From an uncultured Alphaproteobacteria bacterium (GTDB lineage: Bacteria > Pseudomonadota > Alphaproteobacteria > HIMB59 > GCA-002718135): a stretch of 64,000 bases of DNA. The translations under genes and the position numbers were made by a program. Below the pieces are notes generated by a model. That model was not told where the DNA came from. It saw only the letters and a program-made list of their open reading frames with translations, and searched no databases. Shown here piece by piece: positions 1-64,000 of the stretch. Numbering within the stretch: the first letter of the stretch is position 1; each line of letters starts with the position of its first letter. The stretch is from NCBI GenBank assembly GCA_902607435.1, contig CACLJX010000007.1:1-64000 (forward strand), read 5' to 3'.

Positions 1-2
1 AA

Positions 3-470
3 AATATTACAAAAAATATTTTAAATAATAATAATGAGTTTATAATTTACCAAAATGAATATTTTTTAATTGGCATAGTAAAGAAAAAAGTAAAAAAAAA
101 CATTGGGTTAGAATATTCTTTTTTCCAAATTGAATATACTAACAAAAAAAAAATAATAGACTCCAATATAAATTGCAATAATATCCATAACATAAAAAAT
201 TTAAAGAAATTACAAGTTAATGAATATCAAAGTGTACAAGTAGAAAAATTAAATAATTCAATAGTTGAAAACGTATTTAAAAAAAATGATTCATTTTTTA
301 TTGAAAATAATGAACAAAAATATTTAATACTTTTATGTAACGTAGAATATAATAACAAACTAGCAATAAATTTAACACTTCAAGAAAATTTACAAAAAGA
401 AGTAGACCAAATAGAAAAAGAGTTTCTTAATATAAAAAAAAATGAATATAATTTTCAGATGTATCAATAA
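3..470 (+). CDS. surA: SurA-like periplasmic peptidyl-prolyl isomerase, 3' end only
   Basis: An open frame enters from the left edge and stops with TAA at 468-470, directly before the pdxA ATG at 471. About 155 residues are visible, Asn- and Lys-rich. The frame ends in a short helical tail (IEKEFLNIKKNEYNFQMYQ) that resembles the closing helix of SurA chaperones, where a 'LRRxAYI' type ending is usual. SurA helps outer-membrane proteins fold in the periplasm. In alphaproteobacteria surA commonly sits immediately upstream of pdxA and ksgA, and this order is the main support. The PPIase core motifs lie mostly outside the window, so the call is contextual. The start is not visible. Confidence 0.6.
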   Translation, partial: NITKNILNNNNEFIIYQNEYFLIGIVKKKVKKNIGLEYSFFQIEYTNKKKIIDSNINCNNIHNIKNLKKLQVNEYQSVQVEKLNNSIVENVFKKNDSFFIENNEQKYLILLCNVEYNNKLAINLTLQENLQKEVDQIEKEFLNIKKNEYNFQMYQ

Positions 471-1454
471 ATGAACAAACGTTTAAAAGCAGTTACTATA
501 GGTGATATTAAAGGGATAGGACTTGAAATTTTAATTAAATTATGGAAAAATAAAAGATTCAATATTGGGAATTTTATTTTAATAACTAATTACAAATTAC
601 TTCTTAAACATCTTAAAAGTATAGACGTTAATATACCCATAGCTCAAATATCAGATTTTAATAATGTTTCTAAATTAGCCAATAAATATTTTCTTGTTTA
701 CAATATTAAAGCGAAAAATAATAATTATAATACATATAATTCATTATTGCATGCCTATTCTTTAAATAAAAAAAGAAGATGTACATCAATAATTACATTA
801 CCCTTAAATAAAGAAAAAATAATAAAAAACGTTGATAAAACTTTTATTGGACAAACCGAATTATTTCAAAAACTAGATAAAAAAAAATATTCTAATATGA
901 TTTTTTACTCAAAAAAAATAATTATTACATCTTTAACTACACATACTCCTTTAAAAAAAGTAGTAAATATATTTAACAACTGTAACGCAATTTATAAAAA
1001 AATAATTTCAATTAATTCCAGTCTAATAAATGAATTTAACATTCCAAATCCTAAAATTGCCATTTCTGGAATTAATCCACACGCAGGTGAAAAAGGCACA
1101 ATAGGAAATGAAGAAATTAAATATTTAAAACCAATAATAAAAAAATTATTGAAAAAAAAAATCTCTATAAATGGGCCTTTTCCCGCTGATAGTATGTTTA
1201 AAATGTCAAATAGATCTAAATTTGATTGTTTTATTTGTATTTATCATGATCAAGCATTAATTGCTTTTAAGTTAATTAATGAGTTTGATGGTGTAAATTA
1301 TACTGGGTCACTTGATATAATTAGAACTTCTCCAGATCATGGTACCGCATACGATATAGTTAATACAAATAAAGGCAAAATAAATAGCTTATACCAATCT
1401 TTTAAACTTGCTGATAAAATTTATAATAATAGGATGACAAAAATAAATTGTTGA
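471..1454 (+). CDS. pdxA: 4-hydroxythreonine-4-phosphate dehydrogenase
   Basis: PdxA oxidises 4-phosphohydroxy-L-threonine in the DXP-dependent pathway to vitamin B6. The 327-residue protein is of normal length. The metal-binding histidines sit in TTHTPL (H158), SGINPHAGEKG (H204) and YHDQALIAFK (H259). GPFPADSMF (235-243) and RTSPDHGTAYDI (285-296) are further family motifs. The N-terminal loop reads TIGDIKGIG where most family members have GDPxGIG, so the usual proline is replaced. ATG follows the surA stop with no gap, and the 3' end overlaps the ksgA start by 7 nt, so the three genes look co-transcribed. Confidence 0.93.
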   Translation: MNKRLKAVTIGDIKGIGLEILIKLWKNKRFNIGNFILITNYKLLLKHLKSIDVNIPIAQISDFNNVSKLANKYFLVYNIKAKNNNYNTYNSLLHAYSLNKKRRCTSIITLPLNKEKIIKNVDKTFIGQTELFQKLDKKKYSNMIFYSKKIIITSLTTHTPLKKVVNIFNNCNAIYKKIISINSSLINEFNIPNPKIAISGINPHAGEKGTIGNEEIKYLKPIIKKLLKKKISINGPFPADSMFKMSNRSKFDCFICIYHDQALIAFKLINEFDGVNYTGSLDIIRTSPDHGTAYDIVNTNKGKINSLYQSFKLADKIYNNRMTKINC

Positions 1455-2212
1455 TTCCTAAAAAATCTCTTGGACAAAATTTTTTAATTGATAAAAATAT
1501 TTCAAAAAAAATTGTTAATTTAGCAAATAATATTACTAGGAAAAACATTATAGAAATAGGTCCAGGCAAAGGTGCTTTAACTGATGAAATTATAAAAAAG
1601 AAACCAAAAAATATTGTGCTTCTAGAAAAAGATAAATTATTATATAATTTTTTATTAAATAAATACAAAAATACAAAAAATATTAAAATCATAAATCAAG
1701 ATGCCTTAGATTATAACTATGCTATTATAAAAAAACCAAAGACTATTATTTCAAATCTTCCTTATAATATCAGTGTTAAATTAATTATTAAATGGTTAAA
1801 GGTCATATCTGAATTCAACGAAATAATTGTAATGATACAAAAAGACGTAGCTGAGAAAATGCAATATAAAAATAAGAAAAAAAGAAATAGACTTAATGTA
1901 TTAACTGAAATTACTTCAAATTTTGAAATTATGTTCAATGTTTCGAAAAATGTTTTCTACCCAAAACCGAAAATTGAATCATCTGTGATTAACATTAGAC
2001 CAAAAGAAATTATAAAAATTAATATAGAAAATCTAGAAAATTTTACTAGGGATTTATTTAAATATAAAAGAAAACAAATTTCTAATGTTTTAAATTTAAA
2101 TAAAATAAATAATAAATATAAAATAAATAATTTAAATATTTTTAAATCTAGAGCAGAAGATTTATCTTTGAAAGAAATAATTCAAATATTTAATGAATAT
2201 TCACAAGATTAA
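1448..2212 (+). CDS. ksgA: 16S rRNA (adenine1518-N6/adenine1519-N6)-dimethyltransferase
   Basis: KsgA dimethylates two adjacent adenines in the 3' hairpin of 16S rRNA during 30S assembly. The sequence shows KKSLGQNFLID (5-15), the SAM-binding IEIGPGKGALTDEI (35-48), the acidic LLEKDKLL ribose contact and the catalytic NLPYNIS (103-109). The reading frame has a stop at 1430-1432 and no ATG before the KKSLGQ motif, so a TTG start (1448 or 1451) is required. An AGGA lies at 1431-1434. It overlaps pdxA by 7 nt, suggesting translational coupling, and overlaps the convergent gmk 3' end by 23 bp. Confidence 0.93.
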   Translation: MLIPKKSLGQNFLIDKNISKKIVNLANNITRKNIIEIGPGKGALTDEIIKKKPKNIVLLEKDKLLYNFLLNKYKNTKNIKIINQDALDYNYAIIKKPKTIISNLPYNISVKLIIKWLKVISEFNEIIVMIQKDVAEKMQYKNKKKRNRLNVLTEITSNFEIMFNVSKNVFYPKPKIESSVINIRPKEIIKINIENLENFTRDLFKYKRKQISNVLNLNKINNKYKINNLNIFKSRAEDLSLKEIIQIFNEYSQD

Positions 2213-2795
2213 CTTTTTTATTAATATCATATAACATCTCTTCAAAATTTATTATTTTCACAATATTATTAACAGTTTTTATGATATTGTCGTTTACAAT
2301 TACATATTTGTATTCACCATAATGACTAATTTCTTTCACAGCTAAGGATAATCTTTTTTTTATTTCATTTTTGTTATCACGAGCTCTTCTTTCCAATCTT
2401 CTTTTTAATTCTTTTTTATTAGGAGGAAGAATAAAAATATCAATAATATCAGAATTATTAAAAGTTTTTCTTAATTTCTGTGCACCTTGCCAATCAATAT
2501 CAAATAAAATATGTTTATTTTTTTTAAAAGATTTTTTTATATTGACATATGGTGATCCGTAAAGATTATCAAAAACTTTTGCTGTTTCAATAAAATAATT
2601 TTTTTTATATAAATTTTTAAATTTTTCTTCCTTTATAAAATAATAATCTACTCCGTGAATTTCTTTACTTCTTTTAGGTCTTGTAGTGCAAGAAATAGAC
2701 AATTCAATATTTTTCTTTTTTGTTAATAATTTTTTACAAATAGTTGTTTTACCTGCTCCTGAAGGAGATGAGATTATAATTATTTTTTTCTTCAT
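2190..2795 (-). CDS. gmk: Guanylate kinase
   Basis: Phosphorylates GMP to GDP. The P-loop is SSPSGAGKTT (9-18), followed by the GMP-binding SCTTRPKRSKEIHGVDYYF, matching the family pattern (S/T)xTTRxPRxxExxGxDYxF, and a LID-like RRLERRARD. At 201 residues it has normal length. Its ATG overlaps the mltG stop by 4 nt (2792-2795), so it is the last gene of the minus-strand block that begins with fabD. Its 3' end runs 23 bp into the convergent ksgA. Confidence 0.95.
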   Translation of the reverse strand: MKKKIIIISSPSGAGKTTICKKLLTKKKNIELSISCTTRPKRSKEIHGVDYYFIKEEKFKNLYKKNYFIETAKVFDNLYGSPYVNIKKSFKKNKHILFDIDWQGAQKLRKTFNNSDIIDIFILPPNKKELKRRLERRARDNKNEIKKRLSLAVKEISHYGEYKYVIVNDNIIKTVNNIVKIINFEEMLYDINKKVNLVNIH

Positions 2796-3727
2796 TTATT
2801 TAGTCTATAATTATTTAACTTTTTTTTATGTAATTTAAATGTTTTCGAAAAAATATGTCTTTTAAGTTTATCATTATAAAAATAAAATAAATAATCACTT
2901 TTATAATTTTCTAATACTATTTCAATCGTTTTTCTTCCTACAAAACATATTGGTGTAGGAGGCAATCCATTTATTTGATATGTGTTATATGGGCTGTTTA
3001 TTTTCAAGTCATTCAAAGTGAGCTTTCTATCAAATTTATATTTTCCCCCAGTAATTGAAAAAATTGTTGTAGCATCAACTTGCAATTTCATTTTCTTTTT
3101 AATTCGATTGAATATAACTGATGAGATTAATTTTTTATCTAAATCATTTATACCCTCCTTTTCAACTAAAGAAGATATGACCATTATTTGATCGTGATTA
3201 AATTTTTTAAAAAGTCTATTTTTTGAATGTTTTTTAAAAAAATTATTTTTTGATCTTTTCATTAGATTATAAATTTCAAAATAGGTATTATGTGATTGAT
3301 ATTTATAAGTATCTGCTAATATTTCAGTATATTTAATTTGATTTTTATTTTTAAATTTTTTATCTATCAATTTAGAAAGTTGATAACTTTGCCAACCATC
3401 AATAATAGTAAATTCATAATATACATTACTTGGATGAGAAATTATTGAAGTTATTTCCAGTAAATTTGAATTTTTATTTATTTCAAATTCCCCATAATGT
3501 ATTTTACTAAAATATTTATCCCAAAAAATTATATAAAATAAATAAATTTTTCTATTTATAATATTGGCTTCTTCAAAAATTAGATTGGATATTTGAGAAA
3601 TTTTATCTCCTTTTGATATAGTAATTATTACATCTGAGTCGTTTATATTTTTTATTTTAAAAAAATAAAAAAAATATAATGATATGAATAATAATAATAT
3701 TAATATAAAAAAAAATATCTTATTCAA
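2792..3727 (-). CDS. mltG: Endolytic murein transglycosylase MltG (YceG-like)
   Basis: MltG cuts nascent peptidoglycan glycan strands at the inner membrane. One N-terminal transmembrane segment (FFFILILLLFISLYFFYFF) is followed by the YceG domain. SSLVEKEG carries the catalytic Glu, followed by VIFNRIKKKMKLQVDATT and SPYNTYQINGLPPTPI, all matching the family. The frame stays open to an ATG at 3769, but that start would run 50 bp into fabF. A TTG at 3725-3727, just before NKIFFF, gives a more natural signal-anchor start and an 8-nt overlap with fabF, so I prefer it. Pairing with fabF and gmk is common in alphaproteobacteria. Confidence 0.88.
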   Translation of the reverse strand: MNKIFFFILILLLFISLYFFYFFKIKNINDSDVIITISKGDKISQISNLIFEEANIINRKIYLFYIIFWDKYFSKIHYGEFEINKNSNLLEITSIISHPSNVYYEFTIIDGWQSYQLSKLIDKKFKNKNQIKYTEILADTYKYQSHNTYFEIYNLMKRSKNNFFKKHSKNRLFKKFNHDQIMVISSLVEKEGINDLDKKLISSVIFNRIKKKMKLQVDATTIFSITGGKYKFDRKLTLNDLKINSPYNTYQINGLPPTPICFVGRKTIEIVLENYKSDYLFYFYNDKLKRHIFSKTFKLHKKKLNNYRLNK

Positions 3728-4982
3728 AAGTTTTGAATAATAATGCAGTGTTTGTACCCCCAAAACCAAAAGAATTACTTAAAACATAATTTACATTAAG
3801 TTCCTGAGGTTTTTTTGCTACTAAATCGACATCAAATTCATGAGAAGGATTTTCAAGATTCAAAGTTGCTGGAACAATATTATTATTTATACTTAAAATA
3901 CTAAAAATTGCTTCTACACTTCCTGCAGCTCCTAATAAATGGCCAATTGAAGATTTAGTTGAACTAATTTTAATATTATTATCTCTATTAATTAATTTAA
4001 TTATTGCTTTTAACTCAATATCATCACCTATTTGTGTAGAAGTGCCGTGAGCATTAATATAATCAATTTTACTTGGATTTATTTTAGCCATTTCAATTGC
4101 ATTTTTCATAGCTCTATACCCACCATTACCATCTTCAGATGGTGAAGTTATATGATAAGCATCTCCAGACATTCCATAACCTACTAATTCTCCATAAATT
4201 TTTGCACTTCTTTTTTTTGCATGCTCTAATTCTTCTAATACTATAACACCTGACCCCTCACCCATTACAAAACCATCTCTGTCTTTATCCCAAGGTCTTG
4301 AAGCAATTTCTGGATTATCATTAAAATGGGTTGATAAACTTCTAGCTGCGCAAAAACCTGCTATTCCCAATTTGCATACAGCAGCTTCTGCTCCACCAGC
4401 TACCATTACATCAGCAACACCTCTTTTAATCATTTCGGCAGCATCTCCAATAGCATGTGCTCCAGTAGCACAAGCTGTGACAACTGAGTGATTTGGTCCT
4501 TTAAAACCAAATTTGATTGAAATCTGACCAGATAATAAATTTACTAAGGAAGAAGGAATAAAAAAAGGAGATATTTTTTTTGATCCTTTTTCTTTTAAAG
4601 TTATAGATCCTTCATAAATAGTCTCTAAACCTCCAATTCCAGAACCAACAGTTACTCCTGTTCTTAACTTTATATTATCATTAAGAGAGTCAATTCCAGA
4701 GTCTTTAATTGCTTGTTCTGCGGCTACCAATCCATATAGAATAAATCGATCATTTCTTTTAATGTCCCTATTTTTAAAATAAACACTTTCATTAAAAAAG
4801 TTATCATCTTTGGGATCATGAGTAATAAAACCAGCTATTTTGCATGATAAATCTTCTGTATCAAAAGATGATATTTTTCTAATACCAGACTTACATGAAA
4901 TCAAATTATCCCATGAACTTTTTACATTATCACCAATAGAAGTTAAAAGACCTAAACCTGTAACAACAACTCTTTTCATCAA
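3720..4982 (-). CDS. fabF: Beta-ketoacyl-ACP synthase II
   Basis: Elongating condensing enzyme of type II fatty acid synthesis. It joins malonyl-ACP to the growing acyl chain. The catalytic triad is visible: Cys171 in VTACATGAH, His312 in NAHGTSTQIGD and His348 in SSIGHLLGAAG, with the conserved Lys343 in STKSS. The C-terminus has the usual SNSFGFGGTNTALLF loop. At 420 residues it is full length. It lies 19 bp after acpP in the order fabD-fabG-acpP-fabF, as is typical in bacteria. Confidence 0.97.
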   Translation of the reverse strand: MMKRVVVTGLGLLTSIGDNVKSSWDNLISCKSGIRKISSFDTEDLSCKIAGFITHDPKDDNFFNESVYFKNRDIKRNDRFILYGLVAAEQAIKDSGIDSLNDNIKLRTGVTVGSGIGGLETIYEGSITLKEKGSKKISPFFIPSSLVNLLSGQISIKFGFKGPNHSVVTACATGAHAIGDAAEMIKRGVADVMVAGGAEAAVCKLGIAGFCAARSLSTHFNDNPEIASRPWDKDRDGFVMGEGSGVIVLEELEHAKKRSAKIYGELVGYGMSGDAYHITSPSEDGNGGYRAMKNAIEMAKINPSKIDYINAHGTSTQIGDDIELKAIIKLINRDNNIKISSTKSSIGHLLGAAGSVEAIFSILSINNNIVPATLNLENPSHEFDVDLVAKKPQELNVNYVLSNSFGFGGTNTALLFKTFE

Positions 4983-5001
4983 GTCTAGTTTGCTAAGATA
5001 A

Positions 5002-5235
5002 TTATTTCTTACTATTTATATAATCAACAGCATTTTGAACTGTTATAATTGTCTCAGCCGCATCGTCAGGAATTTCTATACCAAATTTTTCTTCAAATGC
5101 CATGACTAATTCAACTGTATCCAAACTATCAGCTCCGAGATCATCAATAAATTTTGAATCTGCTGTGACTTTTGACTCTTCAATTCCTAAATGATCTACA
5201 ACAATTTTTTTTACCTGCTCATCTGTATCGCTCAT
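5002..5235 (-). CDS. acpP: Acyl carrier protein
   Basis: A 77-residue acidic four-helix carrier. Ser37 in [10 protein letters not shown] is the 4'-phosphopantetheine attachment site. It carries acyl intermediates for the fab enzymes on either side (fabG upstream, fabF downstream) and probably for lipid A and phospholipid acyltransferases. Its sequence is markedly less Lys/Asn-biased than the surrounding proteins, as expected of a constrained, highly expressed protein. The ATG is preceded by AAAGGAT, a reasonable ribosome-binding site. Confidence 0.97.
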
Positions 5236-5286
5236 ATTTAAATCCTTTGTTAATAATAAATTATTTTAAAAGACTATGTCAACTCA

Positions 5287-6027
5287 TTAAACCATCAACA
5301 GACCTCCATTTACATGAAAAGTTTGGCCGGTTATATAAGAAGCTTTATCACTTGATAAAAATATAGCTATGTTAGCAATATCTTTAGGTGACCCTAGTGT
5401 TTTTAGAGGTATTTTATTTAAAATATTATTTACTTGCATATCATTTAATTTTTCTGTCATAGGTGTTTTAATAAAACCAGGAGCAATAATATTTACTCTT
5501 ATATTTCTTTGCCCTACTTCAAGAGCTAAAGATTTATACATAGCAATCATAGCAGATTTAGAAGCCGTATAATTTGCTTGACCTGGGTTACCTGTTAAAG
5601 CGACAACCGAAGAAATACCAAGAATATTACCTTTTTTATTTTTAATCATTAAAGGAAGAATTTCTTTTATAATATAGAAATTTGAATTTAAATTAATATT
5701 TATAACATCATTCCATTGATCATTTTTCATGCGCAAAAACAAATTATCATTTGTCGACCCAGCATTATTGATTAATGTATAAATGTCTTTATGATCTTGA
5801 GTAATTAATTTGATATTACTTGAAACTTCCTCCATATTAGATAAATCCAACTTATAATAATAGTGCTCTTCACCAAATTCTTTTTTTAGTATTTCTAACT
5901 TATCTAAACTTGAAGTGGTACAAACTAATTTACAGTCATTTTCAATAAACTTATGACATAAAGCTCTTCCTATGCCTCCTGAAGAACCAGTAATCAATAC
6001 TTTTTTATTTTTTAAATTATAATTCAT
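5287..6027 (-). CDS. fabG: 3-oxoacyl-ACP reductase
   Basis: NADPH-dependent short-chain dehydrogenase that reduces beta-ketoacyl-ACP. It has the Rossmann motif TGSSGGIGRAL (14-24), NNAGSTNDN (87-95), and the catalytic Ser (about 139), Tyr153 and Lys157 in SSVVALTGNPGQ and YTASKSA. The ending ITGQTFHVNGGLLM is typical of FabG. At 246 residues it has family length. It overlaps the fabD 3' end by 11 nt and precedes acpP by about 50 bp. Confidence 0.95.
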   Translation of the reverse strand: MNYNLKNKKVLITGSSGGIGRALCHKFIENDCKLVCTTSSLDKLEILKKEFGEEHYYYKLDLSNMEEVSSNIKLITQDHKDIYTLINNAGSTNDNLFLRMKNDQWNDVININLNSNFYIIKEILPLMIKNKKGNILGISSVVALTGNPGQANYTASKSAMIAMYKSLALEVGQRNIRVNIIAPGFIKTPMTEKLNDMQVNNILNKIPLKTLGSPKDIANIAIFLSSDKASYITGQTFHVNGGLLMV

Positions 6028-6952
6028 TATTTAAAACTTCTATATCTTTAATATTATTAAAACTATAAAGAGTAAAACTAGATGATATTCTTTTAATTAA
6101 TCCAGTCAAAACCTTTCCTGGACCTATTTCAACAATATTTTTTTCACTCATATTTTCTAATAACTTTATACTATCAAACCATTTAACTTTATTAGACATT
6201 TGCTTTGATAAATTATCAAATATTATATTTTTATCACTATTAGCGCACGCAGAATAATTGCTTATTATGGGATAAATTGAATTTGAAAAATTATAACTTA
6301 AAAGACTCAATTTCATTTTTTCTTCTGCTTTTATCATGATTTTGGAATGAAAAGCAGCTGATACATTTAAGTATATAATTTTTTTTGCACCATTTTGAAG
6401 TAATATTTTTTCAGCATCTTTTATATCTTCAATGATACCAGATACAACAACCTGTCCAGGAGCGTTATCATTAGCTATTTCTATTGAAAGAGAAAAATCT
6501 CTAATAAGAGATTCTATTTTACTACAATTCAAACCTAATACAGCTGCCATCCCTGATTTATTTGAGGGATAAGCTTCTTGCATTAATTCGCCTCTAATTT
6601 TTAATAATTTTGAGCAATCTTCAAGAGAAATTGAATTTGAGGCTGCTAAAGCTGTATATTCTCCTAAAGAGTGTCCTAAAACATAATTAATATCATTAAA
6701 TATTTTTTTTTTCCCAAACAATTCTTTGAAAACCTCAAATATAGCCATTGAAGTAACGAAAATTGATAATTGAGTATATTTAGTAATATCAAGTAGATTG
6801 CCTTTATTATAAAATATTATATCTTTTATATTTATTTTGGTTGAATCTTCAACTTTGTTAAATATTTCACGAGCTACATCAAAATTGTCATAAAAATCTT
6901 TTGCCATACCTTCATATTGGCTGCCTTGGCCTGGAAAAACTAAAGTTGTCAT
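6017..6952 (-). CDS. fabD: Malonyl-CoA:ACP transacylase
   Basis: Transfers malonyl groups from CoA to ACP to supply elongation. FPGQGSQYEGM (6-16), the nucleophile Ser95 in GHSLGEYTAL and His202 in SAAFHSKIM complete the active site. At 311 residues it is full length. It is the first gene of the minus-strand fab operon. The 88-bp gap to rpsF on the other strand must hold both divergent promoters. Confidence 0.95.
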   Translation of the reverse strand: MTTLVFPGQGSQYEGMAKDFYDNFDVAREIFNKVEDSTKINIKDIIFYNKGNLLDITKYTQLSIFVTSMAIFEVFKELFGKKKIFNDINYVLGHSLGEYTALAASNSISLEDCSKLLKIRGELMQEAYPSNKSGMAAVLGLNCSKIESLIRDFSLSIEIANDNAPGQVVVSGIIEDIKDAEKILLQNGAKKIIYLNVSAAFHSKIMIKAEEKMKLSLLSYNFSNSIYPIISNYSACANSDKNIIFDNLSKQMSNKVKWFDSIKLLENMSEKNIVEIGPGKVLTGLIKRISSSFTLYSFNNIKDIEVLNNEL

Positions 6953-7040
6953 TTTTATGTTGATTTATGTTAAATTATTAATATTAACAACCGATACTTC
7001 ACTCGAAATACTGAAATTTTGAGTTTTAACCAAGGGGTTT

Positions 7041-7367
7041 ATGAACAATTTTGAAGCTACTTTGTTATTTGGTCCAGATTTAACTGCCAAAAAAATTGAA
7101 TCAATTGAAAAATTGTTTGAAAAACACGTTACTGAAATGGGAGGATCATTAGTAGCTAAAGAAAATTGGGGTTTGAGAGATCTAAGTTATAAAATCCATA
7201 AAGCGAAAAAAGCTTTTTATAATTATTACCAAATAACTTTTGAAGGAAATAAAATACAAGAATTAAAAAGAGTTTTGTCACAAAATGAAGAAATTTTAAG
7301 ATATTTATTTATAAAAGTTAACAATCATGAAGAATTGCCGACAAAAATGATAAAGGAAAAAGAATAA
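7041..7367 (+). CDS. rpsF: 30S ribosomal protein S6
   Basis: S6 binds the central domain of 16S rRNA as a heterodimer with S18. The sequence shows the family N-terminus ([12 protein letters not shown]) and the [18 protein letters not shown] strand pair, in which S6 usually has 'RrLAYPI'. At 108 residues it has normal length. An AAGGGG lies 3 nt before the ATG. It is the first gene of the plus-strand rpsF-rpsR-rplI-dnaB-alr operon. Confidence 0.95.
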
Positions 7368-7377
7368 GAGATTATTA

Positions 7378-7632
7378 ATGAAAAAAAGAGAAGAAAGAAA
7401 AAATAGCCCATTTGAAGATAGAAAAAAGTTTTGCCCTTTTAGTCAGAAAAACTCACCAAGAATAGACTACAAAGATACTAAAGTATTACTTAGATATATA
7501 TCGGAAAAAGGCAAAATCACTCCTAGTAGAATTACAAATGTATCAAGTAAAAAGCAAAAAGAATTAGCAAAAGCTATTAAAAGAGCTAGATATTTAGCTT
7601 TAATGTCTTACACACAAAAATATAAGAACTAA
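7378..7632 (+). CDS. rpsR: 30S ribosomal protein S18
   Basis: The short basic S18 protein (84 residues) pairs with S6 on the 30S platform. Recognisable parts are KKFCPFSQ near the N-terminus, [19 protein letters not shown] and the C-terminal [15 protein letters not shown]. It begins 10 bp after rpsF and its stop directly abuts the rplI ATG, so the block is tightly co-transcribed. Confidence 0.96.
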
Positions 7633-8076
7633 ATGAAAGTAATACTAACATCAAATATTAAAAAATTAGGAAATGTTGGGGATCTGGTAACCGTAAAAAA
7701 TGGCTATGCTAGAAACTTTTTATTTCCCAATAATAAAGCTTTAAGAGAAAATAAGAAAAATTTAGAATATTTTGAAAAAATTAAAGAAGAAATTAAGGCA
7801 AATGAAAAAATTAAAAAAACCGAAGCTGAAAATCTTCTCAAAAATATAAAAAATATCAGTATTAAATTTACCAAAGAAGTAGATGAAAAAGGTCAGCTTT
7901 ATGGCGCTATCTCTAAAAAAGAAATACAAAATTTTTTAGCAGAGAAAGAAATTAAACTACAATCTGATGATATTCAAATAAATGAACCTATAAAATCTAT
8001 TGGGGAACATATTATTTATGTCAACCCCTATCAAAGCTTGTCTGAAAAAATATCAGTTATTGTTACAAAATCATAA
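7633..8076 (+). CDS. rplI: 50S ribosomal protein L9
   Basis: L9 is an elongated two-domain protein at the base of the L1 stalk that supports frame maintenance. The N-terminal signature VILTSNIKKLGNVGDLVTVK then NGYARNFLFPNNKA is diagnostic. A long Lys/Glu-rich connecting helix follows, then a C-terminal domain with KGQLYGAISKKEI. At 147 residues it has normal length. The start directly abuts the rpsR stop. Confidence 0.97.
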   Translation: MKVILTSNIKKLGNVGDLVTVKNGYARNFLFPNNKALRENKKNLEYFEKIKEEIKANEKIKKTEAENLLKNIKNISIKFTKEVDEKGQLYGAISKKEIQNFLAEKEIKLQSDDIQINEPIKSIGEHIIYVNPYQSLSEKISVIVTKS

Positions 8077-8175
8077 ACAATTTTATTCACGTAATGCCTA
8101 TTTTATTAACTATTATTTAATGACATCTCTCTTATATTGGGTTGTTTAAAGATAGATAATTAGCTATGGGAATTA

Positions 8176-9690
8176 ATGGCTACTTTAGATTTCAAAACTT
8201 TTAGTAAGACAAATTTACTTGAACTCAATATTGACAAACTAACTAATTTTGATGCTGAAATTGCAGTCATAGGATGTCTTTTATGGGACAATCGTTCTTA
8301 TGAAAAAATATCTGATTTTTTAGATGAACAACATTTCTCCAATGAAAATAACAAAAATATATATAAAGTAATAAAAAGATTACTTGATCAAAATATTCTT
8401 GTTACGCCAATTACACTTAAAAATCATTTAGAAAATAATAAAGAAAATGAGTTAGATAATTTATCCTATTTAAATCAAATTAAAGATTCTACACCTTCTA
8501 CTCATAATGCTTATCAATATGCAAGATTACTATATGATTTACATATTAAAAGATCTTTAATTTCGATAGGTAATGAAATGGTTCAAAATACAATTGAAAA
8601 TACTGAAGATCTAGAAGGAAGTAGTTTAATAGAAATTGCTGAAAATAATCTTTATAATTTATCTCAAACAGGAAATATTGACAGAAAACATTTGCCCTTC
8701 AAGGAAGCATTAAAAGATGCGGTAGATATCATTGATAAATCTTTTCAAAAAGAAGGGAAAATTGTAGGCATACCATCAGGATTAAGAGATTTAGATAAGA
8801 AATTAGGTGGATTACATAATTCAGATTTAATAATCATTGCAGGGAGACCTTCAATGGGGAAAACTGCATTAGGTACAAACATAGCCTTTAACGCATCCAA
8901 AAGTTATAAAGAATCAAAAGATGAACTTGGTAACCGTACTGTCATTGATGGAGGCAAGGTAGCTTTTTTTTCTTTAGAGATGTCAGCAGAGCAACTTGCT
9001 ACAAGAATTTTGGCAGAACAATCCAAGATAACCAGTAATAAAATGAGAAAAGCTGAATTAACAAAAGAAGATTTTAAAAAAATAGCTAAAATCAGTTCTG
9101 AACTTGAAAACTTAAACTTGTTTATTGATGATAATCCTATTCTAACAATTCCAACATTACGTGCTAGAGCAAGAAGAATGAGTAGACTTTATGATATAGA
9201 TTTAATTATAATTGATTACTTACAACTTATGTCAGGATCTTCTACTTTTCGCAATGATGGTAGGGTTCAAGAAATTTCTGAAATTACAAGAGGTTTAAAA
9301 GCTATAGCGAAAGAACTTAATATTCCAATTATAGCACTTTCACAATTATCAAGACAGGTTGAACAAAGAGAGGATAAAAGACCTCAACTTTCTGATTTAA
9401 GAGAAAGTGGCACCATTGAACAAGATGCTGATGTTGTGATGTTCATTTTTAGAGAAAGTTATTATTTAGAGAGATTGGAACCAATTAAAAAAGCTGAAGA
9501 TTCAGATGATAAATATAATGAAAAACATGAAAGATGGCGAGAATTATGCGAGAATAGTTATAACACTGCTGAAATAATAATTGCTAAACAAAGACATGGA
9601 CCAATTGGAACTATAAAAACTCACTTTGATTCAAACTTTACTAAATTCAGCAATTTATCAAACAAAGAATATGATAATATAAGTGAATGA
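8176..9690 (+). CDS. dnaB: Replicative DNA helicase
   Basis: DnaB is the hexameric 5'-3' helicase of the replication fork. The N-terminal primase-interacting domain starts at NFDAEIAVIGCLLWD. The RecA-fold motor carries Walker A GRPSMGKTALG (223-233), Walker B LIIIDYLQLM and the SQLSRQVEQREDKRPQLSDL motif. At 504 residues it is full length with no intein. A 99-bp gap separates it from rplI. Its stop overlaps the alr start by 4 nt, so the two are translationally coupled. Confidence 0.97.
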   Translation: MATLDFKTFSKTNLLELNIDKLTNFDAEIAVIGCLLWDNRSYEKISDFLDEQHFSNENNKNIYKVIKRLLDQNILVTPITLKNHLENNKENELDNLSYLNQIKDSTPSTHNAYQYARLLYDLHIKRSLISIGNEMVQNTIENTEDLEGSSLIEIAENNLYNLSQTGNIDRKHLPFKEALKDAVDIIDKSFQKEGKIVGIPSGLRDLDKKLGGLHNSDLIIIAGRPSMGKTALGTNIAFNASKSYKESKDELGNRTVIDGGKVAFFSLEMSAEQLATRILAEQSKITSNKMRKAELTKEDFKKIAKISSELENLNLFIDDNPILTIPTLRARARRMSRLYDIDLIIIDYLQLMSGSSTFRNDGRVQEISEITRGLKAIAKELNIPIIALSQLSRQVEQREDKRPQLSDLRESGTIEQDADVVMFIFRESYYLERLEPIKKAEDSDDKYNEKHERWRELCENSYNTAEIIIAKQRHGPIGTIKTHFDSNFTKFSNLSNKEYDNISE

Positions 9691-10763
9691 TTTCTTCAAG
9701 TGCTGTCCTTGAAATAAATACCAAAAATCTTTTACACAATTATAAGTATTTAGCTTCAATCTCTAAATCAAGTATAGCTGGTGCGACAATAAAAGCCAAT
9801 GCTTATGGTTTAGGTGATATTAAAGTATTCAATGTTCTCTACAAAGCTGGTTGCAAACATTTTTTTGTAGCTACTTTTAATGAAGCAGTTAAAATAAGAA
9901 AAAAAAATAAAAGAGGTTATATTTATGTACTTAATGGATTGAATAAAAAAAATATAAAAAATTTAATCAAAGAAAAAAATATTATTCCAATTATTAACTC
10001 AATTGAAAATTTAAAAGAAATACAAAAGGAAATATTAAATATAAAAAGAAAAATATATATTGGAATACATATCGATACAGGTATTAATAGACTTGGTGTT
10101 CATTATAAAGAATTTGAAAAATACAAAATTAATAAAAAATTGAATATATTTATTATTTTGTCTCATCTAGCATCTGCAAATGAAAAAAATAACAATTATA
10201 ATAAATTACAAAATAATAATTTCAAAAATGCTATAAAAAATTATCAAAATGTAAAATTTAAAAGTCTAGCTAATTCAATGGGCATATTATTGGGAAAGTT
10301 ATTTCATTATGATTTAACTAGAGCTGGAATCTCACTATATGGGGGACATTTTAATACTAAATTGAGAAATAAAATCAAACCTGTGATAAAATTAAAGGCT
10401 GAAATACTGCAAATTAAGAATATAAAAAAAAATGAATATATAGGTTATAACCAAACTTATCACACAAAAAAATCAATTACTGTTGCTATTTTAGGTATTG
10501 GTTATGCTGATGGAATTTCAAGATATTTGAGTAATAATGGTTATGTTTTTTTTAAAAATAAAAAATTCAGAATTATAGGTAGAGTCTCAATGGATAGTAT
10601 AACAATTGATATATCGAATCATAATAATTTATTAAAAAACGGGATGTTTCTTGAAATAATTAATTATAAATATGATATAGAAAAATTTGCGACTAATTCT
10701 GGCACAATTAGCAATGAAATATTAACCTCGATTTCTAACAGAGTTAAAAGAGTTTATATTTGA
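9687..10763 (+). CDS. alr: Alanine racemase
   Basis: PLP enzyme that makes D-alanine for peptidoglycan. Lys36 in TIKANAYGLG would hold PLP, and Tyr273 in GIGYADGISR is the second catalytic base. TRAGISLYGG and GRVSMDSITIDIS are further family motifs. At 358 residues it has normal length. It follows dnaB with an ATGA overlap, an order frequent in alphaproteobacteria. Confidence 0.94.
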   Translation: MISSSAVLEINTKNLLHNYKYLASISKSSIAGATIKANAYGLGDIKVFNVLYKAGCKHFFVATFNEAVKIRKKNKRGYIYVLNGLNKKNIKNLIKEKNIIPIINSIENLKEIQKEILNIKRKIYIGIHIDTGINRLGVHYKEFEKYKINKKLNIFIILSHLASANEKNNNYNKLQNNNFKNAIKNYQNVKFKSLANSMGILLGKLFHYDLTRAGISLYGGHFNTKLRNKIKPVIKLKAEILQIKNIKKNEYIGYNQTYHTKKSITVAILGIGYADGISRYLSNNGYVFFKNKKFRIIGRVSMDSITIDISNHNNLLKNGMFLEIINYKYDIEKFATNSGTISNEILTSISNRVKRVYI

Positions 10764-10765
10764 TA

Positions 10766-13228
10766 ATGTTTATAATGAATAATCATGTTTATAGAGTTAT
10801 TTATCTATTAATTACTATAATTATTTTATCATTTTTTTCATACTATTCTAAGGATTTTAAACTTGACGCTTCCTCTGATACTCTGATCTTGCAAAATGAT
10901 AAGGATTTTAAATATTTTAATTATTACAACGAAATCTTCCCAAATAAAAATTTTTTAGTATTAGCTGTAAAATCTCAAAAAATAATTGACGAAGAATTTA
11001 TTATTTTAATTAATAAAATAAAAACATCTTTATCTAAAATTGAATCCATAGATTCTATTATCACAATTTCTGATATTCCTATTTTAATTTCATCAAATTT
11101 AAAACTAACAGATTTAGATAGTAAGACAATCCCTACATTAAAAAATAGCCAAATAGAACTTTCTCTAGTTCTAAATGAATTCTCTAATAGTCCTATATTC
11201 AAAGAACAAATAATAAGTGAAAATCAAAAAGTTAGTGCATTAATAATATATCCTAAAATTGATCAAAAATTTTACAAGTTAAAAAAGGAAAAAGATTTAA
11301 TTTCAAAAAAAATACTTGAGCAAGCAAAAGTAAATGAAAAATCTTCAAACTTTGAAAAAATACACAGTCAGTACAGAATAGCGAAAGAAAAACACAATGA
11401 AGAAAGACATGAATTAATTCATAAAATAAGATCAGAACTTCATCTTTTAAACATTCCGTATGATTATTTTTTAGGTGGTATAGACATGATTGCTGATGAT
11501 ACGATAAGCTTTGTAAAAAAAGATATATTTATCTTTGGAAGTTTTGTAACATTTTTTTTAATCATAGTTCTTTTTATAATTTTCAGGAGCTTGAAATGGG
11601 TTTTTATACCTTTAATTTCAACAGTGTATGCAATTTTAATTATGACTGGATTAATTGGATTTTTAAAATGGGAAATTACTGCGATTTCCTCAAATTTTAT
11701 TTCTCTTATGCTTATTCTTTCAATTTCAATGAATATACATATTATTAATCGCTATAGGATTAATTTCTCCAAAAATAATTATTCTGATTGTTTGAGTTTA
11801 ACTATCAAAAATATGTTTTATCCTTGTCTATATACGGCTTTAACAACAATAATAGCTTTCTGTTCCTTATTGTTTTCAGATATTAAACCTATAATAGACT
11901 TTGGAAAAATAATGATTGTTGCATTAGCAATTATTTTTATTTCATCTTTTACGATATTACCATTATTAATTTCTTTTTTTCCAAAAATAAATGATAACTT
12001 TAATTTGAATTGGAAAATTAATAATTTATTCTTTCAAATATCTTCAAAAAATACAATGTCAATCATTGTATTGAATGTTTTATTATTTGCAATTAGCTTA
12101 TGGGGAATAAGTAATCTTAATGTTGAAAATAGTTTTATAAATTATTTTAAAAAAGATTCTGAAATACATAAGGGAATGAAGTTAATTGATCAAGAACTTG
12201 GGGGAACAACACCCTTAGATGTAATTATAAAATTTAAAGAAAACAAAGTAAAAAATGAAATTTCTAATCAATTGAATACTGATGATGATCTAGAACTTGA
12301 TCTAGAACTAGATCTAGAACTTGATAATAATCTTTTTGCTCAATCAAATATCGATCAGGAAAAAGCTTGGTTTAATGATGAAAAACTAGAGCTAATAAAA
12401 AAAATTCATATTTATTTAGAAAATAGAAATGAAATAGGTAAAGTTCAATCCATATATTCGCTTATCCAAGTAGCAGAAGAAATTAATAATGAACCACTAG
12501 ATTCATTCACTTTGAATGTAATTTATCAAAAAATGACGGATGAATATAAGGAAATACTTATTTCTCCTTTTCTATCTATTAATAATAATATGATTAAAAT
12601 CAATGCTAGAGTCTTAGATTCAAAAGATATCATAAGAAATCAATTAATAAATGATATTAGAAGAGATTTATCAAACCAATCTGAAATTATTGAAGAAGTC
12701 AATGTTAATGGATTATTAGTACTTTACAACAACATGCTTCAATCATTATTTAGTTCACAAATAAAATCATTTGGAATTGTTCTTATTTTAATTTTTATAA
12801 TGTTTATCGTTTTGTTTAAATCTATAAAAATAAGTTTAGCTGGAATTATTCCTAATATATTTGCTTCTACTTTCATACTTGGTTTAATAGGAATTTTAGG
12901 TATACCTCTAGATATAATGACAATAACTATCGCTGCTATTACTATAGGAATAGCAGTGGATAATAGTATCCATTATTTATACAATGTAAGAAAAAATTTT
13001 TTTGATGAAAATTTATCTATTGTTGATTCTTTAAAAAATTCTCACAAAACTGTAGGTCAAGCAGTGTTAACAACATCAATAACAATAGCTTTTGGTTTTT
13101 CAGTATTGTGTTTATCCAATTTTACTCCAACAATTTTTTTTGGATTATTTACTGCTCTAGCTATGATAATTGCTATGTTAGGAGTTTTAATAACGCTACC
13201 TACAATTCTTAAATATATTCAGTTATGA
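10766..13228 (+). CDS. MMPL/RND-superfamily exporter (COG1033-like)
   Basis: A predicted inner-membrane transporter of about 820 residues with the duplicated RND layout: one N-terminal membrane helix, a large periplasmic loop with an HNEERHEL-type coiled stretch, a five- to six-helix bundle (from about residue 250), a second loop, then another bundle (from about 670) containing TIAAITIGIAVDNSIHYLY, where the Asp and His are typical of this family. The second loop holds a 12-bp tandem repeat encoding LELD units. The substrate is unknown; relatives export lipids or hopanoids. ATG 10766 is preferred over TTG 10760. It overlaps cvpA by 4 nt. Confidence 0.8.
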   Translation: MFIMNNHVYRVIYLLITIIILSFFSYYSKDFKLDASSDTLILQNDKDFKYFNYYNEIFPNKNFLVLAVKSQKIIDEEFIILINKIKTSLSKIESIDSIITISDIPILISSNLKLTDLDSKTIPTLKNSQIELSLVLNEFSNSPIFKEQIISENQKVSALIIYPKIDQKFYKLKKEKDLISKKILEQAKVNEKSSNFEKIHSQYRIAKEKHNEERHELIHKIRSELHLLNIPYDYFLGGIDMIADDTISFVKKDIFIFGSFVTFFLIIVLFIIFRSLKWVFIPLISTVYAILIMTGLIGFLKWEITAISSNFISLMLILSISMNIHIINRYRINFSKNNYSDCLSLTIKNMFYPCLYTALTTIIAFCSLLFSDIKPIIDFGKIMIVALAIIFISSFTILPLLISFFPKINDNFNLNWKINNLFFQISSKNTMSIIVLNVLLFAISLWGISNLNVENSFINYFKKDSEIHKGMKLIDQELGGTTPLDVIIKFKENKVKNEISNQLNTDDDLELDLELDLELDNNLFAQSNIDQEKAWFNDEKLELIKKIHIYLENRNEIGKVQSIYSLIQVAEEINNEPLDSFTLNVIYQKMTDEYKEILISPFLSINNNMIKINARVLDSKDIIRNQLINDIRRDLSNQSEIIEEVNVNGLLVLYNNMLQSLFSSQIKSFGIVLILIFIMFIVLFKSIKISLAGIIPNIFASTFILGLIGILGIPLDIMTITIAAITIGIAVDNSIHYLYNVRKNFFDENLSIVDSLKNSHKTVGQAVLTTSITIAFGFSVLCLSNFTPTIFFGLFTALAMIIAMLGVLITLPTILKYIQL
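12287..12322 (+). repeat. Three 12-bp in-frame tandem repeats
   Basis: Three near-perfect copies of gatctagaactt (the second ends in a) lie in the second periplasmic loop of the MMPL-type exporter. They encode an acidic LELDLELDLELD stretch flanked by DDD and DNN. The unit length keeps the frame whatever the copy number, so slippage would change loop length without breaking the gene. Confidence 0.85.
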
Positions 13229-13779
13229 AATATATATTAAATAATTTATATATGCTTGATTATATTTTGTTAGTAATAATATTTTTTTTTGTTTTATTCA
13301 GTATATGGAAAGGTTTTATACAGTCTATACTTGGACTGGTGACCTGGATTGGCTCAATCATTATTACATTGATTTTTTATCAAAAATTATCCAATTATTT
13401 ATCCATTTATATTAACAAAATAAATTTTTTAGAATCATTAGGATTATCTGAAATAATAGCAATTATTATATCCATACCAATTATATTTATCATATCATTA
13501 GTTCTACTCAGAAAATTTAGACAAATCATAAGTTCAGATTTAGATAAAAAAACTCTTGGTATTATTTTAGATAAATTTTTTGGTATAATTTATGGTTTTA
13601 TATTTTCTTATTTTATTTTTTCAATTTTACTTTTTTTAATAGAACAAATAAATTCAAATTTAATTATATTTTTAAATAGTAATTCATTTATTCTTTCAAA
13701 TATTAATGATATCAACAATTCATACATCTACCAATATATTCCTTTTATTTTTGAAAATAGTAACTCTTTAACAGACTAA
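13225..13779 (+). CDS. cvpA: CvpA family membrane protein
   Basis: A 184-residue protein with four hydrophobic segments. The start (MLDYILLVIIFFFVLFSIWKG at residues 9-29) and the following GFIQSILGLVTWIGS fit the CvpA family, named for colicin V production in E. coli. Relatives are implicated in envelope integrity, but the biochemical role is unclear. ATGA overlap with the exporter suggests one operon. It converges on der with 4 bp between stop codons. Confidence 0.82.
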   Translation: MKYILNNLYMLDYILLVIIFFFVLFSIWKGFIQSILGLVTWIGSIIITLIFYQKLSNYLSIYINKINFLESLGLSEIIAIIISIPIIFIISLVLLRKFRQIISSDLDKKTLGIILDKFFGIIYGFIFSYFIFSILLFLIEQINSNLIIFLNSNSFILSNINDINNSYIYQYIPFIFENSNSLTD

Positions 13780-13783
13780 ATAC

Positions 13784-15106
13784 TTATTTATATGGATTAT
13801 CTGATTTAGAAAAAACAATTTTAGTATTTTGATCGTGAATATTAAATCTATTATTAAAATTATTTGTTAAAAATCTTGTATAATCTTTTTTAATTTTATT
13901 TGAATAATTACAAAAAATTTTTATTGTTACAGGTAGATTTTTAATTTTAACTGCATATTTAAAATTAATATGTCTATTATTAACCATAGGATGTTTCTTT
14001 TTATTTGTAACATCTTTTAACCATTTATTTATTTTGTTAGTACTAATTTCATTATTTTTACAAAAAATATTTTTGTAAACATAGTCAATTATTTTATAAA
14101 CTTGTCTTTTAGAAAAAGCGGTACAAAAAAAAACTTTTACATTTTTTATCTGATGTAATGAAGACTTTGTTTCTAAAATTATTTCTTTTTTAAAACTTGA
14201 TATATTTTCAACTAAATCCAGTTTATTGAAAATAATAATAAGACTTCTTGAATGATTAGAAATTAAATTAACGATTCTCTTATCTTGTCTAGCTAAACCT
14301 TTAAGTGCATCAAATATAATAAAAGCAGTATCAACATCTTTTATTTTTTCAAAAGTTTTATTAATTGAGTAAAAATCAATACTCTTATCTTTAATCTTTG
14401 ATTTTCTACCTATCCCTGCAGTATCGAAAATTTTTATATTTTTTGAATTATAATTAAAAATTTCAACTACATAATCAGTAGTTGTTCCTGCTACAGAGCT
14501 TGTAAAAAACCTTTCATAACCAAGTAATGTATTCAAAAATGTACTTTTGCCAACATTTGGTTTGCCAAAAATAGCTAAAGAATAATCTATTTTTTTTTCA
14601 ATTGGAACTTTGTTAATACTATTAATTGTAGGAGTAGATTTTATAAATTTTTGTAATTTATCAAAACCAAGTTTATGTGAACATGATAAAAGAAATATAT
14701 TATCAATACCATATTTGAATTTATCATAAATTATATCATTATTCAAATTATCTACTTTATTAATAATTAATAAAATTTTCTTGCTGTATTTTCTCAATAA
14801 CTTTATTGACTCATAATCTAAAGGATTAAGTATTGGTTTATAATCTATTACAAATAAAAAAATATCAATTTGAGATAATAGTTTTTCAAATATATTTATT
14901 GTTTTATTTTTTTTTTTATTTCCTAAATCTATTATAGATCCAGGAGTGTCATAAATATAGTGATCAGTTGTTGCAAATATTTTCCCTTTATGCCAATCTC
15001 TTGTTGTTCCACTTTTTTTATGAATAATATTTGAATTAGATCTTGTTAAAATATTATAAATTGATGATTTCCCAACATTTGTTCGTCCAATTAATAAATA
15101 ATTCAT
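13784..15106 (-). CDS. der: Ribosome biogenesis GTPase Der (EngA)
   Basis: A tandem double GTPase needed for 50S assembly. G domain 1 has GRTNVGKSSIYN, GTTRDWH, YDTPG and NKVD. G domain 2 has GKPNVGKSTFLN (near residue 178), GTTTDYV, FDTAG and NKLD. A C-terminal KH-like domain follows (KKKHPMVNNRHINFKYAVK). At 440 residues it has normal length. It lies directly after bamB with a 4-nt overlap; yfgM-bamB-der is a known conserved block. Confidence 0.96.
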   Translation of the reverse strand: MNYLLIGRTNVGKSSIYNILTRSNSNIIHKKSGTTRDWHKGKIFATTDHYIYDTPGSIIDLGNKKKNKTINIFEKLLSQIDIFLFVIDYKPILNPLDYESIKLLRKYSKKILLIINKVDNLNNDIIYDKFKYGIDNIFLLSCSHKLGFDKLQKFIKSTPTINSINKVPIEKKIDYSLAIFGKPNVGKSTFLNTLLGYERFFTSSVAGTTTDYVVEIFNYNSKNIKIFDTAGIGRKSKIKDKSIDFYSINKTFEKIKDVDTAFIIFDALKGLARQDKRIVNLISNHSRSLIIIFNKLDLVENISSFKKEIILETKSSLHQIKNVKVFFCTAFSKRQVYKIIDYVYKNIFCKNNEISTNKINKWLKDVTNKKKHPMVNNRHINFKYAVKIKNLPVTIKIFCNYSNKIKKDYTRFLTNNFNNRFNIHDQNTKIVFSKSDNPYK

Positions 15107-16365
15107 TGTTTATAAAATATTATTTTTCCATCTTTTAAACTAATTGCAAAGTTTTCATTATAAGAACTAATAAATGCAATTTCATTTAATTTTAAATTTT
15201 GTTTGTAAGTAATTTCTCCATTAAATATATTTAATTGCAAAATAATTCCTTTGGAAAAGAAAATAATTAAATTATCATTGATAACAAACGATTGCACTAT
15301 TTTATCTTTTTTAGATAAAACGTCTGATAAATCTGTTTGCCAGAATATTTTTTTATTTATTAAATTATAAGATTTTAACAAATAATTATTATCTAAAGTT
15401 AATAGTGCATTATTGATAAAACCATACGAACTTATCGATGATATTTTATCATTGAATATAAAAAAAACTTCATTATCAGTATCAAAAGTATAGATTGTGT
15501 TCTTATTTTCAAAAAAAATAAATAAAATATCATTTACATGAATATTGGCTTCATAATTATAATTATTTATACTTTGCTGTTCAACTTTGCTTAAATGATT
15601 TAATTCAATTTTTTCACCAATAATGGTATCAATAGTACCTAGTCTTCCATTGGGCATAATTAAAAATAAGATATTACCTTTTGAAAAAATCATTCCTCCT
15701 TTTGATGATGAAGATTTATTTAATTCATAATAATATTGCCACATTAATGAACCATCTTCGGAATTTATTGATAAAATCCTATTAGAGTTAAACATAGCTA
15801 TAATATTATTATTATGAATTTTAATTGGAGTTCTTAATAAATCTTTAAAATCTAATCTCCAATTAATTTCACCAGATTCATTAAATTTTATTATTGTACC
15901 ATTAGCAAAACCAGCAAAAAAGAAATTATCTATTTTTGCGAGTGAGATAGGTAAATATAAATCAGGTTCAAAATTTACATCAAGTTCAATTTCATAAATT
16001 ATATTTCCTTCTAACAAATCTATTTTTGAAAAAAATGATTTATCATTAATAAAATAAATATAATCGTTATCAATAATAAGATTAGATACGTTTAAATCAG
16101 TTTTTGAATTTTTTCCAATTGATAAAATAAAAGTTTTTTCAAGATTTTTAGAATTATTCCATTTAAAATTTATATTTCTAGAATAATAATCAACAAAATT
16201 TTCATAGGAAACAAAATTAAAATTTGAAATTGTATCTTGATTCTCCATTTCATCAATTTGAATTGACTCAAGTTCAATATTATTTTTATTTAAAATTTCA
16301 ATTTTTGAACAAGAAATTAATAAAAATAATAAAACAAATAATTTAATTATACTTTTCAAATTCAT
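15103..16365 (-). CDS. bamB: BamB-like outer-membrane assembly lipoprotein (PQQ-type beta-propeller)
   Basis: BamB is a lipoprotein partner of the BAM complex that inserts outer-membrane beta-barrels. The N-terminus is a lipoprotein signal with lipobox LLISC (Cys19). The 420-residue body shows repeated propeller blades with GxxxW or GxxxY closures, for example NSEDGSLMWQYYYE, LINKKIFWQTDLSD and NIFNGEITYKQN. The position between a YfgM-like gene and der matches the conserved alphaproteobacterial block. Primary sequence similarity in this family is low, so blade pattern and context carry the call. Confidence 0.85.
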   Translation of the reverse strand: MNLKSIIKLFVLLFLLISCSKIEILNKNNIELESIQIDEMENQDTISNFNFVSYENFVDYYSRNINFKWNNSKNLEKTFILSIGKNSKTDLNVSNLIIDNDYIYFINDKSFFSKIDLLEGNIIYEIELDVNFEPDLYLPISLAKIDNFFFAGFANGTIIKFNESGEINWRLDFKDLLRTPIKIHNNNIIAMFNSNRILSINSEDGSLMWQYYYELNKSSSSKGGMIFSKGNILFLIMPNGRLGTIDTIIGEKIELNHLSKVEQQSINNYNYEANIHVNDILFIFFENKNTIYTFDTDNEVFFIFNDKISSISSYGFINNALLTLDNNYLLKSYNLINKKIFWQTDLSDVLSKKDKIVQSFVINDNLIIFFSKGIILQLNIFNGEITYKQNLKLNEIAFISSYNENFAISLKDGKIIFYKQ

Positions 16366-16975
16366 TAATTTTTCTTACACGATCTTTAATTGTAGAAGAT
16401 ATTTTTTCATGCTCTAAAATTTGATTATATAATTCATTATTTTGCATATCATTATCTATGATTGAGAGTAAAAATAAAATTTCATATCGATAACCAATAA
16501 AAGATTCCAAAGTTTCGTCAATATAAGACAAAAACATTGATATCTTTTCGCTAGATACTTTATCTAGTAGATTATACGAACCGTGCAATGCAATAATACT
16601 TCTATATATGTTAGTCTTATCTTTCTTATTTAGCAAATTTAAGTAATCTGTATATGCTTCATCATAATTATTTTTATTAATTTTGTTTTTAATTAACTCA
16701 AGTGAAGCTAACATCCCATAAAATCCCTTTTCTTTGGCAATTAAATTCATATTTTGATCAAACTCAACTGAATCTATATTAGATTTAGCCTGATCATATA
16801 AGATGCTTAATTCCAATATTTTTTTATTATTCTGAAAAAGATAAATTTGATAAACTACAATAGTGATAATCAAAAATAAAAAGAAATAAATTATCAATTT
16901 AATATTCTTTTTAATATTGTCAGATATAATTTTAAAATGATTAATATTTATTATATTTTTCATTAATTTTGCCAT
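16343..16975 (-). CDS. YfgM-like membrane-anchored TPR-fold protein
   Basis: 210 residues with one N-terminal transmembrane helix (about residues 26-46, LIIYFFLFLIITIVVYQIYLF region) and a helical periplasmic part resembling the YfgM/DUF2133 fold. E. coli YfgM associates with SecYEG and periplasmic chaperones. Its 3' end overlaps the bamB start by 23 bp and it precedes bamB and der as in other proteobacteria. Helix content and context support the call; no sharp motif is available. Confidence 0.68.
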   Translation of the reverse strand: MAKLMKNIININHFKIISDNIKKNIKLIIYFFLFLIITIVVYQIYLFQNNKKILELSILYDQAKSNIDSVEFDQNMNLIAKEKGFYGMLASLELIKNKINKNNYDEAYTDYLNLLNKKDKTNIYRSIIALHGSYNLLDKVSSEKISMFLSYIDETLESFIGYRYEILFLLSIIDNDMQNNELYNQILEHEKISSTIKDRVRKINEFEKYN

Positions 16976-17514
16976 TTAATCGAACATCCAAAACTGTTAA
17001 ATTGCTGTACTGGACCTTTACCAGTTTCAACTATTAAATTCATAGCGTTATAAAGTTCTCTTTTTATTTTAAAGTTCGAAGAATTCATGACTCCAGAGTC
17101 AATTCTTCCTCGATAATTGAGTTCAAGTAAATGATTGAATCCAAAAAAATCAGGGGTACAAACAGCTTCATAATTTCTAGCTACACTTTGATCTTTATCA
17201 AATAAATAGGGGAAATTAAAACTATATTTTTTTGCAAAATCTTTCATTTTTTCAAATGAATCTTCGGGATAATTTATAACATCATTTGACATAATAGCTA
17301 TTGTGTTAATTCCTATTTTGGATAGTTCATTTGCCTCAAAACTAAGTCTATTTGCTATTTTAATTACATAAGGACAATGATTACAAATAAAAACTATTAT
17401 TGTCCCTTTTTCGCCTTTTAAAGTATCAAGTGAGTAAAATTTTTCATCAATGGATAACAATTCAAATTCCTTAGCTTTCCATCCAAAATTACAAATTGAA
17501 GCATTTACAGGCAT
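16963..17514 (-). CDS. Thioredoxin-fold redoxin (AhpC/TSA-like)
   Basis: 183 residues with a thioredoxin-like core: IVFICNHCPYVIKIANRL carries a CNHC redox pair (Cys44, Cys47), followed by INTIAIMSNDVINYPEDSFE and the cis-Pro region CTPDFFGF. This CxHCPYV family is cytoplasmic (no signal peptide) and usually annotated as a thioredoxin-family or peroxiredoxin-like protein of unknown partner. Its 3' end overlaps the yfgM-like start by 13 bp. Confidence 0.8.
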   Translation of the reverse strand: MPVNASICNFGWKAKEFELLSIDEKFYSLDTLKGEKGTIIVFICNHCPYVIKIANRLSFEANELSKIGINTIAIMSNDVINYPEDSFEKMKDFAKKYSFNFPYLFDKDQSVARNYEAVCTPDFFGFNHLLELNYRGRIDSGVMNSSNFKIKRELYNAMNLIVETGKGPVQQFNSFGCSIKWQN

Positions 17515-17541
17515 AAAAAAATTGCTATAATTATTAAATTA

Positions 17542-17877
17542 ATGTCTTTATTTTCATTAACACCTTCCTCGCTTTTTCACAATTCTAAATTATTTTTTTC
17601 AAGAAAAGAACTAGCTAAAATATTATCTTGCTATTCTTTAGGGGTATCTATCGGAAATTGGAAAGATTATTCCATTAATTATAAAAATAATGAAGCAAGC
17701 TTTTTTATTTATAAAAAATCAAATGCTCTACCAGATTGTATTTTAACCAAATACAAAAAAAACCAAAAAAATGAGATTTTATTTAATTTAAAATTAGGTT
17801 ACAAAAATAAGAAAAATTCTGAAAAAATTGAAGATTTAATTGCGATTTTAAGAAGAAAAAGTATTAAATTAATTTAA
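17542..17877 (+). CDS. DUF2794 family protein
   Basis: 111 residues. The pattern LFFSRKELAKILSCYSLGVSIG then WKDYSINY matches DUF2794, which has FDRRELNxILxLYGxxVxxGxWRDYAIDF and is essentially restricted to alphaproteobacteria. The function is unknown. It is a single gene between the divergent redoxin and the convergent guaA. Confidence 0.8.
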   Translation: MSLFSLTPSSLFHNSKLFFSRKELAKILSCYSLGVSIGNWKDYSINYKNNEASFFIYKKSNALPDCILTKYKKNQKNEILFNLKLGYKNKKNSEKIEDLIAILRRKSIKLI

Positions 17878-17924
17878 TTTTTTTTATTTACACTAGCTGT
17901 ATTGTTGAATTGTTCTATAAATTT

Positions 17925-19475
17925 CTACTCCCACTCAATAGTTCCTGGTGGTTTTGAAGTAAAATCGTATAATACCCTGTTAATCCCCTTAACATTATTA
18001 ATTATTCTATTAGATATTTCTGTAAATTCACTTTTAGTAAACATATAAAAATCTGCTGTCATACCATCAATGGATGTCACAGCTCTAAGAGCACAACAAT
18101 AGTTAAAAGTTCTTTCATCTCCCATAACTCCTACTGATTTTATAGGTAATAAAATAGCAAATGCTTGCCAAATTTTTTGATAAAGTTTTTTTTCTTTTAA
18201 GAAATTAACATAAATCTTATCTATTTGTTGCAGTAACTTTATTTTATTATTATTTATTGCACCTGGTATGCGTATAGCAAGACCTGGTCCAGGGAAAGGA
18301 TGTCTATTAATTAATTGAGTATTCAATTTTAATTTCTTTCCTAATAATCTCACTTCATCCTTAAATAATTCACGAAGAGGTTCAACTATCGTTAAACCCA
18401 TTTTTTTAGGTAAGCCTCCAACATTATGATGGCTTTTTATTTTAGCAGAAGGACCACCAAAAAAAGAAATACTTTCAATAATATCAGGGTAGAGTGTTCC
18501 TTGTGCTAAATACTTTGCTTTTGAAATATTCTTTGCTTCTTTTTCAAAAATTTTGATAAAATTTTTACCTATTATTTTTCTTTTTTTTTCAGGATCACTG
18601 ATTCCTTTTAACTTTTTCAAAAAAAAATTTTTAGCTTCCACATGAATAAAGTTTCTACCAAATTTACTTTTGAAATAATTAGTTACTTCATTAACTTCTC
18701 CACTCCTCATTAAACCATGGTCAACAAAAACACAAAAAAGTTTTTTTCCGATTGCTTTATGTAATAAATATGCCGTTACTGAAGAATCAATACCTCCTGA
18801 TAAACCACAAATGACATTTTTACTCCCAATTAATTTTTTTAATTCTTTTATTTTGGTTGAAATAAAATCTTCCAAGATCCAATTAGTTCTAACTTTACAA
18901 ATTGAAAATATAAATTTTTTTAATAATTCTTTGCCATTTTGAGTATGCTGAACTTCAGGATGAAATTGCAAACCATAAATTTTTTTTTCTCTATTTTCAA
19001 TAAAAGAAATTATTTTATTATTTGAATATGCGATAACAACAAAATCCTTAGGAATTTTTTCAACATGATCACCATGCGACATCCAAACATTTATAGCATT
19101 TTTCTTTTTCCATTGATTAGGCAAAATTTTTGAATGTGCTATTATTTTAATTCTTGAATACCCATACTCTCTATTTAATGATTTGCGAACTGTCCCTCCA
19201 AAAAATTTTGATAATAATTGCAGTCCATAACATAATCCTAATATTGGCTTATTAAGATCCAAAATTATTCTAGAAAGAAAAGGAGAGTTTTTATCTAGTA
19301 CTGATTTAGGACCGCCTGATAAAATAATTCCTGCAGGTTTAATTTTACTTAGTAACTTTTTATTTATTTTATTAAATGGGTAAACTTCTGAATATACTTT
19401 CAACTCTCTAATTCGTCTTGCTATAAGTTGAGTATATTGAGAACCAAAATCAATAATTAAAATACATCCGTCCAT
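17925..19475 (-). CDS. guaA: GMP synthase (glutamine-hydrolysing)
   Basis: Converts XMP to GMP using glutamine. The class I amidotransferase domain has the nucleophile Cys82 in LGLCYGLQLL and the His-Glu pair in LQFHPEVQHT. The ATP-pyrophosphatase domain has the PP-loop CGLSGGIDSSVTAYLL, and the C-terminal dimerisation domain ends RVLYDFTSKPPGTIEWE, the invariant GuaA ending. At 516 residues it is full length. It lies 9 bp after rlmE. Confidence 0.97.
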   Translation of the reverse strand: MDGCILIIDFGSQYTQLIARRIRELKVYSEVYPFNKINKKLLSKIKPAGIILSGGPKSVLDKNSPFLSRIILDLNKPILGLCYGLQLLSKFFGGTVRKSLNREYGYSRIKIIAHSKILPNQWKKKNAINVWMSHGDHVEKIPKDFVVIAYSNNKIISFIENREKKIYGLQFHPEVQHTQNGKELLKKFIFSICKVRTNWILEDFISTKIKELKKLIGSKNVICGLSGGIDSSVTAYLLHKAIGKKLFCVFVDHGLMRSGEVNEVTNYFKSKFGRNFIHVEAKNFFLKKLKGISDPEKKRKIIGKNFIKIFEKEAKNISKAKYLAQGTLYPDIIESISFFGGPSAKIKSHHNVGGLPKKMGLTIVEPLRELFKDEVRLLGKKLKLNTQLINRHPFPGPGLAIRIPGAINNNKIKLLQQIDKIYVNFLKEKKLYQKIWQAFAILLPIKSVGVMGDERTFNYCCALRAVTSIDGMTADFYMFTKSEFTEISNRIINNVKGINRVLYDFTSKPPGTIEWE

Positions 19476-19484
19476 AAATCTTTC

Positions 19485-20075
19485 TTAACCAATAAATCCG
19501 CAAGCCACAATATATATTTCCGAAGACTCACTGCGAGAAGATTTAGGTTTGTAGTATGTAGTATTTTTAAATTTATTTTTAAGAGTATTGATTATTTTTT
19601 TTTCTTCTGAACCTTTCCAAATCTTAAATATAAAATTGCTATTTATATGTGCTATTTTATCTAAAATTAATATTAACTCTTCAATTAAAGAAATAATTCT
19701 TAAATGGTCAGTTGCTTTATGTCCAATAGTATTAGGTGCCATGTCAGATAATATTAAATCGTATTTTTTATTTAAAATTTTAAAATCAAATTTCATAAAA
19801 TCTTTTTTATAAAAAGTTATATTTTTATTTGAGTAATGCATGTTTAATAAGTCAAACGCATCTATTTTTGCCTTTTTATTTATTTTACATATAACTTGAG
19901 ACCAGCCTCCGGGAGAAGATCCTAATTCAAGAACATTTATTGATTTGCTTATCAAATTAAACTTATTTTCTATTTCGATAAGTTTAAAAGAAGATCTAGA
20001 AACAAAGCTAAAATCTTTTGCCATTTTAACATAGCGATCCTTGTCTTGTCTTGTTAGCCATTTATTAGACTGCAT
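19485..20075 (-). CDS. rlmE: 23S rRNA (uridine2552-2'-O)-methyltransferase
   Basis: RlmE (RrmJ/FtsJ) methylates U2552 in the ribosomal A loop at a late step of 50S assembly. SRSSFKLIEIENKF, the SAM-binding LELGSSPGGWSQV and the K-D-K-E catalytic set (Lys near residue 41, SDMAPNTIGH, FKIWKGSE) are present. At 196 residues it has normal length. It is transcribed just ahead of guaA. Confidence 0.93.
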   Translation of the reverse strand: MQSNKWLTRQDKDRYVKMAKDFSFVSRSSFKLIEIENKFNLISKSINVLELGSSPGGWSQVICKINKKAKIDAFDLLNMHYSNKNITFYKKDFMKFDFKILNKKYDLILSDMAPNTIGHKATDHLRIISLIEELILILDKIAHINSNFIFKIWKGSEEKKIINTLKNKFKNTTYYKPKSSRSESSEIYIVACGFIG

Positions 20076-20142
20076 ATTAATAAAAACTTATTGTTTTATT
20101 TAAATAAAGAAATATATAGCAAAAACATTAACTCATTATTAA

Positions 20143-21531
20143 ATGAAAAAATCAATAATCATAGCTATTTTAATACTTATACTTGTTATAGGTTGGTTTA
20201 TATCAGGCCAATTTTTCAAAAAAAATAATTTTGAAAAATTAAATATTGATCAAGAAAACAATAAAGATAGATCTGAATTAAATTCAGATAATGCTGCAAT
20301 AAATGGAATTAAAGTTGAAACTAAATTATCAAATGCAGAAAAAATTGATCAATCTTTATTGTTACAAGGTCAAACAATTGTAAATAGATCAATAAATCTT
20401 AAATCTGAAACAATTGGTAATGTCATTAAAAAAAATTTTACTAGAGGAGATATAGTAAATACTAATGATGTTCTTGCAGAAATATCAATGGAGGATAGGA
20501 AAGAATTGCTAAATAGTTTCAATAAAGAAATGAAAAAAATTAATAAAGAAATAAGCTTAAATAAAGAAAAAAAAGATAATGATGAAAAAACCTTCAATCA
20601 AGAATTAGTAAGAATAAATAAAGAAATAATACTAAATAATGAAAAAAGAGATAATGATGAATTAAAATATAAAAAGCAAATAAATTTATATAAATTAGAA
20701 TACAAAACTGCTAAGGAATTAGTAGACAAAGGATTAGGTTCAGAATCAAAATTAAGCCTAGCTTCGTTTAATTTAACTCAAGCAAATTCAAATTTAAAGG
20801 AAATTGAAATTAATTTTCGATCTCAATTTGTGAATTTAGAATCTCAACTTAATAATGTTGAATCTAATTTAAAGGAAATAGAAATTAATTTTCAGTCCAA
20901 ATCTGTAAATTTAGAATCGCAACTTGAGAATATAAAATCAAAAATAAAAAATATATCAATTGATATTGAAAACACAAAAATTAAAGCTCCTTTCAGTGGA
21001 ATAATTCAAAATAGCTTTATTGAAGAAGGTAATTATGTTCGTCCTGGAGAAATAGTAGCGAGTATTGTGGATTTAAATCCTATCAAAATTCAAGGGTATG
21101 TATCTGAGACTGATATAAATAAAATCAAAGTAGGAACTAACGCTCATGTCGAAATTTCCAATACTCTAAGGAAAAACGGTAAAATAAAATTTATATCTCC
21201 AGTTGCAGAGACTAATACCAGAACTTTTGAGTTTATTATTGAAGCAAACAACGATGATTTATCATTTAAAAGTGGTTTAACTACAACTATAACAATTGAT
21301 ATTAAATCAGTAAATGCACACAAAATTTCTCCTTCAATCTTGACATTGCAAGACGACGGAACTGTAGGTGTAAAAGCTTTAAATCAAAATAATGAAGTTA
21401 TTTTTTTCTCTATTGAAAAAGTTAAAGACACTATTGATGGAATGTGGGTAACGGGGCTTCCTGATCAAGCAGTAATAATTATCACTGGACAAGAATATAT
21501 TACAGAAGGTCAGATTGTTGAAATTCAATAA
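20143..21531 (+). CDS. RND efflux periplasmic adaptor (HlyD/AcrA family)
   Basis: 462 residues. An N-terminal signal-anchor (IIIAILILILVIGWFISG, residues 5-22) is followed by a short first lipoyl half (ETIGNVIKKNFTRGDIVNTNDVLAEI), a long coiled-coil hairpin (about 115-280), the second lipoyl half (IKAPFSGIIQNSFIEEGNYV) and beta-barrel domains. The hairpin tip is KGLGSES (196-202). Each helix contains a 25-residue tandem duplication (133-182 and 217-266), so the hairpin is unusually long and symmetric. It lies 7 bp upstream of the RND pump gene. The substrate is unknown. Confidence 0.9.
   Translation: MKKSIIIAILILILVIGWFISGQFFKKNNFEKLNIDQENNKDRSELNSDNAAINGIKVETKLSNAEKIDQSLLLQGQTIVNRSINLKSETIGNVIKKNFTRGDIVNTNDVLAEISMEDRKELLNSFNKEMKKINKEISLNKEKKDNDEKTFNQELVRINKEIILNNEKRDNDELKYKKQINLYKLEYKTAKELVDKGLGSESKLSLASFNLTQANSNLKEIEINFRSQFVNLESQLNNVESNLKEIEINFQSKSVNLESQLENIKSKIKNISIDIENTKIKAPFSGIIQNSFIEEGNYVRPGEIVASIVDLNPIKIQGYVSETDINKIKVGTNAHVEISNTLRKNGKIKFISPVAETNTRTFEFIIEANNDDLSFKSGLTTTITIDIKSVNAHKISPSILTLQDDGTVGVKALNQNNEVIFFSIEKVKDTIDGMWVTGLPDQAVIIITGQEYITEGQIVEIQ
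20539..20688 (+). repeat. 75-bp tandem duplication, ascending helix of the adaptor
   Basis: Copies begin at 20539 and 20614, exactly 75 bp apart. They encode INKEISLNKEKKDNDE and INKEIILNNEKRDNDE with diverging tails (25 residues each, protein residues 133-182). The copies differ at several bases, so the duplication is not brand new. Confidence 0.85.
20791..20940 (+). repeat. 75-bp tandem duplication, descending helix of the adaptor
   Basis: Copies begin at 20791 and 20866, 75 bp apart. They encode NLKEIEINFRSQFVNLESQL and NLKEIEINFQSKSVNLESQL plus five residues each (protein residues 217-266). The unit length equals that of the duplication in the first helix, and the two blocks are equidistant from the hairpin tip at residue 199. 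Confidence 0.9.
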
Positions 21532-21538
21532 TTAAATT

Positions 21539-24500
21539 ATGAATATAATTGATTATGCAATATCACACTCCAGAGTAATAATAGGATTACTTGTTTTTAT
21601 TTTAGTAGCAGGATCTATTTCATATATTTCTATACCTAAAGAAGCGACTCCAGATGTAAATATTCCATTTATTTATATTTCTTTATCTCAAAAAGGTATT
21701 TCACCGGAAGACTCGGAAAGGCTTTTAGTCAAACCTATAGAAGATGAAGTAAAAACAGTAGAGGGAGTTAAGGAAGTAAGATCAACCGCTTATAGTGGTG
21801 GAGGCAATGTTCTTTTGGAATTTAATCCAGGATTTGATGCTGATAAAGCTATGGATGATGTAAGAGAAAAAGTTGACAGGGCAAAAGGAGATCTACCTAG
21901 TGAAGCAGATGAACCAACTGTAAATGAAGTCAATATTAGTGCTTTCCCTATATTGCTCATTTCTTTAAGTGGTGATTTGCCTGATAGAACACTTCAGGAT
22001 CTTGGAGAATATCTTCAAGATGAAATTGAAACAATTCCCAGTATTTTAGAAGCTAAAATAGGAGGAAAAAGAAAAGAACAAGTTGACATAATTGTAGATG
22101 TGAGAGCAATTGAAGGTTATGGGATTAATTTAAGTACATTAATAAATATTGTTAATCAAAACAATATGATGGTTTCTGCTGGTGAACAAGATACAGGTGA
22201 CGGAAGTTTTTCTATAAAAGTTCCTGGTCTTTATGAGAATATTGAAGATGTATTAGATACTCCAATTAAAACTTATGGTGATTCTGTCATTACATTTAGA
22301 GATATAGCAAAAGTTAAAAGAACTTTTGAAGATCGAAAAACATATGCAAGAGTGAATGGTAAAAATTCAGTTACTATTGAAGTATCTAAAAGAGTTGGTG
22401 AAAATATTATTGAAACTGTTAATCAAGTTAAAAAAATTGTTAATGAAGCTCAAAAAAACTTTCCTGAAAATGTAAAAATATCATTTAGTCAGGATACATC
22501 AAAATATATTAAAGATATGCTCAATAGTTTACAAAATAATGTCATTGCTGCAATAATTTTAGTTTTAATTATTATTTTAGGAGCACTAGGAATTAGATCT
22601 GGTTTTCTTGTTGGTGTTTCTATACCAGGAGCATTTTTATCAGGTGTAATGGCCCTCTCAATTATGGGTTTCACAGTTAATATTGTAGTACTTTTTGCTT
22701 TAATTCTTTCTGTAGGTCTTTTAGTTGATGGATCTATTGTTGTTGTAGAATATGCAGATAGAAAAATAAATGAAGGTTTTACAATTAGTAAATCTTATGC
22801 TGCTGCATCAAAAAAAATGGCTTTACCTATAATAGCTTCAACAGCAACTACTTTAGCTGCATTTTTACCTTTGATTTTTTGGCCAGGACTAGCAGGAGAA
22901 TTTATGAAATACCTTCCTATTACTTTAATTTGTGTTCTGACATCTTCGCTTTTTATGGCACTTTTGTTTGTGCCCGTTGTAGGAAGTTCTGCAGCAAGTA
23001 TAATAAAAATATCACTTCAAATAGTTTTGCCCTTAATTATTGCTTTAATTTCATTTAACTTAATTAATTATAGTAAGATATATACAAATGGATCTGGTTT
23101 CATAAATATTATTATTAATGCAGCAAATTTTCTAATATCTATTGTTTTATTTATATTTGTTTCAATAAAAATTATTCCTTTTGTTAATAGAGTAAGCAAA
23201 ACGTTAAATGCTCCAGTTAAAGAAATTTCTAAAACAGCCCTGATATTATCTTCCGAAAACAAAAATTCCCCATTAGAACTTACTGGTTTCACTGGTTTTT
23301 ATGCTAATTTAATAAATAAATTACTTAATCATCCCGGTAAAGTAATCTTAACTTCCATTATAATTTTAATTAGTGTCCAATATAGTTATTCTCGCTTAGG
23401 AAGTGGAATTGAATTTTTCCCTAGTGTTGAACCAGATCTTTCAAAAATTGTAATATATGCAAGAGGTAATTTGTCAGTTGAAGAAAAAAATAATTATGTT
23501 TCAAGAGTAGAAAATATTATTTTAGATATACAACAAAAAAATAATGAGTTTAAAAATATATATTCAATAAGTGGCAATGTTTCTGATCAATCAGAGGATT
23601 CAGAGGATTTTATTGGATCTATTTCATTAGAATACAAAGATTTAGATGATAGAAGATTTTCAAAAATAATTTTAAAAGAAATAATAGAAAAAGCTAATAC
23701 AATTAATGGCATAAAAGTTGAGACAAGAGAACAAGAAGCTGGTCCTCCTGGAGGAAAACCAATTAATATAAAATTAACTTCTCCTGATAAAAAACTGTTA
23801 TATGCTGAAGCTTCTAGATTAAAGAAATTTATGGATAACTATCCAGGTTTAATTAATGTTGAATCCAATTTACCTGCCCCTGGCATTGAATGGGAAATAA
23901 AAGTAAATAGAAAACAAGCTTTTAAATTTGGTGCAAATATATCAAGCATTGGTAACGTAATTAAATTATCAACGAACGGTATTAAGCTTGGTGAATATAG
24001 GCCTGATGATACTAATGAAAGTATACCTTTATATTTAAGATATCCGCAAGAAGGTAGAACTCTTGATATGCTACAAAACTTAAGAGTATCTACACAAAAT
24101 GGATTAGTACCAATATCAAATTTTGTAGAAATTGTTCCAAAAAATAGAACTGGAAACATAATTAGAGTAGATTCAAAAAATGCAATAAATATCAAAACAG
24201 ATGTAGATATTGGAATATATGCTGATAGTAAAATAAAAGAATTAGAATATTCACTTGGATTAACATCAAATAAACCAATGTTTCGCGGTAAGACTTTAAA
24301 AAATATAAAAACATTTGATCTTAATAAAAATGTTCGTGCAAAATTAACAGGAGAAAATGAAGATCAAAAAGAAGCTCAAAAATTTTTATCTAAAGCTTTT
24401 AGTGTAGCTGTGTTTTTAATGTTAATGATATTACTATTACAATTTAACAGTTTTTATAGCAGCTTTTTAATATTATTTGCTGTTGTAATGTCAACGGCAG

Positions 24501-24934
24501 GAGTTCTAATTGGATTGATGGTTACGGGTCAAGCTTTCGGTATAGTAATGACTGGAGTTGGTGTAATTGCTCTTGCAGGCATTGTTGTAAACAACAATAT
24601 AATACTAATTGATACTTTTGATTATTTAAAAAAAGAAATGCCTTCTATAAAAGAGGCTATAATTAAAACAGGTGCTCAAAGATTAAGACCTGTTCTTCTT
24701 ACAACTTTTACAACTGTTCTGGGATTATTGCCTATGGTAACAATGACTAATGTTGATTTCATTACTAGAGAAATCAAGGTAGGTACTCCCGATACTCAAT
24801 GGTGGGTACAGCTTTCAACTGCTATTGTTTTTGGTTTAATTTTTGCAACAATACTAACTTTAATAGTTACTCCATCTTTATTAATGATTAGAGAAAATAT
24901 TAAAGTATGGTATCATAAAAAAATTAATTCCTAG
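21539..24934 (+). CDS. RND efflux transporter, inner-membrane pump (AcrB-like)
   Basis: 1131 residues with the duplicated 12-helix RND plan: helix 1 at 13-30, porter loop, helices near 335-535, a second helix pair, a porter loop, and helices near 955-1120. YISIPKEATPDVNIPFIYIS is the usual N-terminal entry. The helix-4 proton relay reads GLLVDGSIVVVEYADRK, with one Asp where AcrB has two. The later ALAGIVVNNNIILIDTFDYL is the conserved second-half motif. An extra hydrophobic insert lies around residues 490-545. No outer-membrane factor gene is adjacent, so a TolC-type partner must be elsewhere. Probably co-transcribed with the adaptor. Confidence 0.92.
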   Translation: MNIIDYAISHSRVIIGLLVFILVAGSISYISIPKEATPDVNIPFIYISLSQKGISPEDSERLLVKPIEDEVKTVEGVKEVRSTAYSGGGNVLLEFNPGFDADKAMDDVREKVDRAKGDLPSEADEPTVNEVNISAFPILLISLSGDLPDRTLQDLGEYLQDEIETIPSILEAKIGGKRKEQVDIIVDVRAIEGYGINLSTLINIVNQNNMMVSAGEQDTGDGSFSIKVPGLYENIEDVLDTPIKTYGDSVITFRDIAKVKRTFEDRKTYARVNGKNSVTIEVSKRVGENIIETVNQVKKIVNEAQKNFPENVKISFSQDTSKYIKDMLNSLQNNVIAAIILVLIIILGALGIRSGFLVGVSIPGAFLSGVMALSIMGFTVNIVVLFALILSVGLLVDGSIVVVEYADRKINEGFTISKSYAAASKKMALPIIASTATTLAAFLPLIFWPGLAGEFMKYLPITLICVLTSSLFMALLFVPVVGSSAASIIKISLQIVLPLIIALISFNLINYSKIYTNGSGFINIIINAANFLISIVLFIFVSIKIIPFVNRVSKTLNAPVKEISKTALILSSENKNSPLELTGFTGFYANLINKLLNHPGKVILTSIIILISVQYSYSRLGSGIEFFPSVEPDLSKIVIYARGNLSVEEKNNYVSRVENIILDIQQKNNEFKNIYSISGNVSDQSEDSEDFIGSISLEYKDLDDRRFSKIILKEIIEKANTINGIKVETREQEAGPPGGKPINIKLTSPDKKLLYAEASRLKKFMDNYPGLINVESNLPAPGIEWEIKVNRKQAFKFGANISSIGNVIKLSTNGIKLGEYRPDDTNESIPLYLRYPQEGRTLDMLQNLRVSTQNGLVPISNFVEIVPKNRTGNIIRVDSKNAINIKTDVDIGIYADSKIKELEYSLGLTSNKPMFRGKTLKNIKTFDLNKNVRAKLTGENEDQKEAQKFLSKAFSVAVFLMLMILLLQFNSFYSSFLILFAVVMSTAGVLIGLMVTGQAFGIVMTGVGVIALAGIVVNNNIILIDTFDYLKKEMPSIKEAIIKTGAQRLRPVLLTTFTTVLGLLPMVTMTNVDFITREIKVGTPDTQWWVQLSTAIVFGLIFATILTLIVTPSLLMIRENIKVWYHKKINS

Positions 24935-25652
24935 TTTTGAAATTTATTACTATAGTATAGAATATTGAAAATATATAAGAAATAGAAACCAAAATAAGAG
25001 TCAACCAGACATTGGATATAAAGCCAATACACAGTGCTGAAATTAATAAAATAACCCACGGAGAATACTTATTTTTCAAATTTATTTTTTTTAGAGAAAT
25101 TGTAGGAACCCGACTAACCATTAAAAAACCAATAAAGCTAAGATTAATTAAATTTAAGTAAGGATTTTTTAATAATAATAAATCAAATTCTAAAACAATA
25201 AATATTGGCAACAAAGATAATCCTGCGGCTGCAGGTGAAGGAACGCCAGTAAAATAAATATTTGAATCAATTGCTTTAGGAGATAAATATATATCAGCTG
25301 TAAAACGTGCTAAACGTAAAGCTGAACAGACAACAAAAAATAAACATATGCTCCATCCTAGTGACTTTAAATCTGATAGTGTCCATAAATAAATTAATAT
25401 ACTTGGTGCTACTCCAAAAGAAATAACATCACTTAAAGAATCTAATTCTGCACCAAAAGTAGAATTACCTTTTAATTTTTTAGCAAACCATCCATCAAAA
25501 AAATCAAAAATCCCTGCAAATATAATTAACAAAATTGATATTTTCCATTCATTTATTATAGAAAAACGAATTGAAGAAAGGCCACAACATAAAGACAAAA
25601 TAGTAATGGCATTGGGAACAAACTTAGCAAGATAATTAGAGTTATTATTCAT
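24924..25652 (-). CDS. pssA: CDP-diacylglycerol-serine O-phosphatidyltransferase
   Basis: Makes phosphatidylserine from CDP-diacylglycerol and serine in the inner membrane. The CDP-alcohol phosphotransferase signature is at about residues 50-72: DGWFAKKLKG then FGAELDSLSD, with Lys replacing the more usual Arg after Ala. About seven hydrophobic segments follow. At 242 residues it fits the type II PssA of alphaproteobacteria. Its start lies 1 bp after the psd stop (25654), so psd and pssA form one unit. The 3' end overlaps the RND pump by 11 bp. Confidence 0.92.
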   Translation of the reverse strand: MNNNSNYLAKFVPNAITILSLCCGLSSIRFSIINEWKISILLIIFAGIFDFFDGWFAKKLKGNSTFGAELDSLSDVISFGVAPSILIYLWTLSDLKSLGWSICLFFVVCSALRLARFTADIYLSPKAIDSNIYFTGVPSPAAAGLSLLPIFIVLEFDLLLLKNPYLNLINLSFIGFLMVSRVPTISLKKINLKNKYSPWVILLISALCIGFISNVWLTLILVSISYIFSIFYTIVINFKTRN

Positions 25653-25653
25653 T

Positions 25654-26322
25654 CTATATTGTTACTGTTTTAGAAATTTTTGAGATATTTTTTGGATTAG
25701 AAATAATTGTTTCTCCTCCTATCACAGTTTGACCTTTAGATACAAGAACTGTGTAGTTCAGAGGAAGATATAGATCTACCCTACTCCCAAATTTAATTAT
25801 ACCAAATCTGTCTCCTTTAATAATTTCCTGATCTACTTTTAAATCACAAATGATCCTTCTTGCAATTAAACCTGCAATTTGAGAAACAATAACAATATCT
25901 TTATTATTTTTTTCAATGGTAATGATATTTCTTTCATTATCTAAACTTGATTTGTCTAATGTGGCATTAATAAATCTGCCAGGAACATATGATATATTTA
26001 TAATTTTTCCATCAGTAGGAGTTCTATTTACATGAACATTAAATATATTTAAAAAAATACTTAGTTTAGTAAATTTTTCATTTATATTGCATTCTCTAGG
26101 TGCCTTGCTCTTGCCAATATATGTAATTAAACCATCTGATGGAGCAACTATAACATCATCAACTGGAATTACTCGATTAGGATCTCTAAAGAAGTAAAAT
26201 ATATATATAGATACAATTAACATCAAAAAACCTATAAAGGGGAAAAAGGGGAAAAAAATAATTGTCAAAATAGAACAAACGATGAAATAAACCCAACCTT
26301 CTTGATGAATTTTAATTTGCAT
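25654..26322 (-). CDS. psd: Phosphatidylserine decarboxylase proenzyme
   Basis: Decarboxylates phosphatidylserine to phosphatidylethanolamine. Self-cleavage would occur at Gly179-Ser180 in IKFGSRVDLYLP, giving the pyruvoyl alpha chain. FRDPNR (45-50), SPSDG-like APSDGLITYIG and FNVHVNRTP are further family motifs. Two N-terminal hydrophobic segments anchor it. At 222 residues it matches the short alphaproteobacterial form. It is transcribed ahead of pssA. Confidence 0.95.
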   Translation of the reverse strand: MQIKIHQEGWVYFIVCSILTIIFFPFFPFIGFLMLIVSIYIFYFFRDPNRVIPVDDVIVAPSDGLITYIGKSKAPRECNINEKFTKLSIFLNIFNVHVNRTPTDGKIINISYVPGRFINATLDKSSLDNERNIITIEKNNKDIVIVSQIAGLIARRIICDLKVDQEIIKGDRFGIIKFGSRVDLYLPLNYTVLVSKGQTVIGGETIISNPKNISKISKTVTI

Positions 26323-26347
26323 TTTTTTATTTGTTAAGTAGTTAATT

Positions 26348-26908
26348 ATGATAGCTAATTATAGAATTATGAAAATAAAATCTCTAACAATTTACTGTTC
26401 TTCTTCGAAAAAATTAGATAAAAAATTCTATAATTTAACTGAAAAAATAGGGATTTTTTTGGGTCAAAAACAAATTACTATTATTTATGGAGGTGGAAAT
26501 ATTGGACTAATGGGAAAACTTTCAAATGCTGCATTAAAAATGGGGGCAAATGTTATTGGCGTAATCCCTGAATTTTTAAAAAAAGGAGAAAACATAAATC
26601 TTGATATTTCAAAAACAATTATAGTAAAAACCATGTCTCAAAGAAAAAAAATTTTATTTGAAAAAGCTGATGCTTTTTTAATTTTACCTGGAGGATCAGG
26701 TACAATTGAAGAGGCTGCAGAAGTTATTTCATGGAAATTTTTAGGTATTCACAATAAACCTATAATAATTTTTAATTTTGACAATTATTGGAATTCAATG
26801 ATTGAAATGTATGATAACGCAAAAAAGAATAAATTTGGAGATAAAAATTTACAATCTATATTTAGAACAGTAAAAACATTTGAAGAATTTTCCCTTCTAT
26901 TTAAATAA
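26348..26908 (+). CDS. LOG-family cytokinin-riboside-phosphate phosphoribohydrolase-like protein
   Basis: A Rossmann-fold protein of the LOG/TIGR00730 family that in plants and some bacteria releases free base from nucleoside 5'-monophosphates. The signatures [17 protein letters not shown] and [16 protein letters not shown] (PGGxGTxxE) are intact. 186 residues from ATG 26348; ATG 26369 ([13 protein letters not shown]) is also plausible. The stop shares one base with the icd ATG (taatg). The physiological substrate in bacteria is uncertain. Confidence 0.88.
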
Positions 26909-28122
26909 TGTCTAAAATAAAAGTTAAAAACCCTTTAGTTGAAATTGACGGTGATGAGATGACAAAAATCATTTGGCAATTCATCAAAGATAAATTAATT
27001 TTTCCATATTTAGAAATTGATATAAAATATTTTGATTTAAGTATTGAAAATAGAGATGCAACAAATGACGAGGTAACTGTTGAATCTGCAAAATCAATAA
27101 AAAAACATGGCGTCGGTGTAAAGTGTGCAACTATAACGCCAGACGAAAATAGAGTAAAAGAGTTTAATTTAAAAAAGATGTGGCAATCACCAAATGGTAC
27201 AATTCGAAACATATTAGGAGGAACTATTTTTAGACAACCTATATTATGTGGCAATATACCGAGAATTGTATCCAACTGGAAGAAACCTATTGTAGTAGCA
27301 AGACATGCTTTTGGCGATCAGTATATGGCTTCAGAAACAATCATTGATAAACCTGGCAAACTTAAAATGGTATTTGAACCAGATGATGGAACTAAAAAGC
27401 TAGAAAAGGAAGTTTTACATTTTAATACTTCCGGTGTTGCAATGACCATGTACAATATTGATCAATCAATAATTGGTTTTGCAAGAGCTTGTTTTAATTA
27501 TGGATTAAATCTAGACTGGTCAGTTTATCTTTCTACTAAAAATACTATTCTAAAAATTTATGATGGAAGATTCGAACATTTATTCAAAAAAATATTTGAA
27601 GAAGAATTTTTAGACAAATTTAAAAAACAGAACATTATATATGAGCACCGATTAATAGATGATATGGTAGCTTCTTCATTAAAATGGGAAGGAGGATTTA
27701 TTTGGGCATGCAAAAACTATGATGGCGATGTTCTATCAGACCATGTTGCTCAAGGCTTTGGTTCTTTGGGAATGATGTCAAGTGTATTGATGTCACCAGA
27801 TGGTCAAATAATAGAATCTGAAGCAGCTCATGGAACTGTTACCAGACATTATCGAAATCATCAAAAAGGACTATTAACCTCAACAAATCCTATTGCTTCA
27901 ATATTTGCATGGACTAGAGGGCTTTATTTTAGAGGCAAATTTGATCATAACGAGGATCTATTGAATTTTGCTAATACACTTGAAAATATATGTATTGAAA
28001 CTGTTGAATCAGGCAAAATGACTAAAGATTTAGCAACATTAATTAGTCAAAATCAAAATTGGTTAAATACCGAGGAATTTTTAAATACATTGCAACAAAA
28101 ATTAGAAGAAAAATTACATTAG
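26908..28122 (+). CDS. icd: NADP-dependent isocitrate dehydrogenase (eukaryote-like type)
   Basis: TCA-cycle enzyme converting isocitrate to 2-oxoglutarate with NADPH production. The 404-residue sequence starts [20 protein letters not shown] and has [16 protein letters not shown] (isocitrate loop), [11 protein letters not shown] (metal and substrate residues) and [11 protein letters not shown] (coenzyme loop), all typical of the homodimeric subfamily shared by alphaproteobacteria and mitochondria. It converges with alaS with a 9-bp overlap. Confidence 0.96.
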
Positions 28123-30795
28123 TTTTAAAATCTCATTTTTAATTTCAATATATATTTTATTTACATTTTCAGGTTTATTGCCTCCTGCTTGAGCTAAATC
28201 CTTTCTTCCTCCTCCTCCTTTGCCCCCAACAATTATTGAAGCTAATTTAACCAAATTGGTGGCATCAAATTTATCAGTCAAATCTTCTGTAATTCCCACA
28301 ATGATAGACACCTTAATGTCATCACAAGAAACTAAAATTATTACACTTTTATTTGGATGGAATTTCTTTTGTTCATCAATAAATAACTTAAATGAGTTAC
28401 TTGGATACTTGTTTGCAAGCAAATAAATCAAATTACAATTACCAACTTTCTCAATTTTAATATTTTTAATATTTTTTGAAATGTCTGCGTTCTCTTTAAT
28501 ATCATTATAAATATTTTTGAAATATTTTAACTGATCACTTAATGTAGTATCATTACTAATTTTGATTATTTTTTCAGGAGCAGTCTTCTTAATTAAATTT
28601 AAATATTTATTTATTTCATTTTCTATTTGAATATTTTTTTCTTTTTCTTGGATTAATTGATCAGCTTTGTAATTATCTACACCAATATTTGTTACTGCTT
28701 CTAATCTTCGAATACCTGAGGCAACAGAAGATTGGCTTGTAATCTTAAATTTATTAATATCTCCTGTATTCTTAACATGTGTTCCACCACACAACTCTTT
28801 AGAAAAAAAATGATTGTCTAAATTTTTACCCATAGTGATAACACGCACTTCATCTTCATATTTTTCCCCAAATAAAGCTATAGCACCTTCATCAATTGCA
28901 GATTGTTGATTCAATATCTCTGTTGTTACTGGAGATTTTTGTAAAATTATTTTATTAACAATTTTCTCAATTTTTTCTAAATCCATTGTATCAATTGGAT
29001 CATTATGGCTAAAATCAAAACGTAATTTTTCATCATTTACCAAAGATCCTTTTTGCGTAACATGATTGCCTAAAATTTGCCTTAAAGATTCATGTAAAAG
29101 ATGTGTAGCTGAATGATTGTTACGTATTAAATTTCTTTTTTTGGTATTAATTGATGCGGTTACTTGGTCTCCCGTGCTCACTTCTCCCTTTACAACCCTA
29201 CCCCAATGTAAGAAAAAACTTCCAAAGATTTTAGTTGTATTATTAACTGCAAAAAAAAATTTATCGCTAAATAATGAACCTTTATCTCCGATTTGTCCTC
29301 CTGACTCTCCATAGAAAGGTGTTTGATTCAAAATAATAACTCCCTCATCACCAATATTAATATTTTGTACATCTTTATTATTAAAAATAATTTTTATTAT
29401 AATACTTTCAGATTTTGCTTGTTCATATCCAACAAATTCAGTTGATTCTAAATCTCGTATTACTTCAAACAAAATTTTACTATCACTAATATCACCAGTT
29501 CCTCTCCAACTTTTTCTTGCTCTTTCTTTTTGTTGAAGCATATTCTTTTCAAAAGTTGACGTATCAACATTGATATTTTTATTTTTTAAATAATCTTGTG
29601 TTAAATCAAGGGGAAAACCATAAGTGTCATATAATTTAAAAGCTACCTCACCGCTGAAAATATTATTTATTGTATTTTGAATTTCGTCTTCTAAAATTTT
29701 CAATCCATTATCAATTGTTTTTTTAAATTTTGTTTCCTCATTTAAAAGAGTATTTGAAATTAAATCTTTAGCTCTTTCTAACTCCGGATATGCATCTTTC
29801 ATTGCATGAAGTAAAATAGGAAATATTTTATGAAATATTGGATCTATATTGCCTAGACTATGAGCATGTCTCATTCCTCTTCTCATAATTCTACGCAAAA
29901 CATAACCTCTCCCTTCATTAGTAGGTAAAACTCCGTCACTAATCAAAAAAGATGCAGATCTTAAATGATCTGCAATAACTCTATGACTGGCTGAATTAAT
30001 TAATTTTTCAGAATCAGTCAGCTCTATTGATTTTTCAACTATAGGTCGAAAAATATCAGTTGCATAATTATCATTGGTATTTTGAAGTAATGCTGTAATT
30101 CTTTCTAAACCCATTCCTGTATCAATCGAAGGTTTAGGTAAATCTTCTCTTAACTTTTTTGTAACTTGTTCATATTGCATAAAAACAAGATTCCAAATTT
30201 CAATAAATCTGTCTCCATCCTCATTATCACTTCCTGGAGGTCCGCCTTGATATTTTTCTCCATGATCATAAAATATTTCAGAACATGGACCACATGGACC
30301 AGTTTCTCCCATTGACCAAAAGTTATCTGAAGTGCTAATTTTAATTATTTTACTTTCTGGTAAACCGGCAATTTTTTTCCATAGATCAAAAGCTTCCTCA
30401 TCTTGATCAAATACTGTAACTAATAATTTATCTTTATCTAATCCAAATTCTTTAGTAATTAACTTCCAAGCTAGATCAATAGCTATATCTTTAAAATAAT
30501 CCCCAAATGAAAAATTACCTAACATTTCAAAAAAAGTATGGTGACGGGCAGTGTATCCAACATTTTCTAAATCATTGTGTTTGCCTCCAGCCCTTACACA
30601 TTTTTGAGCAGTTACTGCTCTTTTATAATCAAGTTTTTCTTTCCCAGTAAAAACATTTTTAAATTGTACCATCCCTGAATTTGCAAACATCAAAGTAGGG
30701 TCATTTTGAGGAACTAATGAACTTGAATGAACTATTTTATGTCCATTTTTTTCAAAAAAATTCAAAAAAATACTTCGAATTTCTGTTGATTTCAT
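28114..30795 (-). CDS. alaS: Alanyl-tRNA synthetase
   Basis: Charges tRNA-Ala. The class II catalytic core begins [14 protein letters not shown] and includes [14 protein letters not shown] and [20 protein letters not shown]. The editing domain has the zinc set HSATHLLH (near residue 560) and [11 protein letters not shown] (near 667). The C-terminal region ends with a [16 protein letters not shown] signature. At 893 residues it is full length. It starts 113 bp after recA on the same strand, separated by a strong terminator. Confidence 0.97.
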
Positions 30796-30843
30796 AATTA
30801 GCTTTTATAACTCAGTTTTATCGATGTCTATTTTTAATTAATT

Positions 30844-30879
30844 AAAAAGAGCGTTGAAATAAATTTCAACGCTCTTTTT
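30844..30879 (-). terminator. Rho-independent terminator after recA
   Basis: A perfect 17-bp inverted repeat (30844-30860 with 30863-30879, core GAGCGTTGAAAT) with a 2-base centre and T runs on both sides. It lies 30 bp past the recA stop and ahead of alaS, so it most simply ends recA transcription. The symmetric A/T flanks would also allow action from the other strand. Confidence 0.88.
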
Positions 30880-30908
30880 GTTAAAAAAATTATTTATATA
30901 TTATATAA

Positions 30909-31988
30909 TTATTGCTTATCTTTTTCTAAATTTGTTTCACCTTCCATCATTGCTTTTTCAACTATACCGGCATTCTCCAATATTTTTATTTCAATTTCTT
31001 TTGCTATATCAGGATTTTCTTTCAAAAAAGTTTTAACATTTTCTCTTCCTTGACCGACTTTATTATCCTTATAAGCAAACCATGACCCAGATTTATCAAT
31101 AATTTCTGCTTTAACACCTAAATCTACTAACTCGCCTAGTTTGGAAATGCCTTCACCATACATAATATCAAACTCTACTACTTTAAAAGGTGGTGCAACT
31201 TTGTTCTTAACAATTTTAACTCTGGTTTGATTACCTATTATTTCGTCTTTGTCTTTTATTGCTCCAATCCTTCTAATATCTAGTCGAACTGAGGAATAAA
31301 ATTTCAGTGCATTGCCCCCTGTGGTTGTTTCGGGACTTCCGAACATTACTCCTATTTTCATTCTAAGTTGATTAATAAACACTACAAGAGTATTTGATTG
31401 GGAAATTGAACTAGTAAGTTTTCTAAGAGCTTGGCTCATTAACCTTGCTTGAAGACCTGGTAATGAGTCTCCCATATCCCCTTCTAATTCAGCTCTAGGT
31501 ACTAGTGCTGCTACAGAATCAATAACCAATACATCTATTCCTCCTGATTTTATTAATGAATCAGCTATTTCTAATCCCTGTTCACCTGTATCAGGTTGAG
31601 AAATGAGTAATTCTTCAAGTTTTACTCCTAGTTTTTTTGCATAAGCTGGATCTAAGCAATGCTCAGCATCTATAAAAGCACAATTTCCACCATTTTTTTG
31701 TGATTCAGCAATAATATGCGTAGCTAAAGTTGTTTTTCCTGAACTTTCTGGACCATAGATTTCAACTATTCTTCCTTTAGGAACACCCCCTATTCCAAGT
31801 GCAATATCTAGACCTAAAGAACCAGTTGAAATTGATTCAATATCAACATTAGCTTTAGACCCAAGTTTCATTATAGATCCTTTGCCATAATTTTTTTCAA
31901 TTAAGCCTACTGCTGCTTCAAGAGACTTATTCCTATTTTCTTTTTCCATATTATTGTTTTCTATTACCTTGAATTTAGTTTGAGACAT
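30909..31988 (-). CDS. recA: Recombinase A
   Basis: DNA strand-exchange protein and LexA co-protease. Walker [10 protein letters not shown] (79-87), [18 protein letters not shown], loop L1/L2 residues and [20 protein letters not shown] are canonical. At 359 residues it has normal length with an acidic tail. AAGGAG lies 8 nt before the ATG. An SOS box lies 86 bp upstream and a terminator just downstream, so the gene is a stand-alone regulated unit. Confidence 0.98.
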
Positions 31989-32074
31989 TAAGATTACTCC
32001 TTTTCCTAATTTTTAATAATGATTCTTGCAAATTAATTGATTTTTATTTGTACATGTTTTGTTCTATTTTTAAA

Positions 32075-32089
32075 GTTCTATTTTTGTTC
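32075..32089 (-). promoter_or_regulatory. LexA (SOS) operator upstream of recA
   Basis: GTTC-TATTTTT-GTTC, a perfect GTTC-N7-GTTC direct repeat, the operator consensus known for alphaproteobacterial LexA. It lies 86 bp upstream of the recA start in the 236-bp gap shared with divergent dksA. A further GTTC lies at 32061-32064. A TATAAT at 32105-32110 on the plus strand overlaps the likely reach of the operator. Function is inferred from the consensus and the adjacent recA. Confidence 0.75.
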
Positions 32090-32224
32090 TTTTTAAAAAT
32101 ATAGTATAATACATTGATAAATAATACTTATTATAATTCATGAAAAACAAAAAAAATATCTGTAACTAAAAATAATTTTCTTGAATTCTCAACATCTTTT
32201 GATTATTCGATCGCTCATCAAATT

Positions 32225-32641
32225 ATGACTAAACTTAGCAAAAATTACAGACCTACACAAAAAGAAAAATTCATGAACGCTAAAATGAAAAAGTATTTTA
32301 GGATTAAACTACTCGATTGGAAAAAAAATTTACTAAAAGGCTCTTCTTTGACTATTAATAAACTGCAAAAAAATGAAAATAGCTCAAAACCTGATATTAC
32401 AGATAGAGCTACAGAAGAAATAGAAAGATCTTTTGAACTTAGAACAAGAGAAAGAGAAAGAAAATTAATTGCTAAAATTGATGAGTCTTTAAAAAATATT
32501 GAAAATGGGAGCTATGGTTATTGTATAGAAACTGGTGATCCTATTAGTATAAAACGCTTAGAAGCTAGACCTATCGCTACACTAAGCCTAGAAGCCCAAG
32601 AACTACACGAAAAAAAAGAAAAAATAAAACTGCATAGTTAA
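32225..32641 (+). CDS. dksA: DksA-type RNA polymerase-binding transcription factor
   Basis: DksA binds the RNA polymerase secondary channel and, with ppGpp, reprograms rRNA and amino-acid promoters. The 138-residue sequence has the coiled coil (about 30-90) with DITDRATEE near its tip, and the C-terminal SYGYCIETGDPISIKRLEARP. Only Cys100 of the four zinc cysteines of E. coli DksA remains (CxxT...SxxA), which is the normal alphaproteobacterial zinc-free form. It is divergent from recA. Confidence 0.9.
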   Translation: MTKLSKNYRPTQKEKFMNAKMKKYFRIKLLDWKKNLLKGSSLTINKLQKNENSSKPDITDRATEEIERSFELRTRERERKLIAKIDESLKNIENGSYGYCIETGDPISIKRLEARPIATLSLEAQELHEKKEKIKLHS

Positions 32642-32818
32642 TATTGTTAAAATTATAGATAACAAAAAAGTGTCAGAGCTTATAGTAAATACCTTCTATT
32701 AATAGTTTTTTTATAAATTTAATAATTAAAAAAAATAACAATAAATTTTAAATTTATTATAAAAAAAGCTATAAATAAATTAAAGATACAATTAAAATTA
32801 TACTTTTATTTATTACTT

Positions 32819-33811
32819 ATGAAATTATTTGATCAATTTAATAGAAAGATAAATTACTTGAGAGTGTCAGTTACCGATAGGTGTGATTTAAGATGTCTAT
32901 ATTGCATGAAAGAAAAAATGACTTTTCTTTCAAAAAAAGAAATTTTAACTTTAGAAGAAATTGAAAGATTATGTGATAATTTTATTGATCTAGGAGTTAA
33001 AAAAATTAGGCTTACCGGTGGCGAGCCGTTAGTCAGAAAGGATATTATTAAATTAATAAATAAATTAAATTTAAAATTAGGTAACACAAATCTAAAAGAA
33101 ATAACTCTAACTACAAATGGTTCACTACTTTCAAATTTTGCAAAACAATTAAAAGACAATGGCATTAATCGTATTAATGTATCCTTAGATACAATAATTG
33201 AAAAAAAATTTAAAAAAATAACAAGATTTGGAAATTTAAAAAAAATATTAAATGGAATTGATGAAGCTCAAAAAAATAATATCATAGTCAAAATCAATAC
33301 AGTCGCCATTAAAAATTTTAATGAAGATGAATTTATTAATTTAATTGAATGGTCCAACAAAAGAAATATAGACATTACTTTTATTGAAGTAATGCCTATG
33401 GATGAAACTGGTTTAGATAGACATCTTCAATTTGTGCCATTAGACAAAGTTTTTGAAAAACTAAATAAACAGTTTGATTTTTATAAAATAAATAAAAATA
33501 CAGGCGGACCTTCAGTTTATTATAATAGTAAAAATCTAGATAATAACATAGGTTTTATAACCCCTCTAACTAATAATTTTTGTGATAATTGTAATAGAGT
33601 TCGTATAACTAGTACTGGTAAATTATTTATGTGTCTTGGACAAAATGATTATGTTGATTTTAAAGACTTATTAAGAAAAGACTATAGTGATGAAACCATA
33701 AAAGAAAAAATATTATTTGCACTAAATATTAAACCAAAAAAACATGATTTTATAATTGATAAAAATACAAAACCTTACATGAAAAGACATATGAATGTTA
33801 CAGGGGGTTAA
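32819..33811 (+). CDS. moaA: GTP 3',8-cyclase (molybdenum cofactor biosynthesis)
   Basis: Radical-SAM enzyme for the first step of molybdopterin synthesis. The N-terminal cluster cysteines are Cys22, Cys26 and Cys29 in DRCDLRCLYCM. The C-terminal cluster is in FCDNCNRVRITSTGKLFMC. The protein ends in Gly-Gly (NVTGG), the conserved catalytic tail. At 330 residues it is complete. The stop shares a base with the nadK ATG. A 177-bp AT-rich gap with no recognised element lies upstream. Confidence 0.95.
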   Translation: MKLFDQFNRKINYLRVSVTDRCDLRCLYCMKEKMTFLSKKEILTLEEIERLCDNFIDLGVKKIRLTGGEPLVRKDIIKLINKLNLKLGNTNLKEITLTTNGSLLSNFAKQLKDNGINRINVSLDTIIEKKFKKITRFGNLKKILNGIDEAQKNNIIVKINTVAIKNFNEDEFINLIEWSNKRNIDITFIEVMPMDETGLDRHLQFVPLDKVFEKLNKQFDFYKINKNTGGPSVYYNSKNLDNNIGFITPLTNNFCDNCNRVRITSTGKLFMCLGQNDYVDFKDLLRKDYSDETIKEKILFALNIKPKKHDFIIDKNTKPYMKRHMNVTGG

Positions 33812-34569
33812 TGAAGTTTTATTTTACATCATCAAACTCTAGCGAAGCTTTAGTAACTAAAAAAAAATATCAAGACAAGTATGGACAAAATAATGTTGAA
33901 AACGCAGATATTATTGTACCAATTGGGGGAGATGGATTTCTTTTAAAAACTCTTCATGATTATAAGCAATTTAATAAATCATTTTACGGAATTAATTACG
34001 GCTCAATTGGCTTTTTAATGAATAATGATAGTGAAATTAATTTAGAAAAAATAATAAATAATTCTCAAAAAATCAAACTTAAGCCTCTAAATATGATAGT
34101 AAATAACGATAAGGGTGAAAAATTTGAATCAATTGCCTTTAATGAAGTTTCATTAATGAGACAGACTCATCAAGCTGCTAAAATTAAAATAGAGATTAAT
34201 GATATTGAAAGAATGAAAGAATTGATTTGTGATGGAATACTAGTTTCCACTGCTGCAGGAAGTACTGCTTATAATTCTTCAGCATACGGCAGCATAATAC
34301 CTTTAGAATCAAAATTATTGGCCTTAACGCCTATTAGTGCTTTTAGACCACGAAGATGGAGGGGTGCTCTTCTTTCTGAGAAAACAAAAATTAAATTTTT
34401 TGTTCAAGATAGTAACGAAAGATCTGTAAGCGTCACAGCTGATCATAATGAATTTCGTAATATAAAAGAAGTACAAATAACTTCTGCTAATAACTTGTCC
34501 TTTGATCTTTTGTTTGATAGCAACCATTCTATGGAAGAAAGAATCTTAAAGGAACAATTTATTTCTTAA
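33811..34569 (+). CDS. nadK: NAD kinase
   Basis: Makes NADP from NAD. The GGDG motif is at 39-42 (VPIGGDGFLLKTL). It is followed by GINYGSIGFLMN, the NAD-binding STAAGSTAYNSSAYGSIIP and the FRPRRWRGALL region. At 252 residues it has the short alphaproteobacterial length. It is coupled to moaA by a 1-nt overlap. Its stop is 1 bp from the 3' end of the convergent tRNA-Leu gene. Confidence 0.93.
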   Translation: MKFYFTSSNSSEALVTKKKYQDKYGQNNVENADIIVPIGGDGFLLKTLHDYKQFNKSFYGINYGSIGFLMNNDSEINLEKIINNSQKIKLKPLNMIVNNDKGEKFESIAFNEVSLMRQTHQAAKIKIEINDIERMKELICDGILVSTAAGSTAYNSSAYGSIIPLESKLLALTPISAFRPRRWRGALLSEKTKIKFFVQDSNERSVSVTADHNEFRNIKEVQITSANNLSFDLLFDSNHSMEERILKEQFIS

Positions 34570-34570
34570 T

Positions 34571-34845
34571 TGGTAGCCTCGGCCGGACTCGAACCGGCAC
34601 TCCCAAATGGGCAAGGATTTTCTTACTACTATAGTTTTCACTACCAGCATACGCTGTTTGTAGTCTGGACTATACCTTCATCTCAAAGAGATGTGAGCCG
34701 TCTAGTCTCTACACCTTCCTATCTCTAGGCTTGGCTCGGTATTAGCAGTTAAGCCTTCACCGAATTTGACTCATTCTACATTAGGTTTCACAACCTAAGC
34801 ACTCAAAAACTAAGTCCTTTGTGTCTACCATTCCACCACGAGGCC
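34571..34845 (-). tRNA. tRNA-Leu(UAA), interrupted by a group I intron
   Basis: Exon 1 is 34845-34812 (34 nt) and exon 2 is 34621-34571 (51 nt, ending in an encoded CCA). Spliced, they form an 85-nt class II tRNA: acceptor GGCCTCG with CGAGGCT (G1-U72 wobble), D arm with GTGG/ACAC, anticodon stem AAGGA with TCCTT, loop CTTAAAA reading anticodon UAA, a long variable arm, and a T arm GCCGG-TTCGAGT-CCGGC. The intron falls between U34 and A35. The gene lies 15 bp downstream of the cinA-like gene on the same strand and may be co-transcribed with it. Confidence 0.93.
34622..34811 (-). ncRNA. Group I (IC3-like) self-splicing intron in tRNA-Leu(UAA)
   Basis: 190 nt, no open reading frame, ending in the obligatory G (34622). 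Counting from the intron 5' end: P1 pairs exon ACUU with GAGU (8-11), giving the required U-G wobble at the 5' splice site; P2 14-20/25-31 with a GUGA loop; P3 39-42/115-118; P4 49-53/72-76; P6 83-86/91-94 with a GAGA loop; P7 105-109/140-144; P8 119-124/128-133; P9 hairpins at 156-167 and 169-180 (GAAA loop). P3, P7 and P8 interleave in group I order. Conserved blocks ACCGAGCCAAGCC, GTGTAGAGACTAGACGG and AAGGTATAGTCC match the Q, R and S elements of cyanobacterial and plastid tRNA-Leu introns. Confidence 0.92.
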
Positions 34846-34860
34846 ACTGAAACTTATCTA

Positions 34861-35607
34861 TCAGACTATAGAACTTTTTCCACCTAATAATGAAATCATA
34901 TTAATTATTTCATTAATAATTTCTTTTAAACTTTCCCTCTCCCATGAAGACACAACGATGTTAACTCCGCTAGTTTTTTTTATATAATCAAAATAGGGAT
35001 AACTTCCTATGAAGCAATCAACATAATTATTTTGAATTTTCGATAATGGAGAAGCAATAGTACTTTCATATAAATTTGTTTCTATTGTGCAAATTTTTTT
35101 AGGCTTACCTTTTTGAAGTTTCATTAATATAGATTTAAACATTTTTTTCATAATATCTGGTACACCTGGTAAAACATGAACATTCTTAATCTTAAAGCCT
35201 GGTGCTACTGTTAAAGGATTGTAAATCAATTCAGCTTTTTCTGGTAACATTGCCATTTTCTGCCTGCTTTTATTAAATTCTCCTTTTGGATAATATTCCT
35301 TAAGAACTCTAAAAGCTTCCGGATGAATACAGTATTTTACGTTAAAGGCTTTGGCAATACTCTCTGAAGTTAAATCATCATGTGTAGGTCCTATGCCACC
35401 TGTTGTAAAAACATAAGTGTAAGCTTTATGAAATTCAAGAACAGTATTTTTAATAATATCAATATTATCTTGTATTACTCTTATTTCATTTAACTTAATA
35501 CCTGCTTTTATTAGTTCCTGAGCAATAAAATTAGAATTTATGTCTTGTGTTCTCCCAGAAAGAATTTCATCACCTATAATTATGATTCCTGCTGTAAGTT
35601 TACTCAT
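34861..35607 (-). CDS. CinA-type molybdopterin-binding-domain protein
   Basis: 248 residues of the MoCF/CinA N-terminal type: GIIIIGDEILSGRTQDINSN and VFTTGGIGPTHDDLTSESIA are diagnostic. The C-terminal nicotinamide-nucleotide deamidase domain of full CinA (about 400 residues) is absent; this stand-alone form is common in alphaproteobacteria. The role is uncertain; a nucleotide-salvage pyrophosphatase activity has been shown for the domain in some CinA proteins. It lies upstream of tRNA-Leu on the same strand and diverges from map. Confidence 0.85.
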   Translation of the reverse strand: MSKLTAGIIIIGDEILSGRTQDINSNFIAQELIKAGIKLNEIRVIQDNIDIIKNTVLEFHKAYTYVFTTGGIGPTHDDLTSESIAKAFNVKYCIHPEAFRVLKEYYPKGEFNKSRQKMAMLPEKAELIYNPLTVAPGFKIKNVHVLPGVPDIMKKMFKSILMKLQKGKPKKICTIETNLYESTIASPLSKIQNNYVDCFIGSYPYFDYIKKTSGVNIVVSSWERESLKEIINEIINMISLLGGKSSIV

Positions 35608-35670
35608 ATTTTTTTGCTCACAAATTAATTTATTTTAGGAATAATTTAAATAGTGTATTATCAAATTTTA

Positions 35671-36465
35671 ATGGATTCAAACCAAATACCTATTCACTCG
35701 AAAAAAGAATTTGAAGGAATGAGAAATGCAGGAGCTTTAACAGCAAGTATTTTAGATAAACTTCAAAATATTATTAATCCAGGAATTTCAACTGAAGAAA
35801 TTAATGAATTTTGTCATAATATAATCCTGAAAAATGGAGCTATACCTGCTCCATTAAATTACAAAGGATTTCCTAAATCTATTTGCACTTCTGTTAACCA
35901 TGTTGTTTGTCATGGAATTCCAAATAAAAATAAAATTTTACAATCTGGAGATATCATAAATGTTGATATAACTGTAATTTTAAATGGATGGCATGGCGAT
36001 AGTTCAAGAATGTTTGCTGTAGGTAAAATAAACAAAAAAACTCATTTATTGCTTAAAACTACTTATGAATGTCTAATGTTAGGGATTGCAATTGCAAAGC
36101 CAGGAAAGCATTTAGGAGATATAGGCTATGAAATTCAAAAACATGCAGAATCAAAAAACTTTTCAGTTGTCAAAGATTTTTGTGGCCATGGTATTGGTAA
36201 AAAATTTCATACTCCACCAAGTGTTTTGCATTACGGCAATATGGGAGAGGGTCCAGAGTTAAAACCTGGAATGTTTTTCACAATTGAACCAATGATTAAT
36301 ATCGGAGATTGGCGTGTTAAGATATTAAAAGATAATTGGACTGCTGTTACCAAAGATAAATCATTATCTGCTCAATTTGAGCATTCTGTTGGGATAACAG
36401 AGACTGGCAATGAAATTTTTACTTTGTCTCAAAATAATACTGATTTACCAATAAATGTATTATAA
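35671..36465 (+). CDS. map: Methionine aminopeptidase, type I
   Basis: Removes the N-terminal Met from nascent proteins. The two-metal site residues are visible: His in HVVCHGIPN, the Asp pair in VDITVILNGWHGDSSRMF, His in CGHGIGKKFHTPP, Glu in FFTIEPMINIG and Glu in SAQFEHSVGITE. ATG 35671 gives 264 residues. A GTG at 35653 would add six residues and has an AGGA 12 nt upstream, so either start is possible. It is followed by purB 8 bp later. Confidence 0.95.
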   Translation: MDSNQIPIHSKKEFEGMRNAGALTASILDKLQNIINPGISTEEINEFCHNIILKNGAIPAPLNYKGFPKSICTSVNHVVCHGIPNKNKILQSGDIINVDITVILNGWHGDSSRMFAVGKINKKTHLLLKTTYECLMLGIAIAKPGKHLGDIGYEIQKHAESKNFSVVKDFCGHGIGKKFHTPPSVLHYGNMGEGPELKPGMFFTIEPMINIGDWRVKILKDNWTAVTKDKSLSAQFEHSVGITETGNEIFTLSQNNTDLPINVL

Positions 36466-36473
36466 GGCTTTTT

Positions 36474-37769
36474 ATGATACCTCGATATTCTAGCCCTAAA
36501 ATTGAAAAGATTTGGTCTTTAGAAAATAAATTTTCTATTTGGACAAAAATTGAATGCTTAGTTGCAGAAAAATTAGCTGCAAATGGTATTATCCCAAAAA
36601 AAGCTGCTAAAGATATATGCAATAATGCCAAATTTAATGTCAAGGAAATTGAATTAATTGAGAAAGAAACTAAACATGATGTCATAGCATATATTAATAA
36701 TGTTAGTAGTCACATTGGGAAAAATTCAAAATATTTTCATCATGGCATTACATCTAGCGACATCATTGACACTTCCTTTTCGATACAATTAAAACAATCT
36801 TCAGAAATAATTATTAATAAATTATCAAATTTCTTAAAAATTTTACGAAACAAGGCTATTCAGCATAAACATACAGTAATGATTGGAAGAAGCCATGGTA
36901 TACACGCAGAACCTATAACTTTTGGTATAAAACTAGCTTCTTTTTATTGTGAATTTAAAAGAAGTTTAGAAAGACTAAAGTTAGCTAAAAAAGAAATTTC
37001 AATTTGCTCAATATCAGGTCCTGTTGGAACTTTTAATTCTATTGATCCTTCAATAGAAAAATTTGTAGCTGATAAAATGGGTTTATATGTTGAAAAAGTT
37101 TCAACTCAAGTCATTCCTCGTGATAGACATGCTGTTTTTTTTACATCTTTGGGAATTTTAGCATCGTCGATTGAACGCTTAGCTATTGAGATACGTCATT
37201 TACAAAGAACTGAAATTTCAGAAGTTGAAGAATTTTTTGAAAAAGGCCAAAAAGGGTCTTCTGCTATGCCTCATAAGAGAAACCCTATCCTAAGTGAAAA
37301 TTTAACAGGTTTATCAAGATATATTAGAAGTGCCGTGATACCTTCAATGGAAAATATTGCTCTATGGCATGAAAGGGATATGAGCCACTCAAGTGTTGAA
37401 AGAATACTTGGTCCAGATATAACTATTGCTACTGATTTTGCTCTTTCAAGAATATCAATGGTAATTAAAAAACTAATTATCTATCCAGAAAATATGAAGA
37501 AAAATTTAGAAAGTTTAGGTGGGCTTCACAAAAGTCAAAACATTCTTCTTGCTCTTATTCAAAGAGGAATATCTAGGCAAAAAGCATATACACTTATTCA
37601 ATTTGCAGCAAAAAAATCCTTAATTTCAAACAAAAAATTTGAAGATTTATTAATAAAAAATCCTGAAATTAAAAAATATATAAATGAAAAAGATTTAGAA
37701 AAATTATTTTTAAAAAATAATACCATTAAACATATTGAAAGGATATTTAAAGCAGCCTTTCATAACTAA
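36474..37769 (+). CDS. purB: Adenylosuccinate lyase
   Basis: Catalyses two fumarate-releasing steps of purine synthesis (SAICAR to AICAR and adenylosuccinate to AMP). The fumarase-superfamily signature SSAMPHKRNPILSENL (around 263-278) includes the catalytic loop Ser. KHDVIAYI and the GITSSDIIDTSFS region are also conserved. At 431 residues it is full length. It sits between map and the NRDE gene with very short gaps, so the three probably share a transcript. Confidence 0.96.
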   Translation: MIPRYSSPKIEKIWSLENKFSIWTKIECLVAEKLAANGIIPKKAAKDICNNAKFNVKEIELIEKETKHDVIAYINNVSSHIGKNSKYFHHGITSSDIIDTSFSIQLKQSSEIIINKLSNFLKILRNKAIQHKHTVMIGRSHGIHAEPITFGIKLASFYCEFKRSLERLKLAKKEISICSISGPVGTFNSIDPSIEKFVADKMGLYVEKVSTQVIPRDRHAVFFTSLGILASSIERLAIEIRHLQRTEISEVEEFFEKGQKGSSAMPHKRNPILSENLTGLSRYIRSAVIPSMENIALWHERDMSHSSVERILGPDITIATDFALSRISMVIKKLIIYPENMKKNLESLGGLHKSQNILLALIQRGISRQKAYTLIQFAAKKSLISNKKFEDLLIKNPEIKKYINEKDLEKLFLKNNTIKHIERIFKAAFHN

Positions 37770-37771
37770 CA

Positions 37772-38542
37772 ATGTGTACGAGTATTATTCTTTTTAGAAA
37801 AGATCACGAATGGCCACTAATTATTGGAAGTAACAGAGATGAACAATTAAACAGAAAAAGCAAATTTCCAGATAGACATTGGCTGAAAACTTATCCTAAA
37901 ATTATTGGTGGTTTTGATGAAAAAAAACATGGAACATGGTTGGGAATAAATGATGACCAAATAATAGGTATTATTCACAACAGAAAACTTGATCAAAAAA
38001 ATAAATTTATTATAAAATCTAGAGGGGAAATAATTTTAGATTTATTAAATTATGATAACATTGATGGAGCTTTAGAATATTTACAAAAATTAAACAATAA
38101 ATATTACAAGGGTTTTAATATATTTATTGGTTCTAAGAATTATTGTTTTTGGGGTAAGCATTCTTCTCCAGATAAGAAAATTGAAATCAATGAAATTCAA
38201 GAAGGTTTATCGATTTTAACAAATAAAGATTTAAATGATTCAATAGATAAAAAAAGTAATTTTTATTTAAAAAAATTTTCTCAATCCCCTATTCCAGATC
38301 CTTCTTGTGATAATTGGTTATCTTGGGAACTCATACTATCTATGAACACATTAGATAATCAAAAATTTGTTCATGAGGCTATATGCTTTAACGATAAAGA
38401 AAATAATTACGGAACAAAAAGCTCAGCTTTAATTTCTATTCCTAATCATTACAAAATAAATAAATTCAAAAAAAGTGTGATATTTAAGGCTACTGAAAAT
38501 GCGCCAAATTTAAGCTACTTTAAAGATGTAGAAATGGATTAA
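37772..38542 (+). CDS. NRDE family protein (TANGO2-like)
   Basis: 256 residues beginning MCTSIILF and containing IIGSNRDEQLNRKSKFPDRHW, the NRDE motif that names the family. Cys2, exposed after Met removal, suggests an N-terminal-nucleophile fold. Eukaryotic TANGO2 is linked to haem or lipid trafficking; the bacterial role is not established. It starts 2 bp after the purB stop. Confidence 0.88.
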   Translation: MCTSIILFRKDHEWPLIIGSNRDEQLNRKSKFPDRHWLKTYPKIIGGFDEKKHGTWLGINDDQIIGIIHNRKLDQKNKFIIKSRGEIILDLLNYDNIDGALEYLQKLNNKYYKGFNIFIGSKNYCFWGKHSSPDKKIEINEIQEGLSILTNKDLNDSIDKKSNFYLKKFSQSPIPDPSCDNWLSWELILSMNTLDNQKFVHEAICFNDKENNYGTKSSALISIPNHYKINKFKKSVIFKATENAPNLSYFKDVEMD

Positions 38543-38595
38543 TTATTATTTATATATTTTCTTTTTTTGATAAATACATTATCTTATTATTTATT

Positions 38596-38826
38596 ATGTC
38601 TATGACTAAAGAAGAAATTGTAACACATATAAAAGATTCTATTTCTAGTGCTTCAGTAACAATTGAAGATATGCGTGGTGATGGCGATCATTACAGTGTA
38701 ACAATAATATCTAAATCTTTTTTAGGAAAAAGTAAAATTGAACAACATAAAATGGTATATGACTCTCTAAAAGGAAAAATGGGGAGTGAATTGCATGCTT
38801 TAATGATTAAAACAAAAACGGAGTAG
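38596..38826 (+). CDS. BolA family protein
   Basis: 76 residues with the BolA fold: VTIEDMRGDGDHYSVTIISK, KSKIEQHKMVYDSLKGKMG, and the C-terminal His in ELHALMIKTK used for [2Fe-2S] coordination with a monothiol glutaredoxin. grxD starts 8 bp downstream, and BolA-Grx pairs handle iron-sulphur cluster transfer and iron signalling. The DGDHY stretch resembles the BolA2/IbaG subgroup more than E. coli BolA. Confidence 0.92.
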   Translation: MSMTKEEIVTHIKDSISSASVTIEDMRGDGDHYSVTIISKSFLGKSKIEQHKMVYDSLKGKMGSELHALMIKTKTE

Positions 38827-38834
38827 GAATAAAA

Positions 38835-39182
38835 ATGAATAATAACAATAATATAGATTTAACTGAAAATATTAACAATGAAATCAAAACAAATGATGTT
38901 GTCCTATTTATGAAAGGCACACCAGTTTTTCCCATGTGTGGATTTTCTGCAGCAGTTGTTCAAATTCTTAACAATTTAGGTATTAAATTCAGTAGTATTA
39001 ATGTCCTAGATAGTGAAGAAATGAGAGAAGGTATAAAAAAATTTTCAAACTGGCCGACTATACCCCAGCTATATGTTAAAGAAGAATTTATTGGAGGTTG
39101 TGATATTGTTAAAGAAATGAATGATAGTGGTGAACTTTTAGAATTGTTTACCTCTAAAGGAGTTGAAGTAAAATCATCCTAA
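38835..39182 (+). CDS. grxD: Monothiol glutaredoxin (Grx4 type)
   Basis: 115 residues with the CGFS active site (Cys35 in FMKGTPVFPMCGFSAAVV), the cis-Pro region WPTIPQLYV and the glutathione-binding GGCDIVKEM. Such proteins carry a [2Fe-2S] cluster bridged by glutathione and transfer it to targets, often together with BolA, whose gene is 8 bp upstream. AGGA precedes the ATG. Confidence 0.95.
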   Translation: MNNNNNIDLTENINNEIKTNDVVLFMKGTPVFPMCGFSAAVVQILNNLGIKFSSINVLDSEEMREGIKKFSNWPTIPQLYVKEEFIGGCDIVKEMNDSGELLELFTSKGVEVKSS

Positions 39183-39196
39183 TTTTTTAATAAAAA

Positions 39197-39817
39197 TTAA
39201 CGAGAATAATATTCAATTACCAAATTAGGTTCCATGGTAACTGGATATGGCACATCATTTATAAGAGGTGCTCTAAGAAATCTGCCTTTAAATTCTTTTG
39301 AATCAACTTCTAAATATTCAGGAATTTCACGTTCTTGTGAAACAATCGATTCTTGCACCAAATTCATTTGTCTGCTTTTTTCTTTTAGTTCAATTATGTC
39401 TTCATTATTAACTAAATAAGAAGGTATGTTTACTTTTTTTCCATTTACTTTGATATGACCGTGATTGACTAGTTGTCTAGCAGCAAAGATAGTAGGAACA
39501 AATTTCATTCTATAAACTATGGCATCCAATCTTCTTTCAAGCAATTCAATGAGTATTTGACTCGTATCTCCTTTAGTTTTTGAAGCTTTATCATATACTT
39601 TTCGAAATTGTTTTTCAGTAATATTTCCATAATAAAAACGCATTTTTTGTTTAGCAAAAAGCTGTGTTCCATAATCAGATAATTTTCTCCTTTGTCCTTG
39701 AATGCCATGTTGACCTGGACGAGTATTTCTTTTGTTGTAAGGGCTTTTGGGTCGTCCCCAAAGGTTACAAGCTAATCTTCGATCAATTTTATGTTTGGCT
39801 GCTATTCTTTTTGTCAT
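39197..39817 (-). CDS. rpsD: 30S ribosomal protein S4
   Basis: Primary 16S-binding protein at the 5' domain. The sequence has [20 protein letters not shown], the [19 protein letters not shown] helix and the S4 RNA-binding domain ([34 protein letters not shown]). At 206 residues it has normal length. It is monocistronic here, converging on grxD with 14 bp between. Confidence 0.97.
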
Positions 39818-39873
39818 ATAAAAATATTTGAATGTTTATAGACATATAAAAAGGCATGTCAAATTTAATATCC

Positions 39874-40593
39874 TTATCTTTTACTTGAATTTCTTAGCGT
39901 TTTTATCATTCCCCATAATGTTTTAATCTCAGTTTTACTTAACTGAGCTCTTAAAAACATTGACTGAATATTATTGAACATTGATCGAGTTTTTTCTTTT
40001 GGATAAATAAAACCAGAGATAATTAATTCATGTTTTAAAAAATTCATGAAAAAATCAAAATCTTTTTTTGTAGATAAATTATTTTTATTTATTTTAAATT
40101 CATTTGGCTTATTAAAATACTCATGCCATTTATAAGCCATTATTAAAACACTATGGGAAAGATTGAGTGAATGATTTGTCATTGGTAAACCAATACTAAA
40201 AATACTATCACATAACATTAAATTTTCATTAGATAATCCTGAATTTTCAGGACCAAATATTATAGCAATATTTTTATTTGTTGGTATTTGTTTAAATAAT
40301 AAAGAAAAATTATTTTGATGAGGTTTATGTAAAAATCTTTTTCTAGCAGAAGTTGCAATTACATAATGAAATGGAGATAAGGCTAAATTAAGTGAATTAA
40401 ATACTTTTGTATTTTTAATTATAATATTTGCATTAGCGGATGCATCTAAAGCTTTTTGATTAGGCCATTGTTTTTTAGGTGATATTAAGATTAATTTTTT
40501 TAAACCACAATTTTGCATTGCTCTTGCTACCAATCCAATATTTTCTGGTAGTTGTGGTTTAACTAATATTATAGAAGGTTTTGATATTTTCAC
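39874..40593 (-). CDS. trmJ: tRNA (cytidine/uridine-2'-O)-methyltransferase TrmJ-like
   Basis: SPOUT-class methyltransferase, 239 residues. IILVKPQLPENIGLVARAM is motif 1, IAIIFGPENSGLSNENL is motif 2, and the knot-forming SIGLPMTNHSLNLSHSVLIM is motif 3. TrmJ modifies position 32 of several tRNAs. It lies 2 bp downstream of cimA on the same strand. Related SpoU enzymes could act on another site, so the exact target is inferred. Confidence 0.88.
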   Translation of the reverse strand: MKISKPSIILVKPQLPENIGLVARAMQNCGLKKLILISPKKQWPNQKALDASANANIIIKNTKVFNSLNLALSPFHYVIATSARKRFLHKPHQNNFSLLFKQIPTNKNIAIIFGPENSGLSNENLMLCDSIFSIGLPMTNHSLNLSHSVLIMAYKWHEYFNKPNEFKINKNNLSTKKDFDFFMNFLKHELIISGFIYPKEKTRSMFNNIQSMFLRAQLSKTEIKTLWGMIKTLRNSSKR

Positions 40594-40595
40594 AA

Positions 40596-42176
40596 TTATG
40601 ATTTTAAATCATGAAATAACTTAAAGGTAATACTATCAAAAATAGCATTATATGAAGCATCAATTATGTTAGAAGATACTCCTATAGTTGTCCAATGCTT
40701 ACTGTTATCATCTGTTGATTCAATAAAAACCCTAGTAATAGCAGCAGTGCCTTTTTCAGGAGAAATTATCATTACTTTGTAATCAGTAAGTTTTAAAGTT
40801 TCTAATGTGGGATAAAAGTTAATTAATGCTTTTCTTAATGCACTATCAATTGCATTAACAGGTCCGTTTCCAACTCCTACTGTCATTCTTTCTTCTTTAT
40901 TAACATGAATTTTAATTGTTGCTTCTGATTCAGTTATTAATTGACCCTTAGCATTCCATCGTCTCTCATCAGTAACTCGAAATTTTTGAAGGTTATAATA
41001 ATCTTTTATTTGTCCTAATTCTTTCCTTATTAAAACTTCAAAACTAGCTAAAGCAGTATCATATGAGAAACCTTCATATTCTTTTTGTTTAATAATATTA
41101 AGAAGATTTGATATTTCATCTTTATCCAATGCAATAGACATTTTTTTAAGTTGATTAAGAATATTAGACTTACCAGCTTGATCCGAAATTATAACATTTC
41201 TTGAATTGCCAACAATTTCTGGATCAATATGCTCATATGTTCTTGGATTTTTTTCTACTGCAGAAGCATGTAAACCACCTTTGTGAGAAAAAGCGTATTG
41301 TCCTACATAAGGAGATTGTTTCGAGCCTGAAATATTCAATAATTCATTCAAAATATTTGAAGTCTTAGTTAAAAGTTTTAAATTTTCTTTTTTTACATTA
41401 ACTGTAAAATTTGTTTTTAATATTAATGTTGGTATTAAAGACATTAGATTTGCATTCCCACACCTTTCTCCCAAACCATTAATTGTCCCCTGAATATGTC
41501 TAGCTCCAGCATTAACGGCAGCTAAGCTATTTGCAACAGCATTTTCAGTATCATTATGAGCGTGAATACCTAAATTTTCACCAGGAACTATTTCGTTTAC
41601 AACTTTAACTATATCGTAAATTTCATTAGGTAATGAACCTCCATTAGTATCGCATAATACTATCCATCTTGATCCTGACTTAAAAGCTGTTTCTATACAC
41701 TTAATGGCATATTTTTTATTAATTTTAAAACCATCAAAAAAATGTTCTGCATCAAAAATAGGTTCTTTATTCTTTTTTTTAATTTCCTCTATACTATCTT
41801 TAATCATCTCTAGATTTTCATCTTCTGAGATATTTAATGCTTCTTTAACTTGAAAAGTTGATGATTTCCCTACTATACAAATAGTCTTTGCTGATGAATT
41901 TAAAAGGGCATTTAACCCTGGATCATTAGCTGCGCTATGTCCTGGCCTTCTTGTCATTCCAAATGCTGTTAATGATGAATTTGTAAAATTTAACTCTTTA
42001 TCAAAAAACTGATTATCAGTGGGATTTGCTCCCGGCCATCCGCCTTCTATATAATCAACTCCTAAATCATCAAGGGCATTTGCAATAATAACTTTATCGT
42101 TAACTGAAAAATTAACGCCAGTAGTTTGTTGACCGTCTCTTAGGGTTGTATCAAATAAATATATTTTATTAGACAT
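40596..42176 (-). CDS. cimA: (R)-Citramalate synthase
   Basis: Condenses pyruvate and acetyl-CoA to citramalate, the threonine-independent route to isoleucine. The DRE-TIM catalytic start is YLFDTTLRDGQQTTGVNFS. VLCDTNGG and the metal-binding GIHAHNDTENAVANSLAA follow, then INGLGERCGNANL. A C-terminal LeuA-type regulatory domain (about 400-526) is present. Length and the LDDLGVDYIEGGWPGANP segment match the CimA (TIGR00977) subfamily rather than LeuA. A 102-bp gap without a visible element separates it from gltX. Confidence 0.9.
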   Translation of the reverse strand: MSNKIYLFDTTLRDGQQTTGVNFSVNDKVIIANALDDLGVDYIEGGWPGANPTDNQFFDKELNFTNSSLTAFGMTRRPGHSAANDPGLNALLNSSAKTICIVGKSSTFQVKEALNISEDENLEMIKDSIEEIKKKNKEPIFDAEHFFDGFKINKKYAIKCIETAFKSGSRWIVLCDTNGGSLPNEIYDIVKVVNEIVPGENLGIHAHNDTENAVANSLAAVNAGARHIQGTINGLGERCGNANLMSLIPTLILKTNFTVNVKKENLKLLTKTSNILNELLNISGSKQSPYVGQYAFSHKGGLHASAVEKNPRTYEHIDPEIVGNSRNVIISDQAGKSNILNQLKKMSIALDKDEISNLLNIIKQKEYEGFSYDTALASFEVLIRKELGQIKDYYNLQKFRVTDERRWNAKGQLITESEATIKIHVNKEERMTVGVGNGPVNAIDSALRKALINFYPTLETLKLTDYKVMIISPEKGTAAITRVFIESTDDNSKHWTTIGVSSNIIDASYNAIFDSITFKLFHDLKS

Positions 42177-42278
42177 TTTTATGGCCTGCTAAATTAAAAT
42201 TGAATTTATGTCGAGTTAAATCATTTATTTGTGTAAATATTCTTATTTGCTCTCTTGTTTGAAATTGAAAAATTAGCC

Positions 42279-43610
42279 TTACTGAGCAAATTTCTTTAAA
42301 ATTTGTTCCTTTTTTAATAGAGGAATTAAATATTTTAATTCTGGTCCTGTTTCTCTACCAGTAAGTGCTAATCTTAAAGGCATAAACAAATCTTTTCCTC
42401 TTTTCTTAGTCTTTTCTTTAATTTTTGTTATCCATTCATCCCAAGTATTAAAATCATAAGGTTCATCAGGTAACATTTCAGCTGCTATGGTCAAAAAATC
42501 TTTTTGATCTGTTATGTAAATTTCATCAGAATTAACTATGTTCCACCAGTTAATAGTATCAGAAAAAAAATATATATTGTATTTTACAAAACTCCAAAAT
42601 TCTTCTGTTGCAATTTCAATATTTAGTTTTTTAAACTTTTCTTCAATTTCTGAAAATTCATATAATTGCAGTATATCTTTATTTAAAAACTTAAGAACTT
42701 CATTGGAAAATTTTGGAGGAGATGAAGAAATTGTATTAATTGTAAATTTTTTTATTAAGAAATTAATATCTTTTATTTTAGATATATTTTTACTTGTTCC
42801 AATACTTAATAAATAATTTAGCAAAGTTATACTTTCATAACCTTTATCTCTCAAATTTTTTATTGATAAACTCCCAATTCTTTTACCAAAACTTTTTCCT
42901 TTTTCATCAGTTAAAAAAGGATGATGTCCAAACTTAGGAGTTTTGGCACTTAGTGCTTCAAATATTTGAATATGAAATGCTGTATTAGATATGTGATCTT
43001 CGCCTCTAATAATATCAGTAATTTTTTCTTCAATATCATCAACAACTGAAGGTAAATGATATAAAAAAGAACCATCTTCTCTAATTAAAATTGGGTCACT
43101 TAAATTTTTACTATCAAAAGATATTTTGCCTTTAATAAGATCATCCCATTCAACAATCTTATCTTCTAATCTAAATCTCCAATGAGGTCTCTTACCTTGA
43201 TTTATTAAAGTATTAATTTGATCATTTGATAATTTTAACGCACTCCTATCATAAATAGGTGGTTTTCCAGTAATTAATAAACTTTTTCTTTTTAAAGCAA
43301 GCTCTTCTGTACTCTCAAAACAGGGATAGAGTTTCTGTGATGATTTTAAAAAAGAAATTTTATCTTCATAAATAGATTTTCTATCAGATTGCTTAAATTT
43401 TTTAGACCAAGTAATTCCGAGCCATCTCAGATCTTCAATTATTGCTTCAACAAATTCAGGTTTGCTTTTTTCTTTATCAGTATCATCTATACGTAAAATA
43501 AATTCTCCATTTTTATTTTTTATATGAACCCAATTTAATAAAGCTGATCTTGCATTGCCTACATGTAGAAGACCTGTAGGACTTGGAGCAAAACGTGATT
43601 TAAAAGTCAA
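42279..43610 (-). CDS. gltX: Glutamyl-tRNA synthetase
   Basis: Class I synthetase. The HIGH-type motif is APSPTGLLHVGNARSALLNW and the KMSKS-type loop is GKSFGKRIGS (near residue 238), a divergent version of the usual LSKR. DDTDKEKSKPEF and IIRGEDHISNTAFHIQIFEAL are conserved. At 443 residues it is complete but on the short side. Alphaproteobacteria often encode two GluRS paralogues, one charging tRNA-Gln for amidation; which role this copy plays cannot be told here. It abuts nadE. Confidence 0.92.
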   Translation of the reverse strand: MTFKSRFAPSPTGLLHVGNARSALLNWVHIKNKNGEFILRIDDTDKEKSKPEFVEAIIEDLRWLGITWSKKFKQSDRKSIYEDKISFLKSSQKLYPCFESTEELALKRKSLLITGKPPIYDRSALKLSNDQINTLINQGKRPHWRFRLEDKIVEWDDLIKGKISFDSKNLSDPILIREDGSFLYHLPSVVDDIEEKITDIIRGEDHISNTAFHIQIFEALSAKTPKFGHHPFLTDEKGKSFGKRIGSLSIKNLRDKGYESITLLNYLLSIGTSKNISKIKDINFLIKKFTINTISSSPPKFSNEVLKFLNKDILQLYEFSEIEEKFKKLNIEIATEEFWSFVKYNIYFFSDTINWWNIVNSDEIYITDQKDFLTIAAEMLPDEPYDFNTWDEWITKIKEKTKKRGKDLFMPLRLALTGRETGPELKYLIPLLKKEQILKKFAQ

Positions 43611-44351
43611 TTATTTTTCCTTAAATAAACAAACTGGAATTGGTTTCATTTTGTGTAAATTAGATTCTCTAACTTCTAGATATTTTTTGTAATAATTGCT
43701 ATTCGGATTATTCATAGCTTCCTCTATTTGCTTATAAGTTAGTCCTATTTGGTCTTCATCATTTCTACTATCATCCCACAAACCATCTGTTGGTTTTGCA
43801 TCAATAATATCCTGTATTATAGACATTTTAGATCCCATTTCCCACACTTGAGTTTTTGTACAATCAGCAATGGGTAAAATATCCACACCTCCATCACCAT
43901 ATTTCGTATAAAATCCAATACCAAAATCTTCAACTTTATTTCCTGTGCCAACTACAATGCCTTTATTTGATTGAGCTATCTGATACAAAGTAACCATTCT
44001 TAAACGCGATCTTGAATTAGCAAAGGCGAGTTCATCTTCAAAATCTTCCATAGTATGTTGAAATAATTTAAAAATATTATCTAGGTTAATTGTATAGCTT
44101 TTAATATTTTTATAACGATTTTCTAACCATTCTATATGGCGTAGGCTTAAAGAATGATGATTAGGATTTTGATTTATTGGCATTGATACTACTATAGTTT
44201 TTAATTTAGTTTTAGCACATAAAGTACTAGTCACAGCTGAATCAATACCTCCAGATACTCCCACTACAAGTACCTTAGATTGATTACTAATAGTAGTTGT
44301 ATAATCAATTATCCAATTAACAATATACTGAATTCTTTCTTCTATTTTCAT
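43611..44351 (-). CDS. nadE: NAD+ synthetase, ammonia-dependent type
   Basis: Amidates nicotinic acid adenine dinucleotide to NAD. The PP-loop is VVGVSGGIDSAVTSTL, and FANSRSRLRMVTLYQIAQ and GVDILPIADCTKTQVWEMG follow. No glutaminase domain is present. ATG 44351 (MKIEERIQYIV) gives 246 residues and is preferred to an upstream TTG at 44369. The stop is immediately before the gltX start, and it lies downstream of the DAHP synthase gene. Confidence 0.94.
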   Translation of the reverse strand: MKIEERIQYIVNWIIDYTTTISNQSKVLVVGVSGGIDSAVTSTLCAKTKLKTIVVSMPINQNPNHHSLSLRHIEWLENRYKNIKSYTINLDNIFKLFQHTMEDFEDELAFANSRSRLRMVTLYQIAQSNKGIVVGTGNKVEDFGIGFYTKYGDGGVDILPIADCTKTQVWEMGSKMSIIQDIIDAKPTDGLWDDSRNDEDQIGLTYKQIEEAMNNPNSNYYKKYLEVRESNLHKMKPIPVCLFKEK

Positions 44352-44374
44352 ATACAATTTATATAACAATAAAA

Positions 44375-45751
44375 TTATATTTTGGAAGACTGCTGAATTC
44401 TTATTCTTTCATCATTTAAAAATTCTGAAAGCAAAAAAGCTAGCTCGAGTGACTGTGAAGCATTTAACCGTGGATCACAATAAGTATGATATCTACTATT
44501 TAAATCACTTTCTTTGATCTCCTGAACTCCTCCAATACACTCAGTAACATCTTGACCTGTCATTTCTAAATGGATTCCTCCAGGGTAAGACCCTTGCGAT
44601 CTATGAATTTGAAAAAACTGTTCAATTTCAGATATAATATTTTTGAGTGGTCTAGTTTTAAAGCCATTAGAGGCTTTAATTGTATTTCCATGCATTGGAT
44701 CACAAGCCCATACTACTATTTTACCTTCTTTTTCAACAGCAGAGATTACACGAGGAAGGTTAGTTGATACTTTCTCTGCTCCCATTCTACAAATTAAGGT
44801 CATTCTTCCTGGTATATTTTCTGGATTAATTATATCAATAATTTTTAGAAGTTCATCAGTATCAATAGTTGGTCCTACTTTAATACCAATTGGATTTCCA
44901 ATACCTTTTACAAATTCAATATGAGCTCCATCAAATTGTCTTGTTCTATCTCCAACCCATAACATGTGAGCAGAAACATCATACCATTTACCAGATGTAC
45001 TATCTATACGTGTAAGCGCTTCTTCATAAGGAAGTAATAAAGCTTCATGGCTTGTATAAAAATCTGTTTCATTCATTTGACGAACATTTTGATCATTAAT
45101 TCCACAAGCTTCCATAAAAGCCAAACACTCATCAATTCTTTTTGCCATTTTTTCAAATTTATTTTTTGATTGTCCTTCTTCAACATAACTAAGATTCCAT
45201 TGATGAATTTGTTTTAAATTAGCAAAACCTCCTTGAGCAAAAGCTCTAAGTAAATTAAGTGATGAAGCTGATTGGTTATAAGCTTGGATTAATCTTTGTG
45301 GATCAGGTTCTCTTGAACTTTGATCAAAATCAATACCATTTATTATATCTCCTTTATATGACTCAAGTTTTATATTATTAACTATTTCAGTTGGTTGCGA
45401 ACGTGGCTTAGCAAATTGTCCAGCCATTCTTCCAACTTTTACAACAGGACATGAAGCTCCAAAGGTAAGAACAACAGCCATTTGAAGCATAACTTTAAAA
45501 GAATCTCTGATATTATCAGGATGAAAATCTGAAAAACTTTCAGCACAATCTCCACCTTGTAATAGAAAAGCATTACCCTTTGAAACTTCTCCCAATTGCT
45601 TTTCTAGTTTTCTTGATTCTCCAGCAAAAACTAATGGTGGAAATTGAGATAGTTGCTTAATTGAAAAAGAAAGCGCTTCAACATCCTTATACGTTGGTAT
45701 GTGTTTTGCAGGTTTGTTTCTCCAACTCTTAGGTGACCATTTATTTTTCAT
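44375..45751 (-). CDS. 3-deoxy-7-phosphoheptulonate synthase, class II
   Basis: First enzyme of the shikimate pathway. The plant-type (class II) form is recognised from [17 protein letters not shown] at the N-terminus, [12 protein letters not shown] (metal Cys), [30 protein letters not shown] and [15 protein letters not shown]. At 458 residues it is full length. It is on the same strand as nadE and gltX. It has no relation to E. coli AroFGH in sequence. Confidence 0.95.
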
Positions 45752-45818
45752 ATTTAAAGCGGCTATTAGACTTTCTTGAATCTAGTGACAAGTCTAATTT
45801 ATTAAATTCTTTTAAATC

Positions 45819-47129
45819 TTATTTTTTCTTAGGTTTTTTGATTTTTTTAACAATTTTTAAAGGTGAACGCTCAATAGCTAATGATTTTGAAGGAATATTT
45901 TTAGTAATTACACTTCCAGCACCAATTGTTGAATTTTCCTTAATTGTTAATGGAGCTATTAAAGATACATTTGACCCAACAAAAACATTATCTTTTATAA
46001 TTGTTTTATTTTTATTCTTGCCATCATAATTACATGTAATAGTCCCAGCCCCTATATTAACATGTTTGCCTAATTTACTATCACCTATATAACTTAAATG
46101 TTTTATAGAAGTTGAATCGCCTATTGTTGAATTTTTTATTTCAACAAAATTACCAATTTTTACTCTTTTTCCTATTATTGAATGAGGTTCTATTCTAGCA
46201 AATGGACCAATTGAGCTATTATCTCCTATTTTACAGTTTTCAATCACAGTATGACTTTTTATAATGACATTCTTGCCTAAAGTAACTCCTCTTTTTATAA
46301 CAACAAATGGTTCTAATACTGAATCCTTCCCAATTCTTGTATCATTACTGAGTCTAACTGTATTAGGTTGAAGTATCGTTACACCTTTTGCAACTATTTT
46401 TTTCTTTAATTCTTTTTGCATTAACTCATCCACATTTATTAATTCTTGTCTTGTATTTATACCTTGTAATTCTTCTTCTGAACATAAAGAAAAACCAAAA
46501 CTTTTATTTTTTTGATAAGCGATTTCAAATAAATCAGTTAAATATTTTTCTTTTTTAATATTCTTATTAGAAATTTTTTTTATATTAGTAAATAAAAAAT
46601 TATAACTACATAGCATGATTCCAGAATTACATAATGTAATTTTTTTAATTTTTTTAGTAGCACGCAATTCTTCTGTAACACGAATTACTTTTTTTCCATT
46701 TGTTTCAACTCTTCCGTAACCAAATGGATTTTTCGCATTAAAAGCTAACATAGAACCTGCTTGTTTTAATGAGTTAAAATTCCTAACTAATTTTGTAATT
46801 GATTTCTCCTTAACCAACGGAACATCACCAAATAAAACTAGTACATTATTGTTTTTTCTTACATGTTTTTTTGCTAAAATAACAGCGTCTGCAGTTCCTT
46901 GGGGCTTAGGTTGTAAAACTATTTTGCATTTATTAAATTTTTTTTTTAAGAAATGAATATTGTCATTATTACAAATCATCACAATATCATTTTTAGAAAT
47001 ATTATTTGCCACTGAAAAAACATAATCAATTAATGATTGCTCAGCTAATTCATGAAATATTTTGGATCTAATACTATTAAATCTTGTACTTTTCCCTGCT
47101 GCCAATATTATTGTGGTTATTTTTTTCAT
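45819..47129 (-). CDS. glmU: Bifunctional UDP-GlcNAc pyrophosphorylase / GlcN-1-P acetyltransferase
   Basis: Makes UDP-GlcNAc for peptidoglycan and LPS. The N-terminal uridyltransferase has ILAAGKSTRFNSIRSKIFHE (divergent from GxGTRMxSxxPKVLH but with Arg and Lys kept) and PQGTADAVILAKK. The C-terminal left-handed beta-helix has hexapeptide repeats and the acetyltransferase His in KHLSYIGDSKLG with NIGAGTITCNYDGKNK. At 436 residues it is slightly short at the C-terminus. Confidence 0.94.
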   Translation of the reverse strand: MKKITTIILAAGKSTRFNSIRSKIFHELAEQSLIDYVFSVANNISKNDIVMICNNDNIHFLKKKFNKCKIVLQPKPQGTADAVILAKKHVRKNNNVLVLFGDVPLVKEKSITKLVRNFNSLKQAGSMLAFNAKNPFGYGRVETNGKKVIRVTEELRATKKIKKITLCNSGIMLCSYNFLFTNIKKISNKNIKKEKYLTDLFEIAYQKNKSFGFSLCSEEELQGINTRQELINVDELMQKELKKKIVAKGVTILQPNTVRLSNDTRIGKDSVLEPFVVIKRGVTLGKNVIIKSHTVIENCKIGDNSSIGPFARIEPHSIIGKRVKIGNFVEIKNSTIGDSTSIKHLSYIGDSKLGKHVNIGAGTITCNYDGKNKNKTIIKDNVFVGSNVSLIAPLTIKENSTIGAGSVITKNIPSKSLAIERSPLKIVKKIKKPKKK

Positions 47130-47160
47130 TAAATTGACATTATATTAAATTTAAAAGGTA

Positions 47161-47793
47161 TTAGAAATTTCTTAAAATCTCATTTCCAAGATTAATTATT
47201 TCTTTTGAAGAGTCTGATGTGACACTAATGTCAACAACTCCTCTCCCTACTGAATAAGTTTCAGCATATATTACTTTACTAGAAATCCTAGAACGCGCAA
47301 TCTTACCTCCAGCATATCTTAAACGCAATATCATTGCGTAAGTTAATTTGGCTCTTGGCAAAACTCTATTTAAAATAATTGATGATTTTTTTCTTTCTTG
47401 CTTCACTAAATTCAAAAAAGGAATAGTTGCCATCAAATCAACAGGACTTGGTTGTACTGGCACGAAAACTCTATCTGAACTTCTTAAAACTTGTATGGTA
47501 TCATAAGTTATTGAAGGAGGACTATCAATAATTACAAAATTATATTTACGCTTAATTTTTTTAACATCTTCAATTATTGTAGTTGTTGAATAAGGATATA
47601 CATCAATGCCAGTTTCATTACTTCCATAGTATTTTTTTCGTGCTTCATACCAATAAGTTAAGCTTTTCTGAGCATCAGCATCAATAATAGCCACTTTATA
47701 ACCGCTATTACACCAAAGAACTGCAAGATTTACTGCAAGAGTAGTCTTCCCAGAACCTCCTTTTTGATTTGAAAAACTGATTATTTTACCCAT
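47161..47793 (-). CDS. ParA/MinD-family ATPase, orphan
   Basis: A 210-residue deviant-Walker ATPase: FSNQKGGSGKTTLAVNLAVL (both signature lysines), IIDADAQKSLTYWYEARKK and FVIIDSPPSITYDTIQVLR. The size and DADAQ motif resemble small ParA proteins that position cellular cargo rather than the chromosomal ParA. No parB or parS-like partner is adjacent, so the cargo is unknown. It starts 51 bp from the divergent tsaC gene. Confidence 0.85.
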   Translation of the reverse strand: MGKIISFSNQKGGSGKTTLAVNLAVLWCNSGYKVAIIDADAQKSLTYWYEARKKYYGSNETGIDVYPYSTTTIIEDVKKIKRKYNFVIIDSPPSITYDTIQVLRSSDRVFVPVQPSPVDLMATIPFLNLVKQERKKSSIILNRVLPRAKLTYAMILRLRYAGGKIARSRISSKVIYAETYSVGRGVVDISVTSDSSKEIINLGNEILRNF

Positions 47794-47844
47794 GATAAAA
47801 TTAGTATTGTAATAACTTTAGGATAATAACTAATTTATATTTTA

Positions 47845-48804
47845 ATGAAACCTATTTTAGATAAAAAATATATAAAAAATGCTCTTAAGAAAGCTAAAAA
47901 AATTCTTCTCAGTGGTGAATTGGTTATATTTCCAACTGAAACAGTCTACGGAATTGGGGCAAATGCAACAAATCTTAATGCAATACAAAAAATATATGAA
48001 ATTAAAAAGCGACCTTATAACAATCCTTTAATATGTCATTTCCAAAACTTGCAAAAAATTCAAAATGATTTTGAAATAAATGAAGTAGCTTATAAATTAG
48101 CAGATTTTTTTTGGCCTGGGCCTTTAACACTTATTTTAAAAAAAAAGAAATCCTCAACAATTAGTTTTAATGTATCAAACAATAATGAACTAGTTGGGTG
48201 TCGTATACCTAATCATCCTATAGCTGGTAAATTGTTAAAATCTATTCCATTCCCAATAGCTGCTCCTAGTGCTAATATATCAACAAAACTTTCTTCAACT
48301 AATATAAATAATTTAGATAACGAATTAAAAAATAATATATTTTTTATTGATGGGGGTGATAGTTATCATGGTTTAGAATCAACTGTCATAAATGTAAGTT
48401 CAAACTATCCAACAATTTTACGTTACGGAAGTATTACTGTAGAGCAATTAAAAAAAATTATCCCTAACATTAATTTTATAAAGAAAAATAATTTAACACA
48501 TTTAGCCCCTGGTCAGCAAAAAAAGCATTATTCTCCAAATATTCCAATACGTATTAATGTTAAAAAAGTCTTAGAAGGAGAAGTTCTTTTAAATTTTGGA
48601 AAGAATAATTTAAAATCTAAATTATTTGAACTTAATCTTAGTCCTTCAAGAAATTTAAAAGAAGCAGGAAAAAATTTGTATAACTTTTTGCATCAACTAG
48701 ATAAGTATGAATATAAAGGAATTGCTGTTGCACCAATACCAAATCATAATCTTGGTAAAACAATTAATGATCGATTAAAAAGAGCTATATCTAATGATTC
48801 ATAA
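47845..48804 (+). CDS. tsaC: L-threonylcarbamoyladenylate synthase (Sua5 type)
   Basis: Makes the threonylcarbamoyl-AMP used for t6A37 in tRNAs. The YrdC domain is clear: GELVIFPTETVYGIGANATN, KIYEIKKRPYNNPLICH, FFWPGPLTLILK and GCRIPNHPIAGKLL. A linker plus C-terminal Sua5 domain (from about residue 210, with LAPGQQKKHYSPNIP) makes this the long 319-residue Sua5 form. It is single, with convergent puuB-like downstream. Confidence 0.92.
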   Translation: MKPILDKKYIKNALKKAKKILLSGELVIFPTETVYGIGANATNLNAIQKIYEIKKRPYNNPLICHFQNLQKIQNDFEINEVAYKLADFFWPGPLTLILKKKKSSTISFNVSNNNELVGCRIPNHPIAGKLLKSIPFPIAAPSANISTKLSSTNINNLDNELKNNIFFIDGGDSYHGLESTVINVSSNYPTILRYGSITVEQLKKIIPNINFIKKNNLTHLAPGQQKKHYSPNIPIRINVKKVLEGEVLLNFGKNNLKSKLFELNLSPSRNLKEAGKNLYNFLHQLDKYEYKGIAVAPIPNHNLGKTINDRLKRAISNDS

Positions 48805-48869
48805 TAAATAATTATTTAATATAATTTCTAAAATTGTTAGTCCTGGGAAAATAATTGATTATAATTAAA

Positions 48870-50183
48870 TTAAAAAATATCTCTCATTTTGTAGTATGCT
48901 ATTGAAGCTGAGTAAATAGGGCGCCTAAAAAAATCTCCACCAGGTATACTAATATGTTTAATAGATTCAAAAAAATTAAATCTATCAGAAAAACCAGAAA
49001 TTTTTTCAGCTATAAGCTTACCTGCCAATGTACTTAAGGCTAGGCCATGTCCGGAATATCCATGTGCATAAATAAGTTTCCCATTCATCATTGTGCCAAA
49101 ATCTGGCAGTCTATTAACTGTGATAGCTAAGGTACCACCCCAAGAAAATTCAATTTTGTATTTTTTAAGTTCAGGAAAAACTTTGTACATTCTTTTCTTT
49201 ACAAAATTTTCAGAATCATGATTAAAAGACGCTGTGTATGTTTCTCCTCCTCCAAAAATCATTCTCCAATCTTCTGAAAAACGATAATAATCTATTATGA
49301 AACGTGTATCACATACAGCATAATTGTTTTTAATTAGTTGTTTTGCTTTTTCTTCTCTCAAAGGCTCTGTGGCTATAATGTAATTATTAATAGGCATGAA
49401 TTTATTTCTTTTTTTGCCGAGCAATTTATCAAGATAACCATTACATCCAACTACAGCATATTTTGCTTTTATTATATTTTTTTGAGTAATAATTTTAATA
49501 CCATCACTAGTTTCTTCTATGTTTGTGACAGGAGTATTTTCTAAAATATTTACATTTAAATTAATTAATTGATTAGTCAGTCCCAATAGGAATTTAAGAG
49601 GATTTAAATGATAACTTCCTTTATTAAGAAGTCCTGAGAAATATTTTTTTGAATTAATTTCTTCTTTTATTTTTTTAAAATTAAAGAATTCATATTTATC
49701 AAAATCATAATTTTTTTGAATATAATCTATTTCATATAAGAATTCTTTTTCGTCTTTTTTATAAGAACCTGCTGTCAACACACCATTTTGAAGAGCACAA
49801 TCAATTTTATATTTTTTTATGTGATCTTTTGCTTCGTTAACGGCTTCTAATCCTAATTTCCATAATTCCTTTGCATGATTAATGCCTAATTTTTTTTCTA
49901 AAGAAGACTGGCTTTTGCGCATTCCTATTCCTAATTGACCGCCATTTCTGCCTGAAGCTCCCCATCCTATTTTGCGTGCTTCAAGAAGAATTACACTATA
50001 ACCTTTACGAACAATGTTAAGTGCCGATGAAATTCCTGTTAAACCCCCTCCAATAATACAAACATCCACATCAAAATTACTATCAGTATTATTTGATAAA
50101 ATAGGAAAGTTTACGGAATTATGGTAAAAACTACCATTTTCATTATCATGTTGTTCAAAAGTATTTTTTTTGTTAATTGGCAT
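48870..50183 (-). CDS. FAD-dependent amine oxidoreductase, PuuB-like (copy 1)
   Basis: A DAO-superfamily flavoprotein of 437 residues. The FAD Rossmann motif is DVCIIGGGLTGISSALNIV, then LLEARKIGWGASGRNGGQLG, and the C-terminal FAD contact is YAHGYSGHGLALSTLAGK. This is the pattern of gamma-glutamylputrescine oxidase (PuuB/OrdL). It diverges from the PuuA-like ligase at 50267, so a shared promoter region of about 80 bp is likely. The probable role is oxidation of a gamma-glutamylated polyamine. Sarcosine or other amino-acid oxidases are alternatives. It differs strongly from the second copy at 52934. Confidence 0.8.
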   Translation of the reverse strand: MPINKKNTFEQHDNENGSFYHNSVNFPILSNNTDSNFDVDVCIIGGGLTGISSALNIVRKGYSVILLEARKIGWGASGRNGGQLGIGMRKSQSSLEKKLGINHAKELWKLGLEAVNEAKDHIKKYKIDCALQNGVLTAGSYKKDEKEFLYEIDYIQKNYDFDKYEFFNFKKIKEEINSKKYFSGLLNKGSYHLNPLKFLLGLTNQLINLNVNILENTPVTNIEETSDGIKIITQKNIIKAKYAVVGCNGYLDKLLGKKRNKFMPINNYIIATEPLREEKAKQLIKNNYAVCDTRFIIDYYRFSEDWRMIFGGGETYTASFNHDSENFVKKRMYKVFPELKKYKIEFSWGGTLAITVNRLPDFGTMMNGKLIYAHGYSGHGLALSTLAGKLIAEKISGFSDRFNFFESIKHISIPGGDFFRRPIYSASIAYYKMRDIF

Positions 50184-50266
50184 ATAGATTATGCAATCTT
50201 CATTATCGCAATTCTTTTTATTATCAAGAATTACATAATATTTTAAATATAAATTTTACAATAAAT

Positions 50267-51634
50267 ATGACAGAACAATTTGAACAGTGGCTTAAAGAAA
50301 ATTCAATCACAGAAGTAGAATGTTTAGTTCCTGATTTAGGTGGGATTGCTAGGGGAAAAATTCTACCAACAGATAAATTTATAAAAGGTCTTAATGAAGA
50401 TAGTCATCGTTTACCTCAATCAATTTTTATTCAAACTATTTCTGGAGGATATGCGACTGAAGATGATGAAGGATTGCCTCCAGAAGTATATAATCCTACA
50501 GATATTGATGTTATATTAAGACCAGACTTTAACACGATTAGAATCATTCCCTGGTATGAAGATCCAACAGCACAAGTAATTTGTGATGCAGTAAATTTGA
50601 ACGGTTCAGCTGTAATTAATTCAAGTCGACATGTTCTAAGAAAAATTCTTAAGATGTATGATGATCTAGATTATAATCCTATTGTCTCACCAGAAGTTGA
50701 ATTTTATTTAGTTAAACCTAATCCAGATTCTGATTATCCACTTGAAGTACCTACTGGCCAATCAGGAAGACAAGAAACAGGCAAACAAGCTTTTGGTATT
50801 GATGCTGTCAATGAGTTTGATAATTTATTCGAAGATGTTTATAATTACTGTGAAGAACAAAATATTGAAATTGATACGATAAATCATGAAAGTGGATCTG
50901 CACAAATGGAGATAAATTTTCAACACGGCGATCCTCTTGATTTAGCTGATCAAGTTTTTCTTTTTAAAAGAACATTACGACAATCAGCCATTAAACATAA
51001 ATTATATGCAACTTTTATGGCAAAACCAATGGAGAATCAGCCAGGAAGTTCATTACATCTACATCAATCATTACATAGTAAAAAAAATGGAAAAAATTTA
51101 TTCTTCAATAAAAAAAATATTTTATCAAATTTAATGAAAAATTATATTGGTGGTTTGCAAGAATATACTCCAAAATTAATGCCCATTCATGCCCCAAATG
51201 TTAATTCGTATAGACGTCTTTTTGCGACTTGGGATGCCCCCCGTAATACAAAATGGGGTTTAGGAAACAGATCCTGTGGTTTTAGAATTCCTTCTAACGA
51301 AGAAAAAAGTATGAGAATAGAAAATCGAATTTCTGGATCTGATACAAATCCCTATTTAATTATTGCTGCTAATTTAGCTGCAGGTTATTTGGGAATTAAA
51401 AATAAAATAAAACCAAGTCAAGAAACAAAGAAAAGTGTATTTGACGATAAAAAGAGTACTTTGCCAAAAAACATGGAAGAAGCAATTTTATTATTTGAAA
51501 AAGATGAAGATTTGGCAGAAGTATTTAGTCAAAAATTTATTAGAACAATTGCAGCTATTAGAAGAGTTGAATACCAAGCTTATTTAAAAGTCATTAGTTC
51601 TTGGGAAAGAGAATATCTTCTTTTAAATGTTTAG
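50267..51634 (+). CDS. Glutamine-synthetase-like gamma-glutamylpolyamine ligase, PuuA-like (copy 1)
   Basis: 455 residues from ATG 50267 (MTEQFEQWLKENSITEVEC). An earlier ATG at 50177 would run into the divergent oxidoreductase and is rejected. The GS fold is clear: VEFYLVKPN (first metal Glu), HESGSAQMEINFQHGD, PGSSLHLHQSLHS, NVNSYRRLFATWDAPRN and NRSCGFRIP. The LVPDLGGIARGK N-terminus is typical of PuuA-type ligases rather than GlnA. The expected reaction is ATP-dependent gamma-glutamylation of putrescine or another amine. It converges with the Rieske gene with a 4-bp overlap. Confidence 0.85.
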   Translation: MTEQFEQWLKENSITEVECLVPDLGGIARGKILPTDKFIKGLNEDSHRLPQSIFIQTISGGYATEDDEGLPPEVYNPTDIDVILRPDFNTIRIIPWYEDPTAQVICDAVNLNGSAVINSSRHVLRKILKMYDDLDYNPIVSPEVEFYLVKPNPDSDYPLEVPTGQSGRQETGKQAFGIDAVNEFDNLFEDVYNYCEEQNIEIDTINHESGSAQMEINFQHGDPLDLADQVFLFKRTLRQSAIKHKLYATFMAKPMENQPGSSLHLHQSLHSKKNGKNLFFNKKNILSNLMKNYIGGLQEYTPKLMPIHAPNVNSYRRLFATWDAPRNTKWGLGNRSCGFRIPSNEEKSMRIENRISGSDTNPYLIIAANLAAGYLGIKNKIKPSQETKKSVFDDKKSTLPKNMEEAILLFEKDEDLAEVFSQKFIRTIAAIRRVEYQAYLKVISSWEREYLLLNV

Positions 51635-52872
51635 TTTCTACCTAAAGCAAGATAGAAAGTTTCAAGATACCAGTTTTTAAAACTTTCTACACCTAATTCC
51701 ATTGTCGATAAAGGACCTGGTTGATACTTAGAAGATAATACCCCTTTTTGATTATCTTCAATTATTCTTTTATCTGCAATTGTAGTTTTATCCCACAACC
51801 AAATCATATCTTCAAGATTATAATCTTTTCCCTCTTCAGCATCTTTGTGAACTAACCACATTATTTCTACATCAGTTTGAAGAGGAGATTTAGGAACAAA
51901 AGTAAATAAGGTTGCAAAATCATTACACATCATAAGACTATTGAAAGGCGACGGTCCTATACCAGTATAACCATGATCATGCTCCTTAAATTTTCCCATC
52001 AATTTTTTACTTGCAGGCTTTCCACTTTTAGTTTCAGATAATTTTCCTTCAGACAAAGGTGTTCTCTCAGCTCCTCTTGAAAAATTATTAAAATTTCTCT
52101 CAGAATATTCTCCTGTAAAATAACCAAGTTTTTTAGTTTTTTCATTCCATTCCTCTAATCTTTTTGAAAATTTTTGAGAATGAGGCCCTGTTCCACTACC
52201 TCCTCCATAAGACAATATATATTCAGGATCATGAACTGAACAATATTCAGGATGAGAAGGTTGACAATGATAACATTCGTGAAAATTATCTAATGTAAGT
52301 TTCCAATTCCCATTTGTTGGATAAATTTTTCTATAAGCAATTTTGGCATCTTTGAGTCCATGTAATTCAATAAAAGGTTTATTAGGTTCAATAAATTCAT
52401 CAAAACTAACTGGATCTTTAGAAAAATTAATAAATATTAAACCTTGATATACTTTAATATTGCAACCATGTAGATTCCAGTTTCTTGAATTAAAATCACT
52501 ATTCATTAATCTAGCTGATTTCAAAGTTCCATTTATATTGTAGCTCCAGGCATGATAAGGACATACCAGAAGTTTTTTATTTCCTTCATCTTTTAAACAA
52601 ATTCGAGAACCTCTATGACGGCATACATTGTAATGAGCATGGATAATATTATTAGAGTCTCGAATAATGATAATAGATTCATTTCCAACATTTAATAAAA
52701 AATAATCTCCAATAGTTGGAATTCTTGAAACATGTCCTACAAAAATCCATTGTTTAAAGAAAAAATTTTCCAAATCTAGTTTGAAAATCATCTCATCAAC
52801 ATAAAATAGCTGATCCAAAGAATAGTTAGATTTTTGGCTCTTTATAAGGAATTTAATTTGGTTTTTATCCAT
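51631..52872 (-). CDS. Rieske non-haem iron oxygenase, large subunit (GbcA/YeaW/CMO-like)
   Basis: 413 residues from ATG 52872 (MDKNQIKFLIK); an ATG at 52914 adds an unlikely 14-residue leader. The Rieske site CRHRG then CPYHAW fits CxH-X17-CxxH. The mononuclear iron ligands are the two His in ECYHCQPSHPEYC plus a later Asp in IADKRIIEDNQKG. The LSTMELGVESFKNWYL ending is typical of quaternary-amine oxygenases such as glycine-betaine, choline and carnitine monooxygenases. No ferredoxin-reductase partner gene is in the window. The substrate is probably an N-methylated or quaternary amine. It diverges from the second oxidoreductase. Confidence 0.85.
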   Translation of the reverse strand: MDKNQIKFLIKSQKSNYSLDQLFYVDEMIFKLDLENFFFKQWIFVGHVSRIPTIGDYFLLNVGNESIIIIRDSNNIIHAHYNVCRHRGSRICLKDEGNKKLLVCPYHAWSYNINGTLKSARLMNSDFNSRNWNLHGCNIKVYQGLIFINFSKDPVSFDEFIEPNKPFIELHGLKDAKIAYRKIYPTNGNWKLTLDNFHECYHCQPSHPEYCSVHDPEYILSYGGGSGTGPHSQKFSKRLEEWNEKTKKLGYFTGEYSERNFNNFSRGAERTPLSEGKLSETKSGKPASKKLMGKFKEHDHGYTGIGPSPFNSLMMCNDFATLFTFVPKSPLQTDVEIMWLVHKDAEEGKDYNLEDMIWLWDKTTIADKRIIEDNQKGVLSSKYQPGPLSTMELGVESFKNWYLETFYLALGRN

Positions 52873-52933
52873 AAATTTATATTTATATATAATATTAATT
52901 GAATAGCCATTCAATGAATTTTATAAATAACAA

Positions 52934-54265
52934 ATGTCAAATTTATATCACGAAGACATCTACAAATTTGATAAACCAGTAAAAAGTTATTGGGAAACTA
53001 CTTGCAACACAAATAATAATTATAACAAATTAGAAAAAAATATCCAAACAAATATTGTTGTTATTGGTGGTGGATATACAGGGATTTCTTGTGCTTTATC
53101 ATTAGCTAAAAATTTTAATGAAGATGTTGTTTTGATTGAAGCTGGACATATTGGCTGGGGATCATCTGCTAGAAATGCTGGATTCTGCTGTATCTACCCT
53201 GCAAAAATGTCAGTTGCTACTATGTTTAAAAAGTTTGGCAAAGAAGAAACAAAGAAATTTTTCAAAAATACCATTGAGGGCTCATATTTTACAAAAAATT
53301 TAATAGACGAATACAAAATTAATTGTGATTTAACTGGTGATAGTAATTATGAAGTTGCTCCTCATCCAAGTTATTTCGAATCAATTAAAGAAGAATCACT
53401 TATATATAAAAAAGAATTTGGAATAGAAACTAAAGTATATTCAAAAGAAGAATTTAATGAAATTGGCCATACTGGGGAAGAGCAGTTTGGAGCACTTTCC
53501 TACAAACCTGGTTTTGCAATTAATCCTTTAAAATTTTTATTAGGTTTAGCTGAAGAAGCTAAAAAATCTGGAGTGCAAATTTATCAAAAAAGTAAAGTAA
53601 CTAAAATTGAAAAAAAATTAGAAAAATTCAATGTAATTGCAAACGATCATATTATAACGTCAAACAAAATAGTTATGGCAACTAATGGTTTTTATAAAGA
53701 TGATTTATTTCCAGATCTGAATAACACAATATTACCTGTTATATCTAATATTATTATAACAAGACCTCTTACAAATGAAGAGGTTAAATCTCATAATTTT
53801 GTAACTTATAACCCTATATTAAATTTTAGAAATTTGCTTTTCTATTATAGATTGCTTAAAGATAATCGTTTTTTATTTGGAGCTAGAGGGGATTTAATTG
53901 GTAGTGAGCAATCATCAAAAATAAAATCAAAAAAAATGGAAGAACAAATGAAAAAAGTTTTTCCTAATTGGAAAAATGTTGAGATTGATTTTCATTGGAG
54001 AGGTCTAGTAGCAGTAACAACAAAATTTGCACCCTCAATAGGAAAATTGGATGATGAAATTTACTATAGTTTTGGTTATCAAGCTAATGGCGTTAATACA
54101 GCTCCTTGGTCAGGCAATGAATTAGCAAAACTAATTGTTTCTAATAGTAAAAAACTAAATATATCTAAATTATATCAAGGTTTACCTAAAAAATTCCCTT
54201 TTCCTTTTTTACGACTTTTATATTTACGAATAGCTCTTCTATATTATAGTTTTATAGACAAATAA
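52934..54265 (+). CDS. FAD-dependent amine oxidoreductase, PuuB-like (copy 2)
   Basis: 443 residues, DAO superfamily. NIVVIGGGYTGISCALSLAK then VVLIEAGHIGWGSSARNAGF is the FAD site. The C-terminal part has YSFGYQANGVNTAPWSGNEL. The WGSSARNAG motif has the same spacing as in copy 1, but the proteins differ widely outside the cofactor regions, so the substrates probably differ. It is followed 9 bp later by the first agmatine deiminase and diverges from the Rieske oxygenase. A role in oxidation of polyamine or N-methyl amine is inferred. Confidence 0.8.
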   Translation: MSNLYHEDIYKFDKPVKSYWETTCNTNNNYNKLEKNIQTNIVVIGGGYTGISCALSLAKNFNEDVVLIEAGHIGWGSSARNAGFCCIYPAKMSVATMFKKFGKEETKKFFKNTIEGSYFTKNLIDEYKINCDLTGDSNYEVAPHPSYFESIKEESLIYKKEFGIETKVYSKEEFNEIGHTGEEQFGALSYKPGFAINPLKFLLGLAEEAKKSGVQIYQKSKVTKIEKKLEKFNVIANDHIITSNKIVMATNGFYKDDLFPDLNNTILPVISNIIITRPLTNEEVKSHNFVTYNPILNFRNLLFYYRLLKDNRFLFGARGDLIGSEQSSKIKSKKMEEQMKKVFPNWKNVEIDFHWRGLVAVTTKFAPSIGKLDDEIYYSFGYQANGVNTAPWSGNELAKLIVSNSKKLNISKLYQGLPKKFPFPFLRLLYLRIALLYYSFIDK

Positions 54266-54274
54266 TTATAATTA

Positions 54275-55303
54275 ATGACCCCATATGAAAAAAATTTTAA
54301 AGTACCAGGAAGATTCGAAGATCATGAATGTACTTTCATTACTTGGCCTTGCTCAAGTACTGATTTAGAAATAGATAACTTTGAAAAAGAAACTATTATA
54401 TTTGCGCAAAAACTTTCTCAGTTTGAGAAAGTAGTTATTATTGCAGATCCATCAAATTATGAGAATGTATTTAATCAATGTAAAGAATTCTCAACTGTTT
54501 GGTCCATATCGACTGATTTTTCATGGATAAGAGATAACGGACCTATTTTTATTAAAAATGACACAGCAGAAGTAGCTGGGGTGCATTTTAAATTTAATGG
54601 ATGGGGAAATAAATTTGAAAAATGTGAATCAGTAAAAGAAATGCCAAAATATCTTTTAGAAAAATTAAATTTTAAAAGATTTACATCTGATTTGATACTT
54701 GAAGGAGGAGGCGTATCATTTGATGGTCAAGGAACAATGATAACAACTGAACAAATGCTAATGAATAAGAATAGAAATGCTAATTTCTCAAAAAAACAAA
54801 TTGAAAAGGAAGTCAGAGATTTATTGGGTATTGAAAAAGTGATTTGGTTAAAAAAAGGTTTGGTTGAAGATGAAGGCACCGATGGTCATGTTGATTGCGT
54901 AGCTGAGTATATTGCTCCAAAAAAGGTATTAGCTCAAACAGTATATGATAAACAAAATCCAAACTATGAACTACTAAAAATAAACTTAGAAATTCTTAAA
55001 AAAGAAATGGATGCTCAAGGAAATAAACTAGAAATTATTGAAATGCCTTATCTGCCCTACTTTCCAGAAATGTATAATAACACCCAATATGTATCCCCTT
55101 ATACTAACTACTACGTGGCAAATAAATCTGTTTTGGTTCCAGAGGTTGATCCAAAACTTGACGAAAAAGCTTATAAGTTAATTCAAAGTATTTACATAGA
55201 TCGTAAAATTGTTCCCATACCAGCTTTTTATCAAGCAATTGGGGGAGGAGGGCCAGGATGCATTACGCAACAATTGCCTAAAGGTATTAATACAAGTGTT
55301 TAA
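54275..55303 (+). CDS. aguA: Agmatine deiminase / peptidyl-arginine-deiminase family (copy 1)
   Basis: 342 residues. The guanidine-modifying-enzyme fold carries WIRDNGPIFIKND, LEGGGVSFDGQGTMITTEQ, the catalytic His in DEGTDGHVDCVAEY and the nucleophile Cys in GGGGPGCITQQLP near the C-terminus. It would hydrolyse agmatine to N-carbamoylputrescine and ammonia. The start, MTPYEKNFKVPGRFEDHEC, resembles that of copy 2 at 61019. It sits behind the copy-2 oxidoreductase in a plus-strand operon and overlaps a small lipoprotein frame by 8 nt. Confidence 0.88.
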   Translation: MTPYEKNFKVPGRFEDHECTFITWPCSSTDLEIDNFEKETIIFAQKLSQFEKVVIIADPSNYENVFNQCKEFSTVWSISTDFSWIRDNGPIFIKNDTAEVAGVHFKFNGWGNKFEKCESVKEMPKYLLEKLNFKRFTSDLILEGGGVSFDGQGTMITTEQMLMNKNRNANFSKKQIEKEVRDLLGIEKVIWLKKGLVEDEGTDGHVDCVAEYIAPKKVLAQTVYDKQNPNYELLKINLEILKKEMDAQGNKLEIIEMPYLPYFPEMYNNTQYVSPYTNYYVANKSVLVPEVDPKLDEKAYKLIQSIYIDRKIVPIPAFYQAIGGGGPGCITQQLPKGINTSV

Positions 55304-55430
55304 AAAAATAATTTACATTATTTTGCTTGGTTTTGTTATTACTACATGTAACGGTCAAATTGAAAAAAAAGGTAAGAAGGGTGATTTTTTGTTCCGCAAA
55401 TGTACAAAGTGTAGCTTAAGCAAAAACTAA
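55296..55430 (+). pseudogene. Short lipoprotein frame resembling a truncated cytochrome c
   Basis: A 44-residue frame starting GTG 55296 (MFKKIIYIILLGFVITTCNG) has a clear lipoprotein signal with Cys at a lipobox-like VITTC. The remainder, KKGKKGDFLFRKCTKC then SLSKN and a stop, looks like the haem-binding start of a class I cytochrome c (GxxxFxxCxxCHSL) but lacks the haem-ligand His, and ends there. No continuation is visible downstream in any frame. It could be a decayed cytochrome or a genuine small lipoprotein. It overlaps aguA copy 1 by 8 nt. Confidence 0.5.
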
Positions 55431-55466
55431 CTATAAAAATTATTGGGATTTTTTTAATTTAATTTA

Positions 55467-56303
55467 TCAAGTTGATATTTTTTTAGCAATGACACGAATA
55501 CCACCTAGTTTTCCATTTGAAAAATAATGATCTATAAAAGAATAAAATGAGTTTATACTATTATAAATGATCTCACCATGAACTCGTATATGTCTATTTT
55601 TTTGTTTATTGTAAGATAAATATCTATTCCGTGTAAATTTAGTCCATTCATTTGACATATCTTGACAAAAAATTAGAGTGAATCCAACTTTTTCAATTTC
55701 AGATTTGTAAGTTTGAATATCAGGTAGATAGTTCCCATAAATATTTTCTAATAGTTCAGACAATTCTTTTTCACTGAATGGTTTTCGACTCAATAAATCT
55801 TCTGCATAGAAAAAACCTCCGTATCTAAGTGCATCAAAACATTTTTTAAGTAAAATTTTATTTTCAAAAATATGATAAAGAGTTAACCAACTAACAATAG
55901 CATCAAATTTTTTTCCTTCCCAATCGTACGTAAGAAAATCACCACAAACATGTTTTACTTTTTTAGAAAGTCCACAGCGTTCAGTTAAATCTATTGCAAT
56001 TTCGTTTTGATCAGATTGAAGTTCAAGTGCAATCACAGTTGCTCCAGTTTTATTTGCTATATATCTAGCTGGACCACCAATTCCCGATCCAATTTCTAGT
56101 ATTGTCATATTAGAATCAATATTAATTTTATTTATTGCAAAATCTACAGCTTCCGTACCGTAGTAATGCAATTGATCAAAGCTGGTTATTTCTTCAACAA
56201 TTAATGGTTCTGAATTTATTTTACCAAGCTCTTTAATTTCGTTATAAATTCTATCTACATGATTATAGAGTTTCATGGATTTAATATTTAAATTATGTTT
56301 CAT
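55467..56303 (-). CDS. SAM-dependent methyltransferase, class I
   Basis: 278 residues. ITSFDQLHYYGTEAVDFAI precedes motif I ILEIGSGIGGPARYIA, then VIALELQSDQ, FDAIVSWLTLYHI and LRYGGFFYAEDL. The layout is shared with small-molecule methyltransferases acting on amines (sarcosine/dimethylglycine type) and with lipid methyltransferases; the substrate is not determinable. It is the last gene of the minus-strand potDBCA-pncA run, 44 bp after the nicotinamidase, which hints at a polyamine or pyridine substrate (inference). Confidence 0.8.
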   Translation of the reverse strand: MKHNLNIKSMKLYNHVDRIYNEIKELGKINSEPLIVEEITSFDQLHYYGTEAVDFAINKINIDSNMTILEIGSGIGGPARYIANKTGATVIALELQSDQNEIAIDLTERCGLSKKVKHVCGDFLTYDWEGKKFDAIVSWLTLYHIFENKILLKKCFDALRYGGFFYAEDLLSRKPFSEKELSELLENIYGNYLPDIQTYKSEIEKVGFTLIFCQDMSNEWTKFTRNRYLSYNKQKNRHIRVHGEIIYNSINSFYSFIDHYFSNGKLGGIRVIAKKIST

Positions 56304-56347
56304 AAATTAAATTAGCTATTTTTGTGACAATGCCTAAATATTTCATT

Positions 56348-56938
56348 TTATAATAAATCTATACCTTTTGATTTCATTTCTTCTAAAGTTTTATTACTTT
56401 CTGCTTCATTAATGCATTTAATACCTTTTAAAATTACTCTAGTCTTGAATCCTTCTGCTACAGAATCAAAAACAGTAAATTTTACACAATATTCTGTAGC
56501 TAAACCTACATAGTCTATTGATGTGACATTCTTTATTTTTAAATAATCAGTTAATCCTGTTTTGCGAATTTTACCATTATCATAAAAACCACTGTAACTA
56601 TCGATTTGTGAATTGGAACCTTTATAAATCGTTTTATTAATTGCTTTAATATTTAGAGTCGAAGGAAAATTAGATCCTTCAGATTCTTGGACACAATGTA
56701 CAGGCCATAGTATCTGTTCAAGATTATTTACTTTTACAACATCACCAATTTTTTTTCCTTGATGATTTGGTGCAAAGCTTACGTGATCTAGAGGATGCCA
56801 ATCTTTTGTAGCAACAACTATTGAATAATTATTGATAATTTCATTTATCGGCTCAATAACATCATTACCATTAGGTACTTCAAGTGATCCTTCTTTAAGA
56901 AAATCGTTTTGAACATCTATTATTACAAGAGCTTTCAT
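56348..56938 (-). CDS. pncA: Nicotinamidase (isochorismatase fold)
   Basis: 196 residues. ALVIIDVQNDFLKEGSLEVP carries the catalytic Asp, VATKDWHPLDHVSFA the metal-binding Asp/His set, and VGLATEYCVKFTVFDSVAEG the nucleophile Cys. The HxxDHxSFA pattern and WPVHC are those of PncA-type nicotinamidases, which turn nicotinamide into nicotinate for NAD salvage. Related cysteine hydrolases act on other amides, so a polyamine-pathway amide is an alternative given its place 17 bp after potA. Confidence 0.85.
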   Translation of the reverse strand: MKALVIIDVQNDFLKEGSLEVPNGNDVIEPINEIINNYSIVVATKDWHPLDHVSFAPNHQGKKIGDVVKVNNLEQILWPVHCVQESEGSNFPSTLNIKAINKTIYKGSNSQIDSYSGFYDNGKIRKTGLTDYLKIKNVTSIDYVGLATEYCVKFTVFDSVAEGFKTRVILKGIKCINEAESNKTLEEMKSKGIDLL

Positions 56939-56955
56939 TTTAACACTATAATTAA

Positions 56956-58059
56956 TTAGCCTTTTTTCGTAAGTATTAAACTTTCACTATCAAATGATAT
57001 CCAAATCTTCTTCTTATCATTTATCAATTTATTAATCTTTGCTCTATTTACATTTTGAGATGAAACAGAAATCAATTTAGAAAGACCTTCTGTTTTAATG
57101 TAATAATGGCTTCTTTCTCCTAGATATGAAATGTTTTCTACAGTACCGTCAATTAATCCTACATTTTGTTCTGGTTTATTGGTATGCAGTTTTAATTTTT
57201 CTGGCCTTATTCCAATAAGAACTTCTTCTCCAGTAGAATAAAGATTCAATATACTTTTAGTTTTTGTAACACCTAAAATCTTTGATTCAAGTGTATAAAC
57301 TTCATTGTTAATAGAAGAAATTCTTCCTTCGAAAAAATTTATAGTTCCAATAAAATTTGCAACTTCTTCGTTCTCAGGTTTTTCATAAAGATGATCTGGT
57401 GAAGAAACTTGTAATATATTGCCATTGGACATAACAGCTACTCTATCAGACATGCTAAGTGATTCTTCTTGATCATGAGTAACAAATACAAAAGTAATGC
57501 CTACATCTTTTTGTAAAGAACGGAGCTCAATTTGCATATTTGCTCTCAATTGCTTATCCAAGGCTCCTAGAGGTTCATCTAATAACAAAACTTTTGGTTT
57601 TATAATTAAAGCCCTTGCTAAAGCCACCCGTTGCCTTTGTCCTCCAGAGAGTTGATCTGCTTTTCGATTTCCGTAACCTGATAATTTTATTAACTCTAAA
57701 TACTGATCTACCCTGAGATTTAATTCTTTTTTTGATAATTTTTCTTTTCTTAACCCATAAGCAATATTACTAGCTACATCCATATGGGGAAAAATTGCAT
57801 AATTTTGAAAAACCATATTTGTAGGTCTTTGATTAGGAAGTAAATAAGTTATATTTTCATCTTCTATAAATATTCTGCCATTATCAGGTTTCTCAAAACC
57901 TGCTAATAATCTTAATAAAGTTGTTTTACCACAACCTGAAGCTCCTAATAAAGAAAAGAATTCCCCTTGTTTTATTTTTAAATCAATATTATTAACAGCT
58001 ACAACTGAACCAAAGGTTTTTGTTATTCCCTCAATGTTTATAAAGTTATTAGAGTTCAT
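56956..58059 (-). CDS. potA: Polyamine-type ABC transporter, ATPase (PotA-like)
   Basis: 367 residues. Walker A GASGCGKTTLLRLLAGFE, Q-loop VFQNYAIFPHM, signature LSGGQRQRVALARAL, Walker B VLLLDEPLGALD and the switch His in VTHDQEE are all intact. A C-terminal TOBE domain (from about residue 235, FIGTINFFEG) is typical of PotA/FbpC importers. It overlaps potC by 4 nt (ATGA). It powers uptake by the PotB and PotC permeases. Confidence 0.9.
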   Translation of the reverse strand: MNSNNFINIEGITKTFGSVVAVNNIDLKIKQGEFFSLLGASGCGKTTLLRLLAGFEKPDNGRIFIEDENITYLLPNQRPTNMVFQNYAIFPHMDVASNIAYGLRKEKLSKKELNLRVDQYLELIKLSGYGNRKADQLSGGQRQRVALARALIIKPKVLLLDEPLGALDKQLRANMQIELRSLQKDVGITFVFVTHDQEESLSMSDRVAVMSNGNILQVSSPDHLYEKPENEEVANFIGTINFFEGRISSINNEVYTLESKILGVTKTKSILNLYSTGEEVLIGIRPEKLKLHTNKPEQNVGLIDGTVENISYLGERSHYYIKTEGLSKLISVSSQNVNRAKINKLINDKKKIWISFDSESLILTKKG

Positions 58060-58880
58060 TCAAATAATCCAGAAAGTTTTTTATTTTTCATACCTCTTCT
58101 TCTTATCCATTCAGCAAAACTAATTGTAACAAATGAAACTAAAAGAATTATTGAACCAAGAGCTAACATATACGGAATATTTTTTACGTGACGTAGTTGT
58201 CCATAAATGTAAATAGGTAAAGTAGGATCTTCACCAGACAGAAAAAATGCAATCAAAAACTCATCAAAAGAGATAGTAAAAGTTAACAACACGCTAGCGA
58301 GAATTCCAGATGCTACAATAGGAAAAGTAATTCTACGAAAAGTTTGCCAAGCATTTTCACCCAAATCCAAAGATGCTTCTTCGAGACTTTTGTCAAATCC
58401 CTCAAATCTTGAAATTAAGATTAAAACTGAAAAAGGCAAGCAAATTAGTACATGGCCAGCAGTAACAGTAATTAAGCTTAATTGCATACCTGCGAATATA
58501 GCAAAAATTAATAACCCAACTCCCATGATGATTTCTGGAAACGCTATTGGTAACATTATAAATCCTAATACGGGTTTTTTTAGAGGAAATATGTATCGTG
58601 TCATAGCTCTTGCTACTAATATTCCAAGGATAGTACTTATTATTGATGCAAAAATTCCAACTTTAATACTTGCAAAAAGAGCGTCACGAAGTTTTGTTTT
58701 ATGCCACATTGTAACATATCTCTCTAGCGTCCAATCACTAATAGGAAACATCATATATTGAGATTTACTAAAAGAAAAAAGAGGGAGGAATAAAACTGGG
58801 ATATAAAGAAATGACAAGAACATTACAGCATAAATAATTAATAATCGATCACCAGTAGAATATAGAGAAAATTTTTTCAT
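58056..58880 (-). CDS. potC: Polyamine-type ABC transporter, permease (PotC-like)
   Basis: 274 residues with six membrane segments. The EAA loop that contacts the ATPase is EEASLDLGENAWQTFRRITFPI. LTFTISFDEFLIAFFLSG is typical of PotC/PotI permeases. It overlaps potB upstream and potA downstream by 4 nt each (ATGA), so translation of potB, potC and potA is coupled. Confidence 0.9.
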   Translation of the reverse strand: MKKFSLYSTGDRLLIIYAVMFLSFLYIPVLFLPLFSFSKSQYMMFPISDWTLERYVTMWHKTKLRDALFASIKVGIFASIISTILGILVARAMTRYIFPLKKPVLGFIMLPIAFPEIIMGVGLLIFAIFAGMQLSLITVTAGHVLICLPFSVLILISRFEGFDKSLEEASLDLGENAWQTFRRITFPIVASGILASVLLTFTISFDEFLIAFFLSGEDPTLPIYIYGQLRHVKNIPYMLALGSIILLVSFVTISFAEWIRRRGMKNKKLSGLFE

Positions 58881-59761
58881 TTAATTTTTGATACGAGCCA
58901 TCTTGATATTAATACAAATAAAATTACAGAGAGAGTTACAATAATCATTGTAATCACGGCAATTGAGGAGCCAAGTGGCCAGTTGTTTGCTTTTCCAAAC
59001 ATGATTTGAATGAGATTAGCTACCATTATTCCCTCAGAGCCCCCTACTAATTTAGGTGTAATATAATCTCCTGTTGTAGGTATAAAAATTATTAATGAAG
59101 CAGCTAAAACACCTGGGAAAGAAAGAGGAAAAGTGATCCTACAAAATCTTTTAAAAGCGTTATCTCCTAAATCTGCCGCTGCTTCTAGTAATGACCTATC
59201 TATTTTTTCTAATGATACATATATTGGTAATATAGCAAACGCAGACCATGCATGAGCTAAGGTTACAAATACTGCAAATGGATTATAAAGCAAAAAAGAT
59301 AATGGGCTTTCAATAATGCCTAAATTAGATAAACTGCCATTTATAACTCCGTTGTAACCAAGTATAAGTTTCCATGCAAAAACACGGAGAAGATAGCTTG
59401 TCCAAAAAGGAATTGTTAAAATAATTAACCATAATAATTTACGTTCTTTAACTACAAAAGCTACAAAGTAAGCCATAGGATATGCTAATAGGACTGTTAC
59501 AATCGTGGTAAGCGATGAAATAGTCAAAGAACGTTTAATGAGAATATGATAAGACGACTTATTTATAACTGTTTTGTAATTTTCAAGAGTCAGTGTAGTG
59601 TCAATAGTCACATAATCTTGCGTCCAAAAACTATATGTAATTAGAAAAAGAATTGGAAAAGCAAAAACAATAATTAATAACAAAATTGATGGTGTAAGTA
59701 ATCTATAGGCTTTAAATGTTTCACTACTAGTGGAAAATATATTTTCTAGTGTTTTTTGCAT
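58877..59761 (-). CDS. potB: Polyamine-type ABC transporter, permease (PotB-like)
   Basis: 294 residues with six membrane segments. The EAA loop is LEAAADLGDNAFKRFCRITFPL and IFIPTTGDYITPKLVGG is the PotB/PotH hallmark. A 61-bp gap with a stable hairpin separates it from potD, and the hairpin contains the only AGGAGG upstream of this ATG (59775-59780, 13 nt away). Expression relative to potD is therefore likely to be controlled at this point (inference). Confidence 0.9.
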   Translation of the reverse strand: MQKTLENIFSTSSETFKAYRLLTPSILLLIIVFAFPILFLITYSFWTQDYVTIDTTLTLENYKTVINKSSYHILIKRSLTISSLTTIVTVLLAYPMAYFVAFVVKERKLLWLIILTIPFWTSYLLRVFAWKLILGYNGVINGSLSNLGIIESPLSFLLYNPFAVFVTLAHAWSAFAILPIYVSLEKIDRSLLEAAADLGDNAFKRFCRITFPLSFPGVLAASLIIFIPTTGDYITPKLVGGSEGIMVANLIQIMFGKANNWPLGSSIAVITMIIVTLSVILFVLISRWLVSKIK

Positions 59762-59770
59762 AATAGAAAA

Positions 59771-59803
59771 CTAACCTCCTTTAATATTAAAAAAGGAGGT
59801 TAG
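59771..59803 (-). promoter_or_regulatory. Hairpin between potD and potB masking an AGGAGG sequence
   Basis: Perfect 12-bp stem (59771-59782 with 59792-59803) around a 9-base loop. On the coding (minus) strand the first arm reads CTAACCTCCTTT and the second AAAGGAGGTTAG, followed by TTTTCTATT and the potB ATG. It can act as an intercistronic attenuator or 3' stabiliser for potD mRNA, and folding would hide the AGGAGG from ribosomes. Which applies is not decided by sequence. Confidence 0.75.
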
Positions 59804-59822
59804 AAAATTTTATTGAAATAAA

Positions 59823-60896
59823 TCAATCAACTCCAGCTCTGATTAATTCCCATTCTTCAACAATTTTATCCAGATTTGGCATTACTTCCTGAAAAATTGT
59901 ATTAGCTAACCATGCATCTACATCACTTGTATCAACAATAATTAATTCAAGAGCTTCTTCACTTGCAACGCCAAAACCATCAGCATTTGCAGGAGCGTAA
60001 CCCCAATCTTCAATCAAAAATTGCGCGGCTCCTACTGATAAACCTGAATCAATTAATGCATAAGCTTTTTCAATTGGAGCTTCTTTGCCGGCAACTGAGC
60101 TAAGAGCAAAGCCACATACCCAAGAAAATATTTTTTGATTCTTTGGCTGCATATATTCAACTGGATCAGTAAATTCTTCATCCCAAATTAAATTATTGTA
60201 ACTATCATTCCAAGCCTCAACAGCTACAACTTCCCCTTGTGCCATAGCACTTTCTAGTTCTCCTGTAACATTAGTAATAAGTCTTGCTTGAACAACAAGT
60301 TCTCGAAGTTTAACTTTAACCTGTTCCCATTCATCATCCGTCATGTTGTATGCATTAACGCCTATATGTGCTGCTACTAGAGGAATTGTATCAACTGCTC
60401 CAGCTAATACGCCAATTCTACCTTTATATTTTGGATCCCATAGTATATCCCAACTATTGTTGTCACCTGCATATTCTGGTGCTAGTTTGGTATTAACTAT
60501 AACTGAAGTATTTCCAAACAGATGAGGAATAAACCATACTTGACCTTTATCATCATATACGCCAGGCATATTTCTTAATGAATCAGGTATTTTTTCCCAA
60601 TGTTCAAGCTTGCTAACATCTATTGGCTGGATAAGTCCTGCATCTCTCCAACGAGGAATTTCATAAGAACAAGGGCCATAAACATCAGCTGAATACCCAG
60701 CTCTTAATTTTGCAAAAGCTTCATCTTCATCTTCAAAAACAGAAGTTTTAGGCTCAGCTCCATACTTGTCTATATAATACTGTATGAAAGGTACATCATC
60801 TTGATCAACCCAAGTATACAAATGAGCTTCTTCCGCTTTTACAGAAAAGCCAGTAAGAAAAAGAATTGAGATGAATATATCTCTAATAATTTTCAT
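59823..60896 (-). CDS. potD: Polyamine-type ABC transporter, periplasmic binding protein (PotD/PotF-like)
   Basis: 357 residues with a Sec signal (IFISILFLTGFSVKAEEA, cleavage likely after KAEE or near residue 21). The mature part follows the PotD/PotF plan: HLYTWVDQDDVPFIQYYI, then SADVYGPCSYEIPRWRDAGL, and NTSVIVNTKLAPEYAGDNNS. It is less A/T-coded than its neighbours, suggesting high expression. The ATG has an unusually strong AGGAGGT 5 nt upstream. It is the first gene of potD-potB-potC-potA. The ligand could be spermidine, putrescine, agmatine or another cationic amine. Confidence 0.88.
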   Translation of the reverse strand: MKIIRDIFISILFLTGFSVKAEEAHLYTWVDQDDVPFIQYYIDKYGAEPKTSVFEDEDEAFAKLRAGYSADVYGPCSYEIPRWRDAGLIQPIDVSKLEHWEKIPDSLRNMPGVYDDKGQVWFIPHLFGNTSVIVNTKLAPEYAGDNNSWDILWDPKYKGRIGVLAGAVDTIPLVAAHIGVNAYNMTDDEWEQVKVKLRELVVQARLITNVTGELESAMAQGEVVAVEAWNDSYNNLIWDEEFTDPVEYMQPKNQKIFSWVCGFALSSVAGKEAPIEKAYALIDSGLSVGAAQFLIEDWGYAPANADGFGVASEEALELIIVDTSDVDAWLANTIFQEVMPNLDKIVEEWELIRAGVD

Positions 60897-60901
60897 ATAT
60901 T

Positions 60902-60908
60902 ACCTCCT
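60902..60908 (-). promoter_or_regulatory. Strong Shine-Dalgarno of potD
   Basis: AGGAGGT on the minus strand with 5-nt spacing to the potD ATG at 60896. Most genes in the window have weak or no such site, so this stands out and fits the high abundance expected for a binding protein. Confidence 0.8.
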
Positions 60909-61018
60909 ATATTTTTTATATGATATTAAACTGATTAAATAAAATAAAAAGCATTTAAATAAATAATAATCAAATTTTGTTTAAAAAAATAATAATATTA
61001 TTAAGATATTTTATACTT

Positions 61019-62065
61019 ATGACACCAAAAGAAAAAAATTACCATATGCCGGCTGAATGGGAACTTCATGAATGTTGCTGGATGCAATGGCCTTATGAAA
61101 ATCCTAACTTTAATGGATATGGGGCAATTCCAACTTGGTCCCATTTTGATTTTGAAAAAGGAAGAATTGCATGGGCAAACGTAGCAAAAGCAATTTCACA
61201 ATTTGAAAAAGTAAAAATGATAGTTCATCCTGAAAGTATTTCAAATGCAATAAAACTTTTAGATACAAAAACAGAAATTGTTGATTTTAAGATCGATGAT
61301 GGCTGGGCTAGAGATAGTGGTGCAATATTTTTGTTAAATGATAAAAAAATGCTTGGAGGGATAGATTGGGAATTCAACGGATGGGGAAAATTTTCACCTC
61401 ATGACTCAGATAACAAAGTTGCTGAATTTATGATAAATAATACTTCAGCAAAATATTTTAAGAATAATATGGTCCTTGAAGGTGGTTCAATACATGTTGA
61501 TGGGGAAGGAACTCTAATAACAACTGAGCAGTGCCTTTTAAATAAAAATAGAAACCCTAACTTGTCAAAAGATGAAATTGAAAAAAATTTAAAGCAATAT
61601 CTTGGTGTAAATCATATTATTTGGCTTAAACATGGTACTGATGAAGGAACCGATGGACATGTAGATAATGTAGCATGCTTTGTTAAACCCGGAACAGTTA
61701 TGGCTTTAAGTTGTTCAGATAAAAGTGATTCTTTTTATGAAAAAATAAATGAAAATTTAGAAATTTTAAAAACATCAACTGATAGCAAAGGTAGAAGTTT
61801 AAAAGTTATTGAACTAGAAATGTCTTACAAAAGATTAATACCTGATGATGATGAGCCTTGCTCGTATATAAATTTTTATATTGCTAATAATGGAATAGTC
61901 ATGCCTAGTTTTGAAGATGAAAAAGCTGATTATAATGCTAAATCAGTTGTACAATCAGCCTTTCCTGATAAAAAAATTATTACTATTAATGGAATAGATA
62001 TATCAATGGGTGGAGGCAATGTTCATTGTATTACTCAACAGCAACCTATAAGTAAAAGAAAATGA
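61019..62065 (+). CDS. aguA: Agmatine deiminase (copy 2)
   Basis: 348 residues from ATG 61019 (MTPKEKNYHMPAEWELHE); an upstream TTG at 60977 is possible but would add a poor 14-residue leader. Active-site motifs are GWARDSGAIFLLND, LEGGSIHVDGEGTLITTEQ, His in DEGTDGHVDNVA and the nucleophile Cys in MGGGNVHCITQQQP. The PAEWELHECCWMQWP start and GGGNxHCITQQxP end are the textbook agmatine deiminase pattern, closer than copy 1. It heads the plus-strand aguA-DUF6356-aguB operon, so this copy is the best candidate for the true AguA. Confidence 0.92.
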   Translation: MTPKEKNYHMPAEWELHECCWMQWPYENPNFNGYGAIPTWSHFDFEKGRIAWANVAKAISQFEKVKMIVHPESISNAIKLLDTKTEIVDFKIDDGWARDSGAIFLLNDKKMLGGIDWEFNGWGKFSPHDSDNKVAEFMINNTSAKYFKNNMVLEGGSIHVDGEGTLITTEQCLLNKNRNPNLSKDEIEKNLKQYLGVNHIIWLKHGTDEGTDGHVDNVACFVKPGTVMALSCSDKSDSFYEKINENLEILKTSTDSKGRSLKVIELEMSYKRLIPDDDEPCSYINFYIANNGIVMPSFEDEKADYNAKSVVQSAFPDKKIITINGIDISMGGGNVHCITQQQPISKRK

Positions 62066-62286
62066 ATATAATTACTAAATCAAAAAAACACTGTGAGGAT
62101 GCAAACGAAAATTATTTTCGCCATATGTTTGTGGCATTAAAAATATCCTTTAGTTTATTTAGAGCCAGCTTAATGGCATTTGTACATTCAATTATTCCAG
62201 CATTTTTTGAAAAAGGAGCAAGTACTAAAATAATAAATTTATATAATTACCTAAATAGTAAAAAAAGGAATAATGATGAAAATTAA
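62062..62286 (+). CDS. DUF6356 family small protein
   Basis: 74 residues. The pattern HCEDANENYFRHMFVALKIS followed by ASLMAFVHSIIPAFFEKGAS matches DUF6356, a short alphaproteobacterial family with a conserved His-rich start, a hydrophobic middle and a VHAxxP motif. The function is unknown; the middle segment could associate with the membrane. It overlaps aguA copy 2 by 4 nt (ATGA) and extends past the aguB start, so all three are translationally coupled. Location inside an agmatine operon suggests, but does not show, a linked role. Confidence 0.75.
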   Translation: MNIITKSKKHCEDANENYFRHMFVALKISFSLFRASLMAFVHSIIPAFFEKGASTKIINLYNYLNSKKRNNDEN

Positions 62287-63145
62287 AGTTGCTGCTACTC
62301 AAATGTCTTGCAGTTGGGAAATTGAAGAAAATATTTCTAAAGCTAAAAAATTAATTGATCAAGCTGCTAAAAAAGGTGCTAATATAATTTTACTTCAAGA
62401 ATTGTTTCAAACTCCTTATTTTTGTATTCAATATGATGAAGAAATATTTAAACTAGCTCAAACCTTCGAAAACAACAAAATATTAGATCAAATGAGTAAA
62501 ATTGCTAAAGATTTGAATGTAGTTTTGCCAATTAGTTTTTTTGAAAAAGACAACAATGCATATTTTAACTCCATTGCTGTGATTAATGCTGATGGAAATA
62601 TACTTGGTAAATATAGAAAATCTCATATTCCAGATGGACCTGGTTATTTAGAGAAATATTATTTTAATCCAGGTAATACAGGTTTTAAGGTTTGGAATAC
62701 TAAATTTGGAAAAATTGGAATTGGTATTTGCTGGGATCAATGGTTTCCTGAAGCTGCAAGAATTATGGCTTTAAAAGGTGCAGAAATTCTTTTTTACCCT
62801 ACTGCCATTGGCGATGAACTTATGAGTGAATATGATAGTTCATCTGCTTGGCAAAGAGTTATGCAAGGACATGCAGCAGCAAATATTGTTCCCGTTGTAG
62901 CTTCGAATAGAATTGGTTCTGAAACTGTAAAAGACCAAACAAATGGTTTTTATGGGAAATCATTTATTTGTGACAGAACAGGAAATATTATTTCAGAAGC
63001 AAGTAAAGATAAGGAAGAAATAATTATTGCTGAAATAGATATTGAAGAGAATCATTTATTCAGAAGAAATTGGGGATTATTTCGAGATAGAAGAATTGAT
63101 CTTTATAAAGAACTTCTAACTTTAGATGGAAAGATTAAAGATTAA
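62276..63145 (+). CDS. aguB: N-carbamoylputrescine amidase
   Basis: Nitrilase-superfamily enzyme that turns N-carbamoylputrescine into putrescine, CO2 and ammonia. The catalytic triad is Glu in ILLQELFQTPYFC, Lys in KYRKSHIPDGPGY and Cys in GIGICWDQWFPEAARI, the last being characteristic of AguB. About 289 residues, full length. Two adjacent ATG codons exist (62273, 62276); AGGA at 62266-62269 favours the second. It directly continues the agmatine pathway of aguA copy 2 upstream and converges on the PuuA-like gene with an 11-bp overlap. Confidence 0.95.
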   Translation: MKIKVAATQMSCSWEIEENISKAKKLIDQAAKKGANIILLQELFQTPYFCIQYDEEIFKLAQTFENNKILDQMSKIAKDLNVVLPISFFEKDNNAYFNSIAVINADGNILGKYRKSHIPDGPGYLEKYYFNPGNTGFKVWNTKFGKIGIGICWDQWFPEAARIMALKGAEILFYPTAIGDELMSEYDSSSAWQRVMQGHAAANIVPVVASNRIGSETVKDQTNGFYGKSFICDRTGNIISEASKDKEEIIIAEIDIEENHLFRRNWGLFRDRRIDLYKELLTLDGKIKD

Positions 63146-64000
63146 GATACCACTTATATTCAATATCAGATATTTCAGAATAAAAAGTATCTAATTCTTT
63201 TTTCTTTAAATCAGAATATATTTTTACATATTCATCAGAAAAATAATCTTTACAAAAATTAGAAGATTCAAACAAATCTATTGATTTCTCAACTGTAGTT
63301 GGCATTTTTGGATCCAAGTCAGTACAAGCATTGTCAATTCTAAAGTCTGAAGGTTTAATTTGTTTAATCAATCCTATGTGTATACCTGCTAGTATAGCAG
63401 ATAATACTAAATATGGGTTTGCTTCAGCACCGGCCACTCTATGTTCAATTCTTTTTGAGCTATCTTTACCTCTTGGAATTCGAAATGCAACAGATCTATT
63501 ATTTGGTCCCCAAGAATTATTTACTGGAACAAATTGATCAGGTTGAAAACGTCTATAAGAATTAACATTTGGTGCAAAAATTAAAAAATTATCATATGTT
63601 GTTTGTTGTAAGCCACCAATTGCATAAGCTAATTGTTCACTTCCCTCTTCTTTAGCACTTGCAAAAATATTATTATTTTTTTCATCAAATATACTTAAAT
63701 GAACATGCATTCCACTACCTGTTTGGTCAATAAAAGGTTTTGAAAGAAAACTTGCTTCATATCCATGTTTTATTGCTGTTTCTTTTATTACTCTTCGCAA
63801 TAGGGCGGCATCATCAGCTGCTTTAAGAACATCATTTGTATGATTTAAATTTATTTCAAATTGACCTGGAGCAAATTCTGATGAGGCAGTAGTTGCTGGT
63901 ATATTTTGTATTTTGCAAAATTCGTTTACATCTTCTAAAAAATCATAAAATTCATCTAATTCTCTCATACCATAAACTTGAGTTCCTTCACTTTGCCTAT
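63135..64000 (-). CDS. Glutamine-synthetase-like ligase, PuuA-like (copy 2), 5' end missing
   Basis: The frame runs off the right edge: upstream of the Met codon at 63968 it stays open (QSEGTQVYG), so that Met is internal. The visible C-terminal ~288 residues hold SSEFAPGQFEINLNHTND, TGSGMHVHLSIFD, NVNSYRRFQPDQFVP and NRSVAFRIPRGKDSSKR, the GS catalytic core. It resembles PuuA and other gamma-glutamyl amine ligases; it is clearly diverged from copy 1 (GSGMHVHLS here, GSSLHLHQS there). It probably continues the polyamine island to the right. Assignment to putrescine rather than another amine is inferred from context. Confidence 0.83.
   Translation of the reverse strand, partial: RQSEGTQVYGMRELDEFYDFLEDVNEFCKIQNIPATTASSEFAPGQFEINLNHTNDVLKAADDAALLRRVIKETAIKHGYEASFLSKPFIDQTGSGMHVHLSIFDEKNNNIFASAKEEGSEQLAYAIGGLQQTTYDNFLIFAPNVNSYRRFQPDQFVPVNNSWGPNNRSVAFRIPRGKDSSKRIEHRVAGAEANPYLVLSAILAGIHIGLIKQIKPSDFRIDNACTDLDPKMPTTVEKSIDLFESSNFCKDYFSDEYVKIYSDLKKKELDTFYSEISDIEYKWYLNL

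Follow-up and report, generated by a model that had tools for sequence, protein, structure and literature searches.

The window, i.e. the whole 64,000-nucleotide stretch of DNA that was analysed, carries between a cinA-like and a nadK-like gene a tRNA-Leu(UAA) gene that is split by a group I intron (Table 1). When introns are allowed, ARAGORN places the gene at c[34571,34845] and an intron of 190 nt behind position 34, i.e. between U34 and A35, and the spliced 34571-34845 (-) sequence folds as a normal tRNA-Leu(UAA). A default ARAGORN run on the window did not call the split gene, because introns are off by default. The intron, which we take to be of the tRNA type often classed as IC3, has no ORF, and its last base is a G. 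It matches RF00028 at 34650-34822 (-) with 61.3 bits (E=3.8e-15) over the full model (1-253), above the gathering score of 50. An Rfam scan of the whole window at the gathering score returned no RF00028 match, probably an effect of the speed filter; a 26-bit RF00028 match elsewhere in the assembly (L001 1501-1704, G000:C2:109924) is probably due to chance and was not reproduced by cmscan. The 5' exon is identical to that of intronless orthologues and the 3' exon mostly shares 96-100% identity with them. A second, intronless tRNA-Leu(UAA), which the earlier note had suggested looking for, was not found in the window's assembly (G000; 1.5 Mb, 37 contigs, 84% complete), where the split gene is the only one of its kind detected. 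Genome size and gene content suggest that this host is a streamlined alphaproteobacterium, perhaps similar to HIMB59. To yield what is apparently the cell's only tRNA-Leu(UAA), the intron would have to leave the pre-tRNA by splicing.

Table 1. Features of the split tRNA-Leu(UAA) locus in the window
Feature	Position	Strand	Remarks
tRNA-Leu(UAA) 5' exon	34812..34845	-	ends ...AAGGACUU (C32 U33 U34); ARAGORN with introns
Group I intron, 190 nt	34622..34811	-	RF00028, ARAGORN, covariation
tRNA-Leu(UAA) 3' exon	34571..34621	-	begins AAAAUCC; ARAGORN
Catalytic core between the two P3 strands (P3, P4, P5, P6, first P7 strand)	34695..34772	-	
Conserved core block GAGCCAAGCC..AAGGTGTAGAGACT	34704-34737	-	inside the core 34695..34772
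P7, guanosine-binding helix	34668..34707	-	GACUA 34703-34707, UAGUC 34668-34672
7-bp anticodon-loop sequence CTT^AAAA	34618..34814	-	split by the intron: 34812-34814 and 34618-34621
nadK-like flanking gene, conserved locus marker	33811..34569	+	synteny with family genomes
cinA-like (MoCF_biosynth) flanking gene, conserved locus marker	34861..35607	-	Pfam of the orthologue in the relative G015

The intron core is backed by strong covariation. Helices P1 to P9, as drawn for the window sequence, were scored in 31 tRNA-Leu introns: 94.9% of the cells are paired, and double changes number 271 as against 82 in shuffled data, with none of 500 shuffles reaching as high a value. Sliding the helices makes pairing collapse to 25-45%. 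The pseudoknotted helices P3 and P7 are 100% paired in 31/31 sequences, the last P7 pair covaries between AU and UA, the U-G pair at the 5' splice site is found in all 31 introns and the terminal G is invariant. The earlier note had read the sequence as a group I intron between U34 and A35 of tRNA-Leu(UAA), with helices P1, P2, P3, P4, P6, P7, P8 and P9, a U-G pair at the P1 splice site and a final G, and had named a covariance search as a check; the ARAGORN, RF00028 and covariation results bear out this reading.

The same note took the intron to be out of place in an alphaproteobacterial tRNA-Leu and very compact at 190 nt. Neither view can be maintained: the intron family occurs in 27/385 sampled genomes of the window's class (including Phenylobacterium, Caulobacter, Brevundimonas, Reyranella and Hoeflea), with tRNA-Leu(UAA) as its host gene in about 14 of these, and tRNA-Leu introns of the related group measure about 185 to 260 nt. 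The exact intron-core pattern was found, among the matches listed, in more than 117 GTDB genome stretches and more than 120 IMG/VR contig stretches. According to ARAGORN many of these matches are tRNA-Leu(UAA) genes of Alphaproteobacteria and others are labelled tRNA-Arg(CCU), Phe, Thr or Ser, some of these labels being mis-spliced Leu. Taken alone, the window intron is thus one more member of a widespread family and not a rarity. The open literature searched holds no report of the tRNA-Leu introns of Caulobacter.

At the orthologous locus, the order cinA-like - tRNA-Leu - (glyoxalase) - nadK is kept in about 30 family genomes, nearly all of which have contiguous exons. The only intron carriers among 111 family genomes are the window's own genome and three relatives (G015, G067 and G078), and these are 4 of the 162 genomes of the order. 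Given so few carriers and the intronless orthologues, the intron is therefore most simply explained as a gain in the window's lineage, presumably by horizontal transfer. Of the two origins raised in the earlier note, transfer into the tRNA site is thus the one that is upheld, and a wider ancestral distribution in the lineage finds no support.

The affinities of the intron point towards phages. A tree built from intron bases only places it in a set of 29 rows, 21 of them viral (98% SH-aLRT), which stands apart from most proteobacterial tRNA-Leu introns. Among the sequences compared, its nearest relatives by this tree and by identity are phage tRNA-Leu(UAA) introns (L097, 81%; L065, L110, L083 and L134), and the introns of the G015 type fall within the same set and are not clearly sister to it. 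A shared AT-rich composition may pull the introns of this set together. A clade uniting the window with G015, G067 and G078 (94%) appeared in a first tree that included exon bases; it is absent from the intron-only tree and was discarded. Many phage contigs with the intron are rich in tRNA genes (more than 30 tRNAs in one of them), and the phage exons differ from the host exons of the window tRNA. Among the viral contigs, six (L110, L143, L135, L087, L076 and L084) show phage tRNA arrays with a group I intron in tRNA-Leu(UAA), and one (L115 13072-13723) has a pair of intron-bearing tRNAs, called by ARAGORN as Arg UCU and Leu UAA, at a distance of about 600 bp. The family is also seen in phage contigs with no detectable tRNA (L060, L123, L142, L155, L167, L095, L102 and L137), where the introns perhaps lie inside protein genes.

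The three relatives that share the intron show the locus in other states. In G015, the tRNA is split in the anticodon loop: its 5' half ends with GGACTTAAAA and is followed by foreign DNA, which consists of a spacer, a complete intron-bearing tRNA-Leu and two cargo genes (one of them trypsin-like), up to TTCTTAAAATCC with the 3' half. G067 and G078 still show the 5' half, followed by the spacer and then the intron-bearing tRNA; the cargo and the second 3' half are missing, as expected if two identical 3' halves had recombined. No tyrosine integrase was found among the ORFs of the G015 island, and an exact search of IMG/VR with the sequence of the island's left end returned no match. In the window's genome, a search for an island scar, a displaced tRNA half or an integrase returned none. 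A series leading from an intronless gene to an island, a collapsed island and finally a clean intron is plausible, and the window would stand at its end. The same tRNA-Leu locus of another relative (L033 1-1599, G018:C7) shows a decayed tRNA copy beside cinA, a 1.5-kb stretch with one gene and, truncated where the contig ends, an intronless tRNA, and probably represents another island type at this tRNA-Leu hotspot.

A search near intron loci revealed displaced tRNA halves beside several intron-core matches in other bacteria. In 7/7 loci (two Phenylobacterium, a Caulobacterales bacterium, Bradyrhizobium lablabi, Sphingobium cupriresistens, an unclassified proteobacterium and an acidobacterium), the intron-bearing tRNA-Leu(UAA) is directly preceded by the end of a homologous tyrosine integrase, which in turn has upstream of it a displaced tRNA-Leu(UAA) 5' half ending with GACTTAAAA. 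The integrase is called as PF00589 in L179 and L278 and as phrog_1 in four islands. The island of G135 measures 49.5 kb, its second boundary lying 47.7 kb further on; both boundaries are also seen in G236 (20.4 kb) and in the single-contig genome G146 (27.6 kb). In these three genomes and in G015, the island is flanked by a tRNA gene and a displaced fragment, an arrangement absent from the window itself, and joining the flanks at CTTAAAA recreates an intronless tRNA-Leu(UAA) (ARAGORN). In G135, the displaced halves fit each other (GCAGA-CTTAAAA-TCTGC) and the carried tRNA has a different stem (ACGGA/TCCGT). We had considered an island that ends at the intron and uses the host 3' half; the GCAGA/TCTGC pairing of the displaced halves, unlike the carried tRNA, led us to reject it. 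Nor does an attP fragment restore the split gene at the junction: both halves are displaced and a separate full gene is supplied. The crossover core is the 7-bp anticodon loop CTTAAAA, which the integrase meets uncut in these relatives, and the intron of the replacement tRNA cuts exactly this sequence.

The cargo of the G236 island (L333/L334) includes a type I restriction-modification system, KwaB, AbiEii and a MobA-type relaxase, and that of the G146 island (L335/L336) PDC-S46, a SIR2 protein and a MobA-type relaxase. From these genes we infer that both are mobilizable defence islands. Displaced 5' halves with no integrase of that family nearby were found at three further loci (L246, L255 and L272). 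The first, from Thiobacillus (L246 3299-3748), has a tRNA-Thr(UGU) with an intron of the same kind and, 156 bp upstream, a displaced 5' half ending at the anticodon loop CTTGTAA; the island pattern may extend beyond tRNA-Leu. We found no report of bacterial islands with intron-bearing tRNAs in the open literature searched, and as far as this search shows, islands with intron-bearing replacement tRNAs have not been described before in bacteria.

The first loci had been found via the intron, a ASCERTAINMENT trap that was countered by a search with the integrase alone in 385 genomes of the class and 299 genomes of the order of G135. All 18 complete tRNA-Leu(UAA) genes found beside the integrase carry the intron, and a displaced 5' half accompanies 15 of them; in the class sample as a whole, about 14 of 385 genomes have the intron in tRNA-Leu(UAA). 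Being related, the 18 loci do not count as 18 independent events. Integrase and intron co-occur in 6 genomes of the class (p=8e-5, with kinship ignored in a set of related genomes). About 10 of the 14 intron-bearing tRNA-Leu(UAA) genes of the class sample have no adjacent island.

Related integrases that target tRNA-Leu(CAA) offer a comparison. At 7/7 such loci (L351, L364, L365, L366, L400, L402 and L408), a displaced 5' half and an integrase accompany a complete tRNA-Leu(CAA) that is intronless; a replacement tRNA therefore does not need an intron. By established rules, group I introns of this kind have a U at -1. The CAA loop has C34 at this position and could therefore hardly host the intron. 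The idea that CAA replacements evade the integrase by base changes in the loop fails as a rule, since in two of the seven (L364 and L408) the 7-bp loop is unchanged from that of the target. Other related integrases adjoin an intact tRNA-Met. Among the members of this integrase family that target Leu, replacement rather than restoration seems to be the rule.

We propose that the tyrosine integrase would recombine the CTTAAAA of attP with the same sequence in the anticodon loop of a tRNA-Leu(UAA) that has no intron, that this integration would destroy the host gene and that the island would make good the loss with a complete tRNA-Leu(UAA) carrying an intron at the same spot. Masking is the function of the intron that we find most attractive. 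If the integrase needs the uncut CTTAAAA, a gene split into CTT and AAAA at the DNA level could be used neither by the same nor by a rival integrase, and splicing would keep the tRNA working. Such concealment of the replacement tRNA from integrases by its intron is plausible but unproven. It is tempting to go further and to suppose that islands destroy the host tRNA-Leu(UAA), replace it with an intron-masked copy, shut out rivals and by repeated use seed intron-bearing tRNAs like that of the window; we put this forward tentatively, as a proposal with somewhat less than an even chance of being right.

The islands may instead have captured an intron-bearing tRNA, the intron being a neutral parasite that rides along, and we give this reading close to an even chance. 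The CAA-targeting relatives, which work without an intron, speak for it, as does the fact that the integrases form one family. It accounts less readily for three observations: (i), the intron is kept in every one of the 18 UAA cassettes, (ii), island-borne introns are scattered over the intron tree and do not form one clade (9 changes vs 8.7 expected at random) and, (iii), the intron cuts exactly at the crossover core. On present evidence, neutral hitch-hiking and masking are about equally likely.

Later recombination between the duplicated tRNA halves could remove the island, so that an intron-bearing tRNA stays behind. The island or its remnants at the orthologous locus would be represented by G015, G067 and G078, and the clean end state by the window. 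We consider this account as a whole, i.e. a horizontally gained intron of the phage-dominated set, islands as its carriers and deletion to the clean state, to be probable. For the window copy itself, the island route is a conjecture drawn from its relatives, and a phage tRNA could have served as well as a direct source. The intron would then have come from a phage tRNA-Leu(UAA) by homologous recombination or reverse splicing, the islands having no part in the window's genome. This is a serious possibility, if a minority one: the nearest introns are those of phages (the five named above, with L097 the closest), the window exons are host-like and the genome bears no island trace. Against it, island forms with related introns occupy the very same locus in three relatives, and the differences between phage and host exons make a long conversion tract unlikely.

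Vertical descent from an intron present early in the order, followed by its loss from the majority of relatives, is very unlikely: two genera of the family do have the intron at the same site, but carriers are confined to four of the 162 genomes, the others among them are surrounded by island remnants and they do not come together in the intron-only tree. Transfer from cyanobacteria or plastids, for which the insertion site (the same by established knowledge) may be cited, is the least probable origin, as the close relatives are found in phages and proteobacteria, in trees that took in no cyanobacterial sequences and so give no formal rejection.

The cyanobacterial and plastid tRNA-Leu(UAA) intron, reportedly described by Paquin et al. 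in 1997 and by others, is the obvious point of comparison. Both systems share the tRNA, the U34/A35 site, the intron class and the U-G pair at the splice site. They differ in that the nearest relatives found here are phage and proteobacterial (cyanobacterial sequences standing outside the trees) and in that the intron is sporadic and island-linked rather than stably inherited.

The closest match in anatomy is archaeal. At the tRNA-Thr(GGU) locus of Caldiarchaeum, Sugahara et al. 2012 (PMC3293823) described a displaced 5' fragment, a recombinase element and a complete tRNA with an extra intron, and proposed that the extra intron could protect the integrated element against later invasions. Anatomy and proposed advantage are the same as here; the Caldiarchaeum case is an archaeal intron at 24/25 known from one locus in one archaeon (PMC3293823), whereas we describe group I introns at 34/35 from many genomes, together with complete islands that retain both halves and a defined 7-bp core. 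The protective logic of masking is also that of the hypothesis of Randau and Soll, as cited in PMC4390854, that disrupted tRNA genes protect against the integration of mobile elements; as presented there, it concerns archaeal host genes, whereas in our case the intron-bearing gene arrives on the mobile element itself. The islands supply many cases in culturable bacteria of an element that delivers an intron-bearing tRNA at its own integration site, and thereby make the old proposal that tRNA introns guard against integration directly testable.

The group I introns of the tmRNA T-loop are clustered in a gene that islands also use (PMC11915505). They reside in another RNA, and no link between intron and island was seen in that source; the islands reported here could give introns that lack homing endonucleases a route of spread. 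With Islander-type islands, which integrate in tRNA genes and have an anticodon-loop subsite (PMC4383910), they share the tyrosine integrase, the anticodon-loop crossover and the tRNA fragments that bound the island. In the Islander type, the attP fragment restores the split gene (PMC4383910), whereas here both host halves are cast aside in favour of the tRNA that the island brings, which adds replacement, not restoration, to the ways in which an essential tRNA gene can be occupied.
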